NCBI RefSeq assembly: GCF_003967355.1
Contig: NZ_BIFH01000033.1
Span: 1 to 64,000 of the forward strand
Length of the DNA stretch: 64,000 nucleotides
Source: Embleya hyalina
GTDB lineage: Bacteria; Actinomycetota; Actinomycetes; Streptomycetales; Streptomycetaceae
Reading direction: 5' to 3'
In this document: piece after piece, positions 1 through 64,000 of the stretch
Layout of the letters: every line of letters begins with the position of its first letter
Position numbering within the stretch: position 1 is the stretch's first letter
Notes under the pieces: generated by a model
The model's database searches: none
What the model saw: the letters and a program-made list of their open reading frames with translations, nothing else
What the model was told of the DNA's origin: nothing
Translations under genes and position numbers: made by a program

Positions 1-293
1 AGCTCCGCACGCCGCCGCCGGCGGCCCACCCCACGGCCCGGACCCGCCCGGCGCCGGCCGGTCCGCAGCCGAGAGTGCGACGCGCGTTGGAAGCCACCCG
101 GCCCGCTCGGGAAGGTCGCCCGGGGGATTCGACCCGACCGCCTGCCTGCTCCCCGCTGCCTGCCGGCCGGGTTTCGGTGCGTGATGCATTCGGCTCGTCG
201 GGGATCACGAGCTTCCGAGTTCGGCTCGCCCCGCTGGGCGGTACCGTTGGGGGTTTGTTGTGGGGGGATTGTTCTTCGGAAGGATTTGTTCTC
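1..293. other. Left-edge non-coding stretch
   Basis: No gene can be supported here. The long frame that runs into the following hydrolase begins at 75, but its first 73 residues are basic and low in complexity and do not resemble the hydrolase fold. A better start with a ribosome binding site lies at 294. The stretch probably holds the hydrolase promoter, but I see no clear -35/-10 pair. Confidence 0.5.
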
Positions 294-893
294 GTGGCCC
301 GCATCGTGTTGTTTCACTCGGCCTATGGGCTGCGGCCCGCCGTTCAGGACGCGGCCGGGTGGTTGCGGGGGCTCGGGCATGAGGTGGTGGTGCCTGATCT
401 GTATGACGGGCGTTGCACCGAGTCGATCGAAGAAGGCATGGAGATCAAGGACGAGATCGGTGCGGACGAGCTGATTCGGCGGGCGGTGAAGGTGGCTGCG
501 GGGCTGGGGGAGGGGCTTGTGTACGCGGGCTTTTCGCTCGGGGCCTCGATCGCGCAGAACGCCGTGTTCGCGGATCGCACCGCGGCTGGGCTGTTGATGT
601 TCCACGGCACCTCCGACCTGCGTGAGGACGCCGTGACGGAGGTGCCGGTGCAGTTGCACGTGGCCGAGCCGGATCCGTTCGAGACCGAGGACTGGCTGGG
701 GACCTGGTATCTGGGCATGCGCCGCGCCGGGGCGGATGTGGAGATCCACCGCTACCGGGGCGCCGGTCACCTGTTCACCGATCCCGGGCTGCCGGACTAC
801 GACCGCGAGGCCGCCGCGCGTGCCTGGGCGATCGCCTCGGACTTCCTCAACGAGATCGACTCGGCCGCGGCGGCCGCGGCGGCCAGCGACTGA
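294..893 (+). CDS. Dienelactone hydrolase family protein
   Basis: Predicted cytoplasmic alpha/beta hydrolase of 199 aa, about the usual length for the dienelactone hydrolase family. The GTG at 294 is chosen because GGAAGG (278-283) sits 10 nt upstream and the protein then opens with a beta-strand, VARIVLFHSAYG. The nucleophile elbow reads AGFSLGAS, with Ser where classical dienelactone hydrolases have Cys. An acidic residue follows in AEPDPFE and the candidate catalytic His is in GAGHLFTD. The substrate is unknown. The C-terminus is a run of alanines encoded by a GCGGCC-rich tract that overlaps the 3' end of the convergent mechanosensitive channel gene. Confidence 0.8.
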   Translation: MARIVLFHSAYGLRPAVQDAAGWLRGLGHEVVVPDLYDGRCTESIEEGMEIKDEIGADELIRRAVKVAAGLGEGLVYAGFSLGASIAQNAVFADRTAAGLLMFHGTSDLREDAVTEVPVQLHVAEPDPFETEDWLGTWYLGMRRAGADVEIHRYRGAGHLFTDPGLPDYDREAAARAWAIASDFLNEIDSAAAAAAASD

Positions 894-2047
894 GGCTTCT
901 TGGCCAGGCTCACGTACTTGCGCGGACCGGTCTGCGCGGGCACCTGCGGGGTCGGACGCGCCTTCGCGAAGCGCCCGTTCCCGCTGTACGGGCCCACCGC
1001 CTCGTTGCCCAGCGGCGCGGGCGCGGTGGCGATCCGGGGCAGCGCGTACGGGTGTTCGCGGCGCAGGTAGTCGAGCAGCTTCTCGCGGACCTCGCAGCGC
1101 AGCGTCCACAGGTCGTCGGAGTCGCGGGCGGTGACCACCGCGCGGACCAGGATCGTGGTCGGCGTGGTGTCGGTGACGTACAGGCTCCAGCCCTGGCCGT
1201 CCCACAGGCCGGTGTCCTTGAGGATCCGGTGCAGTTCCTCGCGCAACTCGCTCACCGGCGCCGAGTGGTCCAGGTGCAGGAACACCGTCCCGGTCATCCG
1301 GGTGTCGGTGCGCGACCAGTTCTCGAACGGCCGCGAGGTGAAGTAGGACACCGGCATCACGATCCGGCGCTGGTCCCACGTGTTGACCACCAGATAGGTC
1401 AGGGTGATCTCCTCGATCGTGCCCATCTCCTGGTTGACCACCACCGAGTCGCCGATCCGGACCATGTCGCTGAACGCGATCTGCAACCCGGCGAACAGGT
1501 TGGCCAGCGCGCTCTGCGCGGCCAGACCGGCCACCACGCCGAGCAGACCGGCGGAGGCGAGCAGGCTGGTTCCGATCGTCTTCATGCCCGGGAAGGTCAT
1601 GATCATCGCGGCGAAGGTGATGATCCCGACGATCGCCACCGCCGTGCGCCGGATCAGCGCGATCTGGGTCTGTATCCGGCGCACCCGGCCGGTGTCCGTC
1701 GCGTTCGCCGCGTAGCGCTCGAACGAGGTGTTCACCAGCAGGGTGACCGCGTGCACGATCAGCCACGAGCAGGCCGCGATCACCGCGAGCACCAGGATGT
1801 GCCGGATCATCCCCCGACTGCGCTCGGGCAGCGCGGCGGCGGGCTCGGCGAGCAACAGCATCGAGGTGCCGAGGGTCGCCACGATCGAGGCGCGGCCGCG
1901 CCGCGCCATCGACCACAGTGGTCCGGTCAGTGGTTTGCGGGTCTGTACTTCGCGGGCCAGGCGAGCCATTCCCCAGGTCACCAGGCCCGTGAAGGCGATC
2001 ACCGAGACGAGCACGATGAGCGGGCGAAGTATGTGCCACACGTCCAC
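797..2047 (-). CDS. Small-conductance mechanosensitive channel (MscS family)
   Basis: Membrane channel that relieves hypo-osmotic turgor. The 416-aa protein has about five predicted membrane segments, the last being the pore helix rich in Gly and Ala (SLLASAGLLGVVAGLAAQSA). It is followed by the MscS beta-domain signature (FSDMVRIGDSVVVNQEMGTI) and an alpha/beta C-terminal domain. The chosen GTG at 2047 has GGGAGG eight nucleotides upstream; a second GTG is at 2041. Longer upstream frames have no transmembrane or family similarity. The last 25 or so residues, rich in Ala and basic residues, are antisense to the hydrolase C-terminus, so the two genes overlap tail to tail by 97 bp. Confidence 0.85.
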   Translation of the reverse strand: MDVWHILRPLIVLVSVIAFTGLVTWGMARLAREVQTRKPLTGPLWSMARRGRASIVATLGTSMLLLAEPAAALPERSRGMIRHILVLAVIAACSWLIVHAVTLLVNTSFERYAANATDTGRVRRIQTQIALIRRTAVAIVGIITFAAMIMTFPGMKTIGTSLLASAGLLGVVAGLAAQSALANLFAGLQIAFSDMVRIGDSVVVNQEMGTIEEITLTYLVVNTWDQRRIVMPVSYFTSRPFENWSRTDTRMTGTVFLHLDHSAPVSELREELHRILKDTGLWDGQGWSLYVTDTTPTTILVRAVVTARDSDDLWTLRCEVREKLLDYLRREHPYALPRIATAPAPLGNEAVGPYSGNGRFAKARPTPQVPAQTGPRKYVSLAKKPQSLAAAAAAAESISLRKSEAIAQARAAASRS

Positions 2048-2202
2048 GTCGAAGGCCTCCCAGGGGCTTGCGGTCAAACACGTACGGTACCCGAGCCCGC
2101 CGAGGTCACCCATCGCCTCGCGGGGCGCGCGGGAGGCGCCCCGGGGGTTCGCGGGGGCGATAGCGTGCTGGTTCGGGTGGTGCACGGCACGGAGGACGCG
2201 CG

Positions 2203-2841
2203 ATGTCCAAATGGACCAGGATCGGCAAAGCCGGCTTCGGCGCGGTGCGTCGCGGACAGCGGTTCCGCAGCGCTTCCCGGGCCGCGGCACAGCGCTCCGC
2301 CGAGGCCGGCGCGACCGCCTTCGACCCGGACGTGGACACCCGGCTCACCGCGCGGCAGACCGCCCTGCTGATCCGCTACCTGGCGGGCAAGGTGGTGCTG
2401 GGCCGGCTGGAATTCGTCTTTCTGGTCAAGTATTCGTTGGTGCTGATCGGCCTTCCGGCGCTGTTTCTGTTCCCGCCCCTGGGAATCGTGTTGCTTGTGC
2501 TGTTCTGCCTCGCGGCGCTGACGCAGTGGATGATCTCGCGTGCGGTCGGGCGGCTCGCCGCCTTTCATCGACTCGGCGCCGCCGAGGGGGAGTTGACCGA
2601 CGCGGCGACCGTGTGGTGGCCCAACCTCAAGCGCGAGACCGCCCGGGTGGGCCTGCCGACCCGGCCGCTCCCGCTGCTGCGCCTCGCCGCCGCCCGGGCG
2701 ACTCGGCGGTTGGACCCCGAGCGCGAGGCGGCGTTCGCGGCGATCGACTGGCGGGCGGTGCTGCCGCGCGACCAGTGGCGGCGGGCCCGGGTGCTGCTCG
2801 CGGAGGAGGCGGGCGGCGGACCGGCCGGGCGGACCGCGTAG
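2203..2841 (+). CDS. Hypothetical membrane protein
   Basis: Family not recognised. The 212-aa protein has a basic N-terminus, then one long or two closely spaced hydrophobic segments at about residues 67-107 (YSLVLIGLPALFLF onward), followed by a hydrophilic, Arg- and Ala-rich C-terminal half likely to be cytoplasmic. GGAGG at 2191-2195 supports the ATG. A TAGCGT hexamer at 2161-2166 is a plausible -10. The gene is divergent from the mechanosensitive channel gene, with about 155 bp between the start codons, so the two may share regulatory sequence. Confidence 0.6.
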   Translation: MSKWTRIGKAGFGAVRRGQRFRSASRAAAQRSAEAGATAFDPDVDTRLTARQTALLIRYLAGKVVLGRLEFVFLVKYSLVLIGLPALFLFPPLGIVLLVLFCLAALTQWMISRAVGRLAAFHRLGAAEGELTDAATVWWPNLKRETARVGLPTRPLPLLRLAAARATRRLDPEREAAFAAIDWRAVLPRDQWRRARVLLAEEAGGGPAGRTA

Positions 2842-2941
2842 AGTCGTCGGGTCGTGTGTCACCCCGCGCGCGCACCTCCTGACGCGCGTCGCGGGCGCCG
2901 CACACCGTCACCACCACCTTCAGGACGACGCGCGGGGTCGG

Positions 2942-3970
2942 ATGTACAAGCTGCCCGGAACGGACGAGCGGAGCGTGACCATTCCCGGCGAGCGCGCGAA
3001 CGCCGACCCGTGCTTCACGGTGCGCGGCCTGACCAGGACCTATCGCACCGGGCGCCGGCGCGATCGGCAGGTCGTCACCGCCAACGACACGATCGACCTG
3101 GACGTGCGCCGGGGCGAGATCTTCGGCCTGCTGGGGCCCAACGGCGCGGGCAAGTCCACCCTGGTCCGCCAGCTCACCGGCCTGCTCCGGCCCGACTCCG
3201 GCAGCATCGACCTGCTCGGCCACGACCTGGTGCGCCGCCCCGACGTGGCCGCCCGACTCGTCGCCTACCTCGGCCAGGAGTCCGGCGCGCTGGACGAGTT
3301 GACCGTCGCCCTCGCGATCGAGACCACCGCCAGGCTGCGCGCGCTCGACGCCCACCGGGCCCGAGCCGAGCGCGACGCGGTGCTCGACGAACTCGAACTC
3401 GGCCCGATCGCGGACCGTCCGCTGAAGAAGCTCTCCGGCGGCCAGCGCCGACTGGCCTGCGTGGCCACCGCGCTGGTGGGCGATCGGCCCGTGCTGGTCC
3501 TGGACGAGCCGACCACCGGCATGGACCCGGTCGCGCGCCGCGCGGTGTGGGCCGCGGTGGACCGCCGCCGGGCCGACGGCGGCGCCACCGTGCTCCTGGT
3601 CACCCACAACGTGATCGAGGCGGAGACCGTGCTCGACCGGGTCGCGGTGCTCGACGAGGGCCGGGTGATCGCGTGCGACACCCCCGGTGGCCTGAAGGCC
3701 ATGGTCGGCGACGAGGTCCGACTCGACCTGGTCTGGCGGGCCGACCCGCCGATGGACGACCCGGCGGTCGGTATGCTCGCGCGCAGCGCGGTGCGCACGG
3801 GCCGACGCTGGAGCACCCGGATGGAACCGGGAATGGCCCGCGAACTGCTCGCCGGTGTCACCTCCGGGCCCGCGTTCGAGGCGCTCGACGACTTCACGCT
3901 GTCCACGCCGAGCCTGGAGGACGTCTACCTCGCGCTCGGCGGCCGCCACCAGGGACTGGTCAAGGGATGA
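2942..3970 (+). CDS. ABC transporter ATP-binding protein (DrrA-like)
   Basis: Energises the membrane partner encoded immediately downstream. All nucleotide-binding motifs are present in order: Walker A GPNGAGKST, signature KKLSGGQRR, Walker B VLVLDEPTTGMD and the switch His in LLVTHN. The C-terminal segment ending TPSLEDVYLALGGR is typical of the ABC-2 drug and antibiotic exporter subfamily. Length is 342 aa, normal for the group. The start is not firm: the ATG at 2942 has no strong ribosome binding site, and a GTG at 2975 would also keep the whole domain. The stop overlaps the permease ATG by four bases, indicating translational coupling. Confidence 0.88.
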   Translation: MYKLPGTDERSVTIPGERANADPCFTVRGLTRTYRTGRRRDRQVVTANDTIDLDVRRGEIFGLLGPNGAGKSTLVRQLTGLLRPDSGSIDLLGHDLVRRPDVAARLVAYLGQESGALDELTVALAIETTARLRALDAHRARAERDAVLDELELGPIADRPLKKLSGGQRRLACVATALVGDRPVLVLDEPTTGMDPVARRAVWAAVDRRRADGGATVLLVTHNVIEAETVLDRVAVLDEGRVIACDTPGGLKAMVGDEVRLDLVWRADPPMDDPAVGMLARSAVRTGRRWSTRMEPGMARELLAGVTSGPAFEALDDFTLSTPSLEDVYLALGGRHQGLVKG

Positions 3971-4788
3971 GGGTGTCGACCCCAGTGAGTGCAGCGAGCA
4001 TCGAGACCGCGCCGACACGCCCGGTCGAATCGGTCGCCCCGGCGGCGGGTACGCCGCTCGCCGCCGGGCTGCTGACCGTCTACCGCGCGCAGTTGTCCCG
4101 GGTGCGGGTCTCCCGGGTGCCGCTGCTGTTCGTCGCGGTGTTCCAGTCGGTGGGCATCATGATCCTGATGCGCGGCGTGGTGGACACCGGCAGCGACAGC
4201 GCCCGCGAGGCGGTGGTGGCCGGGTCCGGCGTGCTCGTGGTCGCCTTCGTCGCGCTCAACCTGCTCGCCCAGCACTTCGGCAACCTGCGCGCGGCCAACG
4301 CGCTCGACTACTACCTGACGCTGCCGGTGCGCCCGGCCGCCGTGGTGCTCGGCATCGCCGCCGCGTACGCGTCCTTCACGCTGCCCGGCACGGTGGCCAC
4401 CGCGGTGATCGGCGCGCTGATGTTCCAGCTGCCGCTGGCCAACCTGTGGGTGCTGCTGCTGGTCGTACCGCTGTCCGGCGCGGCCCTCGCGGGCATCGGC
4501 GCGGTCTTCGGGCTGCTCGCGCCGCGCCCGGAACTGGCCACGCTCCTCGGCCAGTTGGGCATGTCGGCGGCGCTGCTGCTGGGCGTGCTGCCGGAGGACC
4601 GGATGCCCGAGGTGATCGTGCTCGCCCGGGACCTGCTGCCGTCGTCCTACGGGGTGGACGCGTTCATCGCGAGTTACGGCGACCCGAACTGGGCGGTGGT
4701 GGCCGGCAACCTGGCGGTCTGCGCGGGAGTGGGTGTGGTGATGCTCTCGCTGGCCACCTGGGCCTTCCGGCGCAGTACCCGGGCGTAG
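3967..4788 (+). CDS. ABC-2 type transporter permease
   Basis: Membrane subunit of the exporter formed with the preceding ATPase. The 273-aa protein has about six hydrophobic segments beginning near VPLLFVAVFQSVGIMILM and ending with GNLAVCAGVGVVMLSLATW, which fits the ABC-2 permease fold. The ATG at 3967 lies in ATGA and overlaps the ATPase stop; longer upstream frames are antisense or out-of-frame shadows of the ATPase gene. The cargo cannot be told from sequence; relatives export drugs, antibiotics or lipids. Confidence 0.82.
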   Translation: MRVSTPVSAASIETAPTRPVESVAPAAGTPLAAGLLTVYRAQLSRVRVSRVPLLFVAVFQSVGIMILMRGVVDTGSDSAREAVVAGSGVLVVAFVALNLLAQHFGNLRAANALDYYLTLPVRPAAVVLGIAAAYASFTLPGTVATAVIGALMFQLPLANLWVLLLVVPLSGAALAGIGAVFGLLAPRPELATLLGQLGMSAALLLGVLPEDRMPEVIVLARDLLPSSYGVDAFIASYGDPNWAVVAGNLAVCAGVGVVMLSLATWAFRRSTRA

Positions 4789-4866
4789 CCGACGCCCTTC
4801 GACACCGGACACATCGCCGCGCGGGGCCGACCCGCGGGCTCGAGCCGTACATGGGACGCTGACCAG

Positions 4867-5577
4867 ATGACGTCTGCCGGGGATATCGACCCCTACCCGT
4901 CGCCCGAGGGCGCGCACGTGGGCTTCGCGCCCGGGTACGACGCGCCCCCCTCGCTGTGGCGGCGCTACCGCACCGACGTGATCGCGTTCGCCGCGGTGGT
5001 CGCGACCTGCCTGGTGGTGGGCGTGATCGTGGGCGTGGTCTGGGAGCAGATCACCCCCCGGGTGCCGCTGATGGCCACCAAGGAGGGCGTCTTCCAGGTC
5101 TCGCCCGAGACCGAGACCTCGATCGCCCTGGACGGCTGGTTCGCGGTGTGCGGCGTGGTGGCCGGCATCGTGCTCGCGCCGCTCGCGTTCTGGCGGTTCC
5201 GTCGGCAGGGCGTGGCGACCGCGCTCGCGCTGACCGTCGGCGGGATCGCCGGCGCGTATCTGGCCTTCAAGGTCGGCGTGGCGCTCGGTCCGGACGGGAT
5301 CGCCGACGAGGTGCGTCGCGTCGGTCTGGGCAAGCGCTTCGACCAGGAGTTGGACCTGAAGGCCAAGGGCGTGCTGCTGCTGTGGCCGATCGCGTCGATG
5401 GTGATCTTCCTCGGTCTGTCCGCCGGGTTCGCCCCCGCGGAGCGCCGCGAGACGTTCCAGGGACCGTGGCCGTGGGCGCCCCAGGGCCCGGGCCGAGACC
5501 ACGCCCCCGGCCCGTTCCCGGACTCGACCGTGTCCACCCCGGTGGACCTCACCAAGCACCGGTCCGACGAGGGCTGA
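4867..5577 (+). CDS. DUF2567-like membrane protein
   Basis: Integral membrane protein of 236 aa and unknown function. A Pro-rich cytoplasmic N-terminus of about 35 residues is followed by four hydrophobic segments: VIAFAAVVATCLVVGVIV, FAVCGVVAGIVLAPLA, LALTVGGIAGAYLAF, and LLLWPIASMVIFLGLSAG. The tail is Pro-rich. The arrangement and its position between an ABC exporter and a YbaK gene resemble actinobacterial DUF2567 proteins as I remember them; this assignment is by memory, not alignment. It converges on the YbaK gene with a 50-bp gap. Confidence 0.6.
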   Translation: MTSAGDIDPYPSPEGAHVGFAPGYDAPPSLWRRYRTDVIAFAAVVATCLVVGVIVGVVWEQITPRVPLMATKEGVFQVSPETETSIALDGWFAVCGVVAGIVLAPLAFWRFRRQGVATALALTVGGIAGAYLAFKVGVALGPDGIADEVRRVGLGKRFDQELDLKAKGVLLLWPIASMVIFLGLSAGFAPAERRETFQGPWPWAPQGPGRDHAPGPFPDSTVSTPVDLTKHRSDEG

Positions 5578-5627
5578 CCCCGGGGGCGGTACGCGGTACC
5601 CGGGCCGACCCCTGCGGGGCGAAGCCG

Positions 5628-6125
5628 CTAGACCCGCCCCACCGGAGCCGTCACCGCGTCCGTGAGCCGGATCAGGTCGGCCGGGGCCAGCTCGATCTCC
5701 AGGCCCCGGCGACCCGCCGACACGTACACGGTCTCCAGCGCGAGCACGGAGGCGTCCACCACGGTGGGGTGCCGGCGCTTTTGGCCGAGGGGGCTGATCC
5801 CGCCGAGCACGTAGCCCGTGGCCCGCTCGGCCGCCGCCGGGTCGGCCATCGCCGCGCGCTTGCCGCCGACCGCCGCGGCCAGCGCCTTGAGGTCGAGCCT
5901 GCCCGCCACCGGGACCACCGCGACGGTGAGCGCGCCGTCCACGTCGGCGAGCAGCGTCTTGAACACCCGCTCCGCCGGGACGCCGAGCACCGTCGCGGCC
6001 TCCTCGCCGTACGAGGCCGCGTCCGGGTCGTGCGTGTACGCGTGCGTCGTGAACGCCACGCCCTCGCGGGTCAGCGCCACCGTCGCCGGGGTGCCCTGTC
6101 CACCCTTGGTCCTGCCCTTCGCCAT
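5628..6125 (-). CDS. ybaK: Cys-tRNA(Pro)/aminoacyl-tRNA deacylase, YbaK family
   Basis: Predicted trans-editing enzyme that hydrolyses Cys mischarged onto tRNA-Pro. The 165-aa length fits the single-domain YbaK family. Recognisable segments are VFKTLLADVDGALTVAVVPVAGRLDLKALAAAVGGKRAAMAD and the conserved GYVLGGISPLGQKRRHPTVVD region, which lines the active site. The ATG at 6125 is preferred because GAAGGG lies about nine nucleotides upstream and the family starts close to this point; a longer frame adds an unrelated Pro- and Thr-rich segment. It probably shares a transcript with the LON-domain gene upstream, 67 bp away. Confidence 0.85.
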   Translation of the reverse strand: MAKGRTKGGQGTPATVALTREGVAFTTHAYTHDPDAASYGEEAATVLGVPAERVFKTLLADVDGALTVAVVPVAGRLDLKALAAAVGGKRAAMADPAAAERATGYVLGGISPLGQKRRHPTVVDASVLALETVYVSAGRRGLEIELAPADLIRLTDAVTAPVGRV

Positions 6126-6192
6126 GCCGGCGCGCCCTTCGGTCGGGTCGGTCGGGCCCGAGGCGGTCGGGCCCGCCTCGGCCGGTCCGCGT

Positions 6193-6879
6193 TCAGTTGG
6201 GTTCGATGTTCTGCCGCAACAACTCGATCGCGGGCAACGAGGGCAGGTGGTCGAGCAGCGCCGCCTCACGGCGCAGCAGTTCCACCTCGGCGGTCAGCCG
6301 GGCGGTCGCGTCCTCCGCCTCCAGGAGCCGCTGCTTGTCGTGCGGGTCGAGCACCACCGCGGCGGCCACCAGGTAGGACAGCACGACCGGGTCGTCGGGC
6401 AGCTCCGGCAGGCTCATCGGAGTGCGCTGCTGGGCGGTGAGCAGCCGGCGCTGATACTCGGCGAAGGCCCGCGTCGCGGCCAGCCCGAGCACGTCGGCCC
6501 GCTCGCCGGGCGGATCGGCCAGGTATTCGACCTCGGCGTACAGATACGGCCCCGAGTCGTCCACCGAGACCAGCTCGAACCGGGTCGCGCCGGTGGCCAC
6601 CAGGTCGTAGCGGCCGTCCTCGTGCGTCTTGATCGTGGCGATCTCCGCCGTGCAGCCCACCTGGTGCAGGACCGCCCGCGGATCGCCCTGGATGTCGCCG
6701 ACCTCGCGCCCGGTGCGCAGCGCCACCACGCCGAAGCGCTGCTCCGCCTGGGGCAGCGCCTCCAGGTCCCGGACCAGCGCGCGGTATCGCTCCTCGAAGA
6801 TGTGCAGGGGCAGCACCAGACCCGGATAGAGCACCGAGTTGAGCGGGAAGAGCGGAAGCCGGTCGGTCACGGTGACCAA
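6193..6879 (-). CDS. LON substrate-binding domain protein
   Basis: The 228-aa protein starts directly with the LON N-terminal domain (DRLPLFPLNSVLYPGLVLPLHIFEERYRAL), lacks the AAA+ and protease domains of Lon, and so belongs to the stand-alone substrate-binding class. The C-terminal half is mostly alpha-helical. Its biochemical role is not established in the family. The start is TTG at 6879 with AGGG about eight nucleotides upstream; GTG at 6870 is an alternative that would lose three residues. It lies upstream of and probably in operon with ybaK. Confidence 0.8.
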   Translation of the reverse strand: MVTVTDRLPLFPLNSVLYPGLVLPLHIFEERYRALVRDLEALPQAEQRFGVVALRTGREVGDIQGDPRAVLHQVGCTAEIATIKTHEDGRYDLVATGATRFELVSVDDSGPYLYAEVEYLADPPGERADVLGLAATRAFAEYQRRLLTAQQRTPMSLPELPDDPVVLSYLVAAAVVLDPHDKQRLLEAEDATARLTAEVELLRREAALLDHLPSLPAIELLRQNIEPN

Positions 6880-6918
6880 GAGTAGGCCCTGACCGCCGGA
6901 GCGCGTCGATCATTGATC

Positions 6919-8409
6919 TCACCCACGATTGAGCACCCGCGTCGCGCCCGCCGCCGCGGCCCCGGCGAGGATCCAACCGAGCAGGATCAGCGAGTAGGCG
7001 AGCCACTGGCCGATCCCGGTCGGCTTCCACGCGCCGTCCTGACCGAGTGTCACCACCGGCAGGAGCAGGTCGAGGGTGTACCAGAACGGGTTCCAGCGCG
7101 GCGCCTCGTCCGCCTTCAGCGGGGCCGGCGGATCGGCCGCGAACACCGCCGTGCCGATCGCCACCAGCGCGACCAGCCAGCCGACGGCGCGCGCCGGGCG
7201 GTAGCCGTAGCCGATCGCCACGTCCTGCACATGGCCCCAGAGCCGGCCGGCCGGGCCCAACCCGGCGCGCCGCCTGCGCTGCTTGGCCAGCAGCACGGTC
7301 CGGGCCTGCTCGTCCTCGCCCGCCGTGCGGTAGGCGGCGGCGAGTTGGTCGTAGGGCTGGGGGGCGTATTCGGCGGTGCCCCGCTCCACCCAGTCCACCC
7401 GCTGACGCACGCTCAGCGGGGGCTCGGCGCGCAGCGTCGTGTACCGCGTCCCGGCCAGGACCAGGTCGCCGGGCGCCGGCCAGGAGTCCGGCCCGTCGGT
7501 GAGCGTGCCGAAGGTCGCGTTGGTGAGCACGATCCGTCCGCGCGGCGGCCGGGCCGGCTTCATGTGCAGGCCCTGCGCGACCACCCGCGACATGGTCAAC
7601 TCCTCGCCGGGATTCGCGCAGATCACCGCGCGCCTGAGCACCAGGCCGCCGCCCAGGCGCGCGTCGTTGAGCCGGATCGAGCCGGTCGCGGCGAAGCCCA
7701 CGCTCAGATGCAGCGAGTGCTCGACCGTGATCCGCCCGAGATCCATCGCCAACTCCCCGGGGCGCTCCACCGTCGCCCCGTACAGCGTGACCCGCCCGCC
7801 GAACCGGCCCCCGTACAGGCTCACCTGACCGCGGAAGACGCTGCGGTCCATCGACGAGTCCGCGCCCACGTGCAGGCCGTTGGCCATCAACGCCACCCCG
7901 CGCCGGTCCGGACCGACCACGCAGTCGTCGATCCGCAGGTCGTTGTCCACGCGCGTGTCCAGGATCCGCAGGCCGCGCGCCACCTCGCAGCGGCACAGCG
8001 ACAGGTCGCCGTCGACCCGCATGTTGCGGCCCTGGATCTCGGTCAGCGCGCAGTCGAGCAGGTTCAGCGTCCGCGTGCTCGCCACGTTCAGCACGATCGG
8101 GCCCTCGAAGCGGCAGCCGATCATCGAGACGTAGACGTCGAGCCGGGCGCCGCCCAACTCCAGGTCGCCCACCACCCGGGCGCCGCTCAGGCGCAGCGCC
8201 GTGGTGTGACCGGGCTCCGCCTCCGGCGGCTGGAGCAGCAGCCGGGCGAGCACCTGGGCCCGGACCGTGCGGTCCGGCCCCCACGTCGCGCCCGTGCGCG
8301 GGTCGTCGTCCGCCGGCACGCCCGTGCCCAGATTCAGCCGCTCGCCGCGTCGATACGCCTCCCACAGGCGGATCTCGGTCGCGCTCAGATGCCCCGGCGG
8401 TGTGCTCAT
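6919..8409 (-). CDS. Repeat-rich membrane-anchored protein (often annotated membrane-associated oxidoreductase)
   Basis: 496-aa protein of unknown function. Residues of about 60-310 carry a loose hydrophobic repeat around [53 protein letters not shown] and [19 protein letters not shown], suggesting a right-handed beta-helix related to pentapeptide-repeat proteins. Two or more C-terminal membrane segments follow ([37 protein letters not shown]). Similar Streptomyces proteins are labelled membrane-associated oxidoreductase, but I see no cofactor motif to justify that name. The ATG has GGGGGA six nucleotides upstream. The gene is divergent from hisD with 108 bp between the starts. Confidence 0.65.
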
Positions 8410-8504
8410 CCGTGTTCCCCCGACACTGGAAGGCTGCTGCGTCCCGCCCATGATCGCGCGTCTCACTGTCCGACACGCGAGGACGTATGGTTCGGAGCCG
8501 TCTC

Positions 8505-8510
8505 TACACT
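8505..8510 (+). promoter_or_regulatory. Candidate -10 element of hisD (leaderless start)
   Basis: TACACT ends seven nucleotides before the hisD GTG, so a transcript would begin at or next to the start codon. No clear -35 hexamer is visible at 17-18 bp. hisD has no convincing ribosome binding site, consistent with a leaderless mRNA. Confidence 0.5.
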
Positions 8511-8517
8511 GGGGCGG

Positions 8518-9873
8518 GTGATCTCCCGTATCGACCTGCGCGGTCCCGCCTCGCGGGCTGTCCTGGACAGCCCCGCCGCACTGCGCGACGTGTTGCCCCG
8601 AGCCGAACTCGACGTCGAGGCGGCCCTGGAGAAGGTCCGCCCCCTCTGCGAGGACGTCAGGCATCGCGGCGTCGAGGCGCTGATCGAGATCACCGAGCGC
8701 TTCGACGGTGTGCGCCTGACCGACATCCGGGTGCCCGCCGAGGCGATCGCCGCGGCCCTGGACACGCTCGCGCCCAAGGTGCGCGCGGCCCTGGAGGAGT
8801 CGATCCGTCGGGCCCGCGCGGTGCACCGCGAGCAGCGCCGCCAGGACGTCACCGTGCAGGTCGTGCCCGGCGGCACGGTCACCGAGCGGTGGGTGCCGGT
8901 CGAGCGGGTCGGGCTGTACGTGCCAGGCGGCAACGCCGTCTACCCGTCGTCCGTGGTGATGAACGTGGTCCCCGCCCAGGAGGCCGGCGTCGCCTCGATG
9001 GCGGTCGCCTCGCCGCCGCAGGCCGGCTTCGGCGGGCTGCCGCACCCGACCATCCTGGCCGCGTGCGCGCTGCTCGGGGTGGACGAGGTCTACGCCGTGG
9101 GCGGGGCCCAGGCGATCGCGATGTTCGCGTACGGCGCGGGCTCGTGCGCGCCGGTGCACCTGGTCACCGGTCCCGGCAACATCTGGGTCGCCGCCGCCAA
9201 GCGGCTGCTCAAGGGCCGGATCGGGATCGACGCCGAGGCCGGGCCGACCGAGATCGCGGTGCTCGCCGACGACACCGCCGACGCCGGGCACGTCGCGGCC
9301 GACCTGATCAGCCAGGCCGAGCACGACACGCTGGCCGCGTCGATCCTGGTCACCGACTCCGAGGCGCTGGCCGACGCGGTCGTGGAGGAGCTGAAGGTGC
9401 GGGTGGACGCCACCCGGCACCGCGAGCGGGTCACCGAGGCGCTGGCGGGCCGGCAGTCGGGGATCGTGCTGGTGGACTCGGTGGACGACGGCCTCGCCGT
9501 GGTGGACGCCTACGCCGCCGAGCACCTGGAGATCCAGACCGCCGACGCGGGCGCGGTCGCCGCCCGGGTGCGCAACGCCGGCGCGATCTTCGTCGGCGCG
9601 TTCGCCCCCGTCTCGCTCGGCGACTACTGCGCCGGGTCCAACCACGTGCTGCCCACCGGCGGCTGCGCCTGCCACTCCTCGGGCCTGTCCGTGCAGTCCT
9701 TCCTGCGCGGGATCCACGTCGTGGACTACTCGCGCGCGGCGCTCGCCGACGTCGCCGAGCACGTCAGCGTGCTGGCCGACGCGGAGGACCTGCCAGCGCA
9801 CGGGGCGGCCGTGCGGGCCCGCTTCGCGACCGGCGAGCTGTCCGGCCTCGCGGCATGGGAGGAGGGCGCGTGA
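8518..9873 (+). CDS. hisD: Histidinol dehydrogenase
   Basis: Catalyses the last two steps of histidine synthesis, oxidising L-histidinol to L-histidine with two NAD and a catalytic zinc. The 451-aa length is typical of the family. Signature blocks include [52 protein letters not shown] and the AEHLEIQT segment with the catalytic Glu-His pair. The GTG at 8518 gives the expected [10 protein letters not shown]-terminus. It is the first gene of the his operon; its stop overlaps the hisC GTG by four bases. Confidence 0.95.
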
Positions 9874-10982
9874 GCGATCTGGACCGGCTGCCGATCCGCG
9901 CCGAACTGCGCGGGCAATCACCGTACGGCGCCCCGCAGTTGGACGTCCCGGTGCGGCTCAACACGAACGAGAACCCGTATCCGCTGCCGGCCGCGCTGGT
10001 GGCGCGGATCGCCGAGCGGGTCGCCGCCGCGGCCCGCGACCTGAACCGCTACCCGGACCGGGACGCGGTGGAACTGCGCACCGCGCTGGCCGACTACCTG
10101 TCCCGGACCGGCGACTACCCGCTGGGCCCGGAGCGGGTGTGGGCGGCCAACGGATCCAACGAGGTGCTGCAACAGCTGCTCCAGGCGTTCGGCGGCCCCG
10201 GGCGCACGGCGCTGGGCTTCGACCCGTCCTATTCGATGCACGCGCTGATCGCGCGCGGCACCGGCACCGAGTGGATCTCCGGCGCGCGCGGCGCCGACTA
10301 CACGATCGACCTCGACGAAGCGCTGGCGCGGATCGCCGAACACCGCCCGAACGTGGTGTTCCTGTGCTCGCCGAACAACCCCACCGGCACCGCGCTCGCC
10401 GGCGAGGTGGTCGAGCGGGTGTACGACGCCGCGCAGGCCGCCCGGCCGTCGCTGGTGATCGTGGACGAGGCCTACGTCGAGTTCGCGCACACCGCGTCGC
10501 TGCTGCCGCTGCTGGAGGGCCGGCCGCACCTGGTGGTGAGCCGGACCATGTCCAAGGCGTTCGGCGCGGCGGGCCTGCGGCTCGGCTACCTCGCGGCGGA
10601 CGCCGCGGTGGTCGACGCGGTGCAACTGGTCCGCCTGCCGTACCACCTCTCCGCGGTCAACCAGGCCACCGCGCTGGCCTGCCTGGAGTTCGAGGACACC
10701 CTGCTCGGCTATGTGCGCGAGCTCAAGGAACAGCGCGACCGGCTGGTCGAGGAACTGCGCGCGCTCGGCTGCGAGGTGACCGACTCCGACGCCAACTTCG
10801 TGCAGTTCGGCCGGTTCGACGACCCGCACGCGATCTGGGCGGGGATCCTCGAACACGGGGTCCTGGTCCGCGACAACGGGGTCCCGGGCATGCTGCGGGT
10901 GACCGCCGGCACGGACGCCGAGAACACGGCCTTCCTGGACGCGATGCGGCACGTTCTCAAAAGCGCGCGTCCGAAGGACTGA
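9870..10982 (+). CDS. hisC: Histidinol-phosphate aminotransferase
   Basis: PLP-dependent class I/II aminotransferase converting imidazole-acetol phosphate to histidinol phosphate. The 370-aa protein has the substrate-phosphate motif [11 protein letters not shown] near the N-terminus, the conserved SPNNPTGT, the PLP-binding Asp in IVDEAYVEF and the Schiff-base lysine K229 in [23 protein letters not shown] sits just upstream of the GTG, which overlaps the hisD stop. It is followed by hisB after 21 bp. Confidence 0.95.
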
Positions 10983-11003
10983 GAGAAAGTCGAAATCACC
11001 GTC

Positions 11004-11600
11004 ATGGCAAGAACCGGTCGCGTCGAACGCGCCACGAAGGAAACCTCCGTCGAGGTCGAGATCGACCTGGACGGCTCGGGGAAGGTCGACGTCGCCACCG
11101 GCGTCGGCTTCTTCGACCACATGCTCGACCAGCTCGGCAAGCACGGCCTGTTCGACCTGACCGTCAAGACCCGGGGCGACCTGCACATCGACGCGCACCA
11201 CACGATCGAGGACACCGCCCTCGCGCTCGGCGCCGCGTTCCGCCAGGCCCTCGGCGACAAGAAGGGCATCCGCCGCTTCGCGGACGCCTCCGTGCCGCTG
11301 GACGAGGCGCTGGCCCAGGTCACCGTGGACCTGTCCGGCCGGCCCTACCTGGTGCACTCCGAACCGGATCGCATGGCGCCGATGATCGGCCCCGACTACG
11401 ACACCACGCTGACCCGGCACATCCTGGAGTCGTTCGTCGCCCAGGCACAGATCTGCCTGCACGTACACGTGCCGTACGGGCGCAACGCGCACCACATCGT
11501 CGAGGCGCAGTTCAAGGCGCTCGCCCGGGCGCTGTCCGACGCGTGTGTGCTCGACCCGCGCCGGGCCGGCGTGATCCCCTCGACGAAGGGCGCGCTGTGA
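11004..11600 (+). CDS. hisB: Imidazoleglycerol-phosphate dehydratase
   Basis: Monofunctional IGPD that dehydrates imidazole-glycerol phosphate to imidazole-acetol phosphate using a dinuclear manganese site. At 198 aa it lacks the histidinol-phosphatase domain found in enterobacterial HisB. The metal ligands are visible in GVGFFDHMLDQLGKHG, DLHIDAHHTIEDTALALG and GRNAHHIVEAQFKALAR. The stop overlaps the GTG of the following small membrane-protein gene. Confidence 0.95.
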   Translation: MARTGRVERATKETSVEVEIDLDGSGKVDVATGVGFFDHMLDQLGKHGLFDLTVKTRGDLHIDAHHTIEDTALALGAAFRQALGDKKGIRRFADASVPLDEALAQVTVDLSGRPYLVHSEPDRMAPMIGPDYDTTLTRHILESFVAQAQICLHVHVPYGRNAHHIVEAQFKALARALSDACVLDPRRAGVIPSTKGAL

Positions 11601-11752
11601 GCACCGGCGCGATGGTCCTGATCGTGTTCGGGCTCTTCCTGGTCGGCGGGTGTATCTCGTTCGTCAAGCAGGGCCTGCCCAAGAGCGTGATCGCCCTGCT
11701 CGCCGTCGGCGCGTTCTTCTCGATCGCGGCCGGCGTCCTGAAGATCGGATAG
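11597..11752 (+). CDS. Small his-operon membrane protein
   Basis: A 51-aa hydrophobic protein read from the GTG that overlaps the hisB stop by four bases; its own stop is only four nucleotides before the hisH start. Two membrane segments are evident, [18 protein letters not shown] and [19 protein letters not shown], separated by a short basic loop (KQGLPK). The tight coupling on both sides argues that it is a real gene of the operon. I recall a comparable small gene at this place in other Streptomyces his operons. No function is known to me. Confidence 0.75.
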
Positions 11753-11756
11753 GCGC

Positions 11757-12395
11757 GTGCCCAAGAAGGTCATCGTCCTCGACTACGGATTCGGGAACGT
11801 GCGCTCGGCCGAGCGGGCGCTCGCGCACGCCGGCGCCGACGTCGAGATCAGCGCGGACCAGCACGCCGCGCTGAACGCCGACGGGCTGCTCGTGCCCGGC
11901 GTCGGCGCGTTCGCGGCGTGCATGGAGGGCCTGCGCGCGGTCCGCGGCGACACCATCGTGGACAAGCGGCTCGCCGGCGGCCGGCCGGTGCTCGGCATCT
12001 GCGTCGGCATGCAGATCCTGTTCACGCGCGGCGTCGAGCACGGGGTGGCCACCGAGGGCTGCGCCCAGTGGCCGGGCACGGTCGAGCGACTGGCCGCCCC
12101 CGTGGTGCCGCACATGGGCTGGAACACCGTCGAGGCGCCCGCGGACAGCGTGCTCTTCCGCGACGCCGCGCCCGACACGCGCTACTACTTCGTGCACTCC
12201 TACGCGGTGCGCACGTGGGAGATGCCGGTGGTCCAGGACGGCCCGCACATCCCGCCCGGCGTCACCTGGAGCACGCACGGCACGCCGTTCGTGGCGGCCG
12301 TGGAGAACGGCGCGCTCAGTGCCACCCAGTTCCACCCGGAGAAGTCCGGCGAGGCCGGCGCGCAACTGCTGCGCAACTGGCTCGAGACGCTGTAG
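11757..12395 (+). CDS. hisH: Imidazole glycerol phosphate synthase, glutaminase subunit
   Basis: Class I glutamine amidotransferase that hydrolyses glutamine and channels ammonia to HisF. The 212-aa protein opens with [15 protein letters not shown], has the nucleophile Cys in [11 protein letters not shown], and the His-Glu of the catalytic triad in [10 protein letters not shown]. The GTG at 11757 follows the upstream stop by four nucleotides. HisF, its partner, is encoded about 1.3 kb downstream in the same operon. Confidence 0.95.
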
Positions 12396-12489
12396 CCCGC
12401 GCGGCGCGCGCACCGCGCCGCACCGCGATCGCATCCCCGACCGCACCCCGTCCGAACTTCCGACCGAACTGCTGAGGATCCCAAGCGTC

Positions 12490-13224
12490 ATGACCGAGAC
12501 CCACCGCCTCGAACTGCTGCCCGCCGTCGACGTCGCCGACGGCCAGGCCGTCCGCCTGGTCAAGGGCGAGGCCGGGTCGGAGACCTCCTACGGCGACCCG
12601 CTGGCCGCCGCCCTGGCCTGGCAGAGCGCCGGTGCCGAGTGGATCCACCTGGTCGACCTGGACGCCGCCTTCGGCAAGGGCAGCAACCGCGCACTGCTCG
12701 CCGAGGTGGTCGGCAAGCTCGACGTCAAGGTCGAGTTGTCCGGCGGCATCCGCGACGACGCCTCCCTGGAGGCCGCGCTCGGCACCGGCTGCCGCCGGGT
12801 CAACCTGGGTACCGCCGCGCTGGAGACGCCCGACTGGGTGCGCTCCGCGATCGCCCGGCACGGCGACCGGATCGCGGTCGGCCTGGACGTGCGCGGCACC
12901 ACGCTGGCCGGGCGCGGCTGGACCCGCGAGGGGGGCGAACTGTTCGAGACGCTGGCCCGGTTGGACGCCGACGGCTGCGCCCGCTACGTGGTCACCGACG
13001 TGAACAAGGACGGCACCCTCGCGGGCCCGAACCTGCGGTTGCTGCGCGACGTCTGTGCGGCCACCGACCGCCCCGTGGTGGCCTCGGGCGGGGTGTCCTC
13101 GCTGGCGGATCTGCGCGCGATCGCCGAACTGGTGCCGCTGGGTGTGGAAGGCTCGATCGTCGGCAAGGCGCTGTACGCCCAGGCGTTCACCCTCGAAGAG
13201 GCGTTGGAGGCTGTGTCCCGGTGA
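12490..13224 (+). CDS. priA: Bifunctional HisA/TrpF isomerase (PriA)
   Basis: TIM-barrel isomerase acting on ProFAR in histidine synthesis and, in actinobacteria, also on PRA in tryptophan synthesis. The 244-aa sequence has the two catalytic aspartates expected at barrel ends (D14 in PAVDVADG, D133 in VGLDVRGTT). It also carries residues matching those used by PriA for dual specificity: R22, R88, R142 and W144 in GRGWTREGG. No trpF lies near the trp genes in this window, consistent with the dual role. GAGGA stands about eleven nucleotides before the ATG. The stop overlaps the ridA-like GTG. Confidence 0.9.
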
Positions 13225-13652
13225 CAAGAAGCGACAATTCGGCCGGCTCGGGTGGTTCGGGCGGCATCGAGCGGTACTCCTCCGGCGGACCGTGGGAGGA
13301 CACGTTCGGCTACTCGCGCGCGGTCGCCGTCGGCGACTACGTGCACGTGTCGGGCTGTACCGCGGTCGTCGAGGGCAATCTGGCCCACGAGGGCGATCCG
13401 CACCACCAGGCGCTCGCCGCCTTCCGGATCGCGCTGGACGCGCTCGCGCACTTCGGACTCGGCGCGGCGGACGTGGTGCGCACTCGGATGTACATCACCC
13501 ACTCGCGCGACTCGGACGACGTCGGGCGCGCGCACGGCGAGCTGTTCGCCGAGGTACGACCGGCCGCCACCATGGTCGTGGTCGCCGGGCTGATCGACTC
13601 GCGGATGCTCGTCGAGGTCGAGGTGGACGCGTACCGGGGGAGGGCGTCGTGA
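13221..13652 (+). CDS. RidA family (YjgF/YER057c/UK114) protein
   Basis: 143-aa protein of the reactive intermediate deaminase family, which hydrolyses enamines and imines released by PLP enzymes. Family features are [19 protein letters not shown] near the start, [33 protein letters not shown] in the middle, and the C-terminal segment [24 protein letters not shown]. The Arg at RTRMYI is in the position that typically binds the substrate carboxylate. Start and stop overlap the genes on both sides, so it is translationally embedded in the his operon. Confidence 0.88.
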
Positions 13653-14410
13653 CGTTGGCCGTACGGGTGATCCCGTGTCTGGACGTGGACGCGGGCCGGG
13701 TGGTCAAGGGCGTCAACTTCGAGAACCTGCGGGACGCGGGCGATCCGGTCGAGATGGCCCGGGTGTACGACGCCGAGGGCGCGGACGAGTTGGTCTTCCT
13801 CGACATCACCGCCTCCTCGGGCAATCGCGAGACGACCTACGACGTGGTCCGGCGCACCGCCGAGCAGGTGTTCATCCCGCTCACCGTCGGCGGCGGGGTG
13901 CGCGCGGTCGAGGACGTGGACCGGCTGCTGCGGGCCGGCGCGGACAAGGTGGGCGTGAACACCGCGGCGATCGCGCGGCCGGAGTTGATCGCCGAGATCG
14001 CCGACCGCTTCGGCTCCCAGGTGCTGGTGCTCTCGGTGGACGCGCGGCGGCGCCGCGACGGTGCGCCGGGCTTCGAGGTGACCACGCACGGCGGGCGCAC
14101 CGGCACCGGCATCGACGCGGTCGCCTGGGCGGCGCGGGCGGCCGGATTGGGCGCGGGCGAGATCCTGCTCAACTCGATGGACGCCGACGGCACCAAGGAC
14201 GGCTACGACCTGGAGCTGATCCGCCTGGTCCGGGCCGAGGTGGGCATCCCGGTGATCGCCTCCGGCGGCGCGGGCGCCCTGGGGGACTTCGTCCCGGCCG
14301 TGCGGGCGGGCGCCGACGCGGTGCTCGCGGCCAGCGTGTTCCACTTCGGCATGTTGCGGATTCCGCAGGTCAAGGACGTATTGCGGGAGGCGGGGCAGCC
14401 GGTGCGCTGA
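13649..14410 (+). CDS. hisF: Imidazole glycerol phosphate synthase, cyclase subunit
   Basis: TIM-barrel cyclase that uses ammonia from HisH to convert PRFAR into imidazole-glycerol phosphate and AICAR. The 253-aa protein carries the conserved [17 protein letters not shown] with the catalytic Asp, [24 protein letters not shown], and [17 protein letters not shown] with the second catalytic Asp. It is the last gene of the his operon; the terminator hairpin begins 20 bp after the stop. Confidence 0.95.
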
Positions 14411-14430
14411 GCCCCGAACCGAGCGGGAAA

Positions 14431-14457
14431 GCCGACCGCGGGTGCGGTCGGCTTTTT
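14431..14457 (+). terminator. Intrinsic terminator of the his operon
   Basis: A perfect 9-bp stem (GCCGACCGC at 14431-14439 with its complement at 14444-14452) closes a 4-nt loop and is followed by five T residues. It lies 20 bp after the hisF stop and ahead of the ArsR promoter. Confidence 0.9.
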
Positions 14458-14480
14458 CGTGCCGGGATGTGCAACCTTTT

Positions 14481-14523
14481 TTGCGAAAGACTTATTGCGA
14501 AAGAACTCTTTCACATCTATCGT
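14481..14523 (+). promoter_or_regulatory. Promoter and operator of the ArsR-MFS unit
   Basis: In an AT-rich island, TTGCGA (14495-14500) and TATCGT (14518-14523) form a -35/-10 pair with 17-bp spacing. A perfect inverted repeat GAAAGA-AC-TCTTTC (14499-14512) lies across the end of the -35 box and the spacer. TTGCGAAAGA occurs twice in direct orientation (14481-14490 and 14495-14504). This is the layout expected for autorepression by the adjacent HTH protein. Confidence 0.65.
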
Positions 14524-14529
14524 GGGGTC

Positions 14530-15096
14530 ATGAGCGAGCAGCCTCCGCCCCGACGGATGATCAAGGACGTACAGACCCTCAAGGTGTTCACCCACCCGCT
14601 GCGGATCTCGCTGCTGCGGATGCTGCACGCCGGCGGTCCGGCCACCGCGTCGATGCTGGCCAAGCGGGTCGACGCGACCCCGGCCCTGGTCAGCTACCAC
14701 GTCCGCACGCTGGCCGCGCACGGCTTCGTGGTGGAGGACCCCGAGCACGCCGAGGACGGGCGCGAGCGCTGGTGGAAGGTGGTCGAGGACCTGACCTTCT
14801 CGCTCGGCGACTTCGCCGACGACCGGGTCGGCCGGGACCTGTCCACCGGCATCGTGCGGGTGCTCGGCTCGCAGTCCGAGGACCGCTACCGCCGGTTCCT
14901 GGACGAGGTCGAGTCGTGGGGCCCGGAGTGGGCCGGCGCCGCCTTCAGCGGTGCGCCGACCCTCCGGCTGACCGCCGACGAGCTGCGCGAACTGGGCGAG
15001 GCGCTGCAGGAGTTGGTGGCCCGATACCGGGACCGGCAGACCCCGGGCGCGGAGCATGTCGAGGTCTACGTCCGAGGTTTCCCGTACCGCATGTGA
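14530..15096 (+). CDS. ArsR-type winged-helix transcriptional regulator
   Basis: 188-aa DNA-binding protein. Residues of about 20-85 form a winged helix (LKVFTHPLRISLLRMLHAGGPATASMLAKRV, then TPALVSYHVRTLAAHGFVVE as recognition helix and wing). The C-terminal half is helical and probably senses the ligand; no Cys-rich metal site is visible, so a small molecule rather than a metal is more likely. The ATG is six nucleotides after a -10 box, suggesting a leaderless transcript. It is paired with the MFS transporter downstream, which it probably represses together with itself. Confidence 0.8.
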   Translation: MSEQPPPRRMIKDVQTLKVFTHPLRISLLRMLHAGGPATASMLAKRVDATPALVSYHVRTLAAHGFVVEDPEHAEDGRERWWKVVEDLTFSLGDFADDRVGRDLSTGIVRVLGSQSEDRYRRFLDEVESWGPEWAGAAFSGAPTLRLTADELRELGEALQELVARYRDRQTPGAEHVEVYVRGFPYRM

Positions 15097-15172
15097 TCGC
15101 CGGGCGCCGCACCCGCGCCCGCCCGCCCGCCCGAGCCGTCCGACGCCATCCGGTACCGGAATGGGGAGCATC

Positions 15173-16411
15173 ATGGCCGTACCCGACACCGCGACCGGCG
15201 TCGCGACCGCGACGCCCCGACCCGCGCACCGCGACCCGCGCGTGCTGGCCTGGCTCGGCGCCTTCACCGCGTCGCTGATCGGCGACCAGATCTGGTTCCT
15301 GGCGCTGTCCTGGACGGCGGTACGCGGCGGCGACGGCACGCAGACCGGCCTGGTGCTGGCCGCCGGCTCGCTGCCCCGGGCGCTGCTGATGTTGCCCGGC
15401 GGGGCGATCGCCGACCGGTACGGGCCGCGCCGGGTGGTGATCGGCAGCGACCTGGTGCGCTGCCTGGTGATGGTGATCGCGGCGTTCGCGGTGGCGGCGA
15501 GCAGTCCGACGATCTGGCTGCTGATCACGATCGCGCTGGTGTTCGGCGCGGTGGACGCGCTGTTCATGCCCGCCGTCGGGGCACTGCCGGTGCGGCTGAC
15601 CACCCGCTCGCAACTGGTCCGGGTCCAGGGCATGCGCTCGTTGTCCCAGCGGGTGGCCACCGTGGTGTCCGCGCCGATCGGCGGCGCGGTGCTCGCCTGG
15701 GGCGACGCCGAACTCGCCTTCACGCTGAACGCGGTCCTGTTCGGGCTCTCCCTCGCGCTGCTGTGGCGGCTGCGCCCGGGGCCCGTGCCCGAGCCGGAAC
15801 CGGGCACGGAGGAGCCCGAGTTGGGCCTGCGCGCCGGGCTGCGGTACGTGCTCGGGCATACCTTCCTGCGCCCGCTCCTGGCCATGGTCGCGCTGATGGA
15901 GTTGGGCTTCACCATCCCGATGAACGTCGGCATCGTGCTGCTCGCCGACGACGCGGGCTGGGGGCCGGGCGGGATGGGCACGGTGCTGGGCGGGTGGGGG
16001 GTCGGTGCGGCGATCGGCGCGCTGGGGCTGACCGTTGCCGGGCGGGTGCCGCGTCCGGTGTTCGTGCTGCCGGCGGGGATGCTGGTGATGGCCGGCGGTC
16101 TGGTCGGCCTCGGCTACGCGCCGGGGGTCGGTGTCGCGGTGGCCTGCGCGGCGGTCCTGGGCGTGGGTACCGGCGTGGTGGGCGGGGTCGGGAGCGCGCT
16201 GGTGCAGACCACGTGCGCGCCGAGCGCCCTGGGTCGGGTGACCGCGCTGCAGATGATGTTCGCGGTCGGCCTGATCCCGCTGCTGTACCCCGTCGGCGGC
16301 CTGATCGCCACGGAGTTCGGCCCCTCGGCCGTGTTCGCCGGCGGCGGCGCGGCGATGCTCGCGGGCATCCTGGTCGCGTTGGCGAGCGGACCCTTTCGGC
16401 GCCGGACCTGA
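15173..16411 (+). CDS. MFS transporter, probable drug efflux
   Basis: 412-aa major facilitator protein with about twelve membrane segments. The loop between helices 2 and 3 carries the motif-A-like GGAIADRYGPRRVVIGSD, typical of proton-driven antiporters in the macrolide-efflux (MefA-like) or DHA groups. The ATG at 15173 has GGGGAG four nucleotides upstream; an ATG at 15161 in the same frame is an alternative. It is 76 bp downstream of the ArsR-type gene and likely co-transcribed and regulated by it. The substrate is not predictable. Confidence 0.82.
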   Translation: MAVPDTATGVATATPRPAHRDPRVLAWLGAFTASLIGDQIWFLALSWTAVRGGDGTQTGLVLAAGSLPRALLMLPGGAIADRYGPRRVVIGSDLVRCLVMVIAAFAVAASSPTIWLLITIALVFGAVDALFMPAVGALPVRLTTRSQLVRVQGMRSLSQRVATVVSAPIGGAVLAWGDAELAFTLNAVLFGLSLALLWRLRPGPVPEPEPGTEEPELGLRAGLRYVLGHTFLRPLLAMVALMELGFTIPMNVGIVLLADDAGWGPGGMGTVLGGWGVGAAIGALGLTVAGRVPRPVFVLPAGMLVMAGGLVGLGYAPGVGVAVACAAVLGVGTGVVGGVGSALVQTTCAPSALGRVTALQMMFAVGLIPLLYPVGGLIATEFGPSAVFAGGGAAMLAGILVALASGPFRRRT

Positions 16412-16517
16412 CTTCGGGTCACGGAAGGATTCCGGTCGCACAACGATCATCTGACTCGAAGTCAAGCAGTTGGGCCCGGCCGAGCGCGAGGTTCACCCGA
16501 TCGGGCAGGCTAGGCAC

Positions 16518-17345
16518 ATGACGATGCCGCCATCACCCGGACAGGGTGGCTACCCCGGATACGGGCAGCAGCCAGGCCAGGGTTATCCGAGCAACCAGCC
16601 GTACCCCGGGCAGCAGTACCCCCAGGGCGGACAGCAGTACCCACCGCCGCCGAACCCGTACGGCGGCGGCGGACCGCAGTATCCCGGCAACTACGGCGGT
16701 GGCGGGGGCTATGGCGGCGGCATGCCGCCGGGCCCCAACCAGGGCGGCTCCGGCAAGGGCCCGCTGATCGCCGTGGTGATCGCCGCGATCGTCGTGGTCG
16801 GCGGGATCATCGCCACCCTCGTGGTGGTCCTGGGCGGGGACGACAAGAAGAAGTCGGCGTCGCCCACGCCCGGTCCGACCACCTCGGCCGTGTCCTCGCC
16901 GAGCGCCACGCAGAGCGCGCCGCCCACGACCCGTCCGACCACGAGCCGCCCGACCGCGCCGCGCACCACCGCGTCCGGCGGCACGGACCCGACCATGCCC
17001 TCCGAGGTCCAGTACGTCGACCTGTCCAAGGGCGACTGCGTGACCCTGGACACCACCTCGGGCACCATCGACAAGAAGACGTGCACCACCACGCACAACG
17101 GCGAGGTCATCATGACCTACGAACTGACCGGCAGCACCTACCCGGGCGAGTCGGCGATCACCGACCAGACCGAGACCAAGTGCACCCCGGCGCTGACCGC
17201 GGCGGTGAACGGGCGCCCCGACGCCTCGCAGTTCACCTTCACCTACACCTTCCCGAAGCAGCCGGGCTGGGACATCGGTCGCCGCAAGGTGACCTGCATC
17301 GCGAAGTACAAGTCGGGGCAGACACTCACCAAGCCCCTGCGCTGA
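16518..17345 (+). CDS. Pro/Gly-rich membrane-anchored protein with septum-formation-like domain (copy 1)
   Basis: 275-aa protein with a cytoplasmic N-terminus made of Gly, Pro, Gln and Tyr repeats (YPGYGQQPGQGYP type), one membrane helix (LIAVVIAAIVVVGGIIATLVVV), a Thr-, Ser- and Pro-rich linker, and an extracytoplasmic domain of about 100 residues. That domain starts at SKGDCVTLD and has four cysteines likely to form two disulfides. The GDC-x-C...H pattern resembles the actinobacterial septum-formation domain. The start is ATG 16518; CAGGCT at 16506-16511 is a possible -10 giving a leaderless mRNA. Paralogue of the next gene, 35 bp away. Confidence 0.7.
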   Translation: MTMPPSPGQGGYPGYGQQPGQGYPSNQPYPGQQYPQGGQQYPPPPNPYGGGGPQYPGNYGGGGGYGGGMPPGPNQGGSGKGPLIAVVIAAIVVVGGIIATLVVVLGGDDKKKSASPTPGPTTSAVSSPSATQSAPPTTRPTTSRPTAPRTTASGGTDPTMPSEVQYVDLSKGDCVTLDTTSGTIDKKTCTTTHNGEVIMTYELTGSTYPGESAITDQTETKCTPALTAAVNGRPDASQFTFTYTFPKQPGWDIGRRKVTCIAKYKSGQTLTKPLR

Positions 17346-17380
17346 CCGAGCGCTCGGCCCTTGGGGGAGGGATCGACGTG

Positions 17381-18259
17381 ATGAGCAGTCCCGGCGGATA
17401 TCCCGGCGGCGACCAGGGCGGTGGCAACCCGGGCGCCGGCGGCTACGGCAACTACGGCGGGGGAGGATACGGCGGCGGCTCCGGCGGCGGTTATCCGGGC
17501 GGCCCGGTGGGGCCCCCGCCCGCGAACCCGCCTCCGCCCTACGACGGTCCGACCATCGGCGGGCCGCCCTATCGCGCGGGCCCGCCCTACGGAGGCGGCG
17601 GCCCGCCGTACGGCGGAGGTCCGCCCTACGGCCCGCCCACCGGGCCACCCGGCGGCGGCCGCAGCGGTCGGGTGGTGGCGATCGTCGTGGTCGTCGCGCT
17701 GGTGATCGCCGCCGGCGTGATCGCGCTGGTGCTGAACCTGGGGGACGACGGCAAGAGCGACAAGGCGGTTCCGACGCCGAGCGCGACCCGGCCCACGAGC
17801 GCGCCGCCGAGCGACACCGCGTCGCCCGCGGACTCGCCCGAGCCGCCCACGAGCGAGCCGCCGGCCACGGACACCCCCACCTCGCCGCCGGCGACCAACC
17901 CCAACGGCAGCGTCGCGGTGCGCAAGGTCCCGCTCAGTCCGGGCGACTGCGTCTCGTTCACGGCCGGGAGCACCGACGTGAACAAGGTCGGGTGCACCAC
18001 GCCGCACGACGGGCAGCACATCGAGAACGTCGCGCTCCCGGACGGCGCGTGGCCCGGCGACGCGGAGATGGACACCAAGGCGTCGGCGGTGTGCAAGCCG
18101 ATCACCGAACCGGTGATCGGGCGGCAGCCCGATGCCGCGCAGCTGACCTGGCTCTACATCTACCCGAAGGAATCGGGCTGGGCCTCCGGTGACCGCGAGG
18201 TCCAGTGCCTGGTGTCCTACTCGGACGAGACCAAGAAGCTGACGGCGCCCCTGCAATAG
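17381..18259 (+). CDS. Pro/Gly-rich membrane-anchored protein with septum-formation-like domain (copy 2)
   Basis: 292-aa paralogue of the preceding protein with the same order of parts: Gly/Tyr/Pro repeats (PPYGGG type), one membrane helix (VVAIVVVVALVIAAGVIALVL), a Pro/Thr/Ser linker and a four-cysteine outer domain beginning SPGDCVSFT. The C-terminal halves align throughout, ending in related K-LTAPL and T-LTKPL motifs, so the pair arose by tandem duplication. A strong GGGGGAGG precedes GTG 17378 and ATG 17381; ATG is listed. A block of 26-bp repeats begins 17 bp after the stop. Confidence 0.7.
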   Translation: MSSPGGYPGGDQGGGNPGAGGYGNYGGGGYGGGSGGGYPGGPVGPPPANPPPPYDGPTIGGPPYRAGPPYGGGGPPYGGGPPYGPPTGPPGGGRSGRVVAIVVVVALVIAAGVIALVLNLGDDGKSDKAVPTPSATRPTSAPPSDTASPADSPEPPTSEPPATDTPTSPPATNPNGSVAVRKVPLSPGDCVSFTAGSTDVNKVGCTTPHDGQHIENVALPDGAWPGDAEMDTKASAVCKPITEPVIGRQPDAAQLTWLYIYPKESGWASGDREVQCLVSYSDETKKLTAPLQ

Positions 18260-18276
18260 GGGCACGGCCCGGGTGG

Positions 18277-18700
18277 GTCCTCGAACGCCGGACGGGCTGG
18301 GGCCTCGGCCGCGAACGATGCCGGCCGCCACGTGCGGTGGCCGGCCTCCGGCCCGGTTGTCCTCAAACGCCGGACGGGCTGTTCCGGCCTCGAGCGCCGG
18401 CCCGGCTGGTCGGCCGCAAACGCCGGCCGGGCTGGGGTTGGGCTGGTGTGGGCTTGGAGGTTGCGGCTGGGGATGGGTGCCGGATGGGCTGCTTGTCCTC
18501 GAGTGCCGGACGGGCTGTTTGGCTTCGAGCGCCGGGCGGGCCGGCGTTGGGCTCCGGTGGGCCTGGAGGGCGCGGCTGGGGACGGGTGTTGGACGGGCCG
18601 GGTGGCTTCAAGCGCCGGCTCGGCTGTTTGGGTTCGAAGGGCGGACGGGCTGAGGTTGGGTTGGTGCGGGTTCGGAGGCCGGGGTCGGGCGCGGGTGTTC
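18277..18700 (+). repeat. Degenerate 26-bp repeat block, plus orientation
   Basis: Non-coding stretch downstream of a plus-strand gene, built from degraded copies of a unit with core CGCCGGMCGGGCTG preceded by CTCRAR. Clear 26-bp units start at 18277, 18386, 18412, 18495, 18521, 18604 and 18630; some neighbours are exactly 26 bp apart (18386/18412, 18495/18521, 18604/18630), and one interval is 27. The long frames across it are an effect of few stop codons in GC-rich repeats. Same family as the array at 28103-28336. Confidence 0.75.
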
Positions 18701-18714
18701 GGACGGGTGGGTTG

Positions 18715-19000
18715 TCGACAGCCTGTCCGGCGTTCGAGGACGGCCGGGCCGGAGGCCGGCCTCGGCGTGAGCGGGGTGTTGGGTGGCCGGCCCGTCGGCA
18801 ACGTTCATTGCCGAACGCAGCCGACGATCCGGCCTGTCCGGCGTTCGAGGGTGGCCGGGCCGGGGCGGCTTCGGGGGGGATGGGTGTGGGGCCGGGCTCG
18901 TCGGCGACGTTCGTGGCTGAACGCGGCCGAGTGGGGTGGTGGCCGGCCCGTCGGGAACCTTTGTTGCCGACGGGCCGAGGGAATCCAGCCCGTCCGGGGC
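18715..19000 (-). repeat. Degenerate 26-bp repeat block, minus orientation
   Basis: The same repeat core appears here as its reverse complement (CTGTCCGGCGTTCGAGG at about 18723-18739 and 18835-18850, and a weaker CAGCCCGTCCGG near 18987). The block lies downstream of the minus-strand ABC exporter genes. It also contains a longer direct repeat, GGCCGGCCCGTCGG followed by AAC and TTGCCGA, near 18786 and 18941. No gene is supported in this interval. Confidence 0.65.
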
Positions 19001-19026
19001 GGGGGCGGCTCAGGGGATGTGGGGTG

Positions 19027-20886
19027 TCAGGGTGGGCTCGGGGTGGTTTTTTGTTGGGCTGTCCAGGACGCGTGCAGGCGGGCGTAGATTCCTCCGGTGT
19101 TGACCAGCCTTGTGTGCGGGCCGCGTTCGACCAGCTTTCCGGCGTCGAACACCAGGACCTCGTCCGCCGATTCGGCCGTGGACATCCGGTGCGCGATGAA
19201 CACCGCGGTGCGGCCCCGGGTCAGCCCGTCCAGCGCCCGGTTGATCCGGACCTCGGTGGCCGGGTCGACCGCCGACGTCGCCTCGTCCAGGACCAGCAGG
19301 TCCGGGTCGGCGATGTAGGCCCGGACCAGCGCGACCAACTGCCGCTCGCCCGCCGACAACGACTCGCCGCGCTGACCCACCCGGGTGTCCAGGCCGGCGG
19401 CCAGTCCCGCGAGCCAGTCGGCCAGCCCCAGGTCGGCGAACGCGCCGACGATCGCCGCGTCGTCCGCGTCCGGCCGGCCGTACCGCACGTTCTCGCGCAG
19501 CGTGGCGTCGAACAGGAAGCCCTCCTGCGGCACCATCACCACCCGCGCGCGCAGCGACGAGAAGCGCACCCGGGGCAGTTCGACGCCGTCGAGCAACACC
19601 CGGCCCTCGTCCGGGTCGACCAGGCGGGTGAGCAGCTTGGCGAACGTGGTCTTGCCCGAGCCGGTCTCGCCGACCACCGCCACCCGGGTCCGGGGCGCGA
19701 GCGTGACGTCCACGTCGTGCAGGATCCGCGGGCCACCGGGATAGCCGTACGAGACGTGGTCGAACCTCACCTCGACCGGGCCGCGGGCCAACTCCTCGCC
19801 CGCCGCGCCCGGATCGGCGATGTCCGGCTCCGCGTCCAGCACCTCCAGCACCCGACGCCAGCCCGCGAGCGCGTTCTGCGCCTCGTTCAGGATCTCCACG
19901 CCCATCTGCACCGGCCCCACGAACAACGTGACCAGGAACAGGAACGCGACCAGCTCGCCCACGCTGAGCTGCCCGTCGATGCCCAGCCACACCCCGACGA
20001 CCACCACCAGGCCGTTGGCCAGGCCGACCACGAACTCGCCCATCGGGAAGGTCAACGCGACGAACAACTGGGCCCGGGTCTGCGCGTCGCGGTGCGCGTC
20101 GACCGACTCGTCGATCCGGCGCGCGGTGCGCTCCTCGATGCCGTGCGCGCGCACGATCGCGGCGCCCACGACCGGCTCCGAGATGGCGCCCAGCATCCGG
20201 CCCATGGCGACGCGCACGTGTGAGTACGCGGCGGCGATCCGCTTCTGTACCGCGCGCATGAAGAAGTACAGCGGCGCGAAGCACACCCACACCAGCAGGG
20301 TCAGCTGCCAGGAGTAGACGAACATCAGCACCGTCACCAGCGCGATCTGCCCGACGCTGACGATCAGCAACAGGCCGCCGAACTGGATGAATCGGCTGAT
20401 CGTGTCCACGTCGCCGGTCACCCGCGAGACCAGCGAGCCGCGCTTCTCGGACTGCTGGTGCAGCGTGGACAGGTCGTGGATGTGCCGGAAGGCGGCCACC
20501 CGCATCGTGGACAGGCCGCGTTCGCTGGTGCGGTACAGCCGCACGTTCATCGCGTACGCGGACACCGCGGTGACCACCACCGCCAACGCGGCGAGCGCGG
20601 CCATCGTGCGCACCACGGTCAGGTCGGGACCGGCGTCGGCGCGCAGACCCCGGTCGATGGTCTGCTGCACGGCCAGCGGCACCACGATCCGGCCGGCCGT
20701 GCCGATCACGGCCAGCAGCAGGGTGACGATCAGACCCTCGGTGAACTCCGGGGTCATCCGCAGGCCGCGGCGCAGCACGCTCAGGCCGGACTCGGTCGGC
20801 GTGTCGGCGTCGGCGGCTATTCGGGAGCCCGACCTCGGCTCCGGCTCGGGTTCGGCCGGCTTGGGCACGGCGGTGGCGATACTCAT
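19027..20886 (-). CDS. ABC exporter half-transporter, subunit with intact Walker site
   Basis: 619-aa fused membrane and ATPase protein of the type I exporter class. Six membrane helices (about residues 55-330) precede the nucleotide-binding domain with Walker A VVGETGSGKTT, signature SLSAGERQL, Walker B LLVLDEATSAVD (catalytic Glu E535) and switch His H566 in IAHRMST. The signature deviates from LSGGQ. Its ATG overlaps the stop of the upstream subunit gene by four bases. The two subunits probably form a heterodimer of BmrCD or TM287/288 type. Substrate unknown; drugs or lipids are usual. Confidence 0.88.
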   Translation of the reverse strand: MSIATAVPKPAEPEPEPRSGSRIAADADTPTESGLSVLRRGLRMTPEFTEGLIVTLLLAVIGTAGRIVVPLAVQQTIDRGLRADAGPDLTVVRTMAALAALAVVVTAVSAYAMNVRLYRTSERGLSTMRVAAFRHIHDLSTLHQQSEKRGSLVSRVTGDVDTISRFIQFGGLLLIVSVGQIALVTVLMFVYSWQLTLLVWVCFAPLYFFMRAVQKRIAAAYSHVRVAMGRMLGAISEPVVGAAIVRAHGIEERTARRIDESVDAHRDAQTRAQLFVALTFPMGEFVVGLANGLVVVVGVWLGIDGQLSVGELVAFLFLVTLFVGPVQMGVEILNEAQNALAGWRRVLEVLDAEPDIADPGAAGEELARGPVEVRFDHVSYGYPGGPRILHDVDVTLAPRTRVAVVGETGSGKTTFAKLLTRLVDPDEGRVLLDGVELPRVRFSSLRARVVMVPQEGFLFDATLRENVRYGRPDADDAAIVGAFADLGLADWLAGLAAGLDTRVGQRGESLSAGERQLVALVRAYIADPDLLVLDEATSAVDPATEVRINRALDGLTRGRTAVFIAHRMSTAESADEVLVFDAGKLVERGPHTRLVNTGGIYARLHASWTAQQKTTPSPP

Positions 20887-22733
20887 GAAGCCGTGGCCTC
20901 CTCGGCCTCGCTGACGTCGATGTCGGTGTCGAGTTCCTGCTCCGCGTCCTCGCGCGCGGCGCGTTCGTACGCGTTGACCAGGCGGCGGTAGCCCACCGAG
21001 CGCTCCAGGAGCGTGTGGTGCGGGCCGCGGTCGAGCACCCGGCCGCCCTCGACGTAGACCACCTCGTCGGCGAGCGCGATGGTGGCCTTGCGGTAGGCGA
21101 CCACGACCACGGTGGCCGGTCCCGCGTCGCGCAGCCCGTGCAGGATGGCCGCCTCCACGCGCGGGTCCACCGCCGAGGTGGCGTCGTCCAGGACCAGCAG
21201 GCGCGGCCGGCGCACCAGGGCCCGGGCCAGCGCGATCCGCTGGCGCTGGCCGCCGGAGAGGGTGGTGCCGCGCTCGCCGACCTGGGTGTCCAGGCCGTCG
21301 GGCAGCGCGGTGACGAAGTCGGCCTGGGCGATCCGCAGCGCCTCGTGCACCGCCGCGTCGTCCAGGTCCAGGCCCAGGGTGATGTTGTCGCGGACGCTGT
21401 CGTCGAACAGGAACGCCTGCTGCGGGACCAGCGCGGCGGTGGCCGCGATCCCGCCCCGCCGGTAGTCGCGCAGGTCGGTGCCGTCGAGCAGGATCCCGCC
21501 GTCCACCGGGTCGACCAGCCGGACCAGGAGCGAGACCAGGGTGGACTTGCCCGATCCGGTCGGGCCGACCACGGCGATGGTGCGCCCGGGGTCGACGTCG
21601 AACGCCACGTCGTGCAGCACGTCGGTGTCGTCGGTGTAGCCGAAGCGCACCGCCCGGGCCTCCAGGCGGGCCGGACCGGCCGCCGCGTCGCCGCCCTCGA
21701 TCTCGCCGTAGGTGTGCTCGCCCTCGGCGTCCAGGACGCCGCGGACCCGGTCGTAACCGACCACGGAGCGCGGCATGTCACCGAGCAGCCAGCCGATCGC
21801 CCGCACCGGGAAGGCCAACAGGGTGAACAGGTAGGCGACCTGTACCAGGTCGCCCGGGGCCAGATCGCCGTGCGAGACCCGCACCGTGCCGACCACCAGG
21901 ACCAGCAGCACGCCGAAGCCGGGCAGCGCCTCCAGGATCGGGTCGAACAGCGCCCGGACCCGGCCCACCGCGATGTTCGCGTCGGCCAGCTCCCGCGACG
22001 CGGCCGCGAACCGGGTGGTCTCCTCGCTCTCCCGGCCCAGCGTCTTGACCACGAGCGCGCCGTCGAAGCTCTCGTGCGCGATCTCCGCGACGTCGGCGCG
22101 CAACTCCTGCGCGCGCATCGCCAGCGGCCCCTGCCTGCGCTGGTAGACGATGTTGAGCCCGGCGATCGCCGGGAAGATCACGAAGCCGACCAGCGCCAGC
22201 GCCCAGTCGGTGATCACCATCGAGATCGCCGCGACGAACAACATCACCACCACGCCGGTGGCCATCGGCAGCGGCGCCACCGGGTTCCACGCCGCCTCGA
22301 CGTCGGCGTTCGCGTTCGACAGCAGCGTGCCGGTCGGGTGGCGGTGATGCCAGGCGAGCGGCAGCCGCAGGTATTGCCGGGTGACCCGGCGGCGGAAGGT
22401 GGCCTGGAGGCGGTACTGCATCACGCCCGCCCACAACCGCCGACCGATCACGCCGAACGCCTTGAGCAGCGCGACGCCGAACACCGCGGCGAACGCGCCG
22501 ATCAGCGCGCCCGCCGTGGTGTGCCCGTCGCGGAAGGCCGGGATGATCACGTCGTCGGTGACCCGCCCGAGCACCAGCGCCGAGCCCACCGTCATCACGC
22601 CGTACACCGCGCTCGCGCTCACCGCGGCGGCGAAGATCCGCGGCTCCTCGCGGATCGCGACGCCGAGTACGCGCAGTCCTTGTCGCAGAACGACCTTGTC
22701 CGCCACGGGGCTCACTTTCACGCGGATTCCCAT
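20883..22733 (-). CDS. ABC exporter half-transporter, subunit with degenerate Walker site
   Basis: 616-aa partner of the downstream half-transporter. Six membrane helices are followed by Walker A VVGPTGSGKST, a canonical signature TLSGGQRQR, but Walker B LLVLDDATSAVD has Asp at the catalytic Glu position (D517) and the switch His is Tyr (Y547 in VVAYRKATI). Both changes mark the non-hydrolysing site of heterodimeric exporters; its good LSGGQ would complete the active site of the partner. ATG 22733 has GGTGGA five nucleotides upstream; in-frame codons further upstream extend the protein without clear need. Confidence 0.87.
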   Translation of the reverse strand: MGIRVKVSPVADKVVLRQGLRVLGVAIREEPRIFAAAVSASAVYGVMTVGSALVLGRVTDDVIIPAFRDGHTTAGALIGAFAAVFGVALLKAFGVIGRRLWAGVMQYRLQATFRRRVTRQYLRLPLAWHHRHPTGTLLSNANADVEAAWNPVAPLPMATGVVVMLFVAAISMVITDWALALVGFVIFPAIAGLNIVYQRRQGPLAMRAQELRADVAEIAHESFDGALVVKTLGRESEETTRFAAASRELADANIAVGRVRALFDPILEALPGFGVLLVLVVGTVRVSHGDLAPGDLVQVAYLFTLLAFPVRAIGWLLGDMPRSVVGYDRVRGVLDAEGEHTYGEIEGGDAAAGPARLEARAVRFGYTDDTDVLHDVAFDVDPGRTIAVVGPTGSGKSTLVSLLVRLVDPVDGGILLDGTDLRDYRRGGIAATAALVPQQAFLFDDSVRDNITLGLDLDDAAVHEALRIAQADFVTALPDGLDTQVGERGTTLSGGQRQRIALARALVRRPRLLVLDDATSAVDPRVEAAILHGLRDAGPATVVVVAYRKATIALADEVVYVEGGRVLDRGPHHTLLERSVGYRRLVNAYERAAREDAEQELDTDIDVSEAEEATAS

Positions 22734-23027
22734 GGATCCACCGGAATCCATGGGAACGCAGCCGCCGCGAACGGGGCTGTCGACGATGTTTGTCCGATGA
22801 ACGTACAAGGCGCCGCCGACCGCCCCGATTCCCCGTCCGCCCCGCCGGCTCGATCCGGAACACCGGTCTCCGGGCGGATTGGAGCAGACCATTCCCGCAT
22901 GTCACCCTGTTTCGGGCGCTCCCGGCGGACGGGCTCGCGACGCCCCGGTTGTCCGCAACCAAACCCCGGGTCGGGCTCGTCTCCACGAGCGTGCCCTGAC
23001 CATGATCGATAGACCGAGGACGCCGCT

Positions 23028-24185
23028 GTGGGCCTCACCAGCCTCAAACTGATAATCCTGCTGTGCCTCGTCACCGTCGCGGCGGCGTCGGCGGCCGTGT
23101 TCTTCTGGCCCAAGCTGTCCCGCCAGCACGTGGTGCCCATCCTGGGCCGGGTCGGCATCCTGCTGAGCACACAGGTCCTGCTCCTGGCCACGGTCGCGGT
23201 GATCGGCAACCGCTATTTCGTCTTCTACACGACCTGGGACGACCTGTTCGGGCGCACCGGCAAGCCCGTGCTGAACTTCGGCGAGACCGGTCCCGGAGAC
23301 ATGCCCAAGCTGGTCAAGGAGAAGGGCACCGAGACGATAGACGTCCCGCAGGGGAGCAACCCCCAGGTCGCGGGCCAGATCATGCAGGTCGACCTGGTCG
23401 GACGACGCAGCGGGATGGGCACACCCGCGCTCGTCTACCTGCCGCCGCAGTACTTCCAGGCCCAGTACAAGGACCGGCGCTTCCCCGTCGTGGTCACCCT
23501 CACCGGCTACCCCGGCAACGAGCGCAACCTGGTCACCCGGCTGGAACTGCCCAAGATCGCCGCCAACGAGATCGCCGCCGGCCGGGTCCAGCCCACCATC
23601 TTCGTGATGATGAAGCCGAGCGTCGGCCTCGACCGCGACACCGAGTGCACCGACGTGCCCGGCGGCCCGCAGGTCGGCATGTTCTTCAGCCAGGACCTGC
23701 CCGAGGCGATCAACCAGGCATACCGGGTCGCCCCGGGACCGCGCGGCTGGGCCATGCTCGGCGACTCCACCGGCGGCTACTGCGCGGCCAAGCTGCCGAT
23801 GCTCAACTCGGACCGGATCGGCGCGGGCGTCGCGCTCTCCGCCGACTACGGCGCCCCCTCCGACGGCGACACCGGCGACCTGTACGGCGGCAGCAAGGCC
23901 TACCGCAACCAGAACGACCTGCTGTGGCGGCTGAAGAACCTGCCCATGCCGCCCGTCAGCCTGCTGCTCACCAGCAGCGAGAGCGGCGAACCCAACCTCG
24001 CCGACACCAGGGAGTTCCAGAAGCTGGCCAAGCCCCCGCTCAAGGTGGACACCCTGGTCCTGCCCACCGGCGGGCACAACTTCAAGACCTGGCAGACGGT
24101 GCTGCCCGACGCGCTGCGCTGGCTGAGCACACAGCAAAAGGTCGACCACCCCAAGGAGCCGGGGCCGGTGGCCGCCTCGCCGTGA
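23028..24185 (+). CDS. Membrane-anchored esterase, antigen 85/esterase D-like fold
   Basis: 385-aa protein with two hydrophobic N-terminal segments (LIILLCLVTVAAASAAVFF and VGILLSTQVLLLATVAVIG), then an extracytoplasmic alpha/beta hydrolase domain. The nucleophile elbow is MLGDSTGGYCAAK and the candidate His is in LPTGGHNFKTW; the acidic member is probably among residues of LLLTSSESGEPN. The layout matches the actinobacterial esterase family related to mycolyltransferases (PF00756). GTG 23028 has GAGGA about nine nucleotides upstream. It is divergent from the ABC exporter, with 294 bp between the starts. Confidence 0.78.
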   Translation: MGLTSLKLIILLCLVTVAAASAAVFFWPKLSRQHVVPILGRVGILLSTQVLLLATVAVIGNRYFVFYTTWDDLFGRTGKPVLNFGETGPGDMPKLVKEKGTETIDVPQGSNPQVAGQIMQVDLVGRRSGMGTPALVYLPPQYFQAQYKDRRFPVVVTLTGYPGNERNLVTRLELPKIAANEIAAGRVQPTIFVMMKPSVGLDRDTECTDVPGGPQVGMFFSQDLPEAINQAYRVAPGPRGWAMLGDSTGGYCAAKLPMLNSDRIGAGVALSADYGAPSDGDTGDLYGGSKAYRNQNDLLWRLKNLPMPPVSLLLTSSESGEPNLADTREFQKLAKPPLKVDTLVLPTGGHNFKTWQTVLPDALRWLSTQQKVDHPKEPGPVAASP

Positions 24186-24245
24186 CCGGCCGCGTCGCGG
24201 CTCGCGCCCCTTGATTTCGTTCGGCGCGGGCCGAAGGATCGGCAC

Positions 24246-24896
24246 ATGCCGACTTCCCACGCCCGCGCCGAACGCGCCGCGCTCGCCGAACTGCTGCGCG
24301 TCCTCGGACCGGACGCGCCGACCCTGTGCGAGGGCTGGACCACCCGGGACCTCGCGGCCCACCTCGTGGTCCGCGAACACCGCCCGGACTCGGGACCGGG
24401 CCTGGTCTTCAAGCCGCTCGCCGGATACACCGAGCGGGTCCGCCGCCGGCAGGCGGCCAAGCCGTACGAACAGAGCGTGCGCCTGGTCGCCGACGGGCCG
24501 CCGACGCTGTCCGCGTTCGGCATCCCCGGCGTGGACGCCGCGGCCAACACGATGGAGTACTTCATCCACCTGGAGGACGTCCGGCGGGCCCAGCCCGGCG
24601 GCGCCGAACCGCGCGAACTGGACCCCGCGCTCACGGAGATCCTGTGGAAGCGGGCCAAGGGCTCCTCGCGGATCGCGCTGCGCGGGGTGACGGTGGGGGT
24701 GGCGCTGCGCCGCACCGACACCGGCGCCGACGAGCCGGCACAGCCGATCCACAAGGGCACCCCCCTGGTCACGCTGGCCGGACACCCGGCCGAACTGCTG
24801 CTGTACCTGTTCGGCCGCAAGGAGCACGCCCGGGTCGAGGTCACCGGCGACCCGGACGCGGTACGGGCGCTGCGCGCGGCCGATACCGGCCTGTGA
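24246..24896 (+). CDS. TIGR03085-like DinB/maleylpyruvate isomerase-type protein
   Basis: 216-aa protein of the four-helix DinB_2 superfamily. Histidines suited to metal binding are in [13 protein letters not shown] and [13 protein letters not shown], spaced as in mycothiol-dependent maleylpyruvate isomerase relatives. The C-terminal part ([21 protein letters not shown]) is characteristic of the actinobacterial subfamily I know as TIGR03085. Possibly a mycothiol-dependent transferase; the reaction is unknown. Located 43 bp upstream of hisI. Confidence 0.72.
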
Positions 24897-24939
24897 ACGC
24901 TCGCGCGGCCGGCCCGCGCGGGTCTGCGACAATGCGCGC

Positions 24940-25317
24940 ATGACCGGTGCCTCCCACCCGCCCGCGCGGCCTTCCGACCTCGATCCGAGCATCGCCGCCC
25001 GCCTCAAGCGCGACCCCGACGGCCTGATCGCCGCCGTCGCCCAGGCGAGCGACACGGGCGAGGTGCTGATGGTCGGCTGGATGGACGACGAGGCGCTGCA
25101 CCGTACGCTGACCACCGGCCGGTGCACCTACTGGAGCCGCAGCCGGCAGGAGTACTGGGTCAAGGGCGACACCTCGGGCCACGTGCAGAAGGTGGTCTCG
25201 GCCGCCCTCGACTGCGACGGCGACGCGGTGCTCGTGCGCGTCGAGCAGACCGGCGCCGCGTGCCACACCGGCGCGCGCACCTGCTTCGACGCCGACGTCC
25301 TGCCGGTCTCCTCCTGA
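24940..25317 (+). CDS. hisI: Phosphoribosyl-AMP cyclohydrolase
   Basis: Opens the purine ring of PR-AMP in the third step of histidine synthesis; monofunctional, without the HisE domain. The 125-aa protein has the conserved [18 protein letters not shown] block, the Asp-rich DCDGDAVLV motif for magnesium, and the zinc cysteines in [19 protein letters not shown] hexamer ends six nucleotides before the ATG, with no ribosome binding site, so a leaderless transcript is possible. It is separate from the main his operon and sits directly before trpE. Confidence 0.93.
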
Positions 25318-25344
25318 CCGTCCACCCCCGCCCGTCGCCTCGTG

Positions 25345-25366
25345 ACCGTCCGGTCGCCGGACCGGT
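25345..25366 (+). terminator. Hairpin between hisI and trpE
   Basis: ACCGTCCGG (25345-25353) pairs with CCGGACCGGT (25357-25366) with a single-base bulge and a 3-nt loop. No T run follows. It could attenuate read-through from hisI into trpE. No Trp-rich leader peptide is visible in the 88-bp gap. Confidence 0.35.
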
Positions 25367-25405
25367 CCCCTCCGCCGACCCGCCGCCCGGGAGATTGCGC
25401 TCGCC

Positions 25406-26959
25406 ATGACCACCGGAACCGTCACCCCCGACCCGGACACCTTCCGGGAACTCGCCCGCGACCGGCGCGTCATCCCGGTCACCCGGCGCTTCCTGGCCGA
25501 CGGCGACACGCCCGTGGGGCTGTACCGCAAGCTCGCCGCCGAGCGACCCGGCACCTTCCTGCTCGAATCCGCGGAGAACGGCCGTTCCTGGTCCCGCTAT
25601 TCGTTCGTGGGCGTGCGCAGCGCGGCGATGCTCACCGAAGTGGCCGGTCGGGCCCGATGGTTGGGCACCCCGCCGGTGGGCGTGCCGGTGGACGGCGACC
25701 CGCTGGAGGTGCTGCGGGCCACGATGGAGGCGCTGCACACCCCGCACGGCATCCCGGGTCTGGACCTGCCGCCGCTGACCGGCGGGATGGTCGGCTACCT
25801 CGGCTACGACGTCGTGCGCCGGCTGGAACGGCTGCCCGAGTCGAGCGTGGACGACCTGCGGATCCCCGAACTGATGATGTTCCTGGCCACCGACCTCGCG
25901 GTGCTCGACCACGTGGACGGCAGCGTGCTGTTGATCGCCAACGCGATCAACCACGACAACCGCGAGTCGGGCGTGGACGAGGCGTATCGGGCGGCGGTGG
26001 CCCGGCTGGACGTGATGACCGCGGACCTGGCCCGCCCGACCGGACTGGCCGCCGCGGCGTTCGAGCGTGCGGCGCCGGCCGAGGCGGTCGGCCCCTGGGG
26101 CTCGGCCGAGTACCGCAAGGCGGTGGCCGCGGCCAAGGAGGAGATCCGGGCCGGCGAGGCGTTCCAGATCGTGCTCTCCCAGCGCTTCGAGATGCCCACC
26201 GAGGCCGGCGCGCTGGACGTGTACCGGATCCTGCGGGCGACCAACCCCAGCCCGTACATGTACCTGTTCCGGATGCCCGGCCCCGACGGCGGCGCCGAGG
26301 GCGGATTCGACGTGGTCGGCTCCAGCCCCGAGGCGCTGGTCAAGGTCGAGGAGGGGCGGGCGATGGTGCACCCGATCGCGGGCACCCGCCATCGCGGCGC
26401 CACGCCCGCCGAGGACGCCGCGCTCGCCGAGGAGTTGCTGGCCGACCCGAAGGAACGCGCCGAACACCTGATGCTCGTCGACCTGGGCCGCAACGACCTG
26501 GGCCGGGTCTGTGCGCCCGGCACGGTCGAGGTGGTCGACTTCATGTCGGTCGAGCGCTACAGCCACGTGATGCACATCGTGTCCACGGTGGTGGGCGAGT
26601 TGGCGCCGGGGCGTACCGCGCTCGACGTGTTCGCCGCGTGTTTCCCGGCGGGCACGCTGTCCGGCGCGCCCAAGCCGCGGGCGATGGAGATCATCGAGAA
26701 CTTCGAGCCGACCCGGCGCGGCCTGTACGGCGGCTGTGTGGGCTACGTGGACTTCGCCGGGGACCTGGACACCGCGATCGCGATCCGCACCGCGCTGATC
26801 CGCGACGGCGTCGCCTACGTCCAGGCGGGCGCGGGTGTGGTCGCCGACTCGTCGCCGGAGGCCGAGGACGTGGAATGCCGCAACAAGGCGGCGGCGGTGC
26901 TACGGGCGGTGGCGATCGCGGCCACGCTGGCCCCGGCGCACGAGAGCCCGGCGTCCTGA
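25406..26959 (+). CDS. trpE: Anthranilate synthase component I
   Basis: Converts chorismate and ammonia to anthranilate, the committed step of tryptophan synthesis; it needs a TrpG glutaminase that is not encoded in this window. The 517-aa sequence has the N-terminal feedback site LLES (residues 52-55), the GRSWSRYSF segment, and in the catalytic half [56 protein letters not shown] and [15 protein letters not shown]. It is followed by a conserved membrane-protein gene usually found beside trpE in actinobacteria. Confidence 0.95.
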
Positions 26960-27035
26960 CGGACGGGGGGCGCTCCGGTGGGGCGTGGACCCGACCCGGG
27001 TCAAGGCGCGGCGAGGCGTGGTTCATGCTGGACGC

Positions 27036-27755
27036 ATGACCGACGCGAGGACCGAGGCCGGCGCGGCGCGCCGCGGCACCGAGACGGACGACCGATCGCC
27101 GGGCGGGGCGCCGACCGCCGAGGCGGCCGAATCCGAGGCCGGGGCGGCCGAGACGGTGGACGTCGCCCTGCGGGACCGCAAGACCGCCCGGCGCGAGTTG
27201 ACCGTCGCGGTGTTGCTGGTCCTGGTCGGCGCGGGTGTCGTGCTCTCGGTGGCGGGGCGCACCTGGGCCGAGGGCACGGCGCTGGTGCACGGCTCGCACA
27301 TCGCGGTGCACGCGAGCGGCAACACGATCAACAAGGCCACCTCGGCGCTCGCGCTGCTCGGCCTGGCGGGCGGCCTCGCGATCCTCGCGACGCGGACTTT
27401 CGGCCGCACGCTGATCGGCGCGCTGATCGCGCTGGCGGGGGTCGGGGTCACCGTGCTGGCCGTACAGGGCGCCCGCGACACCTCGGCGGTGGACGGCGAG
27501 GCGGCGAAGAAGGCGGCCGTCGAGGGTGTGCGGGCGGTGGACGTGAGCCACGCGGTCTGGCCGTGGTTCGCGGCCCTGGGCGGTGTGCTGATCGTGCTGG
27601 CCGGGCTGTTCGTGGTGATCCGCGGGCGGCGCTGGCCCGGAATGTCCAACCGCTACGAGGCGCCGGCGGGGCGGGGGGCCGGGGCCCGGCGGCGTACCGC
27701 GACCAACGCGGACCTGTGGAACGCGTTGGACCGGGGCGAGGACCCCACGCGCTGA
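27036..27755 (+). CDS. Trp-region conserved membrane protein (TIGR02234-like)
   Basis: 239-aa membrane protein with a disordered acidic N-terminus of about 55 residues and four hydrophobic segments (LTVAVLLVLVGAGVVLSV, ATSALALLGLAGGLAILA, LIGALIALAGVGVTVLAV, WPWFAALGGVLIVLAGLFVVI). The Trp-associated family is defined mainly by this topology and position after trpE; its function is not known. A basic tail with NRYEAPAGRG ends in DLWNALDRGEDPT, a motif I associate with the family. The start could also be a few codons upstream, as the ribosome binding site is weak. Confidence 0.8.
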   Translation: MTDARTEAGAARRGTETDDRSPGGAPTAEAAESEAGAAETVDVALRDRKTARRELTVAVLLVLVGAGVVLSVAGRTWAEGTALVHGSHIAVHASGNTINKATSALALLGLAGGLAILATRTFGRTLIGALIALAGVGVTVLAVQGARDTSAVDGEAAKKAAVEGVRAVDVSHAVWPWFAALGGVLIVLAGLFVVIRGRRWPGMSNRYEAPAGRGAGARRRTATNADLWNALDRGEDPTR

Positions 27756-27785
27756 GCACTGCTCCCGGCGGGTGACAATAAGAAT

Positions 27786-27806
27786 CGCGCGGGTGCGACC
27801 CGCGCG
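27786..27806 (+). promoter_or_regulatory. Hairpin at the predicted 5' end of the HGxxPAAW transcript
   Basis: CGCGCGGGT (27786-27794) and its exact complement (27798-27806) form a 9-bp stem with a 3-nt loop. GACAAT at 27773-27778 is a possible -10, which would put the hairpin at the very start of the transcript, 40 bp before the ATG. It may instead terminate transcription arriving from the trpE side; no T run follows. Confidence 0.4.
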
Positions 27807-27845
27807 CTTACGCGTGTGCAGTTGTGAAGCCGAAGGAGTCGATCG

Positions 27846-28055
27846 ATGTCGTCGCAAGCCGGAAACCACGGCAGCACCCCCGCGGCCTGGACCGTGACCA
27901 TACTGGCGCTGATCGGTTGCACCGTCTCGGGTGTCGCGATGATCGCGGCCAACGTGATGCTTTTCTGGGTCGGGGCCGCGGTGGTGTTGGTCGGCTGCAT
28001 CGCCGGTGCGGGGATGCGGATGGGTGGGCTCGGGGCTGCGCCCGCGCGTCGCTGA
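27846..28055 (+). CDS. HGxxPAAW family small membrane protein
   Basis: 69-aa protein carrying the family-defining HGSTPAAW motif near its N-terminus, followed by two membrane helices (TVTILALIGCTVSGVAMIAAN and MLFWVGAAVVLVGCIAGAGM). Small proteins of this family occur next to trp genes in actinobacteria and have no known function. GAAGGAG at 27832-27838 gives a strong ribosome binding site. The array of 26-bp repeats starts 47 bp after its stop. Confidence 0.85.
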   Translation: MSSQAGNHGSTPAAWTVTILALIGCTVSGVAMIAANVMLFWVGAAVVLVGCIAGAGMRMGGLGAAPARR

Positions 28056-28102
28056 CGCCTCCGCCTTCGGCCCCATGCGACTCGGGCCGTGCGGCGGCCT
28101 TT

Positions 28103-28336
28103 GGCCTCAAACGCCGGCCTGGCTGGGTGGCCTCAAACGCCGGCCGGGCTGATTGGGCTCGTGCGTTGGTCGGGCTGTTTGGGCTCGGGTGTCGGCCGGG
28201 CTGGGTGGCCTCAAGCGCCGGCCGGGCTGATTGGGCTCGTGCGTTGGTCGGGCTGTTTGGGCTCGGGCGCTGGCCGGGCTGAGTGGGCTCAAGCGCTGGT
28301 CGGGCTGTTTGGGCTCACGCGTCGGTCGGGCTGTTT
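28103..28336 (+). repeat. Nine-copy 26-bp tandem repeat array
   Basis: Nine consecutive units of exactly 26 bp with no insertion or deletion (starts at 28103, 28129, 28155, 28181, 28207, 28233, 28259, 28285 and 28311). Each has the form GGSCTC-N4-CG-YYGG-YCGGGCTG followed by three variable bases. A higher-order period of 78 bp is present: units 2-4 and 5-7 are almost identical copies. It lies in a 356-bp non-coding interval in the same orientation as the flanking genes. The remaining 28337-28400 is G- and T-rich and holds no gene. Confidence 0.9.
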
Positions 28337-28411
28337 GGGTTGGGGGTGGTGGGTTTTCGGGTGGTGGTGGGTGGGGTGTTCTAGGGTTGGCGTGTCGGCC
28401 TAGGGGGGAAT

Positions 28412-28804
28412 GTGGCGTACGGCTACCCGGGGGATCCCGGTGGTGGGGATCGGGCGCGGGAGTGGAGTGCGCCGCCTCGGCCGTTCGGACATGCCGTGCC
28501 CCCCTATGGGCCGCCCACCACGCCGCCGCCCGCGGGGCCGCCGCCGGGGGCGCCGGACAACTACCTCGCCTGGGCGGTCGTGGCGACCGTGTTCTGTTGT
28601 TTCCTGGCCGGGGTTCCGGCGTTGCTGGCGGCCACCAGCGTCAACGAGCGGTGGCAGCGCGGTGATGTGGCGGGAGCCCGGCTCGCCTCGCTGCGGGCGC
28701 GCAACTGGACGATCGGGACCGTCCTGCTCGGTGTGATCTTCTGGACCACCTGGATGGTCGGTGTCTTCCTGCTCGGCTGGAAAGACACGTTGGGTGACCT
28801 GTGA
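28412..28804 (+). CDS. CD225/dispanin-type small membrane protein
   Basis: 130-aa protein with a Pro- and Gly-rich N-terminus of about 48 residues, then the dispanin pattern: a first hydrophobic segment NYLAWAVVATVFCCFLAGVPALLAA with the paired cysteines, an amphipathic loop (SVNERWQRGDVAGARLASLRARNW), and a second helix (IGTVLLGVIFWTTWMVGVFLLG). Bacterial members are of unknown function; the family name comes from interferon-induced transmembrane proteins. GTG 28412 follows a GGGGGG tract. It is upstream of the DUF2752 gene by 28 bp, and in Streptomyces these two are often adjacent. Confidence 0.8.
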   Translation: MAYGYPGDPGGGDRAREWSAPPRPFGHAVPPYGPPTTPPPAGPPPGAPDNYLAWAVVATVFCCFLAGVPALLAATSVNERWQRGDVAGARLASLRARNWTIGTVLLGVIFWTTWMVGVFLLGWKDTLGDL

Positions 28805-28832
28805 CGGCACGTCCCGACGGCACAATGAGTCC

Positions 28833-29264
28833 GTGAGCATGCCCGCCCGCCCCTCGCCGAGTACCGGATTCCGGCTGCGCAACCTGGGGCTTCCGGCCAC
28901 GAGCCTGACCGTGCTCGCGGCCGCCACCACCTATGTGGGCCTGGTGGATCCGCGCGAGAGCGGCCACTACCCGTCCTGCCCCTATCTGGTGATCACCGGC
29001 CTGGCCTGTCCCGGCTGCGGCGGGCTGCGCTGTGTGCACGCGCTCACCCACCTCGACCTGCCGGCGGCGCTGGGCTACAACGCGCTCGCGGTCGCGCTCT
29101 TCCCCCTGATCGGGTGGTTGTGGCTGCGCTGGGCGGTGCGTACCGCGCGCGGCGAGCCGCGTCGCACGTTGGCCGATCCTCGTTGGTTGCGGGCGCTGCT
29201 CGTGGTCGTACTGGTCTTCTGGATCGTTCGCGACCTGCCGTTCGGCGCGGGGCTCGCGCCCTGA
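28833..29264 (+). CDS. DUF2752 membrane protein
   Basis: 143-aa protein with the DUF2752 signature CPYLVITGLACPGCGGLRCVHALTHLDLPAALGYNAL, containing four cysteines that may bind metal or form disulfides. Hydrophobic segments flank it (LPATSLTVLAAATTYVGLV, ALAVALFPLIGWLWLRWAV, LLVVVLVFWIVRDL). Function unknown. The start is GTG 28833 with CACAAT ending six nucleotides upstream, or the ATG two codons later. There is no ribosome binding site, so the mRNA may be leaderless. Confidence 0.78.
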   Translation: MSMPARPSPSTGFRLRNLGLPATSLTVLAAATTYVGLVDPRESGHYPSCPYLVITGLACPGCGGLRCVHALTHLDLPAALGYNALAVALFPLIGWLWLRWAVRTARGEPRRTLADPRWLRALLVVVLVFWIVRDLPFGAGLAP

Positions 29265-29383
29265 CGCACAGTGATCGGCGGCGGCTCCGCGAGCCGGCCC
29301 GTGCGCACGGGGCGACCGTGCGACGCCGTATGCTGCCCCCACCTCTTCGGCGGTGCGATGTGTCGGGTCTGTTCGAATCGGCC

Positions 29384-29389
29384 TATACC
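29384..29389 (+). promoter_or_regulatory. Candidate -10 element upstream of trpC
   Basis: TATACC lies 51 bp before the trpC GTG within a 176-bp gap after the DUF2752 gene. The -35 region at 17 bp (TGTCGG) is a poor match. No leader peptide rich in Trp codons was found between this element and trpC. Confidence 0.35.
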
Positions 29390-29440
29390 ATCGAAGGGCC
29401 GGGGGAGCAGGTTCTCCGGACGAACGAGGGGATGTAGGGC

Positions 29441-30250
29441 GTGACTGTGCTCGACGAGATCATCGACGGTGTCAACGCCGACCTCGCCGCACGACAGGCC
29501 CGCGTATCCCTTGACGAGATCAAGGAACTCGCGGCCCAGGCGCCGGCGCCCCGCGACGCGGAGAGCATCCTGCGCGGCGACGGCATCGCCGTCATCGCCG
29601 AGGTCAAGCGCTCCAGCCCCTCCAAGGGCGCGCTCGCCGCGATCGCCGACCCGGCGGGCCTCGCCGCCGACTACGAGTCCGGCGGCGCCTCCGTGATCAG
29701 CGTGCTCACCGAGCAGCGCCGCTTCGGCGGCTCGCTCGACGACCTCGACGCGGTCCGCGCCGCGGTCGACATCCCGGTCCTGCGCAAGGACTTCATGGTG
29801 ACGAGCTATCAGCTGTGGGAGGCCCGCGCGCACGGCGCCGACGTCGCCCTGCTGATCGTCGCGGCCCTGGAGCAGAACGCGCTGATCTCGTTGATCGAGC
29901 GCTCCCGCTCGATCGGTCTCACCACCATCGTGGAGGTCCACGACGAGGAGGAGACCGCCCGCGCGCTCGACGCCGGCGCCACCGTGATCGGGGTCAACGC
30001 GCGCAACCTCAAGACCCTCGAGGTGGACCGCAACAACTTCGCCCGGATCGCCCCGCTGATCCCGGACACCTGCGTGCGCATCGCCGAGTCCGGCGTGCGC
30101 GGCCCGCACGACCTGATCGCCTACGCCAACAACGGCGCCGACGCCGTCCTGGTCGGCGAGTCGCTGGTCACCGGTCGCGACCCGCGCAGCTCGGTCGCCG
30201 ACCTGGTCGCCGCCGGCGCCCACCCGGCGATCCGGCACGGACGCGGCTGA
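29441..30250 (+). CDS. trpC: Indole-3-glycerol-phosphate synthase
   Basis: TIM-barrel enzyme that decarboxylates and cyclises CdRP to indole-3-glycerol phosphate. The 269-aa protein is monofunctional, without a TrpF domain. Signature segments are [36 protein letters not shown] with the catalytic Lys, [11 protein letters not shown] and [12 protein letters not shown]. The start is GTG 29441 ([11 protein letters not shown]). First gene of the trpC-trpM-trpB-trpA cluster; the TrpM-like ORF begins 13 bp after its stop. Confidence 0.95.
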
Positions 30251-30263
30251 GGGCGCGGGCACG

Positions 30264-30413
30264 ATGAGCATGGACCCGCGACTGGCCCGGGGCTGCAAGC
30301 CCCGCGGCTGTCGCGCGCCCGCCCGCCGGGTGCGTGGCCGCCGCGTGCGGTACGTGATCGGCTGCGAGCCCGGCCAGGTGCCGGGCAGCCGATGGCGCCG
30401 ACACGTTTCCTGA
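30264..30413 (+). CDS. trpM: TrpM-like small basic protein
   Basis: A 49-aa ORF read from ATG 30264 between trpC and trpB, with GAGGG upstream. The product is rich in Arg and Cys; [13 protein letters not shown] and [16 protein letters not shown] match my memory of TrpM, the small protein encoded at this place in Streptomyces trpCMBA operons and described as a modulator of tryptophan synthesis. Three cysteines (11, 16, 34) could bind metal, but this is speculative. It is short enough to be missed by length filters. Confidence 0.75.
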
Positions 30414-30468
30414 CCCACCCGTCAGCAACGTGCCGTCCCACGGCATGCCACACCGACAAGGACCCCGC

Positions 30469-31689
30469 ATGTCCAGCACTGCCCAACTGCCGGATCCCTC
30501 CGGCCACTTCGGCGTCTTCGGCGGGCGGTTCCTGCCCGAGGCGCTGATCGCCGCCCTCGACGAGCTGACCGCCGCCTACGAGAAGGCCAAGGACGACCCG
30601 GAGTTCCAGGCCGAGTTCACCGGCCTGCTGCGCGACTACGCCGGCCGCCCGAGCATCGTCACCGAGGCGCCCCGCTTCGCCGAGCACGCCGGCGGCGCGC
30701 GGATCATCCTCAAGCGCGAGGACCTCAACCACACCGGCTCGCACAAGATCAACAACGTGCTCGGCCAGGCCATCCTGACCAAGCGCATGGGCAAGACCCG
30801 GGTGATCGCCGAGACCGGAGCCGGCCAGCACGGCGTGGCCACCGCCACCGCGTGCGCGCTGCTCGGCCTCGAGTGTGTCGTCTACATGGGTGAACTCGAC
30901 ACCCAGCGTCAAGCACTCAACGTGGCCCGGATGCGGGTGCTCGGCGCCGAGGTGATCCCGGTGGCGATCGGCTCGCGCACCCTCAAGGACGCGATCAACG
31001 AGGCGCTGCGCGACTGGGTCGCCAACGTCGACACCACCCACTACCTCCTGGGCACCGCGGCCGGCGCGCACCCCTTCCCGGCCATGGTCCGCGACTTCGT
31101 CCGGGTGATCTCGGTCGAGGCCCGGCAGCAGGTGCTCGACCTGACCGGGAAGCTGCCCGACGCGGTCTGCGCGTGCGTGGGCGGCGGCTCCAACGCGATC
31201 GGTGCCTTCCACGCGTTCATCCCCGACGAGGGCGTGCGGCTGTACGGCTTCGAGGCGGGCGGCGACGGCGTGGAGACCGGGCGGCACGCCGCCTCGATCA
31301 CCGGCGGCTCGATCGGCGTACTGCACGGCGCGCGCACCTACCTGCTCCAGGACGAGTACGGGCAGACGCAGGAATCGCACTCGATCTCGGCCGGCCTGGA
31401 CTACCCGGCCGTCGGGCCCGAGCACGCCTGGCTGCACCAGACCGGCCGGGCGATCTACCGGCCGATCGACGACGCCCCCGCGATGGAGGCGTTCCGGCTG
31501 CTGTGCCGCACCGAGGGCATCATCCCGGCGATCGAATCGGCGCACGCCCTGGCCGGCGCGATCGAGGTCGGGCGCGAACTCGGCCCCGACGCGACCATCC
31601 TGGTCAACCTCTCCGGGCGCGGTGACAAGGACATGCACACCGCCGCCAAGTACTTCGATCTCCTCGACGCGGAAGCGGAGCAGTCGTGA
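30469..31689 (+). CDS. trpB: Tryptophan synthase beta chain
   Basis: PLP enzyme that condenses indole with serine. The 406-aa protein has the Schiff-base Lys K93 in [17 protein letters not shown], the substrate loop [13 protein letters not shown], and the Gly-rich phosphate site [17 protein letters not shown] at 30458-30462 supports ATG 30469; an in-frame GTG at 30430 would add 13 residues without a site. The stop overlaps the trpA GTG by four bases, which fits equimolar alpha and beta synthesis. Confidence 0.95.
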
Positions 31690-32501
31690 CCGGCACCGGT
31701 ACCACCACCAGGCTCACCGAGGTGCTGGCCGCGGCCCGCGCGGACAACCGCGCCGCGCTGGTCGGATACCTCCCGGCGGGGTACCCCTCCGTCGAGGGCT
31801 CCGCCGCCGCGATGCGCGCGATGGTCGAGGGCGGCTGCGACATCATCGAGGTCGGCCTGCCGTACAGCGACCCGCAGATGGACGGCCCCGTCATCCAGCG
31901 CGCCGTCGAACACGCGCTGGCGCACGGCACCAACACCCACCACGTGATCGACAACGTGCGCGCGGTCGCCGAGACCGGCGCCGCGACGCTGGTGATGTCC
32001 TACTGGAACCCCATCGAGCGCTACGGCGTCGAGCGGTTCGCGAGCGAGTTGGCCGCGGCCGGCGGCAGCGGGGTGATCACCCCGGACCTGATCCCGGACG
32101 AGGCACACGAGTGGATCGCCGCCACCGACCGCCACCGGCTGGACCGGATCTTCCTGGTCGCGCTGTCCTCCTCCGACGAGCGCGTCGCCTACACCACCCG
32201 GCACTGCGGCGGCTTCGTCTACGCCGCCTCGGTGATGGGCGTCACCGGCGCCCGCGCGTCGGTGAGCACGCTCGCGGGCGACCTGGTCGCCCGCACCCGC
32301 GCCACCACCGATCTGCCGGTGTGCGTGGGCCTGGGCGTCTCCACCGCCGCCCAGGCGGCGGAGGTGGCCGGCTACGCCGACGGCGTCATCGTCGGCTCCG
32401 CGTTCGTCCGCGCCCTCCTGGACGCGCCGAACGAACGGGCCGGCCTGGACGCCGTCCGCGCCCTGGCCGGCGAACTCGCCGAGGGCGTCCGCAAGCGCTG
32501 A
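31686..32501 (+). CDS. trpA: Tryptophan synthase alpha chain
   Basis: TIM-barrel subunit that cleaves indole-3-glycerol phosphate and passes indole to TrpB. The 271-aa protein shows the catalytic Glu and Asp in [20 protein letters not shown], the mobile-loop region [12 protein letters not shown], and the phosphate-binding [24 protein letters not shown]. The GTG overlaps the trpB stop. The operon ends at the strong hairpin 55 bp downstream. Confidence 0.95.
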
Positions 32502-32555
32502 CCGCCCCGAAGGTCTCATCCCGTGTAAAAACCGAACAAAACGAGCACCGGCTGA

Positions 32556-32592
32556 CCGACGGCCGCCGCAGCACTCCAGCGGCGGCCGTCGG
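32556..32592 (+). terminator. Terminator hairpin of the trp operon
   Basis: A perfect 14-bp GC-rich stem (32556-32569 with 32579-32592) closes a 9-nt loop. No T run follows, which is common for actinobacterial terminators. Confidence 0.8.
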
Positions 32593-32640
32593 CATGCCAC
32601 GCGCCATCCCGCCCCAACCCCCCCATCGGAGGAACCCGCG

Positions 32641-33453
32641 TTGAGCGCCAAGACCAGGACCAACCGAACGCCCGTCATCCTCGCCGTCGTCGGCGTGTTC
32701 GTGGTCGCGGTGCTGGCCGCCGTCCTGGGCGTCGTGCTCACCACGGGCAACGAGAGCAAGAGCGACGACTCGGGCCCCGCGGCACAGCCGACCGGCGCCA
32801 AGGCGGCCATCCGCGACGTCGACCTCGCGAGCCTGCCCGCCGCCGTGCGGGCCGACGGCACCATCCGCGTCGGCGGCGACGCGGCCCCGGTCACCGTCAC
32901 CGTGTACGAGGACTTCCGCTGCCCGTTCTGCAAGCGCTTCGAGGCCAACTTCGGCCGGCTGCTCGCCGACTACGTCCAGGCCGGGAAGATCAAGGTCGAC
33001 TACCACATCGCGTCCTTCCTGGACGGCAAACTCGGCGGCACCGGATCGGTCAAGGCCGCCAACGCCGCGCGCTGCTCGGTCGACACCGGCAAGTTCGCCG
33101 CCTACCACGCCGTGCTGTTCGAGAACCAGCCCGACGAGTCCGAGGACGGCTACACCGCCGGCCGCCTCCTCGACCTGGCCGGACAGGTCCCGGGCCTGCG
33201 CGGCGAGACCTTCGACGCGTGCGTGAACACCGACGCCAACGCCGCCTGGGTGAGCGCCGCCGAGAGCACGTTCGAACGCTCCGGCGTCTCCGCCACGCCC
33301 GCCGTCGCCGTGGACGGAAAAATTCTGGACTCCGGGAACTCGGCCATGCGTTCGCCCGACAACCTTCGTGAACTGCTCGATCAACGCCTGGGGAACCCCG
33401 GGAGTGGTAAGGCGGCGCTCGGACAGGAACCTCAGGCGCCTTCGGCCGGTTAG
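32641..33453 (+). CDS. DsbA-like thioredoxin-fold protein, membrane-anchored (copy 1)
   Basis: 270-aa predicted extracytoplasmic disulfide oxidoreductase. One N-terminal membrane helix (residues 12-34), a short linker, then a DsbA_2-type thioredoxin fold with active site C94-P-F-C97 in YEDFRCPFCKRF. The cis-Pro loop is GVSATPAVAVDG. The TTG start at 32641 is chosen because GGAGG lies eight nucleotides upstream. It shares a 10-residue identity block, YHIASFLDGK, and the overall layout with the second copy 1.6 kb downstream. It lies between the trp terminator and a MauE-like gene. Confidence 0.82.
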   Translation: MSAKTRTNRTPVILAVVGVFVVAVLAAVLGVVLTTGNESKSDDSGPAAQPTGAKAAIRDVDLASLPAAVRADGTIRVGGDAAPVTVTVYEDFRCPFCKRFEANFGRLLADYVQAGKIKVDYHIASFLDGKLGGTGSVKAANAARCSVDTGKFAAYHAVLFENQPDESEDGYTAGRLLDLAGQVPGLRGETFDACVNTDANAAWVSAAESTFERSGVSATPAVAVDGKILDSGNSAMRSPDNLRELLDQRLGNPGSGKAALGQEPQAPSAG

Positions 33454-33570
33454 ACAGGACATGTGCCGGTCCGGGCGCGGGGGACCAGCGGACCGGCCGT
33501 CCCTGAACCTCACCCGTCGTGACGGAGGTCAGACCGTGGGAAGCAAGACGATCGAGCCGGCGGCCGAGCG

Positions 33571-34221
33571 ATGAGCGCGACGGCCGGCGCGACCGGGGTG
33601 GGCGCGGCAGGCCCGCTCGCGGGGTTGCGGCCATACGTGCCGTGGATCGGCCTCGCCGTACGGCTCGGCCTGGCCTTCGTCTGGGCGTACGCCGGCTGGG
33701 AGAAGGCACTCGACCCCGACCAGGCCGCCTACGCGGTCCGCGGCTACGACGTGCTGCCCGACGGCCTGGTCGACCCCGTCGGCTACGCCCTGCCCTACCT
33801 GGAACTGGGCCTGGCCCTGCTCCTGGTGCTCGGCCTGGGCACCCGGCTCGTCGCGTCCCTGTCCGCGCTGCTCCTGCTCGTGTTCATCGCGGGCATCGCC
33901 CAGGCGTGGGCGCGCGGCCTCGCGATCGACTGCGGCTGCTTCGGCGGCGGCGGTCCGGTCGAGCCGGACAAGACCGCGTATCTCGAGGAGATCCTGCGGG
34001 ACTGCGGCTTCCTGCTGCTCGCGATCTGGCTGATCGTCTTCCCCCGCACTCGGCTGTCCGCCGACGCCTGGCTGTTCCCGGAGGAACCGCCCTACGACGA
34101 GGACTTCGAGGACGAGGACGACGAGGACGCCGACGAGCCGCACACGGACGCGGACGAGTACCGCGGGGACGCGAACCGGAACCCCGGAACCCGGGAACTG
34201 AAAGGCCCTGAGATCACGTGA
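33571..34221 (+). CDS. MauE/DoxX family redox-associated membrane protein
   Basis: 216-aa membrane protein with about four helices (WIGLAVRLGLAFVWAYAGW, VGYALPYLELGLALLLVLGL, LVASLSALLLLVFIAGIAQAW, CGFLLLAIWLIVF). The conserved IDCGCFGGGG motif, a C-x-C pair placed near a membrane face, is typical of MauE-like proteins thought to pass redox equivalents to thioredoxin-fold partners. A highly acidic tail (DEDFEDEDDEDADE) follows. The stop overlaps the GTG of the DsbA-like gene, so membrane and soluble partners are co-translated. Confidence 0.8.
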   Translation: MSATAGATGVGAAGPLAGLRPYVPWIGLAVRLGLAFVWAYAGWEKALDPDQAAYAVRGYDVLPDGLVDPVGYALPYLELGLALLLVLGLGTRLVASLSALLLLVFIAGIAQAWARGLAIDCGCFGGGGPVEPDKTAYLEEILRDCGFLLLAIWLIVFPRTRLSADAWLFPEEPPYDEDFEDEDDEDADEPHTDADEYRGDANRNPGTRELKGPEIT

Positions 34222-35030
34222 GCTCGAAGAATTCGGCAGGCAAGCGCACCGCGCGGGAGCGGATGGCGCAGGAGCGCGCCCGCCAGCAGGCGGCCGCCAA
34301 GCGCAAGCGGGTGCTGATCATCGCCGGCGCCGTCGTGGCCGTCCTCGCGGTCGTCGCCATCATCGGCGTGGTCGTCGGCACGTCCAAGACCAACAAGAAG
34401 AAGGGGCCCTGGAAGGACGCGCTCGCCAAGCCCTACAGCGCCCCGCCCAACCTGTCCGAGGACGGCCTGGGCGTCCCGGTCGGCAGCAACCCGAACGCCC
34501 CCTCGCTGATCATGTACGAGGACTTCCGCTGCCCGATCTGCCACGAGGTGGAGAAGGCGCTCGGCCCCACCCTGCGGCAGATGGCCGACGCCGGCACGAT
34601 CAAGATCGACTACCACATCGCCTCGTTCCTGGACGGCAAGCTCGGCGGCAACGGCTCCAAGTACGCGGCCAACGCGGCCGGATGCGCGCAGACCGCGGGC
34701 AAGTTCGCGCAGTACCACGACACGCTCTTCGCGAACCAGCCGGACGAGTTGAACGACAAGTTCGGCAACCGGTCCTATCTGATCGACCTCGCGGGCAAGG
34801 TCGACGGCCTGCGCTCGCCGGCCTTCGACCAGTGCGTGAACGACCTGAGCCACGCCGGATGGGTGAACAAGGTCGAGGACGCGTTCCAGAACGCCAAGAT
34901 CGGTGACACCCCCGTCACCGGCACCCCGACCGCCGGCATCAACGGCAAGACCATCGACCTCATCGTCAAGGGCCGCGGCCTGGCCACCCCCGACGAGGTG
35001 CGCGCGCAGATCCTGGCGGCGATCAAGTAG
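34218..35030 (+). CDS. DsbA-like thioredoxin-fold protein, membrane-anchored (copy 2)
   Basis: 270-aa protein with a basic N-terminus of about 30 residues, a single membrane helix (RVLIIAGAVVAVLAVVAIIGVVVG), and a DsbA-type domain with active site C105-P-I-C108. The cis-Pro loop is TGTPTAGING. The segment KIDYHIASFLDGKLGG is almost identical to that of copy 1. Two further cysteines (in AAGCAQTAG and FDQCVND) match positions in copy 1 and may form a structural disulfide. Translationally coupled to the MauE-like gene. Confidence 0.85.
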   Translation: MSSKNSAGKRTARERMAQERARQQAAAKRKRVLIIAGAVVAVLAVVAIIGVVVGTSKTNKKKGPWKDALAKPYSAPPNLSEDGLGVPVGSNPNAPSLIMYEDFRCPICHEVEKALGPTLRQMADAGTIKIDYHIASFLDGKLGGNGSKYAANAAGCAQTAGKFAQYHDTLFANQPDELNDKFGNRSYLIDLAGKVDGLRSPAFDQCVNDLSHAGWVNKVEDAFQNAKIGDTPVTGTPTAGINGKTIDLIVKGRGLATPDEVRAQILAAIK

Positions 35031-35053
35031 TCGCCGTCCGTCGCCGCACCGGC

Positions 35054-35086
35054 GGGCGCGACCCCGAAATCCCCGGGGTCGCGCCC
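35054..35086 (+). terminator. Terminator hairpin after the Dsb/MauE unit
   Basis: A perfect 13-bp stem (35054-35066 with 35074-35086) with a 7-nt loop stands 23 bp after the stop of the second DsbA-like gene and ahead of lgt. Confidence 0.8.
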
Positions 35087-35144
35087 GTTCGCACGTGCCC
35101 GGCGGCACACGTATCCCCCCGCACCCGGTAGCGTCGTACCCGCC

Positions 35145-36239
35145 ATGGACCTCGCATTCATTCCCAGCCCCTCGCGCGGACAGATCGACCTCGGTCCGAT
35201 CCCGCTGCGCGGCTACGCGCTGTGCATCATCCTCGGTGTCGTCCTCGCGATCTGGCTCGGCGAGCGACGCTGGGTCGCCCGCGGCGGTCGCGCCGGCACG
35301 GTCGGCGACATCGCCGTGTGGATGGTGCCCTTCGGCCTCGTCGGAGGCCGCCTCTACCACGTCGTCACCACGCCGGAGCCGTACTTCGGCGACGGCGGCG
35401 ACCCCATGCAGGCGTTCGCCGTCTGGAAGGGCGGCCTCGGCATCTGGGGGGCCATCGCGCTCGGCGCGGTGGGCGCCTGGATCGGCTGCCGGCGCCGGGG
35501 CATCCCGCTGCCCGCGCTGGCCGACGCGCTCGCCCCGGGCATCGTGCTCGCCCAGGCGGTGGGCCGCTGGGGCAACTGGTTCAACCAGGAGCTCTACGGC
35601 CGCGAGACGGACGTGCCGTGGGCGGTGAAGATCGACGGCGACCACAACGTGATCGACCCCGGCCAGAGCGGCACCTTCCACCCGACGTTCCTGTACGAGT
35701 CGTTGTGGTGCGTCGGCGTCGCGGTGCTGGTGATCTGGGCCGACCGCCGCTTCAAGCTGGGCCACGGCCGGGCGTTCGCGCTCTACGTCGCGGGCTACAC
35801 GGTGGGCCGGTTCTGGATCGAATACATGCGCGTCGACGACGCCGAACACGTGCTCGGCATGCGGCTCAACAACTGGACGGCGATCCTCGTCTTCGCCGGC
35901 GCCCTCGCCTACATCTGGATCTCGGCCCGCAAGCACCCCGGCCGCGAGGCCCCGGAGACGCTGCGCGGACACGACCCGGAGGGCGGGGACGACGCGGAGG
36001 CGGCCGGGACGGACGCGGACGCGAAGGCGGTCGACGCGGATCCGGTCGACGCGGATCCGGAGCGGACCGACGCGGACGCCGAGAAGGGCGCTTCCGTCGA
36101 CCTCGGCAAGCCCGACCGCTCCGCCCCCGGCGACGCCGAGGCGGACGCGGACGCGGCGGCGACCGACGCCGAGCCCGGCCCGGACGACGCCGGGGAGCAC
36201 GCCGGCTCCGGCCCGCGCGAGGCCGCCGACAAGGGCTGA
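35145..36239 (+). CDS. lgt: Prolipoprotein diacylglyceryl transferase
   Basis: Membrane enzyme that adds diacylglycerol to the lipobox Cys of prolipoproteins such as LivK in this window. The 364-aa protein has about seven membrane helices and the Lgt signature GRWGNWFNQELYG (residues 140-152), plus LRGYALCIILGVV near the start and GRFWIEYMRVD near the end of the core. Residues after about 265 form a long acidic Asp/Ala-rich tail absent from E. coli Lgt, containing a 15-bp tandem DNA repeat at 36029-36058. TAGCGT at 35129-35134 is a possible -10. Confidence 0.93.
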   Translation: MDLAFIPSPSRGQIDLGPIPLRGYALCIILGVVLAIWLGERRWVARGGRAGTVGDIAVWMVPFGLVGGRLYHVVTTPEPYFGDGGDPMQAFAVWKGGLGIWGAIALGAVGAWIGCRRRGIPLPALADALAPGIVLAQAVGRWGNWFNQELYGRETDVPWAVKIDGDHNVIDPGQSGTFHPTFLYESLWCVGVAVLVIWADRRFKLGHGRAFALYVAGYTVGRFWIEYMRVDDAEHVLGMRLNNWTAILVFAGALAYIWISARKHPGREAPETLRGHDPEGGDDAEAAGTDADAKAVDADPVDADPERTDADAEKGASVDLGKPDRSAPGDAEADADAAATDAEPGPDDAGEHAGSGPREAADKG

Positions 36240-36261
36240 CCGCAGCGCGCCCGCGAAGGCC

Positions 36262-36293
36262 GTCCGAACCCGCGCCCACCTGCGGGTTCGGAC
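36262..36293 (+). terminator. Terminator hairpin after lgt
   Basis: A perfect 12-bp stem (36262-36273 with 36282-36293) with an 8-nt loop stands 22 bp after the lgt stop, followed shortly by CTTT. Confidence 0.8.
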
Positions 36294-36370
36294 AGCCTTT
36301 CCTGGCCGGCGGCACCCGGCGGCGAAACGGTAGCGTCGTGGCCCCAGCGTGACGAGAGGGCCGAACGACC

Positions 36371-37120
36371 GTGAAGACCAGCCACATAGCCGCCGAGGTG
36401 CCCGACCCCGCTCCGGAGCTCGGACACCAGGACGGCGTCGACCACACCCACCGCGACATCGGCGGCGGCTGGCTGCGCCCGGCCGTGTTCGGCGCGATGG
36501 ACGGACTGGTCTCCAACTTCGCGCTCATCTCCGGCATCGTCGGCAGCGACGCGACCCCCAGGACCGTCGTGGTCACCGGCCTGGCCGGCCTGGCCGGCGG
36601 CGCCTTCTCGATGGCGGCGGGGGAGTACACCTCGGTCGCCTCCCAGGCGGAACTGGCCCGCGCCGAGGTCGAGGTCGAACGCCGCGAACTGTGCCGCAGC
36701 CCCGAGGCCGAACAGCGCGAACTGGCCGAGCTGTACATCGCCCGCGGCCTGGACGAGGACCTGGCCGTCGAGGTGGCCCGGCAACTCTCCCGCGACCCCG
36801 AGCTGGCCCTGGAGATCCACGCCCGCGAGGAACTGGGCGTCGACCCGCACGACCTGCCCTCGCCGTGGCTGGCGGCGGGCTCCTCGTTCGGCTTCTTCGC
36901 GATCGGCGCGCTGCTCCCCCTGCTGCCCTACCTGCTCGGCGCGACCACCCTCGCGCCCGCGCTGATCCTGACGGCGCTCGGCCTGTTCGGCGCCGGCGCC
37001 GTGGTCTCCCGGGTCACCGCCCGGCCGTGGTGGTTCGGCGGAACCCGCCAGTTGGTGCTCGGCGCGGCCGCGGGCGGACTCACCTACCTGCTCGGCCTGC
37101 TGATCGGGCAACAGGTCTAG
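36371..37120 (+). CDS. VIT1/CCC1 family transporter
   Basis: 249-aa membrane protein of the vacuolar iron transporter family, likely exporting iron or manganese. The first helix carries the conserved RPAVFGAMDGLVSNFALISGIVG. A second segment, GGAFSMAAGEYTSVASQAEL, is followed by a soluble Glu-rich helical region (about residues 90-165), which in eukaryotic relatives binds metal. Three C-terminal helices complete the fold. GTG 36371 is the start. A possible -10 (TAGCGT) lies near 36331. Confidence 0.85.
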   Translation: MKTSHIAAEVPDPAPELGHQDGVDHTHRDIGGGWLRPAVFGAMDGLVSNFALISGIVGSDATPRTVVVTGLAGLAGGAFSMAAGEYTSVASQAELARAEVEVERRELCRSPEAEQRELAELYIARGLDEDLAVEVARQLSRDPELALEIHAREELGVDPHDLPSPWLAAGSSFGFFAIGALLPLLPYLLGATTLAPALILTALGLFGAGAVVSRVTARPWWFGGTRQLVLGAAAGGLTYLLGLLIGQQV

Positions 37121-37445
37121 CGGGCGCCCGCCACGTGAACGCGGCGTGAGGTGTCCGTAACCTCCGCGTAGCCCGGCGACCCCACCCGGAAACCAACCGC
37201 CATAACGGTCCGAGACGTGCGGTTTCGTCACCCGGATGGTCGGGAATGAGCCACCCGATATGCCAAGGCGACCGGCGCGGCGCAGCGCTGGAAAGCCGGG
37301 CCGAATCACCCTGACGACCGCATGGTGAGACGGGTTTGTCCCGGGTTCCGGATAGACGTACTGATCGTGTAACCTGCACGAAATCGCAGAGGGCCAACGT
37401 CGTCCCTGTTGCGCACCACACGCCACGACGACGACGGGAGCGCCC
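37121..37445 (+). promoter_or_regulatory. gltB upstream region
   Basis: A 325-bp interval with no supported gene. It should contain the gltBD promoter; TAACCT at 37370-37375 is a candidate -10 with only a weak -35 at 18 bp. GAAACC (37189-37194) and GGTTTC (37221-37226) form a distant inverted pair that might be regulator half-sites. I could not match a GlnR box with confidence. Confidence 0.4.
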
Positions 37446-40400
37446 ATGCCTCCTGCCATGCCCGCATCCTCGGGCCCCCTCTTCTCCGCGATTCCCGCGG
37501 CCCAGGGGTTGTACGACCCCCGTAACGAGCACGACGCCTGCGGTGTCGGATTCGTGGCCACGCTCACCGGCGAGCCCAGCCACGACATCGTCGACCAGGC
37601 GCTGACCGTCCTGCGCAACATGGAACACCGCGGCGCCACCGGCGCCGAGCCCGACACCGGCGACGGCGCGGGCATCCTGATCCAGGTCCCCGACGCCTTC
37701 CTGCGCGAGACGGCCGGCTTCGCGCTGCCCGCCGCCGGAAGCTACGCGGTCGGCATCGCCTTCCTGCCCGACGACGACGTGCACGCGGGCCGCGCCAAGT
37801 CCTCCATCGAGCGCATCGCCGCCGAGGAGAACCTGCGCGTGCTCGGCTGGCGCGAGGTGCCCACCACGCCCGGCCTGGTCGGCAACGGCGCCCGCGCGAC
37901 GATGCCGCGCTTCGCCCAACTGTTCGTCGCCGGCGTCGACGACACCGCCACCGGGATCGCCCTCGACCGGCTCGCCTTCGCGCTGCGCAAGCGCGCCGAG
38001 CGGGAGGTCGAGGTCTACTTCGCCTCGCTGTCCGCGCGCACCCTCGTCTACAAGGGCATGCTCACCACGGGGCAGCTGGAGCCGTTCTTCCCGGACCTGT
38101 CGGACCGGCGCCTGGCGTCCGCGATCGGCCTCGTGCACTCGCGGTTCTCCACCAACACCTTCCCGGCCTGGCCGCTCGCCCACCCGTACCGCTTCATCGC
38201 GCACAACGGCGAGATCAACACGGTCAAGGGCAACCGCAACTGGATGGCCGCGCGCGAGTCCATGCTCGCCACCGACCTCATCCCCGGCGACCTCGGCCGG
38301 CTGTACCCGATCTGCACGCCCGACGCGTCCGACTCGGCGTCCTTCGACGAGGTCCTGGAACTGCTCCACCTCGGCGGCCGGCCGCTGCCGCACGCCGTGC
38401 TGATGATGATCCCCGAGGCGTGGGAGAACCACGCCACGATGGACGACGCCCGGCGCGCCTTCTACAAGTTCCACGCCACCGTGATGGAGCCGTGGGACGG
38501 CCCGGCCTGCGTCACCTTCACCGACGGCAGCCTGATCGGCGCCGTCCTGGACCGCAACGGCCTGCGGCCCTCGCGCTACTGGGTCACCGACGACGGCCTG
38601 GTCGTGCTCTCCTCCGAGGTCGGCGTCCTGGACATCGACCCCGCCAGGATCGTCCGCAAGGGCCGGCTCCAGCCCGGCCGGATGTTCCTGGTCGACACCG
38701 AGGCCCGGCGGATCGTCGAGGACGACGAGATCAAGACCGCGCTCGCCGCCGAACACCCCTACCAGGAATGGCTGCACGGCGGCCTGATCAACCTGGAGGA
38801 CCTGCCCGAGCGCGAGCACGTCGTGCACACGCACGCCTCCGTCTCGCGCCGCCAGCAGACCTTCGGCTACACCGAGGAAGAACTGCGCGTCATCCTCGCG
38901 CCGATGGCCCGCGCCGGCGGCGAACCGCTCGGCTCGATGGGCACCGACAGCCCCATCGCCGCGCTCTCCGCCAAGCCCCGGCTGCTGTTCGACTACTTCG
39001 TGCAGCTCTTCGCCCAGGTCACCAACCCGCCGCTGGACGCGATCCGGGAGGAACTGGTCACCGCGCTCGGCAGCTTCGTCGGCCCCGAGGGCAACCTCCT
39101 CGACGCCCAGCCCGCCGACTGCCGCAACGTCGTACTGCCCTTCCCGGTGCTGGACAACGACGAACTCGCCAAGCTCATCCACATCAACCTCGACGGCGAC
39201 CAGCCCGGCCTGAAGGCCGTCACCATCTCCGGGCTCTACCCGGTCGACGGCGGCGGCACGGCGCTGGCCAAGCGACTCGAGGAGATCCGCGCCGAGGCCA
39301 CCCGCGCGATCGCCGACGGCGCCCGCATCGTGGTGCTGTCCGACCGCCACTCCGACGCCGAACACGCGCCGATCCCCTCGCTGTTGCTCACCTCCGCCGT
39401 ACACCACCACCTGATCCGGACCAAGACCCGGACCCGGGTCGGGCTGATCGTCGAGGCCGGCGACGTCCGCGAGGTGCACCACATCGCGCTGCTGATCGGC
39501 TACGGCGCGGCCGCGGTCAACCCCTACCTGGCCATGGAATCCGTCGAGGACCTGGTCCGCGAGGGCGTCTTCCTCAGCGACATCGCCCCCGAACAGGCGA
39601 TCCGCAACCTGATCAAGGCGCTCGGCAAGGGCGTGCTCAAGGTGATGTCCAAGATGGGCATCTCCACCGTCGCCTCCTACCGCGGCGCCCAGGTGTTCGA
39701 AGCCATCGGCCTCGCCGAGGACTTCGTCGCCGAATACTTCACCGGCACCACCAGCAAGCTCGGCGGCATCGGCCTCGACATCGTCGCCGAGGAGGTCGCC
39801 CGCCGGCACGCCAAGGCCTACCCGCCCACCGGCATCGCGCCCTCGCACCGCCGGCTGGAGATCGGCGGCGAGTACCAGTGGCGCCGCGAGGGTGAACCGC
39901 ACCTGTTCGACCCGGAGACCGTCTTCCGGCTCCAGCACTCCACCCGGACCCGCCGCTACGACATCTTCAAGAAGTACACCGCGCGCGTGGACGAGCAGTC
40001 CCGGCGCCTGATGACCCTGCGCGGCCTGTTCGGCTTCCGCGACGGCGTGCGCGAGCCCGTCCCGATCGACGAGGTCGAACCGATCTCCGAGATCGTCAAG
40101 CGGTTCTCCACCGGCGCGATGTCCTACGGCTCCATCTCGATGGAGGCGCACCAGACGCTCGCCATCGCGATGAACCGGCTCGGCGGCAAGTCCAACACCG
40201 GCGAGGGCGGCGAGGACCCCGAGCGGCTCCACGACCCCGAGCGGCGCTCGGCGATCAAGCAGGTCGCCTCCGGGCGCTTCGGCGTCACCAGCGAATACCT
40301 GGTCAACGCCGACGACATCCAGATCAAGATGGCCCAGGGCGCCAAGCCCGGCGAGGGCGGCCAACTGCCCGGGCACAAGGTGTACCCGTGGGTCGCCCGC

Positions 40401-42008
40401 ACCCGGCACTCCACCCCCGGCGTCGGCCTCATCTCGCCGCCGCCGCACCACGACATCTACTCCATCGAAGACCTCGCCCAGCTCATCCACGACCTCAAGA
40501 ACGCCAACCCCGCGGCCCGAGTGCACGTCAAGCTCGTCGCCGAGGTCGGCGTCGGCACGGTCGCGGCGGGCGTGTCCAAGGCGCACGCCGACGTGGTGCT
40601 CATCTCCGGACACGACGGCGGCACCGGCGCCTCGCCGCTCACCTCGCTCAAGCACGCGGGCGGCCCGTGGGAACTCGGCCTCGCCGAGACCCAGCAGACG
40701 CTGCTGCTCAACGGCCTGCGCGACCGCATCGTGGTGCAGACCGACGGCCAGCTCAAGACCGGGCGCGACGTGCTCGTCGCGGCGCTGCTCGGCGCCGAGG
40801 AATACGGCTTCGCCACCGCGCCGCTCGTGGTCTCCGGCTGCGTGATGATGCGCGTGTGCCACCTCGACACCTGCCCCGTCGGCGTCGCCACGCAAAACCC
40901 CGTACTGCGCGAGCGGTACAGCGGCCAGGCCGACCACGTGGTCAACTTCTTCGAGTTCATCGCCGAGGAGGTCCGCGAACTGCTCGCCGAACTCGGCTTC
41001 CGCACCCTGGAAGAGGCCGTCGGCCACGCCGAACTCCTGGACACCGCAGCGGCGATCGAACACTGGAAGGCCGAAGGGCTCGACCTCGCACCGCTGTTCC
41101 ACGTGCCCGCGCTGCCCGAGGGCGCCGCCCTGCACCGCACCGGCCCGCAGGACCACGGACTGGCCAAGGCGCTGGACAACCAGCTCATCCAGCTCAGCGC
41201 CGACGCGCTCGAGCACGGGGAGAAGGTCGTCCTCGACCTGCCGGTGCAAAACACCAACCGCACCGTCGGCACGATGCTCGGCCACCAGGTCACCAAGCGC
41301 TACCGCGGCGCCGGACTGCCCGACGACACCATCGACATCACGCTCACCGGCTCCGCCGGCCAGTCGTTCGGCGCGTTCGTGCCCAAGGGCATCACCCTGC
41401 GGCTCGAAGGCGACGGCAACGACTACGTCGGCAAGGGCCTGTCCGGCGGCCGGATCATCGTCCGGCCCCACCGCGCCGCGACCTTCGCCGCCGAGGACAA
41501 CATCATCGCCGGCAACGTGATCGGCTACGGCGCCACCGGCGGCGAGATCTACCTGCGCGGCGTCGTCGGCGAACGCTTCTGCGTGCGCAACTCCGGCGCC
41601 ACCGCCGTCGTCGAAGGCGTCGGCGACCACGGCTGCGAATACATGACCGGCGGCCGGGCCGTCGTACTCGGCCGCACCGGCCGCAACTTCGCGGCCGGCA
41701 TGTCGGGCGGCATCGCCTATCTCCTCGACGCCGACCCGAACAACATCAACACCGAACTCGTGGGCGTCGAGGACCTCGACGCCACCGACCGCGCCGAACT
41801 GCACGACGTTGTGCGCCGGCACCACGAGGAGACCGGCTCGGCCGTCGCCGAAGCCCTGCTCTCCGACTGGGACGCCGCCTCCCGGCGCTTCACCAAGATC
41901 CTGCCCAGGGACTACAAGGCAGTGCTCGCCGCCAAGGACGCCGCCGAGCGAGCCGGTCTCCCCGAGACCGAGATCGTCCAGAAGATGATGGAGGCGGTTC
42001 ATGGCTGA
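37446..42008 (+). CDS. gltB: Glutamate synthase, large subunit
   Basis: NADPH-dependent GOGAT large chain, converting glutamine and 2-oxoglutarate to two glutamates together with GltD. The 1520-aa length is normal. A propeptide of 31 residues precedes the N-terminal nucleophile C32 in [10 protein letters not shown], which must be exposed by cleavage. The amidotransferase, central, FMN-binding synthase and beta-helical GXGXG domains follow in order. The 3Fe-4S cysteines are in [15 protein letters not shown] (C-x5-C-x4-C). The last eight bases overlap gltD. Confidence 0.96.
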
Positions 42009-43461
42009 CCCGAAGGGCTTTTTGACCACGCCCCAACAGCTCGGCACGCGGCGCCCCGTCGACGTGCGCATCCGGGACTGGAAGGAGGTGTACGAGGAGC
42101 GCACGCTGCTCCCGATCATCACCGAACAGGCCGGCCGCTGCATGGACTGCGGCATCCCGTTCTGCCACAACGGCTGCCCGCTGGGGAACATCATCCCCGA
42201 GTGGAACGACCTGGTCTGGCGCGACGACTGGCAGGCGGCGAGCGAACGCCTGCACGCCACCAACAACTTCCCGGAGTTCACCGGGCGGCTCTGCCCCGCG
42301 CCGTGCGAGGCCGCCTGCGTGCTCGGCATCAACCAGGCGCCGGTCACCATCAAGAACGTCGAGGTCTCGATCATCGACCGGGCGTGGGACGACAACAACG
42401 TCGCCCCGCAGCCACCGGACCGGCTCTCCGGCAAGACCGTCGCGGTGATCGGCTCCGGCCCCGCCGGCCTCGCCGTGGCCCAGCAGCTCACCCGCGCCGG
42501 GCACACCGTGGCCGTCTACGAGCGGGCCGACCGGATCGGCGGACTGCTGCGCTACGGCATCCCCGAATTCAAGATGGAGAAGCGGCACATCAACCGGCGC
42601 ATCGAACAGATGCGCGCGGAGGGCACCAAGTTCTACACCGGCATGCAGATCGGCACCGACCTGGACGCGGCCAAGCTGCGCCGGCGCTACGACGCGGTGG
42701 TGATCGCGGCCGGCGCCACCGCCGCGCGCGACCTGCCGATCCCCGGACGCGAGTTCGGCGGCGTGCACCAGGCGATGGAATACCTGCCGTTCGCCAACAA
42801 GGTGCAGGAGGGCGACCTCGTCGCCTCGCCGATCGACGTGGCCGGCAAGCACGTGGTGATCATCGGCGGCGGGGACACCGGCGCCGACTGCCTGGGCACC
42901 GCGCACCGCCAGGGCGCGGCCTCGGTCACCCAGCTGGAGATCATGCCCCGGCCCTCGGAGGAGCGGCCCGCCGCGCAGCCGTGGCCGACCTACCCGATGA
43001 CCTATCGGGTGGCCAGCGCGCACGAGGAGGGCGGCGAGCGCGTCTACGCCGTCAACACGCAGGAGTTCGTGGGCGGCGAGGACGGGCGCGTCAGGGCGCT
43101 CAAGCTGGTCGAGGTGGTGTTCGAGGACGGCCGCTTCGTGCCGGTGCCCGGCAGCGAGCGGGAGATCCCGGCCGACTTCGTCTTCCTGGCGATGGGCTTC
43201 ACCGGGACGGACCGCTCCAACGGGCTGGTCGAGCAGCTGGGCCTGGCCCTGGACGAGCGCGGCAACGTGGCGCGCGACGAGGCGTTCGCGACCAACGTGG
43301 ACGGCGTGTTCGTGGCCGGCGACGCCGGACGCGGGCAGTCGCTGATCGTCTGGGCGATCGCCGAGGGCCGCTCGTGCGCGGCGGCGGTGGACGGCTGGCT
43401 GACCGGCGGGACCAACCTGCCTTCGCCGATCCGGCCGACCGATCGACCGCTCACGGTGTGA
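42001..43461 (+). CDS. gltD: Glutamate synthase, small subunit
   Basis: FAD and 4Fe-4S protein that passes electrons from NADPH to GltB. The 486-aa protein has N-terminal cluster cysteines in [16 protein letters not shown] and [10 protein letters not shown], the FAD-binding [14 protein letters not shown], the NADPH-binding [13 protein letters not shown], and the C-terminal FAD segment [25 protein letters not shown]. It overlaps gltB by eight bases and ends at a strong hairpin. Confidence 0.96.
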
Positions 43462-43516
43462 CGGAGCGCGACCGCACGGGTCGGGATTGAATATGTGACG
43501 AAAGTCGCGTGAACGA

Positions 43517-43546
43517 GAAAGGGCGCCGCCGTTGCGGCGCCCTTTC
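43517..43546 (+). terminator. Terminator hairpin of gltBD
   Basis: A perfect 13-bp stem (43517-43529 with 43534-43546) closes a 4-nt loop; the 3' arm ends in CTTTC. It lies between gltD and pyk. Confidence 0.85.
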
Positions 43547-43619
43547 CGCATGCCGGAAAAGCGCCATATACCGGACGCGGGTACGGCTTACCCAGCGGTA
43601 GGAACTAGGCTTTGGGACC

Positions 43620-45044
43620 ATGCGTCGAGCCAAAATTGTCTGCACCCTGGGTCCTGCCACAAATTCGTATGAACAGATCCGCACGCTGGTCGACGCAGGC
43701 ATGGATGTAGCCCGCTTCAACCTCAGCCACGGCGCGTACGCCGAGCACGAGGAGCGTTATCACCGCGTTCGTCGGGCATCCGACGAAACCGGTCGCAGCG
43801 TCGGCATCCTCGTCGACCTCCAGGGCCCGAAGATCCGCCTGGAGACCTTCGCCGAAGGCCCCGTGCTCCTGGAGCGCGGCGACGAGTTCACGATCACGAC
43901 CGAGGACGTCCCCGGCGACAAGCACGAGGTCGGCACCACCTACAAGGGGCTGACCGCCGACGTCACCAAGGGCGAGCGGATCCTGATCGACGACGGCCGG
44001 GTCACCCTGGAGGTCGTCGACGTCGAGGGCCCGCGCGTGCACACGATCGTCATCGAGGGCGGGATGGTCTCCGACCACAAGGGGCTCAACCTGCCCGGCG
44101 TGGCGGTGAGCGTCCCCGCGCTGTCCGAGAAGGACATCGAGGACCTCAAGTGGGGCCTCGCGCTCGGTGCCGACATGATCGCGCTGTCGTTCGTGCGCGC
44201 CGCGAAGGACATCGAGGACGTCCACAAGATCATGGACGAGGTCGGTGTCCGGCTGCCGGTGATCGCCAAGATCGAGAAGCCGCAGGCGGTGGACAACCTC
44301 GAGGAGATCGTCCACGCCTTCGACGCCATCATGGTCGCCCGCGGCGACCTGGGCGTCGAGATGCCGCTGGAGGCCGTGCCGATCGTGCAAAAGCGCGCGA
44401 TCACGCTGGCCCGGGCCAACGCCAAGCCCGTCATCGTCGCCACCCAGATGCTCGACTCGATGATCAGCGCCTCGCGTCCCACCCGGGCCGAGGCATCCGA
44501 CGTCGCCAACGCCGTCCTGGACGGCACCGACGCGGTGATGCTCTCGGGCGAGACCTCGGTGGGCAAGTATCCGATCGAGACCGTCAAGACCATGGCGCGG
44601 ATCGTGGTCGCGGCGGAGGACTCCACCGCGATGCAGGAGGAGATCCGCACCCTGGCCGGTCCGCGCACACAGGGCGGGGTGATCGCGAAGGCCGCGATCG
44701 AGATCGCCGAGCGGCTCGACGCCAAATACCTGGTCGCGTTCACCCAGAGCGGCGACACGGGTCGCCGGCTGTCGCGCTACCGCTCGATGATCCCGATGCT
44801 GGCCTTCACCCCGGAGCCGGCGGTGCGCAGCCGGCTGGCCCTCACCTGGGGCCTGGAGACCTTCCTCGGCCCGCTGTGCAGCCACACCGACGAGATGGTC
44901 CGTCAGGTGGACGCGGCCCTGCTGGCCATCGGCCGCTGCAAGAAGGGCGACCTGGTCGTCATCACGGCCGGCTCCCCGCCCGGCGTCCCCGGCTCCACCA
45001 ACCTGATCCGCCTGCACCACATAGGAGATCTCCCGACCGAGTAG
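43620..45044 (+). CDS. pyk: Pyruvate kinase
   Basis: Transfers phosphate from PEP to ADP, the last step of glycolysis. The 474-aa sequence shows RRAKIVCTLGPATNS, ARFNLSHG, DLQGPKIRLE, the catalytic Lys block IAKIEKPQAVDNLEEI, MVARGDLGVEMP and MLSGETSVGKYPIETV, plus the C-terminal regulatory domain. TAGGCT (43606-43611) lies eight nucleotides before the ATG and no ribosome binding site is visible, so the mRNA may be leaderless. Confidence 0.96.
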   Translation: MRRAKIVCTLGPATNSYEQIRTLVDAGMDVARFNLSHGAYAEHEERYHRVRRASDETGRSVGILVDLQGPKIRLETFAEGPVLLERGDEFTITTEDVPGDKHEVGTTYKGLTADVTKGERILIDDGRVTLEVVDVEGPRVHTIVIEGGMVSDHKGLNLPGVAVSVPALSEKDIEDLKWGLALGADMIALSFVRAAKDIEDVHKIMDEVGVRLPVIAKIEKPQAVDNLEEIVHAFDAIMVARGDLGVEMPLEAVPIVQKRAITLARANAKPVIVATQMLDSMISASRPTRAEASDVANAVLDGTDAVMLSGETSVGKYPIETVKTMARIVVAAEDSTAMQEEIRTLAGPRTQGGVIAKAAIEIAERLDAKYLVAFTQSGDTGRRLSRYRSMIPMLAFTPEPAVRSRLALTWGLETFLGPLCSHTDEMVRQVDAALLAIGRCKKGDLVVITAGSPPGVPGSTNLIRLHHIGDLPTE

Positions 45045-45064
45045 TGGTCGGCCCTCGCACGACC

Positions 45065-45102
45065 GATGGCCCGTCACCCGCCCCGGCGGATGACGGGCCA
45101 TC
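45065..45102. terminator. Bidirectional terminator between pyk and the LAGLIDADG-type gene
   Basis: A perfect 12-bp stem (45065-45076 with 45091-45102) with a 14-nt loop lies between the two convergent genes and includes part of the stop codon of the minus-strand gene. Confidence 0.75.
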
Positions 45103-45865
45103 AGTATTTGGGCCCCACATGCTCATCCATCAACGCGACGGACGCCCGCCGGGCAACGGAAAGAAGGTTGCTGCGAGCGAATTTCCACTCGACACCGAGT
45201 TCGTCCAGGGTTGTCGTGAGGATGCGCATGATGTCCGTGGATTCGTTGGCGAAGAGGTAGCGCGGGTATTCGTAGCGTTTGCGCTCGCCGGCGACCATGC
45301 GTGTGGTCCAGTTCATGTTCCGGCAGCCGTCCGAGTGGATGAGCCCGCGCACCAGAGCCCAGGGCTCGGCGTGGACGATGTCCTGCTGCCAGGACTCCAG
45401 GATGATCGGGCGCAGGTGTTTGCGGCCGGGGCCGTGCTGGGGGAACAGGCATGGCCAGTGTTGCGAGTAGCGCTTGACGTCCTTGCATCCTTGCCGAGGT
45501 ACGAGGTTCGGTACGGAGCCGGGGAGGACGAGGGTCATGGCGTTCGCGCATTCCTGCATCAGGCCGGGCCAGACGTTCGCGCAAGAGATGGACAGGCTGT
45601 AGGAACGTGGGTGCGCCACGATATGGCCGTCGCCGAGATACAGGCCGAGAAGATAGGAGTACGCCCGACGATCGACGTCGATGTCCTGGCAGCGGAAGCA
45701 GGGGGACCCGCGTCGTGCGGGGAGTTCGCCGTCGCGAAAGCGTTCCATGTGAAGCCAGTAGCCCACTGTCCCCGTAGGGACGCGCAACCGCCGGGCAACC
45801 TCGGCGTTGGGGATGCCTGCCTTCAGCAGGTTGAGCACCTGACGGCGCAGATCAGGATCGTGCAT
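45101..45865 (-). CDS. HTH protein with LAGLIDADG endonuclease-like domain
   Basis: 254-aa protein. Residues 19-42 form a helix-turn-helix of the Sigma-70 r4/resolvase type (NAEVARRLRVPTGTVGYWLH). A C-x-x-C pair follows at 56-59. Two LAGLIDADG-like motifs are visible, YLLGLYLGDG (71-80) and ALVRGLIHSDG (170-180), each with the terminal acidic residue that would bind metal. The gene is free-standing, not inside an intron or intein, and lies 82 bp from tRNA-Leu on the same strand. It could be a homing-type nuclease or, like WhiA, a regulator derived from one. ATG 45865 is the likely start. Confidence 0.7.
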   Translation of the reverse strand: MHDPDLRRQVLNLLKAGIPNAEVARRLRVPTGTVGYWLHMERFRDGELPARRGSPCFRCQDIDVDRRAYSYLLGLYLGDGHIVAHPRSYSLSISCANVWPGLMQECANAMTLVLPGSVPNLVPRQGCKDVKRYSQHWPCLFPQHGPGRKHLRPIILESWQQDIVHAEPWALVRGLIHSDGCRNMNWTTRMVAGERKRYEYPRYLFANESTDIMRILTTTLDELGVEWKFARSNLLSVARRASVALMDEHVGPKY

Positions 45866-45947
45866 GGATCCACGGTGCGCCGCCGGTGCCCACTCGGCCA
45901 GGTGTTCGAGCCGATTTCACCCGAATGGGTGTTCCTGTGATTACCGC

Positions 45948-46033
45948 TGGTACCGGGTGCGGGATTCGAACCCGCAAGCCCTCTCGGGCAGATGGGTTTG
46001 AGCCATCCGCGTATGCCATTCCGCCAACCCGGC
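45948..46033 (-). tRNA. tRNA-Leu (anticodon CAA)
   Basis: 86 nt including an encoded CCA. Acceptor GCCGGGT pairs with ACCCGGT (first pair G-U, others Watson-Crick). The anticodon stem GATGG/CCATC holds loop CTCAAAC, giving anticodon CAA, which reads UUG. A long variable arm (GCCC/GGGC stem) marks a class II tRNA, and the T arm is GCGGG-TTCGAAT-CCCGC. It is transcribed away from the response-regulator gene and towards the LAGLIDADG-type gene. Confidence 0.97.
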
Positions 46034-46133
46034 AAGCAGGGTGATCTCGGTGACCAAAACCCCCTGCCAGGAGAACACCTTACCGCGTCTCGGTACCCTC
46101 GTGTCCGCACCATTTCTCTGATCGAGGAGCCAC

Positions 46134-46754
46134 GTGACCGCCGCCACGCAGCCGCCCGCCGCAGAGCAGGACAGTCGGCGCGCCCGTGTCGTCATTGCCG
46201 AGGACGAGGCGCTGATCCGGCTCGATCTGAAAGAGATGTTGGAGGAAGAGGGGTACCACGTCGTCGGGGAGGCGGGGGACGGGCAGCGGGCCGTGGAGCT
46301 GGTGGAGGAGTGTCGGCCCGATCTGGTCATCCTCGACGTGAAGATGCCGATATTGGATGGCATTTCGGCGGCCGAGCGGATCGCCCAGGCGCGGCTCGCG
46401 CCGGTGCTCATGCTGACCGCCTTCTCGCAGCGCGAACTGGTCGAGCGGGCCCGGGACGCGGGGGCGATGGCCTACCTCGTCAAGCCGTTCACCAAGGGCG
46501 ACCTCGTTCCGGCGATCGAGATGGCCGTCTCGCGCTACACCGAACTGGCCGCCCTGGAGCGCGAGGTGGGCGACCTCACCGCGCGGCTGGAGACCCGCAA
46601 GCTGGTGGACCGGGCGAAGAGCGTGTTGCAGGAGAAGTACGGGATGTCGGAGCCGGAGGCGTTCCGGTGGATCCAGAAGGCTTCGATGGACCGCCGGATG
46701 TCGATGCGCACCGTGGCCGAGGTGGTCGTGTCCGGGGGCGACGTCGCCGACTGA
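46134..46754 (+). CDS. ANTAR-domain response regulator (PdtaR-like)
   Basis: 206-aa two-domain regulator. The receiver (residues 17-135) has the acidic pair E23-D24, phosphoacceptor D68 in VILDVKMP, T95 and K117 in YLVKPF. The C-terminal ANTAR domain (about 140-200: LETRKLVDRAKSVLQEKYGMSEPEAFRWIQ) binds paired RNA hexaloop hairpins and prevents termination. No sensor kinase is adjacent. GTG 46134 has GAGGAG five nucleotides upstream. A strong terminator follows, so it is not co-transcribed with the liv genes. Confidence 0.9.
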   Translation: MTAATQPPAAEQDSRRARVVIAEDEALIRLDLKEMLEEEGYHVVGEAGDGQRAVELVEECRPDLVILDVKMPILDGISAAERIAQARLAPVLMLTAFSQRELVERARDAGAMAYLVKPFTKGDLVPAIEMAVSRYTELAALEREVGDLTARLETRKLVDRAKSVLQEKYGMSEPEAFRWIQKASMDRRMSMRTVAEVVVSGGDVAD

Positions 46755-46775
46755 TCCGGGATTGTCGATTCAGCT

Positions 46776-46821
46776 ACGAACCCGTCCGGTTCCCGACAAA
46801 CCGGACGGGTTCGTCGTTTTT
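46776..46821 (+). terminator. Intrinsic terminator after the ANTAR regulator
   Basis: A perfect 15-bp stem (46776-46790 with 46800-46814) with a 9-nt loop is followed after two bases by five T residues (46817-46821). Confidence 0.92.
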
Positions 46822-46832
46822 CCGGCAGCTGA

Positions 46833-46848
46833 TGATCATATTTGATCA
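46833..46848. promoter_or_regulatory. TGATCA dyad upstream of livK
   Basis: TGATCA occurs at 46833-46838 and again at 46843-46848, ten base pairs (about one helical turn) apart, in an AT-rich island unusual for this genome. It lies 150 bp upstream of livK and could be an operator for the transport operon. The rest of 46849-46997 holds no gene and probably contains the promoter. Confidence 0.4.
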
Positions 46849-46997
46849 CTTTGGATCGCAAGAATTCGTTTCCAGTTTCTTTTGGATTACATCTGGTTAC
46901 GGGCGCATCACATCTCCGTCGGCGGACTGCCGCTGCCGTTCCGGCCGGACTACATTCCGGGCACCGCATGTTCATCGCGGTTTGTGAAGGCGCCCCG

Positions 46998-48257
46998 ATG
47001 CGGGCTCCGAACTTTTTCTACAAGGGGTTGGGGTTTGCTGTGCTCAAGCGACGCGTGATCAAAATCGCGCTGCCCATCGCGGCAGCGGCACTCGTGCTTT
47101 CCGCGTGCGGCAGTGACGATGACGGCGACAAGAAGAAGGACGGGGGCAGCACCGCTCCCGGCAACTCCGGCGGCGGTAACAAGCCGACCTGGACCATCGG
47201 TTTCCAAGCGGGCCTCTCGGGGGAGAATGCTCAGCTTGGCATCAACGAAGAGAACGGCGCTCGGCTCGCCGTCGAGCAGGCCAACGCGAAGGGCGATCTT
47301 CCCTTCACGCTCAAGTTCAAGACCTCGGACGACGAGGCGTCGGAGACCAAGTCGGTCTCCGCCGCGCAGAAGCTGATCGACGACAGCAATGTTGTTGCCG
47401 TTATCGGCCCCGCCTTCTCCGGTCCGACCAAGGCCGCGTCGCCGAACTACGCCAAGGCGAAGCTCGCCACGGTTTCCCCGTCGGCGACCAACCCGTCCCT
47501 GACGAACCCGGAGAACAATTTCACCGCGTTCCTGCGGGGTGCGCCGAACGACAACGCCCAGGGTGGCGGGATGGCGAAGTACCTCTCGAAGAAGCTCCAG
47601 GTCAAGAAGGTCTTCGTCGTCGACGACAAGACCGAGTACGGCGTGGGTCTGTCGAAGGTCGCCAAGGACGAGTTGACCAAGGCCGGCGTCCAGGTCGTCT
47701 CGGACAGCGTGCCGAAGGCCACCCCGGACTACGGTCCGATCTCCACGAAGATCAAGAACTCCGGCGCGGACGCCATGATCTACGCGGGCTACTACCAGGA
47801 CGGCGCGCCGTTCGCCAAGAAGCTGAAGGAAGCGGGCTTCAACGGCCCGAAGTTCTCCGGTGACGGCACCAACGACGCGCAGTTCGTCTCGCTGGCCGGC
47901 GACGCCGCCAACGACTGGTTCCTCACCTGCCCGTGCGCCGACGCGAACGTCGAGGCGGCCACGAAGCAGTTCACCGACGACTACAAGAAGCGCTTCAACA
48001 CCAACCCGAGCACCTACTCGGCGGAGTCGTTCGACATCGCCAACCTGGTGATCGACCAGATGAAGTCGTTCGGTGCGGAGAAGATCACCCGCGAGGGGAT
48101 GCTCACCAAGCTCAAGGGCGCCTCGTACAAGGGTCTGACCAAGACCTTCAAGTTCAAGCAGAACGGTGAATTCGACGGCGCCACGACCTTCATCTACCAG
48201 GTCAAGGGCGGCAAGATCGGCTACATGGGCGACATCGACCAGCTCGTGGGCGGCTGA
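46998..48257 (+). CDS. livK: Branched-chain amino acid ABC transporter, substrate-binding lipoprotein
   Basis: Extracytoplasmic receptor of the liv system. A lipoprotein signal (RRVIKIALPIAAAALVLSAC) ends at lipobox LSAC and is followed by an acidic and Gly-rich linker. The periplasmic-binding type I fold begins WTIGFQAGLSGENAQLGINEENGARLAVEQAN. ATG 46998 has GAAGG seven nucleotides upstream (419 aa); GTG 47040 would give a more usual short signal peptide, and both give the same mature protein. An imperfect terminator follows, as often seen where the receptor must outnumber the membrane subunits. Confidence 0.9.
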   Translation: MRAPNFFYKGLGFAVLKRRVIKIALPIAAAALVLSACGSDDDGDKKKDGGSTAPGNSGGGNKPTWTIGFQAGLSGENAQLGINEENGARLAVEQANAKGDLPFTLKFKTSDDEASETKSVSAAQKLIDDSNVVAVIGPAFSGPTKAASPNYAKAKLATVSPSATNPSLTNPENNFTAFLRGAPNDNAQGGGMAKYLSKKLQVKKVFVVDDKTEYGVGLSKVAKDELTKAGVQVVSDSVPKATPDYGPISTKIKNSGADAMIYAGYYQDGAPFAKKLKEAGFNGPKFSGDGTNDAQFVSLAGDAANDWFLTCPCADANVEAATKQFTDDYKKRFNTNPSTYSAESFDIANLVIDQMKSFGAEKITREGMLTKLKGASYKGLTKTFKFKQNGEFDGATTFIYQVKGGKIGYMGDIDQLVGG

Positions 48258-48289
48258 CCTCCTCGTCGAGGACGTCGCCACCTGACGAT

Positions 48290-48340
48290 CGGGCCCGGGC
48301 CTTCCCGGAGTTTCGGGAGGGTCCGGGCCCGTCCGGTTTT
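48290..48340 (+). terminator. Internal terminator/attenuator between livK and livH
   Basis: An 18-bp stem with two G-U pairs (48290-48307 with 48314-48331) and a 6-nt loop is followed by TCCGG and four T residues. It stands 18 bp before the livH start and probably lets only part of the transcription continue into livHMGF. Confidence 0.75.
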
Positions 48341-48358
48341 CTTGAGGAAGCTTTCCTT

Positions 48359-49282
48359 ATGCAACCTGATGAAATCCTGGATTACCTTATTCCAGGGATC
48401 ATGCTCGGTGCGCTGTACGCGGTCATCGCCATCGGCTATACCCTCGTCTATGGTGTGCTACAGCTCATCAACTTCGCACACAGCGAAGTCTTCATGGTGG
48501 GCGCCTATTCGGCCCTGCTCGCCTTGACCTGGATCGACCCGAGCACCAACCCGACGGCACTGGTGTCGGTCTTGTTGGTCGCGGCGGGGCTGGCCGTTTC
48601 CGGTACCGCCGGAGCGGCCACGGCCTTCGCTTTGGAAAAAGTCGCATACAGACCGCTCAGACGCAGGAACGCGCCACGTTTGGCGTTCCTGATCAGCGCG
48701 ATCGGGGCCTCCTACTTCCTGCAGAACCTGGCGGGGAAGTTGTTCGGCCGCGACTCGCGCGCACTGCCGACGCTGTTCGAGAACAAGAAGGTCTTCTCGG
48801 TCTTCGGCACCCAGGTGACCATCCTGCAGCTGCTCATCGTGTGTGCGGCCGTGCTGATGATGGTCGGCCTGGACTACCTGGTGAACCGCACCAAGCTGGG
48901 CTCGGGTATCCGGGCGGTGGCGCAGGACGCCGAGACGGCGGGCCTGATGGGCGTGGACATCGACAAGGTGATCTCGCGTACGTTCATCATCGGCGGCTTC
49001 ATGGGTGGCATCGCCGGCTTCCTGTTCGGCCTGCACCTGCAACTGTCGTTCACGATGGGCTTCCTGCCGGGCATCACCGCGTTCGCCGCGGCGGTCGTCG
49101 GCGGGGTCGGCAACATCCGCGGCGCGATGATGGGCGGCATGCTGCTCGGCATCGTGGAGAGCTTCTCCTCGCCGATCTTCGGTGAGTCGTGGCGGTACGT
49201 CAGCGCCTTCGCGGTGTTGGTCCTGGTGCTGATGTTCCGGCCGACCGGCATCCTGGGCGAGCGCTTGGGGAGGTCGGCGTGA
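48359..49282 (+). CDS. livH: Branched-chain amino acid ABC transporter permease
   Basis: 307-aa membrane subunit with about eight helices. Family features are the start GIMLGALYAVIAIGYTLVYGVLQLINFAHSEVFMVGAY, the coupling-loop region GSGIRAVAQDAETAGLMGVDIDKVISRTF, and GGVGNIRGAMMGGMLLGIVE. GAGGAA precedes the ATG. The first codons are unusually AT-rich (Q P D E I), which may ease translation initiation. The stop overlaps the livM GTG. Confidence 0.92.
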   Translation: MQPDEILDYLIPGIMLGALYAVIAIGYTLVYGVLQLINFAHSEVFMVGAYSALLALTWIDPSTNPTALVSVLLVAAGLAVSGTAGAATAFALEKVAYRPLRRRNAPRLAFLISAIGASYFLQNLAGKLFGRDSRALPTLFENKKVFSVFGTQVTILQLLIVCAAVLMMVGLDYLVNRTKLGSGIRAVAQDAETAGLMGVDIDKVISRTFIIGGFMGGIAGFLFGLHLQLSFTMGFLPGITAFAAAVVGGVGNIRGAMMGGMLLGIVESFSSPIFGESWRYVSAFAVLVLVLMFRPTGILGERLGRSA

Positions 49283-50694
49283 CCACGACCACGACGGATT
49301 TCGCGCCCACCGCGGCCACGCTGGCCAAGCTGCGGCGCAAGCGCTGGTACCAGCACCCGATGTACGGCCGACTGGTGGGCACCGTCGCCGCGGCCGTACT
49401 GCTGGACGTGATGAGCGGTCCGCAGGGCAGCCGCGAGGACGTGTTCTTCTCGCTGGACAAGAGCCTCGGCTCGATGCGCGTGGTCTGGTGGATCCTCGGC
49501 GCGGTCGCGCTGTGGGCGGTGATGGAGTTCGGCAAGCCGCTCTATCAGCGTTTCCTGGGGCCGAAGGTGGGCCCGCTGGACCGGTTCACCACACCCGTCA
49601 CCGAGCCGGTCAAGGCGGTGACGGCGCAGGCCAGGGCGAAGACGGCGGATCTGCGCCGGATCGTCTGGGTGCGGCTCGGCTTCTCGGCGGTGGTGATCGG
49701 CCTGCTGATCCTGCTGCCGAACCTGCTGTCCACCTTCTGGAACCAGGTCCTGGTCAACGAGGTGGCGATCTACGTCCTGCTCGCGATCGGGCTGAACGTG
49801 GTGATCGGCTGGGCGGGTCTGCTCGACCTGGGCTTCATCGCGTTCTTCGCGATCGGCGCGTACAGCACGGCGTACTGGACCGGCGCGATGCCGGTGGATC
49901 CGCCGTTCAAGCTGAACGCGTTCCTGGTGATCCCGGTGGCGGTGGCCACGTGTCTGCTGGCCGGGCTGCTGCTCGGCGCGCCGACGCTGCGGTTGCGCGG
50001 TGACTATCTGGCGATCGTCACGCTCGGCTTCCACGAGATCATCTACCTGATCGCCAAGAACGCGGACGGGTTCACCAACGGCCCGCGCGGTGTCCAGGGC
50101 ATCTCGAACTTCGGGATCCACATCGGTCCGATCGACTACGACTGGGAACTGGATCCGGTGCCCTACTGGTACCTGCTGATCGGTATCGCCACGATCCTGA
50201 TCATCGCGTTCCTGCGGCTGGAGCACTCCCGGGTGGGTCGGGCCTGGACGGCGATCCGCGAGGACGAGGTGGCCGCGTCGGCCACCGGCGTGCCGACGGT
50301 GAAGTTCAAGCTGATGGCGTTCGCGATCGGCGCGTCGACGTCCGGCATCGCCGGGGTGGCGTACGCGAGCAAGGCGCGCTTCATCAGCCCGGAGAGCTTC
50401 CTGCTGCTGTTCTCGGTCCTGGTGGTCGCGTACGTGATCTTCGGCGGCATGGGTTCGCTGTGGGGCGTGATCATCGGTACCGCGTTCCTGGCCTGGCTGC
50501 CGCAGTACATGAAGGACTGGGTCGATCCGAACGACCGCTTCATGTACCTGGGCGCGCTGCTGATCATCATGATGATCTACCGCCCGCAGGGTCTGATCCC
50601 GTCGGTGCGGCGCAAGCGTGAGTTGAGCATGGCCAAGGCGGGTCTCGGCGACGCGGACGCGATGTCGGAGCCGGCCGGCGGGAGGATGACGTGA
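49279..50694 (+). CDS. livM: Branched-chain amino acid ABC transporter permease
   Basis: 471-aa second permease. An N-terminal extension of about 150 residues with two extra hydrophobic segments precedes the LivM core, which begins VNEVAIYVLLAIGLNVVIGWAGLLDLGFIAFFAIGAY. The coupling helix is SRVGRAWTAIREDEVAASATGVP, and GGMGSLWGVIIGTAFLAWLPQ is near the end. GGGGAGG precedes the GTG that overlaps the livH stop. Its own stop overlaps livG. Confidence 0.92.
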   Translation: MTTTTTDFAPTAATLAKLRRKRWYQHPMYGRLVGTVAAAVLLDVMSGPQGSREDVFFSLDKSLGSMRVVWWILGAVALWAVMEFGKPLYQRFLGPKVGPLDRFTTPVTEPVKAVTAQARAKTADLRRIVWVRLGFSAVVIGLLILLPNLLSTFWNQVLVNEVAIYVLLAIGLNVVIGWAGLLDLGFIAFFAIGAYSTAYWTGAMPVDPPFKLNAFLVIPVAVATCLLAGLLLGAPTLRLRGDYLAIVTLGFHEIIYLIAKNADGFTNGPRGVQGISNFGIHIGPIDYDWELDPVPYWYLLIGIATILIIAFLRLEHSRVGRAWTAIREDEVAASATGVPTVKFKLMAFAIGASTSGIAGVAYASKARFISPESFLLLFSVLVVAYVIFGGMGSLWGVIIGTAFLAWLPQYMKDWVDPNDRFMYLGALLIIMMIYRPQGLIPSVRRKRELSMAKAGLGDADAMSEPAGGRMT

Positions 50695-51614
50695 GCATCA
50701 CCACGACGAAGGCGGACGACCGGCCGCGGGTGGATCCGGGCGACCAGGTGATGCGGGTGCGCGGCGTGACGCTGCGCTTCGGCGGCCTGGTGGGCCTGTC
50801 CGATGTGGCGTTGGACCTGCACCGGGGCGAGATCCTGGCGGTGATCGGGCCGAACGGCGCGGGCAAGACGTCGCTGTTCAACTCGCTCACCGGGATGTAC
50901 GTCCCGCAGGAGGGCACGATCGTGCTGCGCGACCGGTCGGGCGGCGAACACTCGCTGCTCGGTCGCAAGCCGCATCTGGTCAACCGGCTCGGGGTCGCCC
51001 GCACCTTCCAGAACATTCGCCTGTTCGGCGCGTTGACCGCGTTGGAGAACGTCAAGATCGCGGCGGAGACCCGACAGAAGTCGGGCCCGGTGTCGATCAT
51101 GCTGGGGCTGCCGAACGCGCGCCGCGAGGATCGCGAGAGCGATCGGCGGGCGCTGGAGTTGTTGCACTTCGTCGGTCTGGACGGGCTGCTCAACGAGTTG
51201 GCCGCGTCGCTGTCCTACGGCCAGCAGCGCAGCCTGGAGATCGCCCGGGCGCTGGCCACCGATCCGCAGGTGTTGCTCCTGGACGAGCCGGCGGCGGGCA
51301 CCAACCCGACCGAGAAGCTCGACCTGGAGGTGCTGATCCGGCGGATCAACCGCGAACTGGGCATCAGCGTGCTGCTGATCGAGCACGACATGCGTCTGGT
51401 GATGTCGGTGGCGGACCGGGTCACGGTGCTCAACTTCGGCAAGGTGATCGCCTCCGGCTCGCCCGCCGAGGTGCAGCGCGACCCGGAGGTCGTGGCCGCG
51501 TATCTGGGCGCGGAGATGGCCGCCGAGATGACCGGTGCGACGCAGGCCGAGGTCGGCGGGGTGCCCGAGGAAGGTTCGGTCCCCGCGCAGCGGGACGGGG
51601 AGGAGCAGCGATGA
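50691..51614 (+). CDS. livG: Branched-chain amino acid ABC transporter ATPase
   Basis: 307-aa ATPase with Walker A IGPNGAGKTSLFNSLTG, signature ELAASLSYGQQRSLEIARAL, Walker B VLLLDEPAAGTNPTE and switch His in LLIEHDMRLVM. LSYGQQ is the usual LivG form of the signature. A short Ala- and Glu-rich tail extends beyond the family core. GTG start and stop both overlap neighbours, giving tight stoichiometric coupling. Confidence 0.93.
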   Translation: MSITTTKADDRPRVDPGDQVMRVRGVTLRFGGLVGLSDVALDLHRGEILAVIGPNGAGKTSLFNSLTGMYVPQEGTIVLRDRSGGEHSLLGRKPHLVNRLGVARTFQNIRLFGALTALENVKIAAETRQKSGPVSIMLGLPNARREDRESDRRALELLHFVGLDGLLNELAASLSYGQQRSLEIARALATDPQVLLLDEPAAGTNPTEKLDLEVLIRRINRELGISVLLIEHDMRLVMSVADRVTVLNFGKVIASGSPAEVQRDPEVVAAYLGAEMAAEMTGATQAEVGGVPEEGSVPAQRDGEEQR

Positions 51615-52399
51615 GCGCCGCCGACGCCGCGGGCGCGGACGCGGTCGGTGTGGCCGAGTCGGCCGCCGGCACCGCCGTACCGCCTCGGAAGAAGATGCTG
51701 GAGCTGGACGATCTGCACGTGTTCTACGGCGCCATCCAGGCGCTGAAGGGTGTGCACATCGAGGTGAACGAGGGCGAGATCGTGGCCCTGCTGGGTGCCA
51801 ACGGGGCGGGCAAGACCACCACGTTGCGCACCATCTCGGGGTTGTTGACGCCGCGTGAGGGCGAGGTGCGCTGGCGCGGCGAGCGCATCGACGGGGTGCC
51901 GGCGCACCACGTGGTGGGGCTCGGCATCGGGCACTCTCCGGAGGGTCGTCGGGTGTTCCCGGCGATGACCGTCACGGAGAACCTGAACATGGGCGCCTAT
52001 CGGTTCAAGTCGGTGCCCAAGGCCGAACTGGACCGGGTGTTCGAGCTGTTCCCGCGGCTGGCGGAGCGCCGTGAGCAGTTGGCGGGCACGCTGTCGGGTG
52101 GCGAGCAGCAGATGCTGGCGATCGGGCGCGCGTTGATGGGGCAGCCCAAGCTGCTGCTCCTGGACGAGCCGTCGATGGGTCTGGCGCCGCTGATCGTGGC
52201 GCAGATCTTCGAGATCATCCGGGAGATCAACGAGCAGGGCACCACGGTGTTGCTGGTCGAGCAGAACGCCGCGCAGGCGTTGCGGCTGGCGCACCGGGGT
52301 TATGCCCTGGAGACCGGGTCGGTGGTGTTGTCCGGGCCGGCCGATCGGTTGTTGTCGGATCCGAAGGTGCGCGAGGCGTATCTGGGCGAGGGCGCGTAG
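51611..52399 (+). CDS. livF: Branched-chain amino acid ABC transporter ATPase
   Basis: 262-aa second ATPase of the importer. A disordered N-terminus of about 25 residues precedes the core LELDDLHVFYGAIQALKGVH. Walker A is LLGANGAGKTTTLRTISG, signature GTLSGGEQQMLAIGRALM, Walker B LLLLDEPSMGLAP, and the switch position is LLVEQNA with Gln, as is normal for LivF. It ends the operon at a large hairpin. Confidence 0.93.
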   Translation: MSAADAAGADAVGVAESAAGTAVPPRKKMLELDDLHVFYGAIQALKGVHIEVNEGEIVALLGANGAGKTTTLRTISGLLTPREGEVRWRGERIDGVPAHHVVGLGIGHSPEGRRVFPAMTVTENLNMGAYRFKSVPKAELDRVFELFPRLAERREQLAGTLSGGEQQMLAIGRALMGQPKLLLLDEPSMGLAPLIVAQIFEIIREINEQGTTVLLVEQNAAQALRLAHRGYALETGSVVLSGPADRLLSDPKVREAYLGEGA

Positions 52400-52410
52400 C
52401 GCGACGGCGT

Positions 52411-52447
52411 CCGCGCGGCGGAGGGGGTCGGCCCCTTCGCCGCGCGG
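52411..52447. terminator. Bidirectional terminator between livF and the thioesterase gene
   Basis: A 16-bp stem with one mismatch that allows a G-U pair (52411-52426 with 52432-52447) and a 5-nt loop sits between the two convergent genes. Confidence 0.8.
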
Positions 52448-52468
52448 CCCCGGCGCCGGTCGGCGGTG

Positions 52469-52897
52469 TCAGGGGCGCTTGATCAGGCAGCTGAGCCGCG
52501 CGGTGCAGATCCGCCGGTCGTGCTCGTCGGTGATCACGATCTCGTAGGTGGCCAGCGTGCGGCCCAGGTGTACGGGGGTGGCCACGCCGGTGATCACGCC
52601 GGAGTCGGCGGAGCGGTGGTGGGTGGCGTTGATCTCGATGCCCAGGGCCATGGCGTCGCGGCCGGCGTGCAGTGCGGAGCCCACCGAGCCGAGGGTTTCG
52701 GCGAGTACGCACGACGCGCCGCCGTGCAGCAGCCCGTAGGGCTGGGTGTTGCCCTTGACCGGCATGGTGGCGACCACACGTTGGGCGGATGCCTCGACGA
52801 TTTCGATCCCCATGCGGTCGGCGAGGGTCTCCCGGCTGTCGAGGTTCATGGCGGCCAGGATCTCGTCGAGGCCGGCCGGGGTGCTCTCTTCGGGCAT
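52469..52897 (-). CDS. Hotdog-fold thioesterase (PaaI-like)
   Basis: 142-aa protein likely to hydrolyse an acyl-CoA, perhaps an aromatic one. The hotdog active-site segment TQPYGLLHGGASCVLAETLGS contains the conserved His-Gly-Gly and the acidic Glu. The second half (ALGIEINATHHRSADSGVITGVATPVHLGRTLATYEIVI) matches the PaaI group. AGGAG lies upstream of the ATG. It is divergent from polA, with 56 bp between the starts. The true substrate is unknown. Confidence 0.85.
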   Translation of the reverse strand: MPEESTPAGLDEILAAMNLDSRETLADRMGIEIVEASAQRVVATMPVKGNTQPYGLLHGGASCVLAETLGSVGSALHAGRDAMALGIEINATHHRSADSGVITGVATPVHLGRTLATYEIVITDEHDRRICTARLSCLIKRP

Positions 52898-52940
52898 GGT
52901 GCGCTCCTGTCGGATACACGATGGTGTCGGCCTGACAGCC

Positions 52941-52946
52941 TAGGAT
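52941..52946 (+). promoter_or_regulatory. Candidate -10 element of polA (leaderless start)
   Basis: TAGGAT ends seven nucleotides before the polA GTG, with no ribosome binding site between. The -35 region is not clear. Confidence 0.45.
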
Positions 52947-52953
52947 CGCGGTC

Positions 52954-55692
52954 GTGGCAGCTACTCGGACCCCCCAGACCTCCGTTCCCGCCGGTTCCCG
53001 GCCGCGACTTCTGCTCCTCGACGGGCACTCGTTGGCGTACCGGGCCTTCTACGCGCTCAAGGAAGCGTCGATGAGTACCGCGACGGGTCAGCCGACCCAG
53101 GCGGTCTACGGGTTCACGTCGATGTTGGTGAACGTGTTGCGCGACGAGGCGCCGACCCATCTGGGCGTGGCGTTCGACGTGTCCCGGCAGTCGTTTCGCA
53201 CCGAGGAGTTTCCCGACTACAAGGCGAACCGCTCGGAGACTCCGGAGGAGTTCAAGGGCCAGGTCGAGCTGATCGTCGAGGAGCTGACGGCGATGGGCGT
53301 GCCGACGATGCGCGTCGCCGGCTTCGAGGCCGACGACGTGATCGCCACGCTGGCCACCCGGGCCGCGGCCGAGGGTTTCGAGGTGCTGATCCTCACCGGC
53401 GACCGCGACGCTTTGCAGCTGGTCACGCCGGATGTGACGGTGCTGTATCCGATGATGGGCGTGAGCAAGCTGCACCGGTTCACGCCGGACGCGGTGGAGG
53501 AGAAGTACGGGCTGACCCCCGCGCAGTATCCGGACTTCGCGGCGCTGCGCGGCGACCCGAGCGACAACCTGCCGGGCATCCCGAAGGTGGGCGAGAAGAC
53601 CGCGGCGAAGTGGATTCGCGAGTTCGGCTCGTTCGCGGAGCTGGTGGCGCGCGCCGACGAGGTCAAGGGTCAGGCCGGGCAGAACCTGCGCGACAACCTG
53701 GACAACGTGCAGCTGAACCGGCGGTTGACGGAGCTCGTGCGCGACGTCGAGCTGGACGTGACGCCGACGGATCTGGAGCGCAAGCCGTTCGACCGGGAGG
53801 CGGTCGAGGTGGTGCTCGACGCGCTGGAGTTCCGCAACGCGGGCTTCCGGGAGCGGCTGTGGGCGGTGGATCCCGGCGCGGTGGTCGCGGTCGCGGAGCC
53901 CGAGCCGGGCTTCGAGATGGACACCACGGTGGTCGCGCCGGGCGCGCTGGCCGAGTGGTTGGCCGAGCATGCCGCGGGTGCGGAGCGCACCGGGCTCGCG
54001 GTGGACGGCTCGTGGGGGCGCGGTACGGGTGAGGTCAAGGGGCTGGCGTTCGCCGCGGCCGACGGCTCGGCGGCGTTCGTGGATCCGCTGACGATGGACG
54101 CGGGCGACGACGCGGCGCTGGCGGCGTGGCTGGCGGATCCGCGGCGGACCAAGGCGGTGCACGACGCGAAGGGGCCGATCCTGGCGCTGGCCGCGCGCGG
54201 GTGGGCGCTGTGGGGGATCACCAGCGATACCGCGCTGGGTGCCTACCTGGTGCTGCCGGGGCAGCGCTCGTTCGCCCTCGAGGGCCTGGTGGAGCGGTTC
54301 CTGGGGCGCGAGTTGCGGGTGGACGCGGGCGGTTCGGGCGACGGGCAGTTGGCGCTCGACATGTCCGACGAGGCCGACGCGGAGCCGGGCGCGGCGCTGA
54401 TGCTGGCCGCGCGGGCGGTGGTGGACCTGGCGGCGGCGCTGGATACCGAGCTGGCCGCCAAGGGCGGGTTGGAGCTGCTGCGCGACATGGAGTTGCCGCT
54501 GCTGCCGGTGCTCGCGCACATGGAGCAGATGGGCATCGCGGCCGACCTGCCCTATCTGGAGCGGCTGCGGGAGCAGTTCGCGGCGGCGGTCAAGCAGGCC
54601 ACCGAGGAGGCGCACGCCGCGGTGGGGCACGAGTTCAACCTGGGCTCGCCCAAGCAGTTGCAGGAGATCCTGTTCACCGAGCTGGGCCTGCCCAAGACGA
54701 AGAAGATCAAGACCGGGTTCACCACCGACGCCGACGCGCTGACCTGGCTGGCGACGCAGACCGACAACGAGTTGCCGGTGATCCTGCTGCGTCACCGGGA
54801 CCAGACCCGGCTGCGTACCACGGTCGAGGGTCTGATCAAGACGGTCGCCGACGACGCGCGCATCCACACCACGTTCAACCAGACCGTGGCGGCCACGGGC
54901 CGGTTGTCCTCGCAGGACCCGAACCTGCAGAACATCCCGATCCGGACCGAGGAGGGGCGGCTGATCCGGCGCGCGTTCGTGGTCGGCGAGGGTTTCGAGG
55001 GGCTGCTCACCGCCGACTACAGCCAGATCGAACTGCGGATCATGGCCCACCTGTCGCAGGACACGGCGCTGATCGAGGCGTTCACGTCGGGCGAGGACCT
55101 GCACTCGACGATGGCCGCGCAGGTCTTCTCGGTGGCGCCGGAGGCGGTGGACCACGGGCTGCGCAGCAAGATCAAGGCGATGTCCTACGGATTGGCGTAC
55201 GGACTCTCCGCGTTCGGCCTGTCCCAGCAGTTGGACATCGAGCCGGCCGAGGCGCGCGGGCTGATGGAGACCTACTTCGAGCGGTTCGGCGGGGTGCGCG
55301 ACTACCTGCACAAGGTGGTCGAGGAGGCCCGGCAGACCGGCTACACGGAGACCGTGTTCGGCCGGCGGCGCTATCTGCCGGATCTGACCAGCGACAACCG
55401 GCAGCGCCGCGAGATGGCCGAGCGCATGGCGCTGAACGCGCCGATCCAGGGTTCGGCGGCGGACATCGTCAAGGTCGCGATGCTCGCGGTGGATCGGGCC
55501 ATGCGGGAGGAGAAGCTGGCCTCGCGGATACTGCTCCAGGTCCACGACGAACTGGTCCTGGAGGTGGCGCCCGGCGAGCGGGAGCGGTTGGAGACGCTGG
55601 TGCGTCGGGAGATGGCCGGCGCGTATCCGCTGCGTGCGCCGCTGGACGTCTCGGTCGGTTTCGGGGCGAACTGGGAGGACGCCGGTCACTGA
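52954..55692 (+). CDS. polA: DNA polymerase I
   Basis: 912-aa repair and Okazaki-fragment polymerase. The 5' nuclease domain (about 17-310) has LLLDGHSLAYRAFYAL, the acidic FEADDVIATLA and LTGDRDALQLV, and GDPSDNLPGIPKVGEKTA. The middle domain is 3'-5' exonuclease-like, but its DxE site reads D351-G-S353 and other metal ligands are absent, so proofreading is likely lost. The polymerase domain has motif A LTADYSQIELR (D688), O-helix KIKAMSYGLAYG with Y745 at the position of E. coli F762, and motif C QVHDELVLEV (HDE 864-866). Confidence 0.95.
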   Translation: MAATRTPQTSVPAGSRPRLLLLDGHSLAYRAFYALKEASMSTATGQPTQAVYGFTSMLVNVLRDEAPTHLGVAFDVSRQSFRTEEFPDYKANRSETPEEFKGQVELIVEELTAMGVPTMRVAGFEADDVIATLATRAAAEGFEVLILTGDRDALQLVTPDVTVLYPMMGVSKLHRFTPDAVEEKYGLTPAQYPDFAALRGDPSDNLPGIPKVGEKTAAKWIREFGSFAELVARADEVKGQAGQNLRDNLDNVQLNRRLTELVRDVELDVTPTDLERKPFDREAVEVVLDALEFRNAGFRERLWAVDPGAVVAVAEPEPGFEMDTTVVAPGALAEWLAEHAAGAERTGLAVDGSWGRGTGEVKGLAFAAADGSAAFVDPLTMDAGDDAALAAWLADPRRTKAVHDAKGPILALAARGWALWGITSDTALGAYLVLPGQRSFALEGLVERFLGRELRVDAGGSGDGQLALDMSDEADAEPGAALMLAARAVVDLAAALDTELAAKGGLELLRDMELPLLPVLAHMEQMGIAADLPYLERLREQFAAAVKQATEEAHAAVGHEFNLGSPKQLQEILFTELGLPKTKKIKTGFTTDADALTWLATQTDNELPVILLRHRDQTRLRTTVEGLIKTVADDARIHTTFNQTVAATGRLSSQDPNLQNIPIRTEEGRLIRRAFVVGEGFEGLLTADYSQIELRIMAHLSQDTALIEAFTSGEDLHSTMAAQVFSVAPEAVDHGLRSKIKAMSYGLAYGLSAFGLSQQLDIEPAEARGLMETYFERFGGVRDYLHKVVEEARQTGYTETVFGRRRYLPDLTSDNRQRREMAERMALNAPIQGSAADIVKVAMLAVDRAMREEKLASRILLQVHDELVLEVAPGERERLETLVRREMAGAYPLRAPLDVSVGFGANWEDAGH

Positions 55693-55812
55693 TCCGGAAC
55701 GAGTGCGCCGTGGGGGTGGAGAGCCGGCCGAAGCCGGCATAGGTTCGCACGGGCACCGGTGGTCGCCGACGACCGGTGCACCGTCGAACTCGCGCACAGA
55801 GGGGGGAGCTTC

Positions 55813-57042
55813 GTGGAAGAGGCCGAATCGGGGCCCGATCCGCGGAAGCCGGGCGAATCGGAGGGGGACGCCGGCGAGGTGTCGGCGGAGCGGATATCCG
55901 CCGCCGCGCCCGCGGCCGAATCCGAGGGCATGCCCGGACCCGAGACGTCGCCGACGTCCGGCGCGCCGGAGGAGCCGGCCAAGCGCAGACGGATCCTGAA
56001 TCCGTGGCTGGGCAGCGCGGCGGCGATCCTGGTCGTGCTGGCGTGCGGCGCGGCGGTGCAGTCCCCGTTCACCATGGTCACCGCGCACCGGGTGCCCACC
56101 TCCGATCTGCCGCGCCTGTCGGACGCGGCGCCGGTCGGCGGCGCCTCGGTCAACGGCGGCGGGCCCGCGCACTTCGAGTTGCCGCCGCCGGTGGTGCCGG
56201 CCGCGCTGCCGGGGGCCGCGACCACCGCGCCGCCGGCGACCACGGCCGCCCCGGGCGCGACGTCCTCGGCCGGGCCGCGGGGCACCACCGCGACCGGGAC
56301 CGGCGGGATACCCCAGACGGTGCTGCTCGCGTATCAGCAGGCGGCGTCGAACCTGGCCCGGATGGATCCCGGCTGCAAGTTGCCGTGGACGCTGCTCGCG
56401 GGCATCGGCCGGGTGGAGTCGGAGCACGCGTACGGCGGGAACGTGACCGTGGACGGCACGTCGGTGACCCCGATCCTGGGTCCGCGCCTGGACGGCGGGC
56501 AGTTCGCCCGGATCACCGACACCGACGGCGGACGCTACGACTTCGACACCGAGTTCGACCGCGCCGTGGGGCCGATGCAGTTCATCCCGTCCACCTGGAA
56601 GGGCTGGGCGATGGACGGCAACCGGGACGGCGTGGCCAACCCGCAGAACATCTTCGACGCGACGCTCACCGCGGGGCGCTACCTGTGCGCGGGCAACCGG
56701 GACCTGTCCACCGGGGCCGGGCTGAACGCGGCCATCCTCAGCTACAACCACTCCGACGAGTACCTGCGCACGGTCACCTCGTGGATGACCTACTACGCGA
56801 CCGGCGCGCGTTCGGTGCCCGACGCGCGGCAGCCGGTCAAGCCGACCACCAAGGCGCCGACCACGAAGCCCCCCGCCACCAAGCCGGCGAACCCGCCGGC
56901 GACGGGCGATCCGTCGAAGAGCGCGACGGCGAGCGCGTCGGGGTCGGTGGCGCCGCCGGTCTCGTCGAGCGCGTCGGGCGCGCCGGAGCAGTCCTCCTCG
57001 GCGGCCGCGTCGGCCGACGCCCCGACGGCGGGCGGCCGGTAG
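55813..57042 (+). CDS. Lytic murein transglycosylase (MltB/SLT_2-like)
   Basis: 409-aa envelope enzyme that cleaves peptidoglycan glycan strands. An acidic cytoplasmic N-terminus leads to one membrane helix (LGSAAAILVVLACGAAVQS) and a Pro/Ala linker. The catalytic domain begins near VLLAYQQAASNLARMDPGCKLPW, with candidate catalytic Glu in GIGRVESEH and the MltB-type AVGPMQFIPSTWKGW and LNAAILSYNHSDEYL. The C-terminal 90 residues are Pro, Thr, Ala and Ser repeats, possibly wall-spanning. GTG 55813 has GGGGGGAG just upstream; a GTG at 55759 lacks a site. Confidence 0.82.
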   Translation: MEEAESGPDPRKPGESEGDAGEVSAERISAAAPAAESEGMPGPETSPTSGAPEEPAKRRRILNPWLGSAAAILVVLACGAAVQSPFTMVTAHRVPTSDLPRLSDAAPVGGASVNGGGPAHFELPPPVVPAALPGAATTAPPATTAAPGATSSAGPRGTTATGTGGIPQTVLLAYQQAASNLARMDPGCKLPWTLLAGIGRVESEHAYGGNVTVDGTSVTPILGPRLDGGQFARITDTDGGRYDFDTEFDRAVGPMQFIPSTWKGWAMDGNRDGVANPQNIFDATLTAGRYLCAGNRDLSTGAGLNAAILSYNHSDEYLRTVTSWMTYYATGARSVPDARQPVKPTTKAPTTKPPATKPANPPATGDPSKSATASASGSVAPPVSSSASGAPEQSSSAAASADAPTAGGR

Positions 57043-57088
57043 CCGGCCCGACCCGAGCGGCACCCGAGCAGAATCCGATCCGCAAAAA

Positions 57089-57106
57089 ACGGGAACCTGT
57101 TCTCGT
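57089..57106. promoter_or_regulatory. Inverted repeat upstream of the small lipoprotein gene
   Basis: ACGGGAAC-CT-GTTCTCGT is an 8-2-8 inverted repeat with one mismatch in an AT-rich patch, 71 bp before the lipoprotein ATG. It may be an operator or overlap a promoter. Confidence 0.35.
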
Positions 57107-57177
57107 TTCTTGCTACCGTGCCCCATCGCCGACCGTCGCGGCGTCGGCCGGGGCAGCAGGAAAGGTGGGACCGCCGA

Positions 57178-57315
57178 ATGCGTTCCTTCGCAGCGGTCGT
57201 GGCCGGGGCCCTCCTCGCGGTCGGGGCCGCGTTCGTGCTGAACGCGTGCGCCGCCGCGGATCCCGGGCCCGTGCACAAGCCGCTCCAGGTCACGAGCCCG
57301 CCCGCGCGTCCCTGA
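57178..57315 (+). CDS. Small predicted lipoprotein
   Basis: 45-aa product: a short positive start (MRSF), a hydrophobic stretch, and lipobox LNAC at residues 21-24. The mature part is only 22 residues, ending in a Pro-rich tail. The ATG has an AAAGGTGGGA tract upstream. It lies 51 bp before the DUF3068 gene. Function unknown; Lgt, encoded in this window, would modify it. Confidence 0.6.
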   Translation: MRSFAAVVAGALLAVGAAFVLNACAAADPGPVHKPLQVTSPPARP

Positions 57316-57366
57316 CCGCGCCGGCGCGAATCCGTACCCGGTTCCATCGTCAAGGGGTCCACCTCG

Positions 57367-58365
57367 ATGCGTCGTAAGTCCGGTCTGATCCTCCTGGTCG
57401 CGGCCGTGTTCTGCGTGGCCCTGGCGCCGCTGTTGCGCGAGTTCGTCCTCCCGAGACTGGTGGCCAAGGCGCTCGCGGGCGAGGACGCCTACCGGGTGGT
57501 GGTCCTGGACGCGACGAACGCCACGCTGCTGGGCGCACCCGAGGGCCCGGGCAAGGCCAAGGTCACCGCGATCCAGACGATCCGGCCCAACGCCAAGGAC
57601 AGCCACGGTTCGACCGTGGTGTGGGACCTGAACCTGGCCGTGGTGGACGGCACCGGCAAGGTGGTCACCCAACTGCCCGAGCGCTACGCGTTCGACGCGG
57701 CCGGCCAGATCCCGAAGAACTGCTGCGGCGAATCCGTCGACGGCGCCCCGGCCGCGCACACCGGCCTCGCCTACAAGTGGCCCTTCTTCACCGGCAAGCG
57801 CGACTACAACTACTACGACTCGCAGGCGCACAGCGCGAACGTGATCGCGTACAAGGGCACCGACCGGCGCGACGGCCTGCGGACGTACCGCTTCGAGCAG
57901 GTCGTGCCGTGGATGAAGATCCCGATGCCCAGGCAACTCCCGGGCGGCCTGGACCCGGTCGCGGTGGAGAAGGAGGGCATGCAGCTCTGGTACACCGCGA
58001 CCCGGAAGATGTGGGTCGAGCCGGTCACCGGCATCCCGGTGTACGTCGAGGAGACCCGCACCGAGGAGTTGCGCACGTCCCCGCCGGCCGACGATCCCAA
58101 CGCCAAGCCGGTGGTCACCAAGCTCTTCGACGGCACCTTCAAGCTCCGCCCGGAGTGGTCGGCCGCGCTCGTCGCGGACGCGAAGGACTGGAGCGGCAAG
58201 CTGCGCCTACTGCACGACACGGCGCCGTTGGCGTTGATCGTGGTGGGCGTCCTGCTCTTCCTGACGGCCGTCGTGCTGCAATACGTGGCGGACCGCAAGA
58301 CGGCCGGGCCGCGCGCGCGCCCAACCCCCGAGCACCAGCCGACGAAGCCACCCGTGACGGCGTAA
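57367..58365 (+). CDS. DUF3068 (PorA-like) membrane protein
   Basis: 332-aa protein with an N-terminal membrane helix (LILLVAAVFCVALAPLLREFV) and a C-terminal one (TAPLALIVVGVLLFLTAVVLQYVA) bracketing a large extracytoplasmic domain. That domain holds KNCCGESVDG, KWPFFTGKRDYNYYDSQ and VTGIPVYVEETR, segments I associate with actinobacterial DUF3068, labelled porin PorA family in some databases. With helices at both ends it is unlikely to be an outer-membrane porin. Role unknown. Confidence 0.78.
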   Translation: MRRKSGLILLVAAVFCVALAPLLREFVLPRLVAKALAGEDAYRVVVLDATNATLLGAPEGPGKAKVTAIQTIRPNAKDSHGSTVVWDLNLAVVDGTGKVVTQLPERYAFDAAGQIPKNCCGESVDGAPAAHTGLAYKWPFFTGKRDYNYYDSQAHSANVIAYKGTDRRDGLRTYRFEQVVPWMKIPMPRQLPGGLDPVAVEKEGMQLWYTATRKMWVEPVTGIPVYVEETRTEELRTSPPADDPNAKPVVTKLFDGTFKLRPEWSAALVADAKDWSGKLRLLHDTAPLALIVVGVLLFLTAVVLQYVADRKTAGPRARPTPEHQPTKPPVTA

Positions 58366-58571
58366 CGCGCACACCCCTCCGGGGATTGGCGCACCCACCC
58401 ACTCCACCCGTTGCGTGAGGTGCGGACCCCGCGGTCCCACGGACCCCCCGACGACCCACCCGCCCCCACAGCCATCCGACGCCCCACCCCCAAGGCGCGT
58501 CAGCGCCCACACCCTTGGCCACCCCCGCGATCGACGCGCGAAGCGCGGAGAGCGGCGGAGCCGCAGAACTT

Positions 58572-58674
58572 GGGTCGGGTGACCCGGAGCGAAGCGGAGG
58601 GACACCCGACCCCGAGCGAGGCACCGCTTTTCTGCGGAGGAGCGAAGCGGGGGAGCAGAAAAGCGGTGCCTCGC
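58572..58674. terminator. Twin hairpins with a shared loop sequence
   Basis: Two adjacent perfect hairpins lie between convergent genes. The first has a 10-bp stem (58572-58581 with 58603-58612) and a 21-nt loop. The second has a 20-bp stem (58616-58635 with 58655-58674) and a 19-nt loop. Both loops contain GGAGCGAAGCGG followed by RGGGA. Further GCGAAGCG copies are at about 58537 and 58682, the latter in a tight GGCGC-GAA-GCGCC hairpin. They may act as a bidirectional terminator. The rest of 58366-58753 holds no gene. Confidence 0.7.
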
Positions 58675-58753
58675 GAGCCGGCGCGAAGCGCCCAACAAGA
58701 AGCAGCGCCCACGCCGCGACCCCGCCCCGCCCCGCCCCCTCCCCCCACCCCCC

Positions 58754-59623
58754 TCACTCCCTCCCACACACGAAAATCGCCGTCCCCGGCAACAACCGCC
58801 CCCGAAGCGGGCTCCAGCCCCCCCACGTCGACTCCAGATCGTCGGGCCACTCCGGTTCGACGATGTCCAGGAGCCGGAAGCCGGCCCCGACCACCTCGCG
58901 CACCCGCTCACCGAGCGTGCGGTGTTGTTCGACGTAGGTCGCCCGGCCGGTGTGGTCCTGCTCGACGTAGGGGGTCGTGTCGAAGTACGAGGCGACCGCG
59001 GTCAGCCCCTCCGGCCCCGGCTCGTCCGGGAACGCCCAGCGGATCGGGTGGGTGATCGAGAAGACCCACCGCCCGCCCGGTCGCAGCACCCGGGACACCT
59101 CGCGCATGATCCCCGCCCCGTCCGGGCTGAACGGCAGCGCGCCGTACGCGGAGAACGCCAGGTCGAAGCTCGCGTCGGCGAACGGCAGCCGGCCCGCGTC
59201 GGCCTGCACCACCGGTACCCGGGTGCCGTGCTCGGCGTCCAGTCGGCGCGAGTGCTGGAGCTGGCGCAGCGACAGGTCGAGCGCGATCGGGAACGCGCCG
59301 CGCGCGAGCAGCCGCCGCGAACACTGCGCCGCGCCCGCGCCCACCTCGAGCACGGTGCGCCCCTCCACCGGGCCGAGCAGCTTCACCCGGTCCTCGTCCA
59401 GTCCCTCCGGGCACCACGTGAAGCGCGCGTCGCCGAGGAAGTCGCCGTGCTCGACCTGGTACTCGTCGGCGTTCGCGTCCCACCACCGGCGGCCCGCGCG
59501 CACACTCTCGACGAGGCCGACCCTGCGGCGCACCGCGTCGTCGTCGCCGTCGTCCGCGTCCTCGGGGTCGGCGTAGCGCGCCACCAGTGACGCGTGGGGG
59601 TCGTGGGACGTGGGCCGGTTCAC
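58754..59623 (-). CDS. SAM-dependent methyltransferase
   Basis: 289-aa class I methyltransferase. The SAM-binding loop is RTVLEVGAGAAQCSRRLL, motif II lies in ALDLSLRQLQHSRRL, and LPFADASFDLAFSAYGALPF and EVSRVLRPGGRWVFSI are the later conserved blocks, as in the UbiE/Methyltransf_11 group. GTG 59623 is chosen because GGGAG lies six nucleotides upstream. Substrate unknown. It is divergent from rpsA. Confidence 0.85.
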   Translation of the reverse strand: MNRPTSHDPHASLVARYADPEDADDGDDDAVRRRVGLVESVRAGRRWWDANADEYQVEHGDFLGDARFTWCPEGLDEDRVKLLGPVEGRTVLEVGAGAAQCSRRLLARGAFPIALDLSLRQLQHSRRLDAEHGTRVPVVQADAGRLPFADASFDLAFSAYGALPFSPDGAGIMREVSRVLRPGGRWVFSITHPIRWAFPDEPGPEGLTAVASYFDTTPYVEQDHTGRATYVEQHRTLGERVREVVGAGFRLLDIVEPEWPDDLESTWGGWSPLRGRLLPGTAIFVCGRE

Positions 59624-59730
59624 TTGGCTCCCGGGTGCGGTGAAGCCGCGGTATCGCTGCGGGCGGGCACGGACGCGCGTAGGGTACTCCCTTCGGGACG
59701 TCCGGGTTGATCGCATGCATCCCGTGCGCG

Positions 59731-59759
59731 TTGACCACACCCGGTCGGCCCCGTATGCT
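59731..59759 (+). promoter_or_regulatory. rpsA promoter
   Basis: TTGACC (59731-59736) and TATGCT (59754-59759) are separated by exactly 17 bp, close to the principal sigma factor consensus. Transcription would start near 59766, giving a leader of about 158 nt before rpsA. The remaining part of 59624-59923 shows no gene. Confidence 0.8.
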
Positions 59760-59923
59760 GCAAGTTGCGCCGCGGGCCTGCGTGAACTCAGACGGAGCAG
59801 GTCGCGCTCACCTTTGTCGATCCCACGCCATCCTCTTGCATGGACTGCGGTCGTCGGGGGCGAAACCGGGTCCACAAGCGTGTTTGAAAACGACTTCTGT
59901 CCGTACCCGGAGCCCTTACCCAC

Positions 59924-61411
59924 ATGACGAGCAGCACCGAGGCCACGCCCAGCACCACCCCGCAGGTGGCGGTCAACGACATCGGCTCCGAGGAAGACTT
60001 CCTCGCAGCGATCGATGAGACGATCAAGTACTTCAACGACGGCGACATCGTGGATGGCGTGATCGTCAAGGTCGACCGGGACGAGGTCCTGCTCGACATC
60101 GGTTACAAGACCGAAGGCGTCATCCCGTCCCGCGAGCTTTCCATCAAGCACGACGTGGACCCCCACGAGGTCGTCACTGTCGGTGACCACATCGAGGCCT
60201 TGGTTCTCCAGAAGGAGGACAAGGAAGGCCGCCTGATCCTCTCGAAGAAGCGGGCGCAGTACGAGCGCGCCTGGGGCACGATCGAGAAGATCAAGGAAGA
60301 GGACGGCATCGTCACCGGTACCGTCATCGAGGTCGTCAAGGGTGGTCTCATCCTGGACATCGGCCTCCGCGGCTTCCTCCCGGCCTCGCTGGTCGAGATG
60401 CGTCGTGTGCGGGACCTCCAGCCGTACGTGGGCAAGGAGCTCGAAGCCAAGATCATCGAGCTGGACAAGAACCGCAACAACGTGGTCCTGTCCCGCCGTG
60501 CCTGGCTCGAGCAGACCCAGTCCGAGGTGCGCCAGACGTTCCTCACGACCCTGCAGAAGGGTCAGGTCCGCACGGGTGTCGTCTCCTCGATCGTCAACTT
60601 CGGTGCGTTCGTGGACCTCGGCGGCGTCGACGGCCTGGTGCACGTCTCCGAGCTGTCCTGGAAGCACATCGACCACCCGTCCGAGGTTGTCGAGGTCGGC
60701 CAGGAAGTCACCGTCGAGGTCCTCGACGTCGACATGGACCGCGAGCGTGTCTCCCTGTCGCTGAAGGCGACCCAGGAAGACCCGTGGCAGCAGTTCGCCC
60801 GGACCCACCAGATCGGCCAGGTCGTTCCCGGCAAGGTCACCAAGCTCGTTCCGTTCGGTGCGTTCGTCCGCGTGGACGAGGGCATCGAGGGCCTGGTGCA
60901 CATCTCCGAGCTGGCCGAGCGCCACGTGGAGATCCCGGAGCAGGTCGTCCAGGTCGGCGACGAGATCTTCGTCAAGGTCATCGACATCGACCTCGAGCGT
61001 CGCCGCATCAGCCTCTCGCTGAAGCAGGCCAACGAGGCGTTCGGCGCGGACCCGGCCACGGCCGAGTTCGACCCGACCCTCTACGGCATGGCCGCGACCT
61101 ACGACGACGCGGGCAACTACATCTACCCGGACGGCTTCGACCCCGAGACCAACGACTGGCTCGAGGGCTTCGACAAGCAGCGCGAGGAGTGGGAGAAGCA
61201 GTACGCCGACGCCCAGGCGCGCTTCGAGTCGCACCAGCAGCAGGTCGTCAAGGCCCGCGAGGCCGAGGCGGAGGCCGTGGCCGGCGAGGCCGCGGGCGCC
61301 TACTCCTCGGGCGGTGACGACGAGGTCGAGGCCGACACCACCGGCGGCGCTCTCGCGTCCGACGAGGCGCTGGCCGCGCTGCGCGAGAAGCTGGCCGGCG
61401 GCCAGAGCTGA
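59924..61411 (+). CDS. rpsA: 30S ribosomal protein S1
   Basis: 495-aa RNA-binding ribosomal protein aiding mRNA recruitment. Four S1 domains are visible, starting near residues 36 (GDIVDGVIVKVDRDEVLLDI), 126 (GIVTGTVIEVVKGGLILDI), 211 (GQVRTGVVSSIVNFGAFVDL) and 296 (GQVVPGKVTKLVPFGAFVRV). This is the shorter actinobacterial form rather than the six-domain E. coli protein. The C-terminal 130 residues are acidic and Ala-rich with a Gln- and Glu-rich coil. GGAG lies about ten nucleotides before the ATG. Confidence 0.96.
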   Translation: MTSSTEATPSTTPQVAVNDIGSEEDFLAAIDETIKYFNDGDIVDGVIVKVDRDEVLLDIGYKTEGVIPSRELSIKHDVDPHEVVTVGDHIEALVLQKEDKEGRLILSKKRAQYERAWGTIEKIKEEDGIVTGTVIEVVKGGLILDIGLRGFLPASLVEMRRVRDLQPYVGKELEAKIIELDKNRNNVVLSRRAWLEQTQSEVRQTFLTTLQKGQVRTGVVSSIVNFGAFVDLGGVDGLVHVSELSWKHIDHPSEVVEVGQEVTVEVLDVDMDRERVSLSLKATQEDPWQQFARTHQIGQVVPGKVTKLVPFGAFVRVDEGIEGLVHISELAERHVEIPEQVVQVGDEIFVKVIDIDLERRRISLSLKQANEAFGADPATAEFDPTLYGMAATYDDAGNYIYPDGFDPETNDWLEGFDKQREEWEKQYADAQARFESHQQQVVKAREAEAEAVAGEAAGAYSSGGDDEVEADTTGGALASDEALAALREKLAGGQS

Positions 61412-61462
61412 GCTCGCGCGGACGACGCCTGAGGTGAACCTCGGGTAGCCGGACGTATCGCG

Positions 61463-61505
61463 AGGCCCCATCTCCCTTCGGGGAGGTGGGGCCTTTCGAT
61501 TTTCC
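61463..61505 (+). terminator. Intrinsic terminator of rpsA
   Basis: A 14-bp stem with one G-U pair (61463-61476 with 61481-61494) closes a stable TTCG tetraloop; TTCGATTTT follows. Confidence 0.88.
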
Positions 61506-61589
61506 GGGCGCGACGGCGTTTTCCGGTGCGGGGGCGCGAACGGCACTAGGGTCGGGATCGGTCACACGGCAGCCGGGGGAGGGTGCGGC

Positions 61590-62855
61590 GTGTACGTCTC
61601 GTCCACACGTGCGGATGCGCCGCTCGCGCGGCCCGGGTCGGGGCGCGGTGTGGTGGTCACCGGCAATGTGATCGCCCTCGGCATGGTCAGCCTGGTCACC
61701 GACATCTCCTCCGAGATGGTGACCGCGGTGATGCCGGTCTACCTGGTCACGGGCCTGGGCCTGACGATGCTTCAGTTCGGCTTCCTGGACGGCCTGTACT
61801 CCGGTGTCACGGTCTTCCTGCGGCTGATCGGCGGGCACCTCGCGGATCGGTTCGCCGCCCGCAAGCCGGTCGCGGTGGTCGGCTACGGGATGTCCGCCGC
61901 GGCCAAGCTCGGCCTGCCGCTGGTCGGCGCCTCGGTGCCGGGGATCGGCGCGGTGCTCGCCGCCGACCGGGCGGGCAAGGGGCTGCGTACGGCGCCGCGC
62001 GACGCGCTGATCTCGCTGTCCAGCACCCCCGAGGCGCAGGGGCGCGCGTTCGGTGTGCATCGTGCGCTCGACACCGTCGGGGCGTTCACCGGCCCGCTGG
62101 TGGCGTTCACCATCCTCGCGGCGGTGGGTACCGCCTACGACGCGGTGTTCGTGGTGAGCTTCTGCGTCGGCCTGGTGGCGGTGGCGATGCTGGTGCTGTT
62201 CGTGCGCGACCACCGGGATCCCCCGGAGCACCGGCCCGGATGGCGCGACGGGGCGCGGCTGTTGCGGGATCGGCCCTATCGCCGGTTGTGCGTGGTGGCG
62301 GCGGTGCTGGGGCTGGTCACGGTCAGCGACGCGTTCGTGTATCTGCTGCTCCAGCACCGGCTGGAGATCCGCCCGCACTGGTTCCCGCTGTTGCCGCTGG
62401 GTACCGCCGGGGTCTACCTGGTACTGGCGTTGCCGCTGGGGCGGCTGGCCGACCGGGTCGGGCGGCGCCGGGTGTTCCTGGCCGGGCACGGCGCGCTGCT
62501 GGCGGCGTATCTGTTCCTGGGCGGTCCGCTCGGCGGGGTGCCGCTGCTGCTCACGGTGCTCGCCCTGCACGGGGTGTTCTACGCGGCCACCGACGGCGTG
62601 TTGTCGGCCGCGGTGGGGGCGCGGTTGCCGGCGGCGGGTCGGGCGGGCGGGATGGCGGTGGTGCAGACCGGGCAGGCGGTGGGCCGGTTCGCCTCCTCGA
62701 TGGTCTTCGGCGCGTTGTGGACCGCGTGGGGGCCGGAGACGGCGATCAGGGTGCTCGCGGTCGCCCTCGCGGTGGCCTTGTTCGGCTCCACCCTCGCCCT
62801 GGCGGGTCGCCGGGTGCGGGCGACGCGACCCACGGAGGTCCCCGATGTCCGTTGA
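61590..62855 (+). CDS. MFS transporter
   Basis: 421-aa major facilitator protein with about twelve helices. The start TGNVIALGMVSLVTDISSEMVTAVMPVYLV and the motif GHLADRFAARKPVAVVGYG followed by GKGLRTAPRDALIS are typical of the actinobacterial subgroup related to bile-acid and antibiotic effluxers. The second half has the matching GRLADRVGRRRVFLAG. GTG 61590 follows GGGGGAGGG. The 3' end overlaps the next gene by 11 bp, so the two are coupled. Confidence 0.85.
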   Translation: MYVSSTRADAPLARPGSGRGVVVTGNVIALGMVSLVTDISSEMVTAVMPVYLVTGLGLTMLQFGFLDGLYSGVTVFLRLIGGHLADRFAARKPVAVVGYGMSAAAKLGLPLVGASVPGIGAVLAADRAGKGLRTAPRDALISLSSTPEAQGRAFGVHRALDTVGAFTGPLVAFTILAAVGTAYDAVFVVSFCVGLVAVAMLVLFVRDHRDPPEHRPGWRDGARLLRDRPYRRLCVVAAVLGLVTVSDAFVYLLLQHRLEIRPHWFPLLPLGTAGVYLVLALPLGRLADRVGRRRVFLAGHGALLAAYLFLGGPLGGVPLLLTVLALHGVFYAATDGVLSAAVGARLPAAGRAGGMAVVQTGQAVGRFASSMVFGALWTAWGPETAIRVLAVALAVALFGSTLALAGRRVRATRPTEVPDVR

Positions 62856-63912
62856 CATCGACTCCGACGCCGACGCGCCGGTGAAGCCGGTGGTCACCCG
62901 GCGGCGGGTACTGGTGTTCGCGCTGGTCCTGGTGCTGCTCGCGGGCATCGCGATCGGCTACACGGTGTACGCGGTGCGGCGCGAGGACGACCGGCTCTAC
63001 GGCGGTGACGGCACGGCGCCGGGCGGGCCGCCGCTGAGCCTGGTCGGCGCGCCGCGACTGCTGTTCCGCAGCACCGAGTCGGGTCCGGGGTACGGCCGGC
63101 TGGCCACCGTCGCGGCGGCCGATCCGGGTGGGCCGCGCACGGTGGGCGAGCGCTCCTGCGACCGGGTCTACGCGGCCGGCGGCACCGCCGTGTGCCTGGC
63201 CACCGAGGGCGGCCTGACCAGGACCCCCGTGGCGCTGGTCCTGGACGCGAATCTGCGTCAGGTGCGTCGGGTCGAGTTGGCCGGCACGCCCAACCGGGCC
63301 CGGGTGTCGGCGTCGGGGCGGATGGCCTCGTGGACGGTGTTCGTCTACGGCGACTCGTACGCGTCCATGACCTTCTCCACGCGGACCTCGATCCTGGACA
63401 CCCACACGGGCGAGTTGACCGCGAACCTGGAGGACTTCACCACCACCCGGGACGGCAAGGAACTCAAGTCGCCGGACCGCAACTTCTGGGGCGTCACCTT
63501 CACCGCCGACGACAACACCTTCTACGCCACCCTGTCGACCAACACCACCGGCCGCACCTACCTGGTCCGCGGGGACCTCTCGGCGCGCACCATGACGGTG
63601 CTGCGGGAGAACGTCGAGTGCCCGTCGTTGTCCCCCGACGGGACCCGACTGGTGTTCAAGAAGAAGGTCTCGCAGAGCACCCGCAACCCGTGGCGGCTGC
63701 ATGTGCTCGACCTCGCCACCATGCGCGAGACACCGCTCGCGGAGACGCACAGCGTGGACGACCAGGCGATCTGGATCGACGACCGCACGGTGGGGTACGC
63801 GCTGCCCACCGGCTCCGGCGCGGCCGGCGATGTGTGGTCGGTGCCGGCCGACGGCGGCGGTGCGCCGGCCCGGCTCGTGGTCGGCGGATTCTCCCCGGCG
63901 CCGCTGCGCTGA
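62845..63912 (+). CDS. TolB-like (PD40) membrane-anchored protein
   Basis: 355-aa protein with an N-terminal membrane helix (VLVFALVLVLLAGIAIGYTVYAV) and an extracytoplasmic domain with beta-propeller-like repeats: RVSASGRMASWTVFVYGDSY, GVTFTADDNTFYATLSTN, CPSLSPDGTRLVFKKK and DDQAIWIDDRTVGYALP. The SPDGTRLVF segment is the PD40 motif. It probably scaffolds or binds a ligand rather than catalysing. Translationally coupled to the MFS gene, so a shared export or sensing role is possible but unproven. Confidence 0.75.
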   Translation: MSVDIDSDADAPVKPVVTRRRVLVFALVLVLLAGIAIGYTVYAVRREDDRLYGGDGTAPGGPPLSLVGAPRLLFRSTESGPGYGRLATVAAADPGGPRTVGERSCDRVYAAGGTAVCLATEGGLTRTPVALVLDANLRQVRRVELAGTPNRARVSASGRMASWTVFVYGDSYASMTFSTRTSILDTHTGELTANLEDFTTTRDGKELKSPDRNFWGVTFTADDNTFYATLSTNTTGRTYLVRGDLSARTMTVLRENVECPSLSPDGTRLVFKKKVSQSTRNPWRLHVLDLATMRETPLAETHSVDDQAIWIDDRTVGYALPTGSGAAGDVWSVPADGGGAPARLVVGGFSPAPLR

Positions 63913-64000
63913 CCGCGCGCAAGGACGCACTTGTGCATCGGCCCGGCCTCGCGCAGGCTGCGGGTCTGCCACAGTTCCGTCACGAAATGCCGGTCGCGAC
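63913..64000. other. Right-edge stretch
   Basis: No gene can be assigned in the final 88 bp. A minus-strand frame enters from the right edge (reading HFVTELWQTRSLREAGPMHKC) and runs on into the antisense of the PD40 gene; it could be the tail of a gene outside the window. Confidence 0.3.

Follow-up and report, generated by a model that had tools for sequence, protein, structure and literature searches.

Short stem-loop repeats are known as the REP and BIME elements of enterobacteria and pseudomonads, which occur in hundreds of copies per genome in the 3′ flanks of genes, sometimes in clusters, and for which roles in mRNA stabilisation and in termination have been proposed. REP elements mobilised by RAYT carry a GTAG-type tetranucleotide at the hairpin foot, and CRISPR arrays consist of identical repeats separated by unique spacers that are about 30 bp long. 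Part of the REP/BIME description is found in a passage of PMC1590033, which also presents the repeated stem-loop families Bor, Ype and Efa, biased to gene 3′ ends. For Streptomyces, passages of Term-seq studies (PMC6742748, PMC8269248, PMC8780764 and PMC12207403) describe GC-rich stems near transcript ends with weak U-tracts. Here, we report on a tandem array in a bacterial contig (the whole stretch analysed, 64,000 nucleotides, is referred to as the window), which is very likely a head-to-tail concatemer of one short dispersed stem-loop repeat.

Nine tandem 26-bp units in a trp region

Nine 26-bp units follow one another without indels at 28100–28333 on the + strand, in the register of the core, each unit being made of 5 nt of 5′ side and a 21-nt core. 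TRF reported a 26-bp period (9.2 copies, 28100–28339, 78% matches, 0% indels, score 214) as well as a 78-bp period (2.9 copies, 28112–28339, 90% matches, score 365). Self-identity over 28103–28336 was 0.878 at lag 78 and 0.788 at lag 26, the best lag (5–119) among 2000 first-order Markov sequences of equal composition reaching 0.512. Both analyses bear out the first-pass annotation of this DNA, which had described nine indel-free 26-bp units with a 78-bp higher-order period and had correctly called units 2–4 and 5–7 near duplicates. The units and the flanking genes are as follows:

28100–28333, + strand: array of nine 26-bp units (TRF, lag analysis, core register)
28100–28125, + strand: unit 1, hairpin close to canonical, with 1 mismatch and four of the five stem pairs
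28126–28151, + strand: unit 2, canonical hairpin with 0 mismatches and all five stem pairs; scored at 45.0 bits by covariance model R1, for which this unit was part of the input
28152–28203, + strand: units 3 and 4, decayed, with 7 and 6 mismatches respectively; four of the five stem pairs are kept and the 0–12 pair is lost
28204–28229, + strand: unit 5, canonical hairpin with 1 mismatch, all five stem pairs and an R1 score of 45.3 bits
28230–28333, + strand: units 6 to 9, decayed hairpins, 4–7 mismatches, 4 of 5 pairs
27846–28055, + strand: HGxxPAAW family ORF (NF041681)
28412–28804, + strand: CD225-domain ORF (PF04505), 3′ of the array

Three units (1, 2 and 5) are thus well preserved, with 0–1 mismatches to the genome-wide core, and the remaining six of the nine are decayed, differing from it at 4–7 of 21 positions. 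The array begins 45 nt after the stop codon of the HGxxPAAW gene (28055) and its neighborhood is a trp region comprising trpE (PF00425/PF04715), Trp_oprn_chp, HGxxPAAW, the array, CD225 and DUF2752; the genes beyond DUF2752, recognised from their translations, are presumably trpC, trpB and trpA.

A coding repeat was rejected, as the unit length of 26 bp is not divisible by 3 and none of the ORFs that cross the array was called a gene by the codon-usage caller; nothing points to maintenance by a protein, in agreement with the first-pass annotation. A CRISPR array was also rejected, the spacers being 5 nt here and repeating along with the unit at other loci. The same holds for a known RNA family, as no Rfam match above threshold was obtained for the hairpin loci searched: the covariance models gave no match up to E=1 on 28040–28420, and the sole match at gathering score in the 64-kb window was a tRNA. 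On another contig of the window genome (C17, near 73900–74020; L053 9100–9221), a palindrome of about 120 bp lies between facing hairpin arrays. The six Rfam matches in L053, to microRNA and VA RNA models and all below gathering score, fall on one palindrome.

A dispersed stem-loop family

In the 12.05-Mb genome, the 21-base core, CCTCAARCGCCGGMCGGGCTG, is matched exactly at 162 sites (87 forward and 75 reverse, vs 0 in the control), which form about 62 clusters when grouped by eye, and a slightly looser core pattern allowed ≤2 mismatches has 334 genome sites vs 4 in the control. Exact sites number 30, 234 and 81 in the other three genomes of the genus examined. The window itself holds a second locus, between convergent genes (18260–19027):

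18272–18652, + strand: a further cluster of these hairpins, eight copies (≤4 mismatches) in a 109-bp superunit, after a Septum_form-domain gene
18718–18857, − strand: two copies in opposite orientation, facing the 18272–18652 group, beside a convergent ABC transporter gene

Among 296 genomes of the phylum, the exact core was present in seven: the window genome, five further members of its family and, from another class, G208. A wide phylogenetic spread was nevertheless rejected, the 15 exact sites of G208, the only ones outside the family, belonging, on the 10 contigs examined (L112–L121), to a separate MITE-like repeat in which the 21-mer is included. That repeat begins CTAGTGCTCCTCCGCGGAAGT and often lies at contig ends. 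Within the Streptomycetaceae, the pattern BNCCTCRARCGCCGGNNGGGCTG is present in 68/200 genomes and 4/17 genera, the other 13 of the 17 genera sampled being without a match to the hairpin pattern. At least 114 named stretches carry two close cores (among 80 listed, 79 are from Streptomyces and 1 from Actinacidiphila), and we take the core sequence to be common in Streptomyces intergenic DNA. Absence of the repeat elsewhere in the genome and clade had been put forward as evidence against a functional array; it is present in both.

The analyses that follow use a sample of 359 hairpin sites (≤3 mismatches) drawn from flanks of about 5 kb around the exact clusters on the other contigs (shorter at contig ends) and from the whole contig of the window.

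Stem, loop and covariation

With the core starting at position 0, the hairpin has a conserved stem of 5 bp, formed by the pairs (−3,15), (−2,14), (−1,13), (0,12) and (1,11). The 9-nt loop (positions 2–10) reads TCAARCGCC and varies mainly from A to G at positions 4–6; this constancy is partly built in, the loop and the 3′ arm being part of every search pattern, and positions −1 to −3 were free. Positions 16–20 complete a conserved 3′ foot, GGGCTG. Two main stem types, GTCC..GGAC and GGCC..GGCC, occur in the window genome, and a third, GCCC..GGGC, is present in another genus (g204, 16 genomes).

Stem bases change together most clearly at the pair (−1,13), which over the 359 sites is T-A in 158, G-C in 181 and G-T in 5. 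Its mutual information is 0.85 bits, the next column pair having 0.40 (86 sites, one random per cluster). In g204, this pair was Watson-Crick in 139 among the 150 matches listed (T-A 95, C-G 28, G-C 16), with one wobble and 10 unpaired. On named contigs, nearly all Streptomyces, it was Watson-Crick in 307/320 among the matches listed, most of these sites having been drawn with A or C required at position 13. At the pair (−2,14), G-C is swapped to C-G at 10 sites of the window genome, and C stands opposite C at 9 others, which counts against stem pairing.

In an alignment of 74 sites, one per cluster, 95.1% of stem cells were paired (shuffles 85.5%), 30 were changed on both sides (shuffles 11.9) and the covariation score was 0.290 (shuffles 0.147), none of these values being reached in 500 shuffles; controls with a slid register were at most 49% paired. 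Two of the five covariation measures were reached by shuffles (two-sided-change pairs in 97/500, further pair types in 62/500) because most of the two-sided changes are concentrated in a single pair. The covariation evidence therefore rests mainly on (−1,13).

The base opposite G15 is C or T in 70 of 80 cluster representatives, and T in 42 (medians of 200 draws), where spacer composition predicts C or T in 49%. Pairing at G15 thus seems to use G-U on the core strand. The next pair outward, (−4,16), was not supported (C or T in 47/84). In arrays of constant spacing (n=34), minor alleles made up 3.4% of core cells (111/3281) vs 15% of spacer cells (670/4458), N excluded, a comparison in which site picking favours the core, although the 3-mismatch limit alone would permit 14%. 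Minor-allele counts in the spacers gave no clean one-way mutation signature. Folding of five single hairpins, one of them on the opposite strand, was no better than that of shuffles (z −1.2 to 0.5), and neither was that of the whole spacer (z −1.2). Upstream of one hairpin in G110 (L128), tandem half elements that lack the loop were seen (CAGCCCGTCCGG); they may be a decayed or a minimal form.

Spacing and copy-number turnover

Same-strand neighbours less than 200 bp apart in the window genome are spaced by exactly 26 bp in 74 of 273 cases (25 bp in 1 and 27 bp in 8), with 14 runs of at least three units at exactly 26, so the 26-bp spacing noted by the first-pass annotation is a favoured one. 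C occupies position 13 in 73 of these 74 pairs. One hairpin unit has just this length, which accounts for the period; no result here favours the first-pass idea that alternate units would face opposite sides of the DNA. On named contigs, nearly all Streptomyces, a spacing of 26 was found in 1/147 among the matches listed; concatenating the bare hairpin looks like a habit of the window genus, the sister genome G002 included.

Strict 26-bp phase, which the same annotation had taken to be preserved, did not hold up as a conserved feature: the sister has 25- and 24-bp units, other loci have private periods, and what is conserved is the stem-loop. Those private periods are of about 46–130 bp at hairpin loci elsewhere in the genome. 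Arrays of A-type sites have long private spacers, whose length is often constant at a given locus (61, 73, 91 etc.); six 16–18-base strings of the A-type motif had no match in the literature searched. Some arrays carry homogenised variants of their own, such as twelve TTCGG units at C54:40093 and CATG variants at C20:324809, which points to local amplification; the array at C26:258823 is of mixed variants. On the core strand, the spacers are strongly enriched in G and T (A 4.8%, T 25.8%, G 45.9%), as at 28336–28400 of the window. Gene ends as a whole, with or without hairpins, have no G/T skew.

An alignment of the window contig with G002 spans 208 kb, with 96.2% identity. Across 135 conserved gene gaps (genes adjacent in both, ≤4 mismatches, with gaps of unmatched gene order, the 18260 locus among them, set aside), hairpins were found in both genomes in 6, in neither in 129 and in one only in 0. 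Copy number differs in five of the six shared gaps (7/5, 4/10, 1/8, 5/7, 1/3 and 2/2). At the array locus, G002 has about 10–12 units (10 clear ones plus decayed ones), two of them of 25 bp, with lengths of 26, 26, 25, 26, 26, 26, 26, 25, 26, 26 and then 24 bp; TRF gives 1% indels. Just 5′ of this orthologous array (L010 1059–1126), G002 carries a 35-bp tandem duplication, and TRF lists none there in the window. The locus holds one decayed copy in G001 and no units in G003 or in G299, of another genus. At the 18260 locus, G002 has 10 forward copies with eight steps of 26–27 bp and one of 44, and G001 has no hairpins. Between these sisters, hairpins keep their positions but the arrays are rebuilt, with a rapid turnover of copy number.

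Placement relative to genes

Gene calls came from a simple codon-usage caller that overlooked the 69-aa HGxxPAAW gene, so some hairpin-gene distances are too long. The 359 sites lie in convergent gaps (206), tandem gaps (141), divergent gaps (6), at edges (5) and inside a called gene (1). By region, 41 of 71 are convergent, 28 tandem and 2 divergent. Divergent gaps make up 27% of the intergenic bases fetched, and hairpins avoid them with P=6e-8 in this sample fetched around hairpins. In convergent regions with hairpins of one direction, the array is nearer the stop of the sense gene in 27/33 (p=3e-4; median 34 vs 90 nt). Same-strand runs follow a sense gene in 67 of 82 cases, 59 of them within 81 nt, and 15 runs do not; in convergent gaps a preceding sense gene is automatic.

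The runs that follow a sense gene start at a median of 37 nt past the stop, which places the end of the core near 58 nt from it. A passage of PMC12207403 gives median distances to Streptomyces transcript ends of 66–76 nt. Runs in tandem gaps are sense in 18 cases vs antisense in 13, so a strictly sense orientation is only partly true and was rejected. Missed genes were also rejected as the reason for the antisense runs: a low-threshold ORF search yielded weak candidates at best (best score 6.3), including a 60-aa ORF ending 33 nt before the C26 array.

Regions with hairpins on both strands have the facing order (+ then −) in 11/11 cases in the window genome, 12/12 in G401 and 0/4 in G110, and on named contigs in 12 vs 13 adjacent pairs among the matches listed. 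In G110 (L125, L127, L129 and L130), the diverging cores enclose GGAACC..GGTTCC inverted repeats, clear in L125, L127 and L130. These pairs, opposite in orientation to those of the window genus, look like small MITEs.

A possible role at mRNA 3′ ends

As an overall reading, for and against which we find ourselves evenly balanced, the array would be a REP-like 3′-flank hairpin repeat, probably an mRNA 3′-end element, and tandem duplication would have expanded it locally. One or more hairpins would fold in the transcript of the upstream gene, soon after the stop codon. These might form or protect the 3′ end, through termination without a strong U-tract or as a barrier to 3′ exonucleases, and the bare 26-nt units would have been multiplied by local tandem duplication, with a 78-bp step at 28100–28333. 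Taken by itself and from sequence, the 3′-end role is a tentative proposal that falls just short of an even balance. It is favoured by the placement after stops, the compensatory stem changes, the T or C facing G15 and a distance compatible with transcript ends; it is weakened by the orientation in tandem gaps, the absent U-tract, the unremarkable folding energies and the rarity of the hairpins at gene ends. The hairpins present a GC stem-loop after a stop codon, as intrinsic terminators do, and no U-tract after the stem, positions 18–27 (10 nt) containing about 3 T and no run. A passage of PMC12207403 gives 3–4 as the corresponding figure for Streptomyces U-tracts. A more specific version, which we regard as quite unlikely, would be an RNA hairpin class particular to the Streptomycetaceae, in which a dedicated factor would read the loop (UCAARCGCC) and the foot (GGGCUG) at mRNA 3′ ends and the length of the array would tune read-through or stability of the upstream gene.

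The main rival of the 3′-end role is a selfish interspersed repeat, REP- or MITE-like, in which a putative transposase or nuclease would read the stem-loop and its foot, the 3′ flanks of genes would merely tolerate insertions and the arrays would serve no use. The family is dispersed, of high copy and patchy across genera, related genomes having anything between 0 and 234 exact sites; its hairpin with a conserved foot recalls the REP layout, and three of the four mixed regions of G110 are MITE-like with GGAACC..GGTTCC inside diverging cores. We nonetheless consider this explanation unlikely. Presence in one sister only was never seen at the 135 conserved gaps, no common unit larger than the hairpin emerged among 12 loci examined, and the avoidance of divergent regions and the nearness to sense stops would need an extra reason. 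As for the enzyme, the hairpins are short, of high copy and extragenic, as RAYT-mobilised REPs are, but RAYT (Y1_Tnp, PF01797) is absent from 4/4 genomes of the genus and from 3/8 other hairpin-bearing genomes, with a match in 5/12 genomes searched overall, and RAYT-driven REP was rejected for the window genus on the absence of a Y1 transposase in its four genomes. The position table (−14 to +32) shows no conspicuous GTAG, the foot being GGGCTG on the 3′ side.

The array itself could be a neutral minisatellite without function, whose period is the size of the duplicated seed, an explanation that is compatible with other readings of the single hairpin and that we hold to be possible, if somewhat doubtful. 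The decay of six of the nine units, the reduction of the locus to one decayed copy in G001 and to none in G003 and G299, and the different organisation of the 18260 locus in the sister (a 109-bp superunit here, 26–27 bp there) are all consistent with it; it accounts for array length, but not for the family, the covarying stem or a core that varies less than its spacers. A site acting at the DNA level, with a nucleoid, recombination or replication protein binding the duplex or extruded core and the arrays being clustered sites, would fit the well conserved core, the common 26-bp spacing and the arrays at many loci. It is the reading that we find most improbable, as stem bases change with pairing kept, which recognition of a duplex does not need, the preference for T opposite G is one-stranded, and spacing is locus-dependent, with 26 in only 74/273 neighbours.

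If a 3′-end role is right, some streptomycete genomes hold hundreds of structured gene-end elements, which would offer a handle on how very GC-rich bacteria end transcripts without U-tracts, and hairpin repeats would spread and concatenate without RAYT.

Comparison with known systems

The hairpin family is not named in Rfam or in the passages of the Streptomyces Term-seq papers (PMC6742748, PMC8269248, PMC8780764 and PMC12207403), whose stem-loops are not described there as a repeat family with a conserved loop. Neither the passages of a 40-genome stem-loop survey (PMC1590033) nor those of a 50-genome ncRNA search mention it, and Streptomyces is not among the lines covered of the genome table of PMC1590033. 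No published description was found in the parts of the literature searched, and an earlier mention is possible. The Bor, Ype and Efa families in the passage of PMC1590033 come from Bordetella, Yersinia and Enterococcus, and the likeness is one of description.

Bacterial VNTRs and minisatellites share the tandem copies and the fast turnover of copy number, but the seed of the array here is a dispersed hairpin family, so that many loci have one core in common. In layout the family resembles REP/BIME, with short stem-loops in hundreds of copies, located in gene 3′ flanks and in part clustered, and with a sequence that differs from the one described here. REP/BIME hairpins are held to form or protect 3′ ends, the role proposed here too; the present family differs from them in its conserved 9-nt loop with a covarying stem and in its head-to-tail concatemers of bare 26-nt units.
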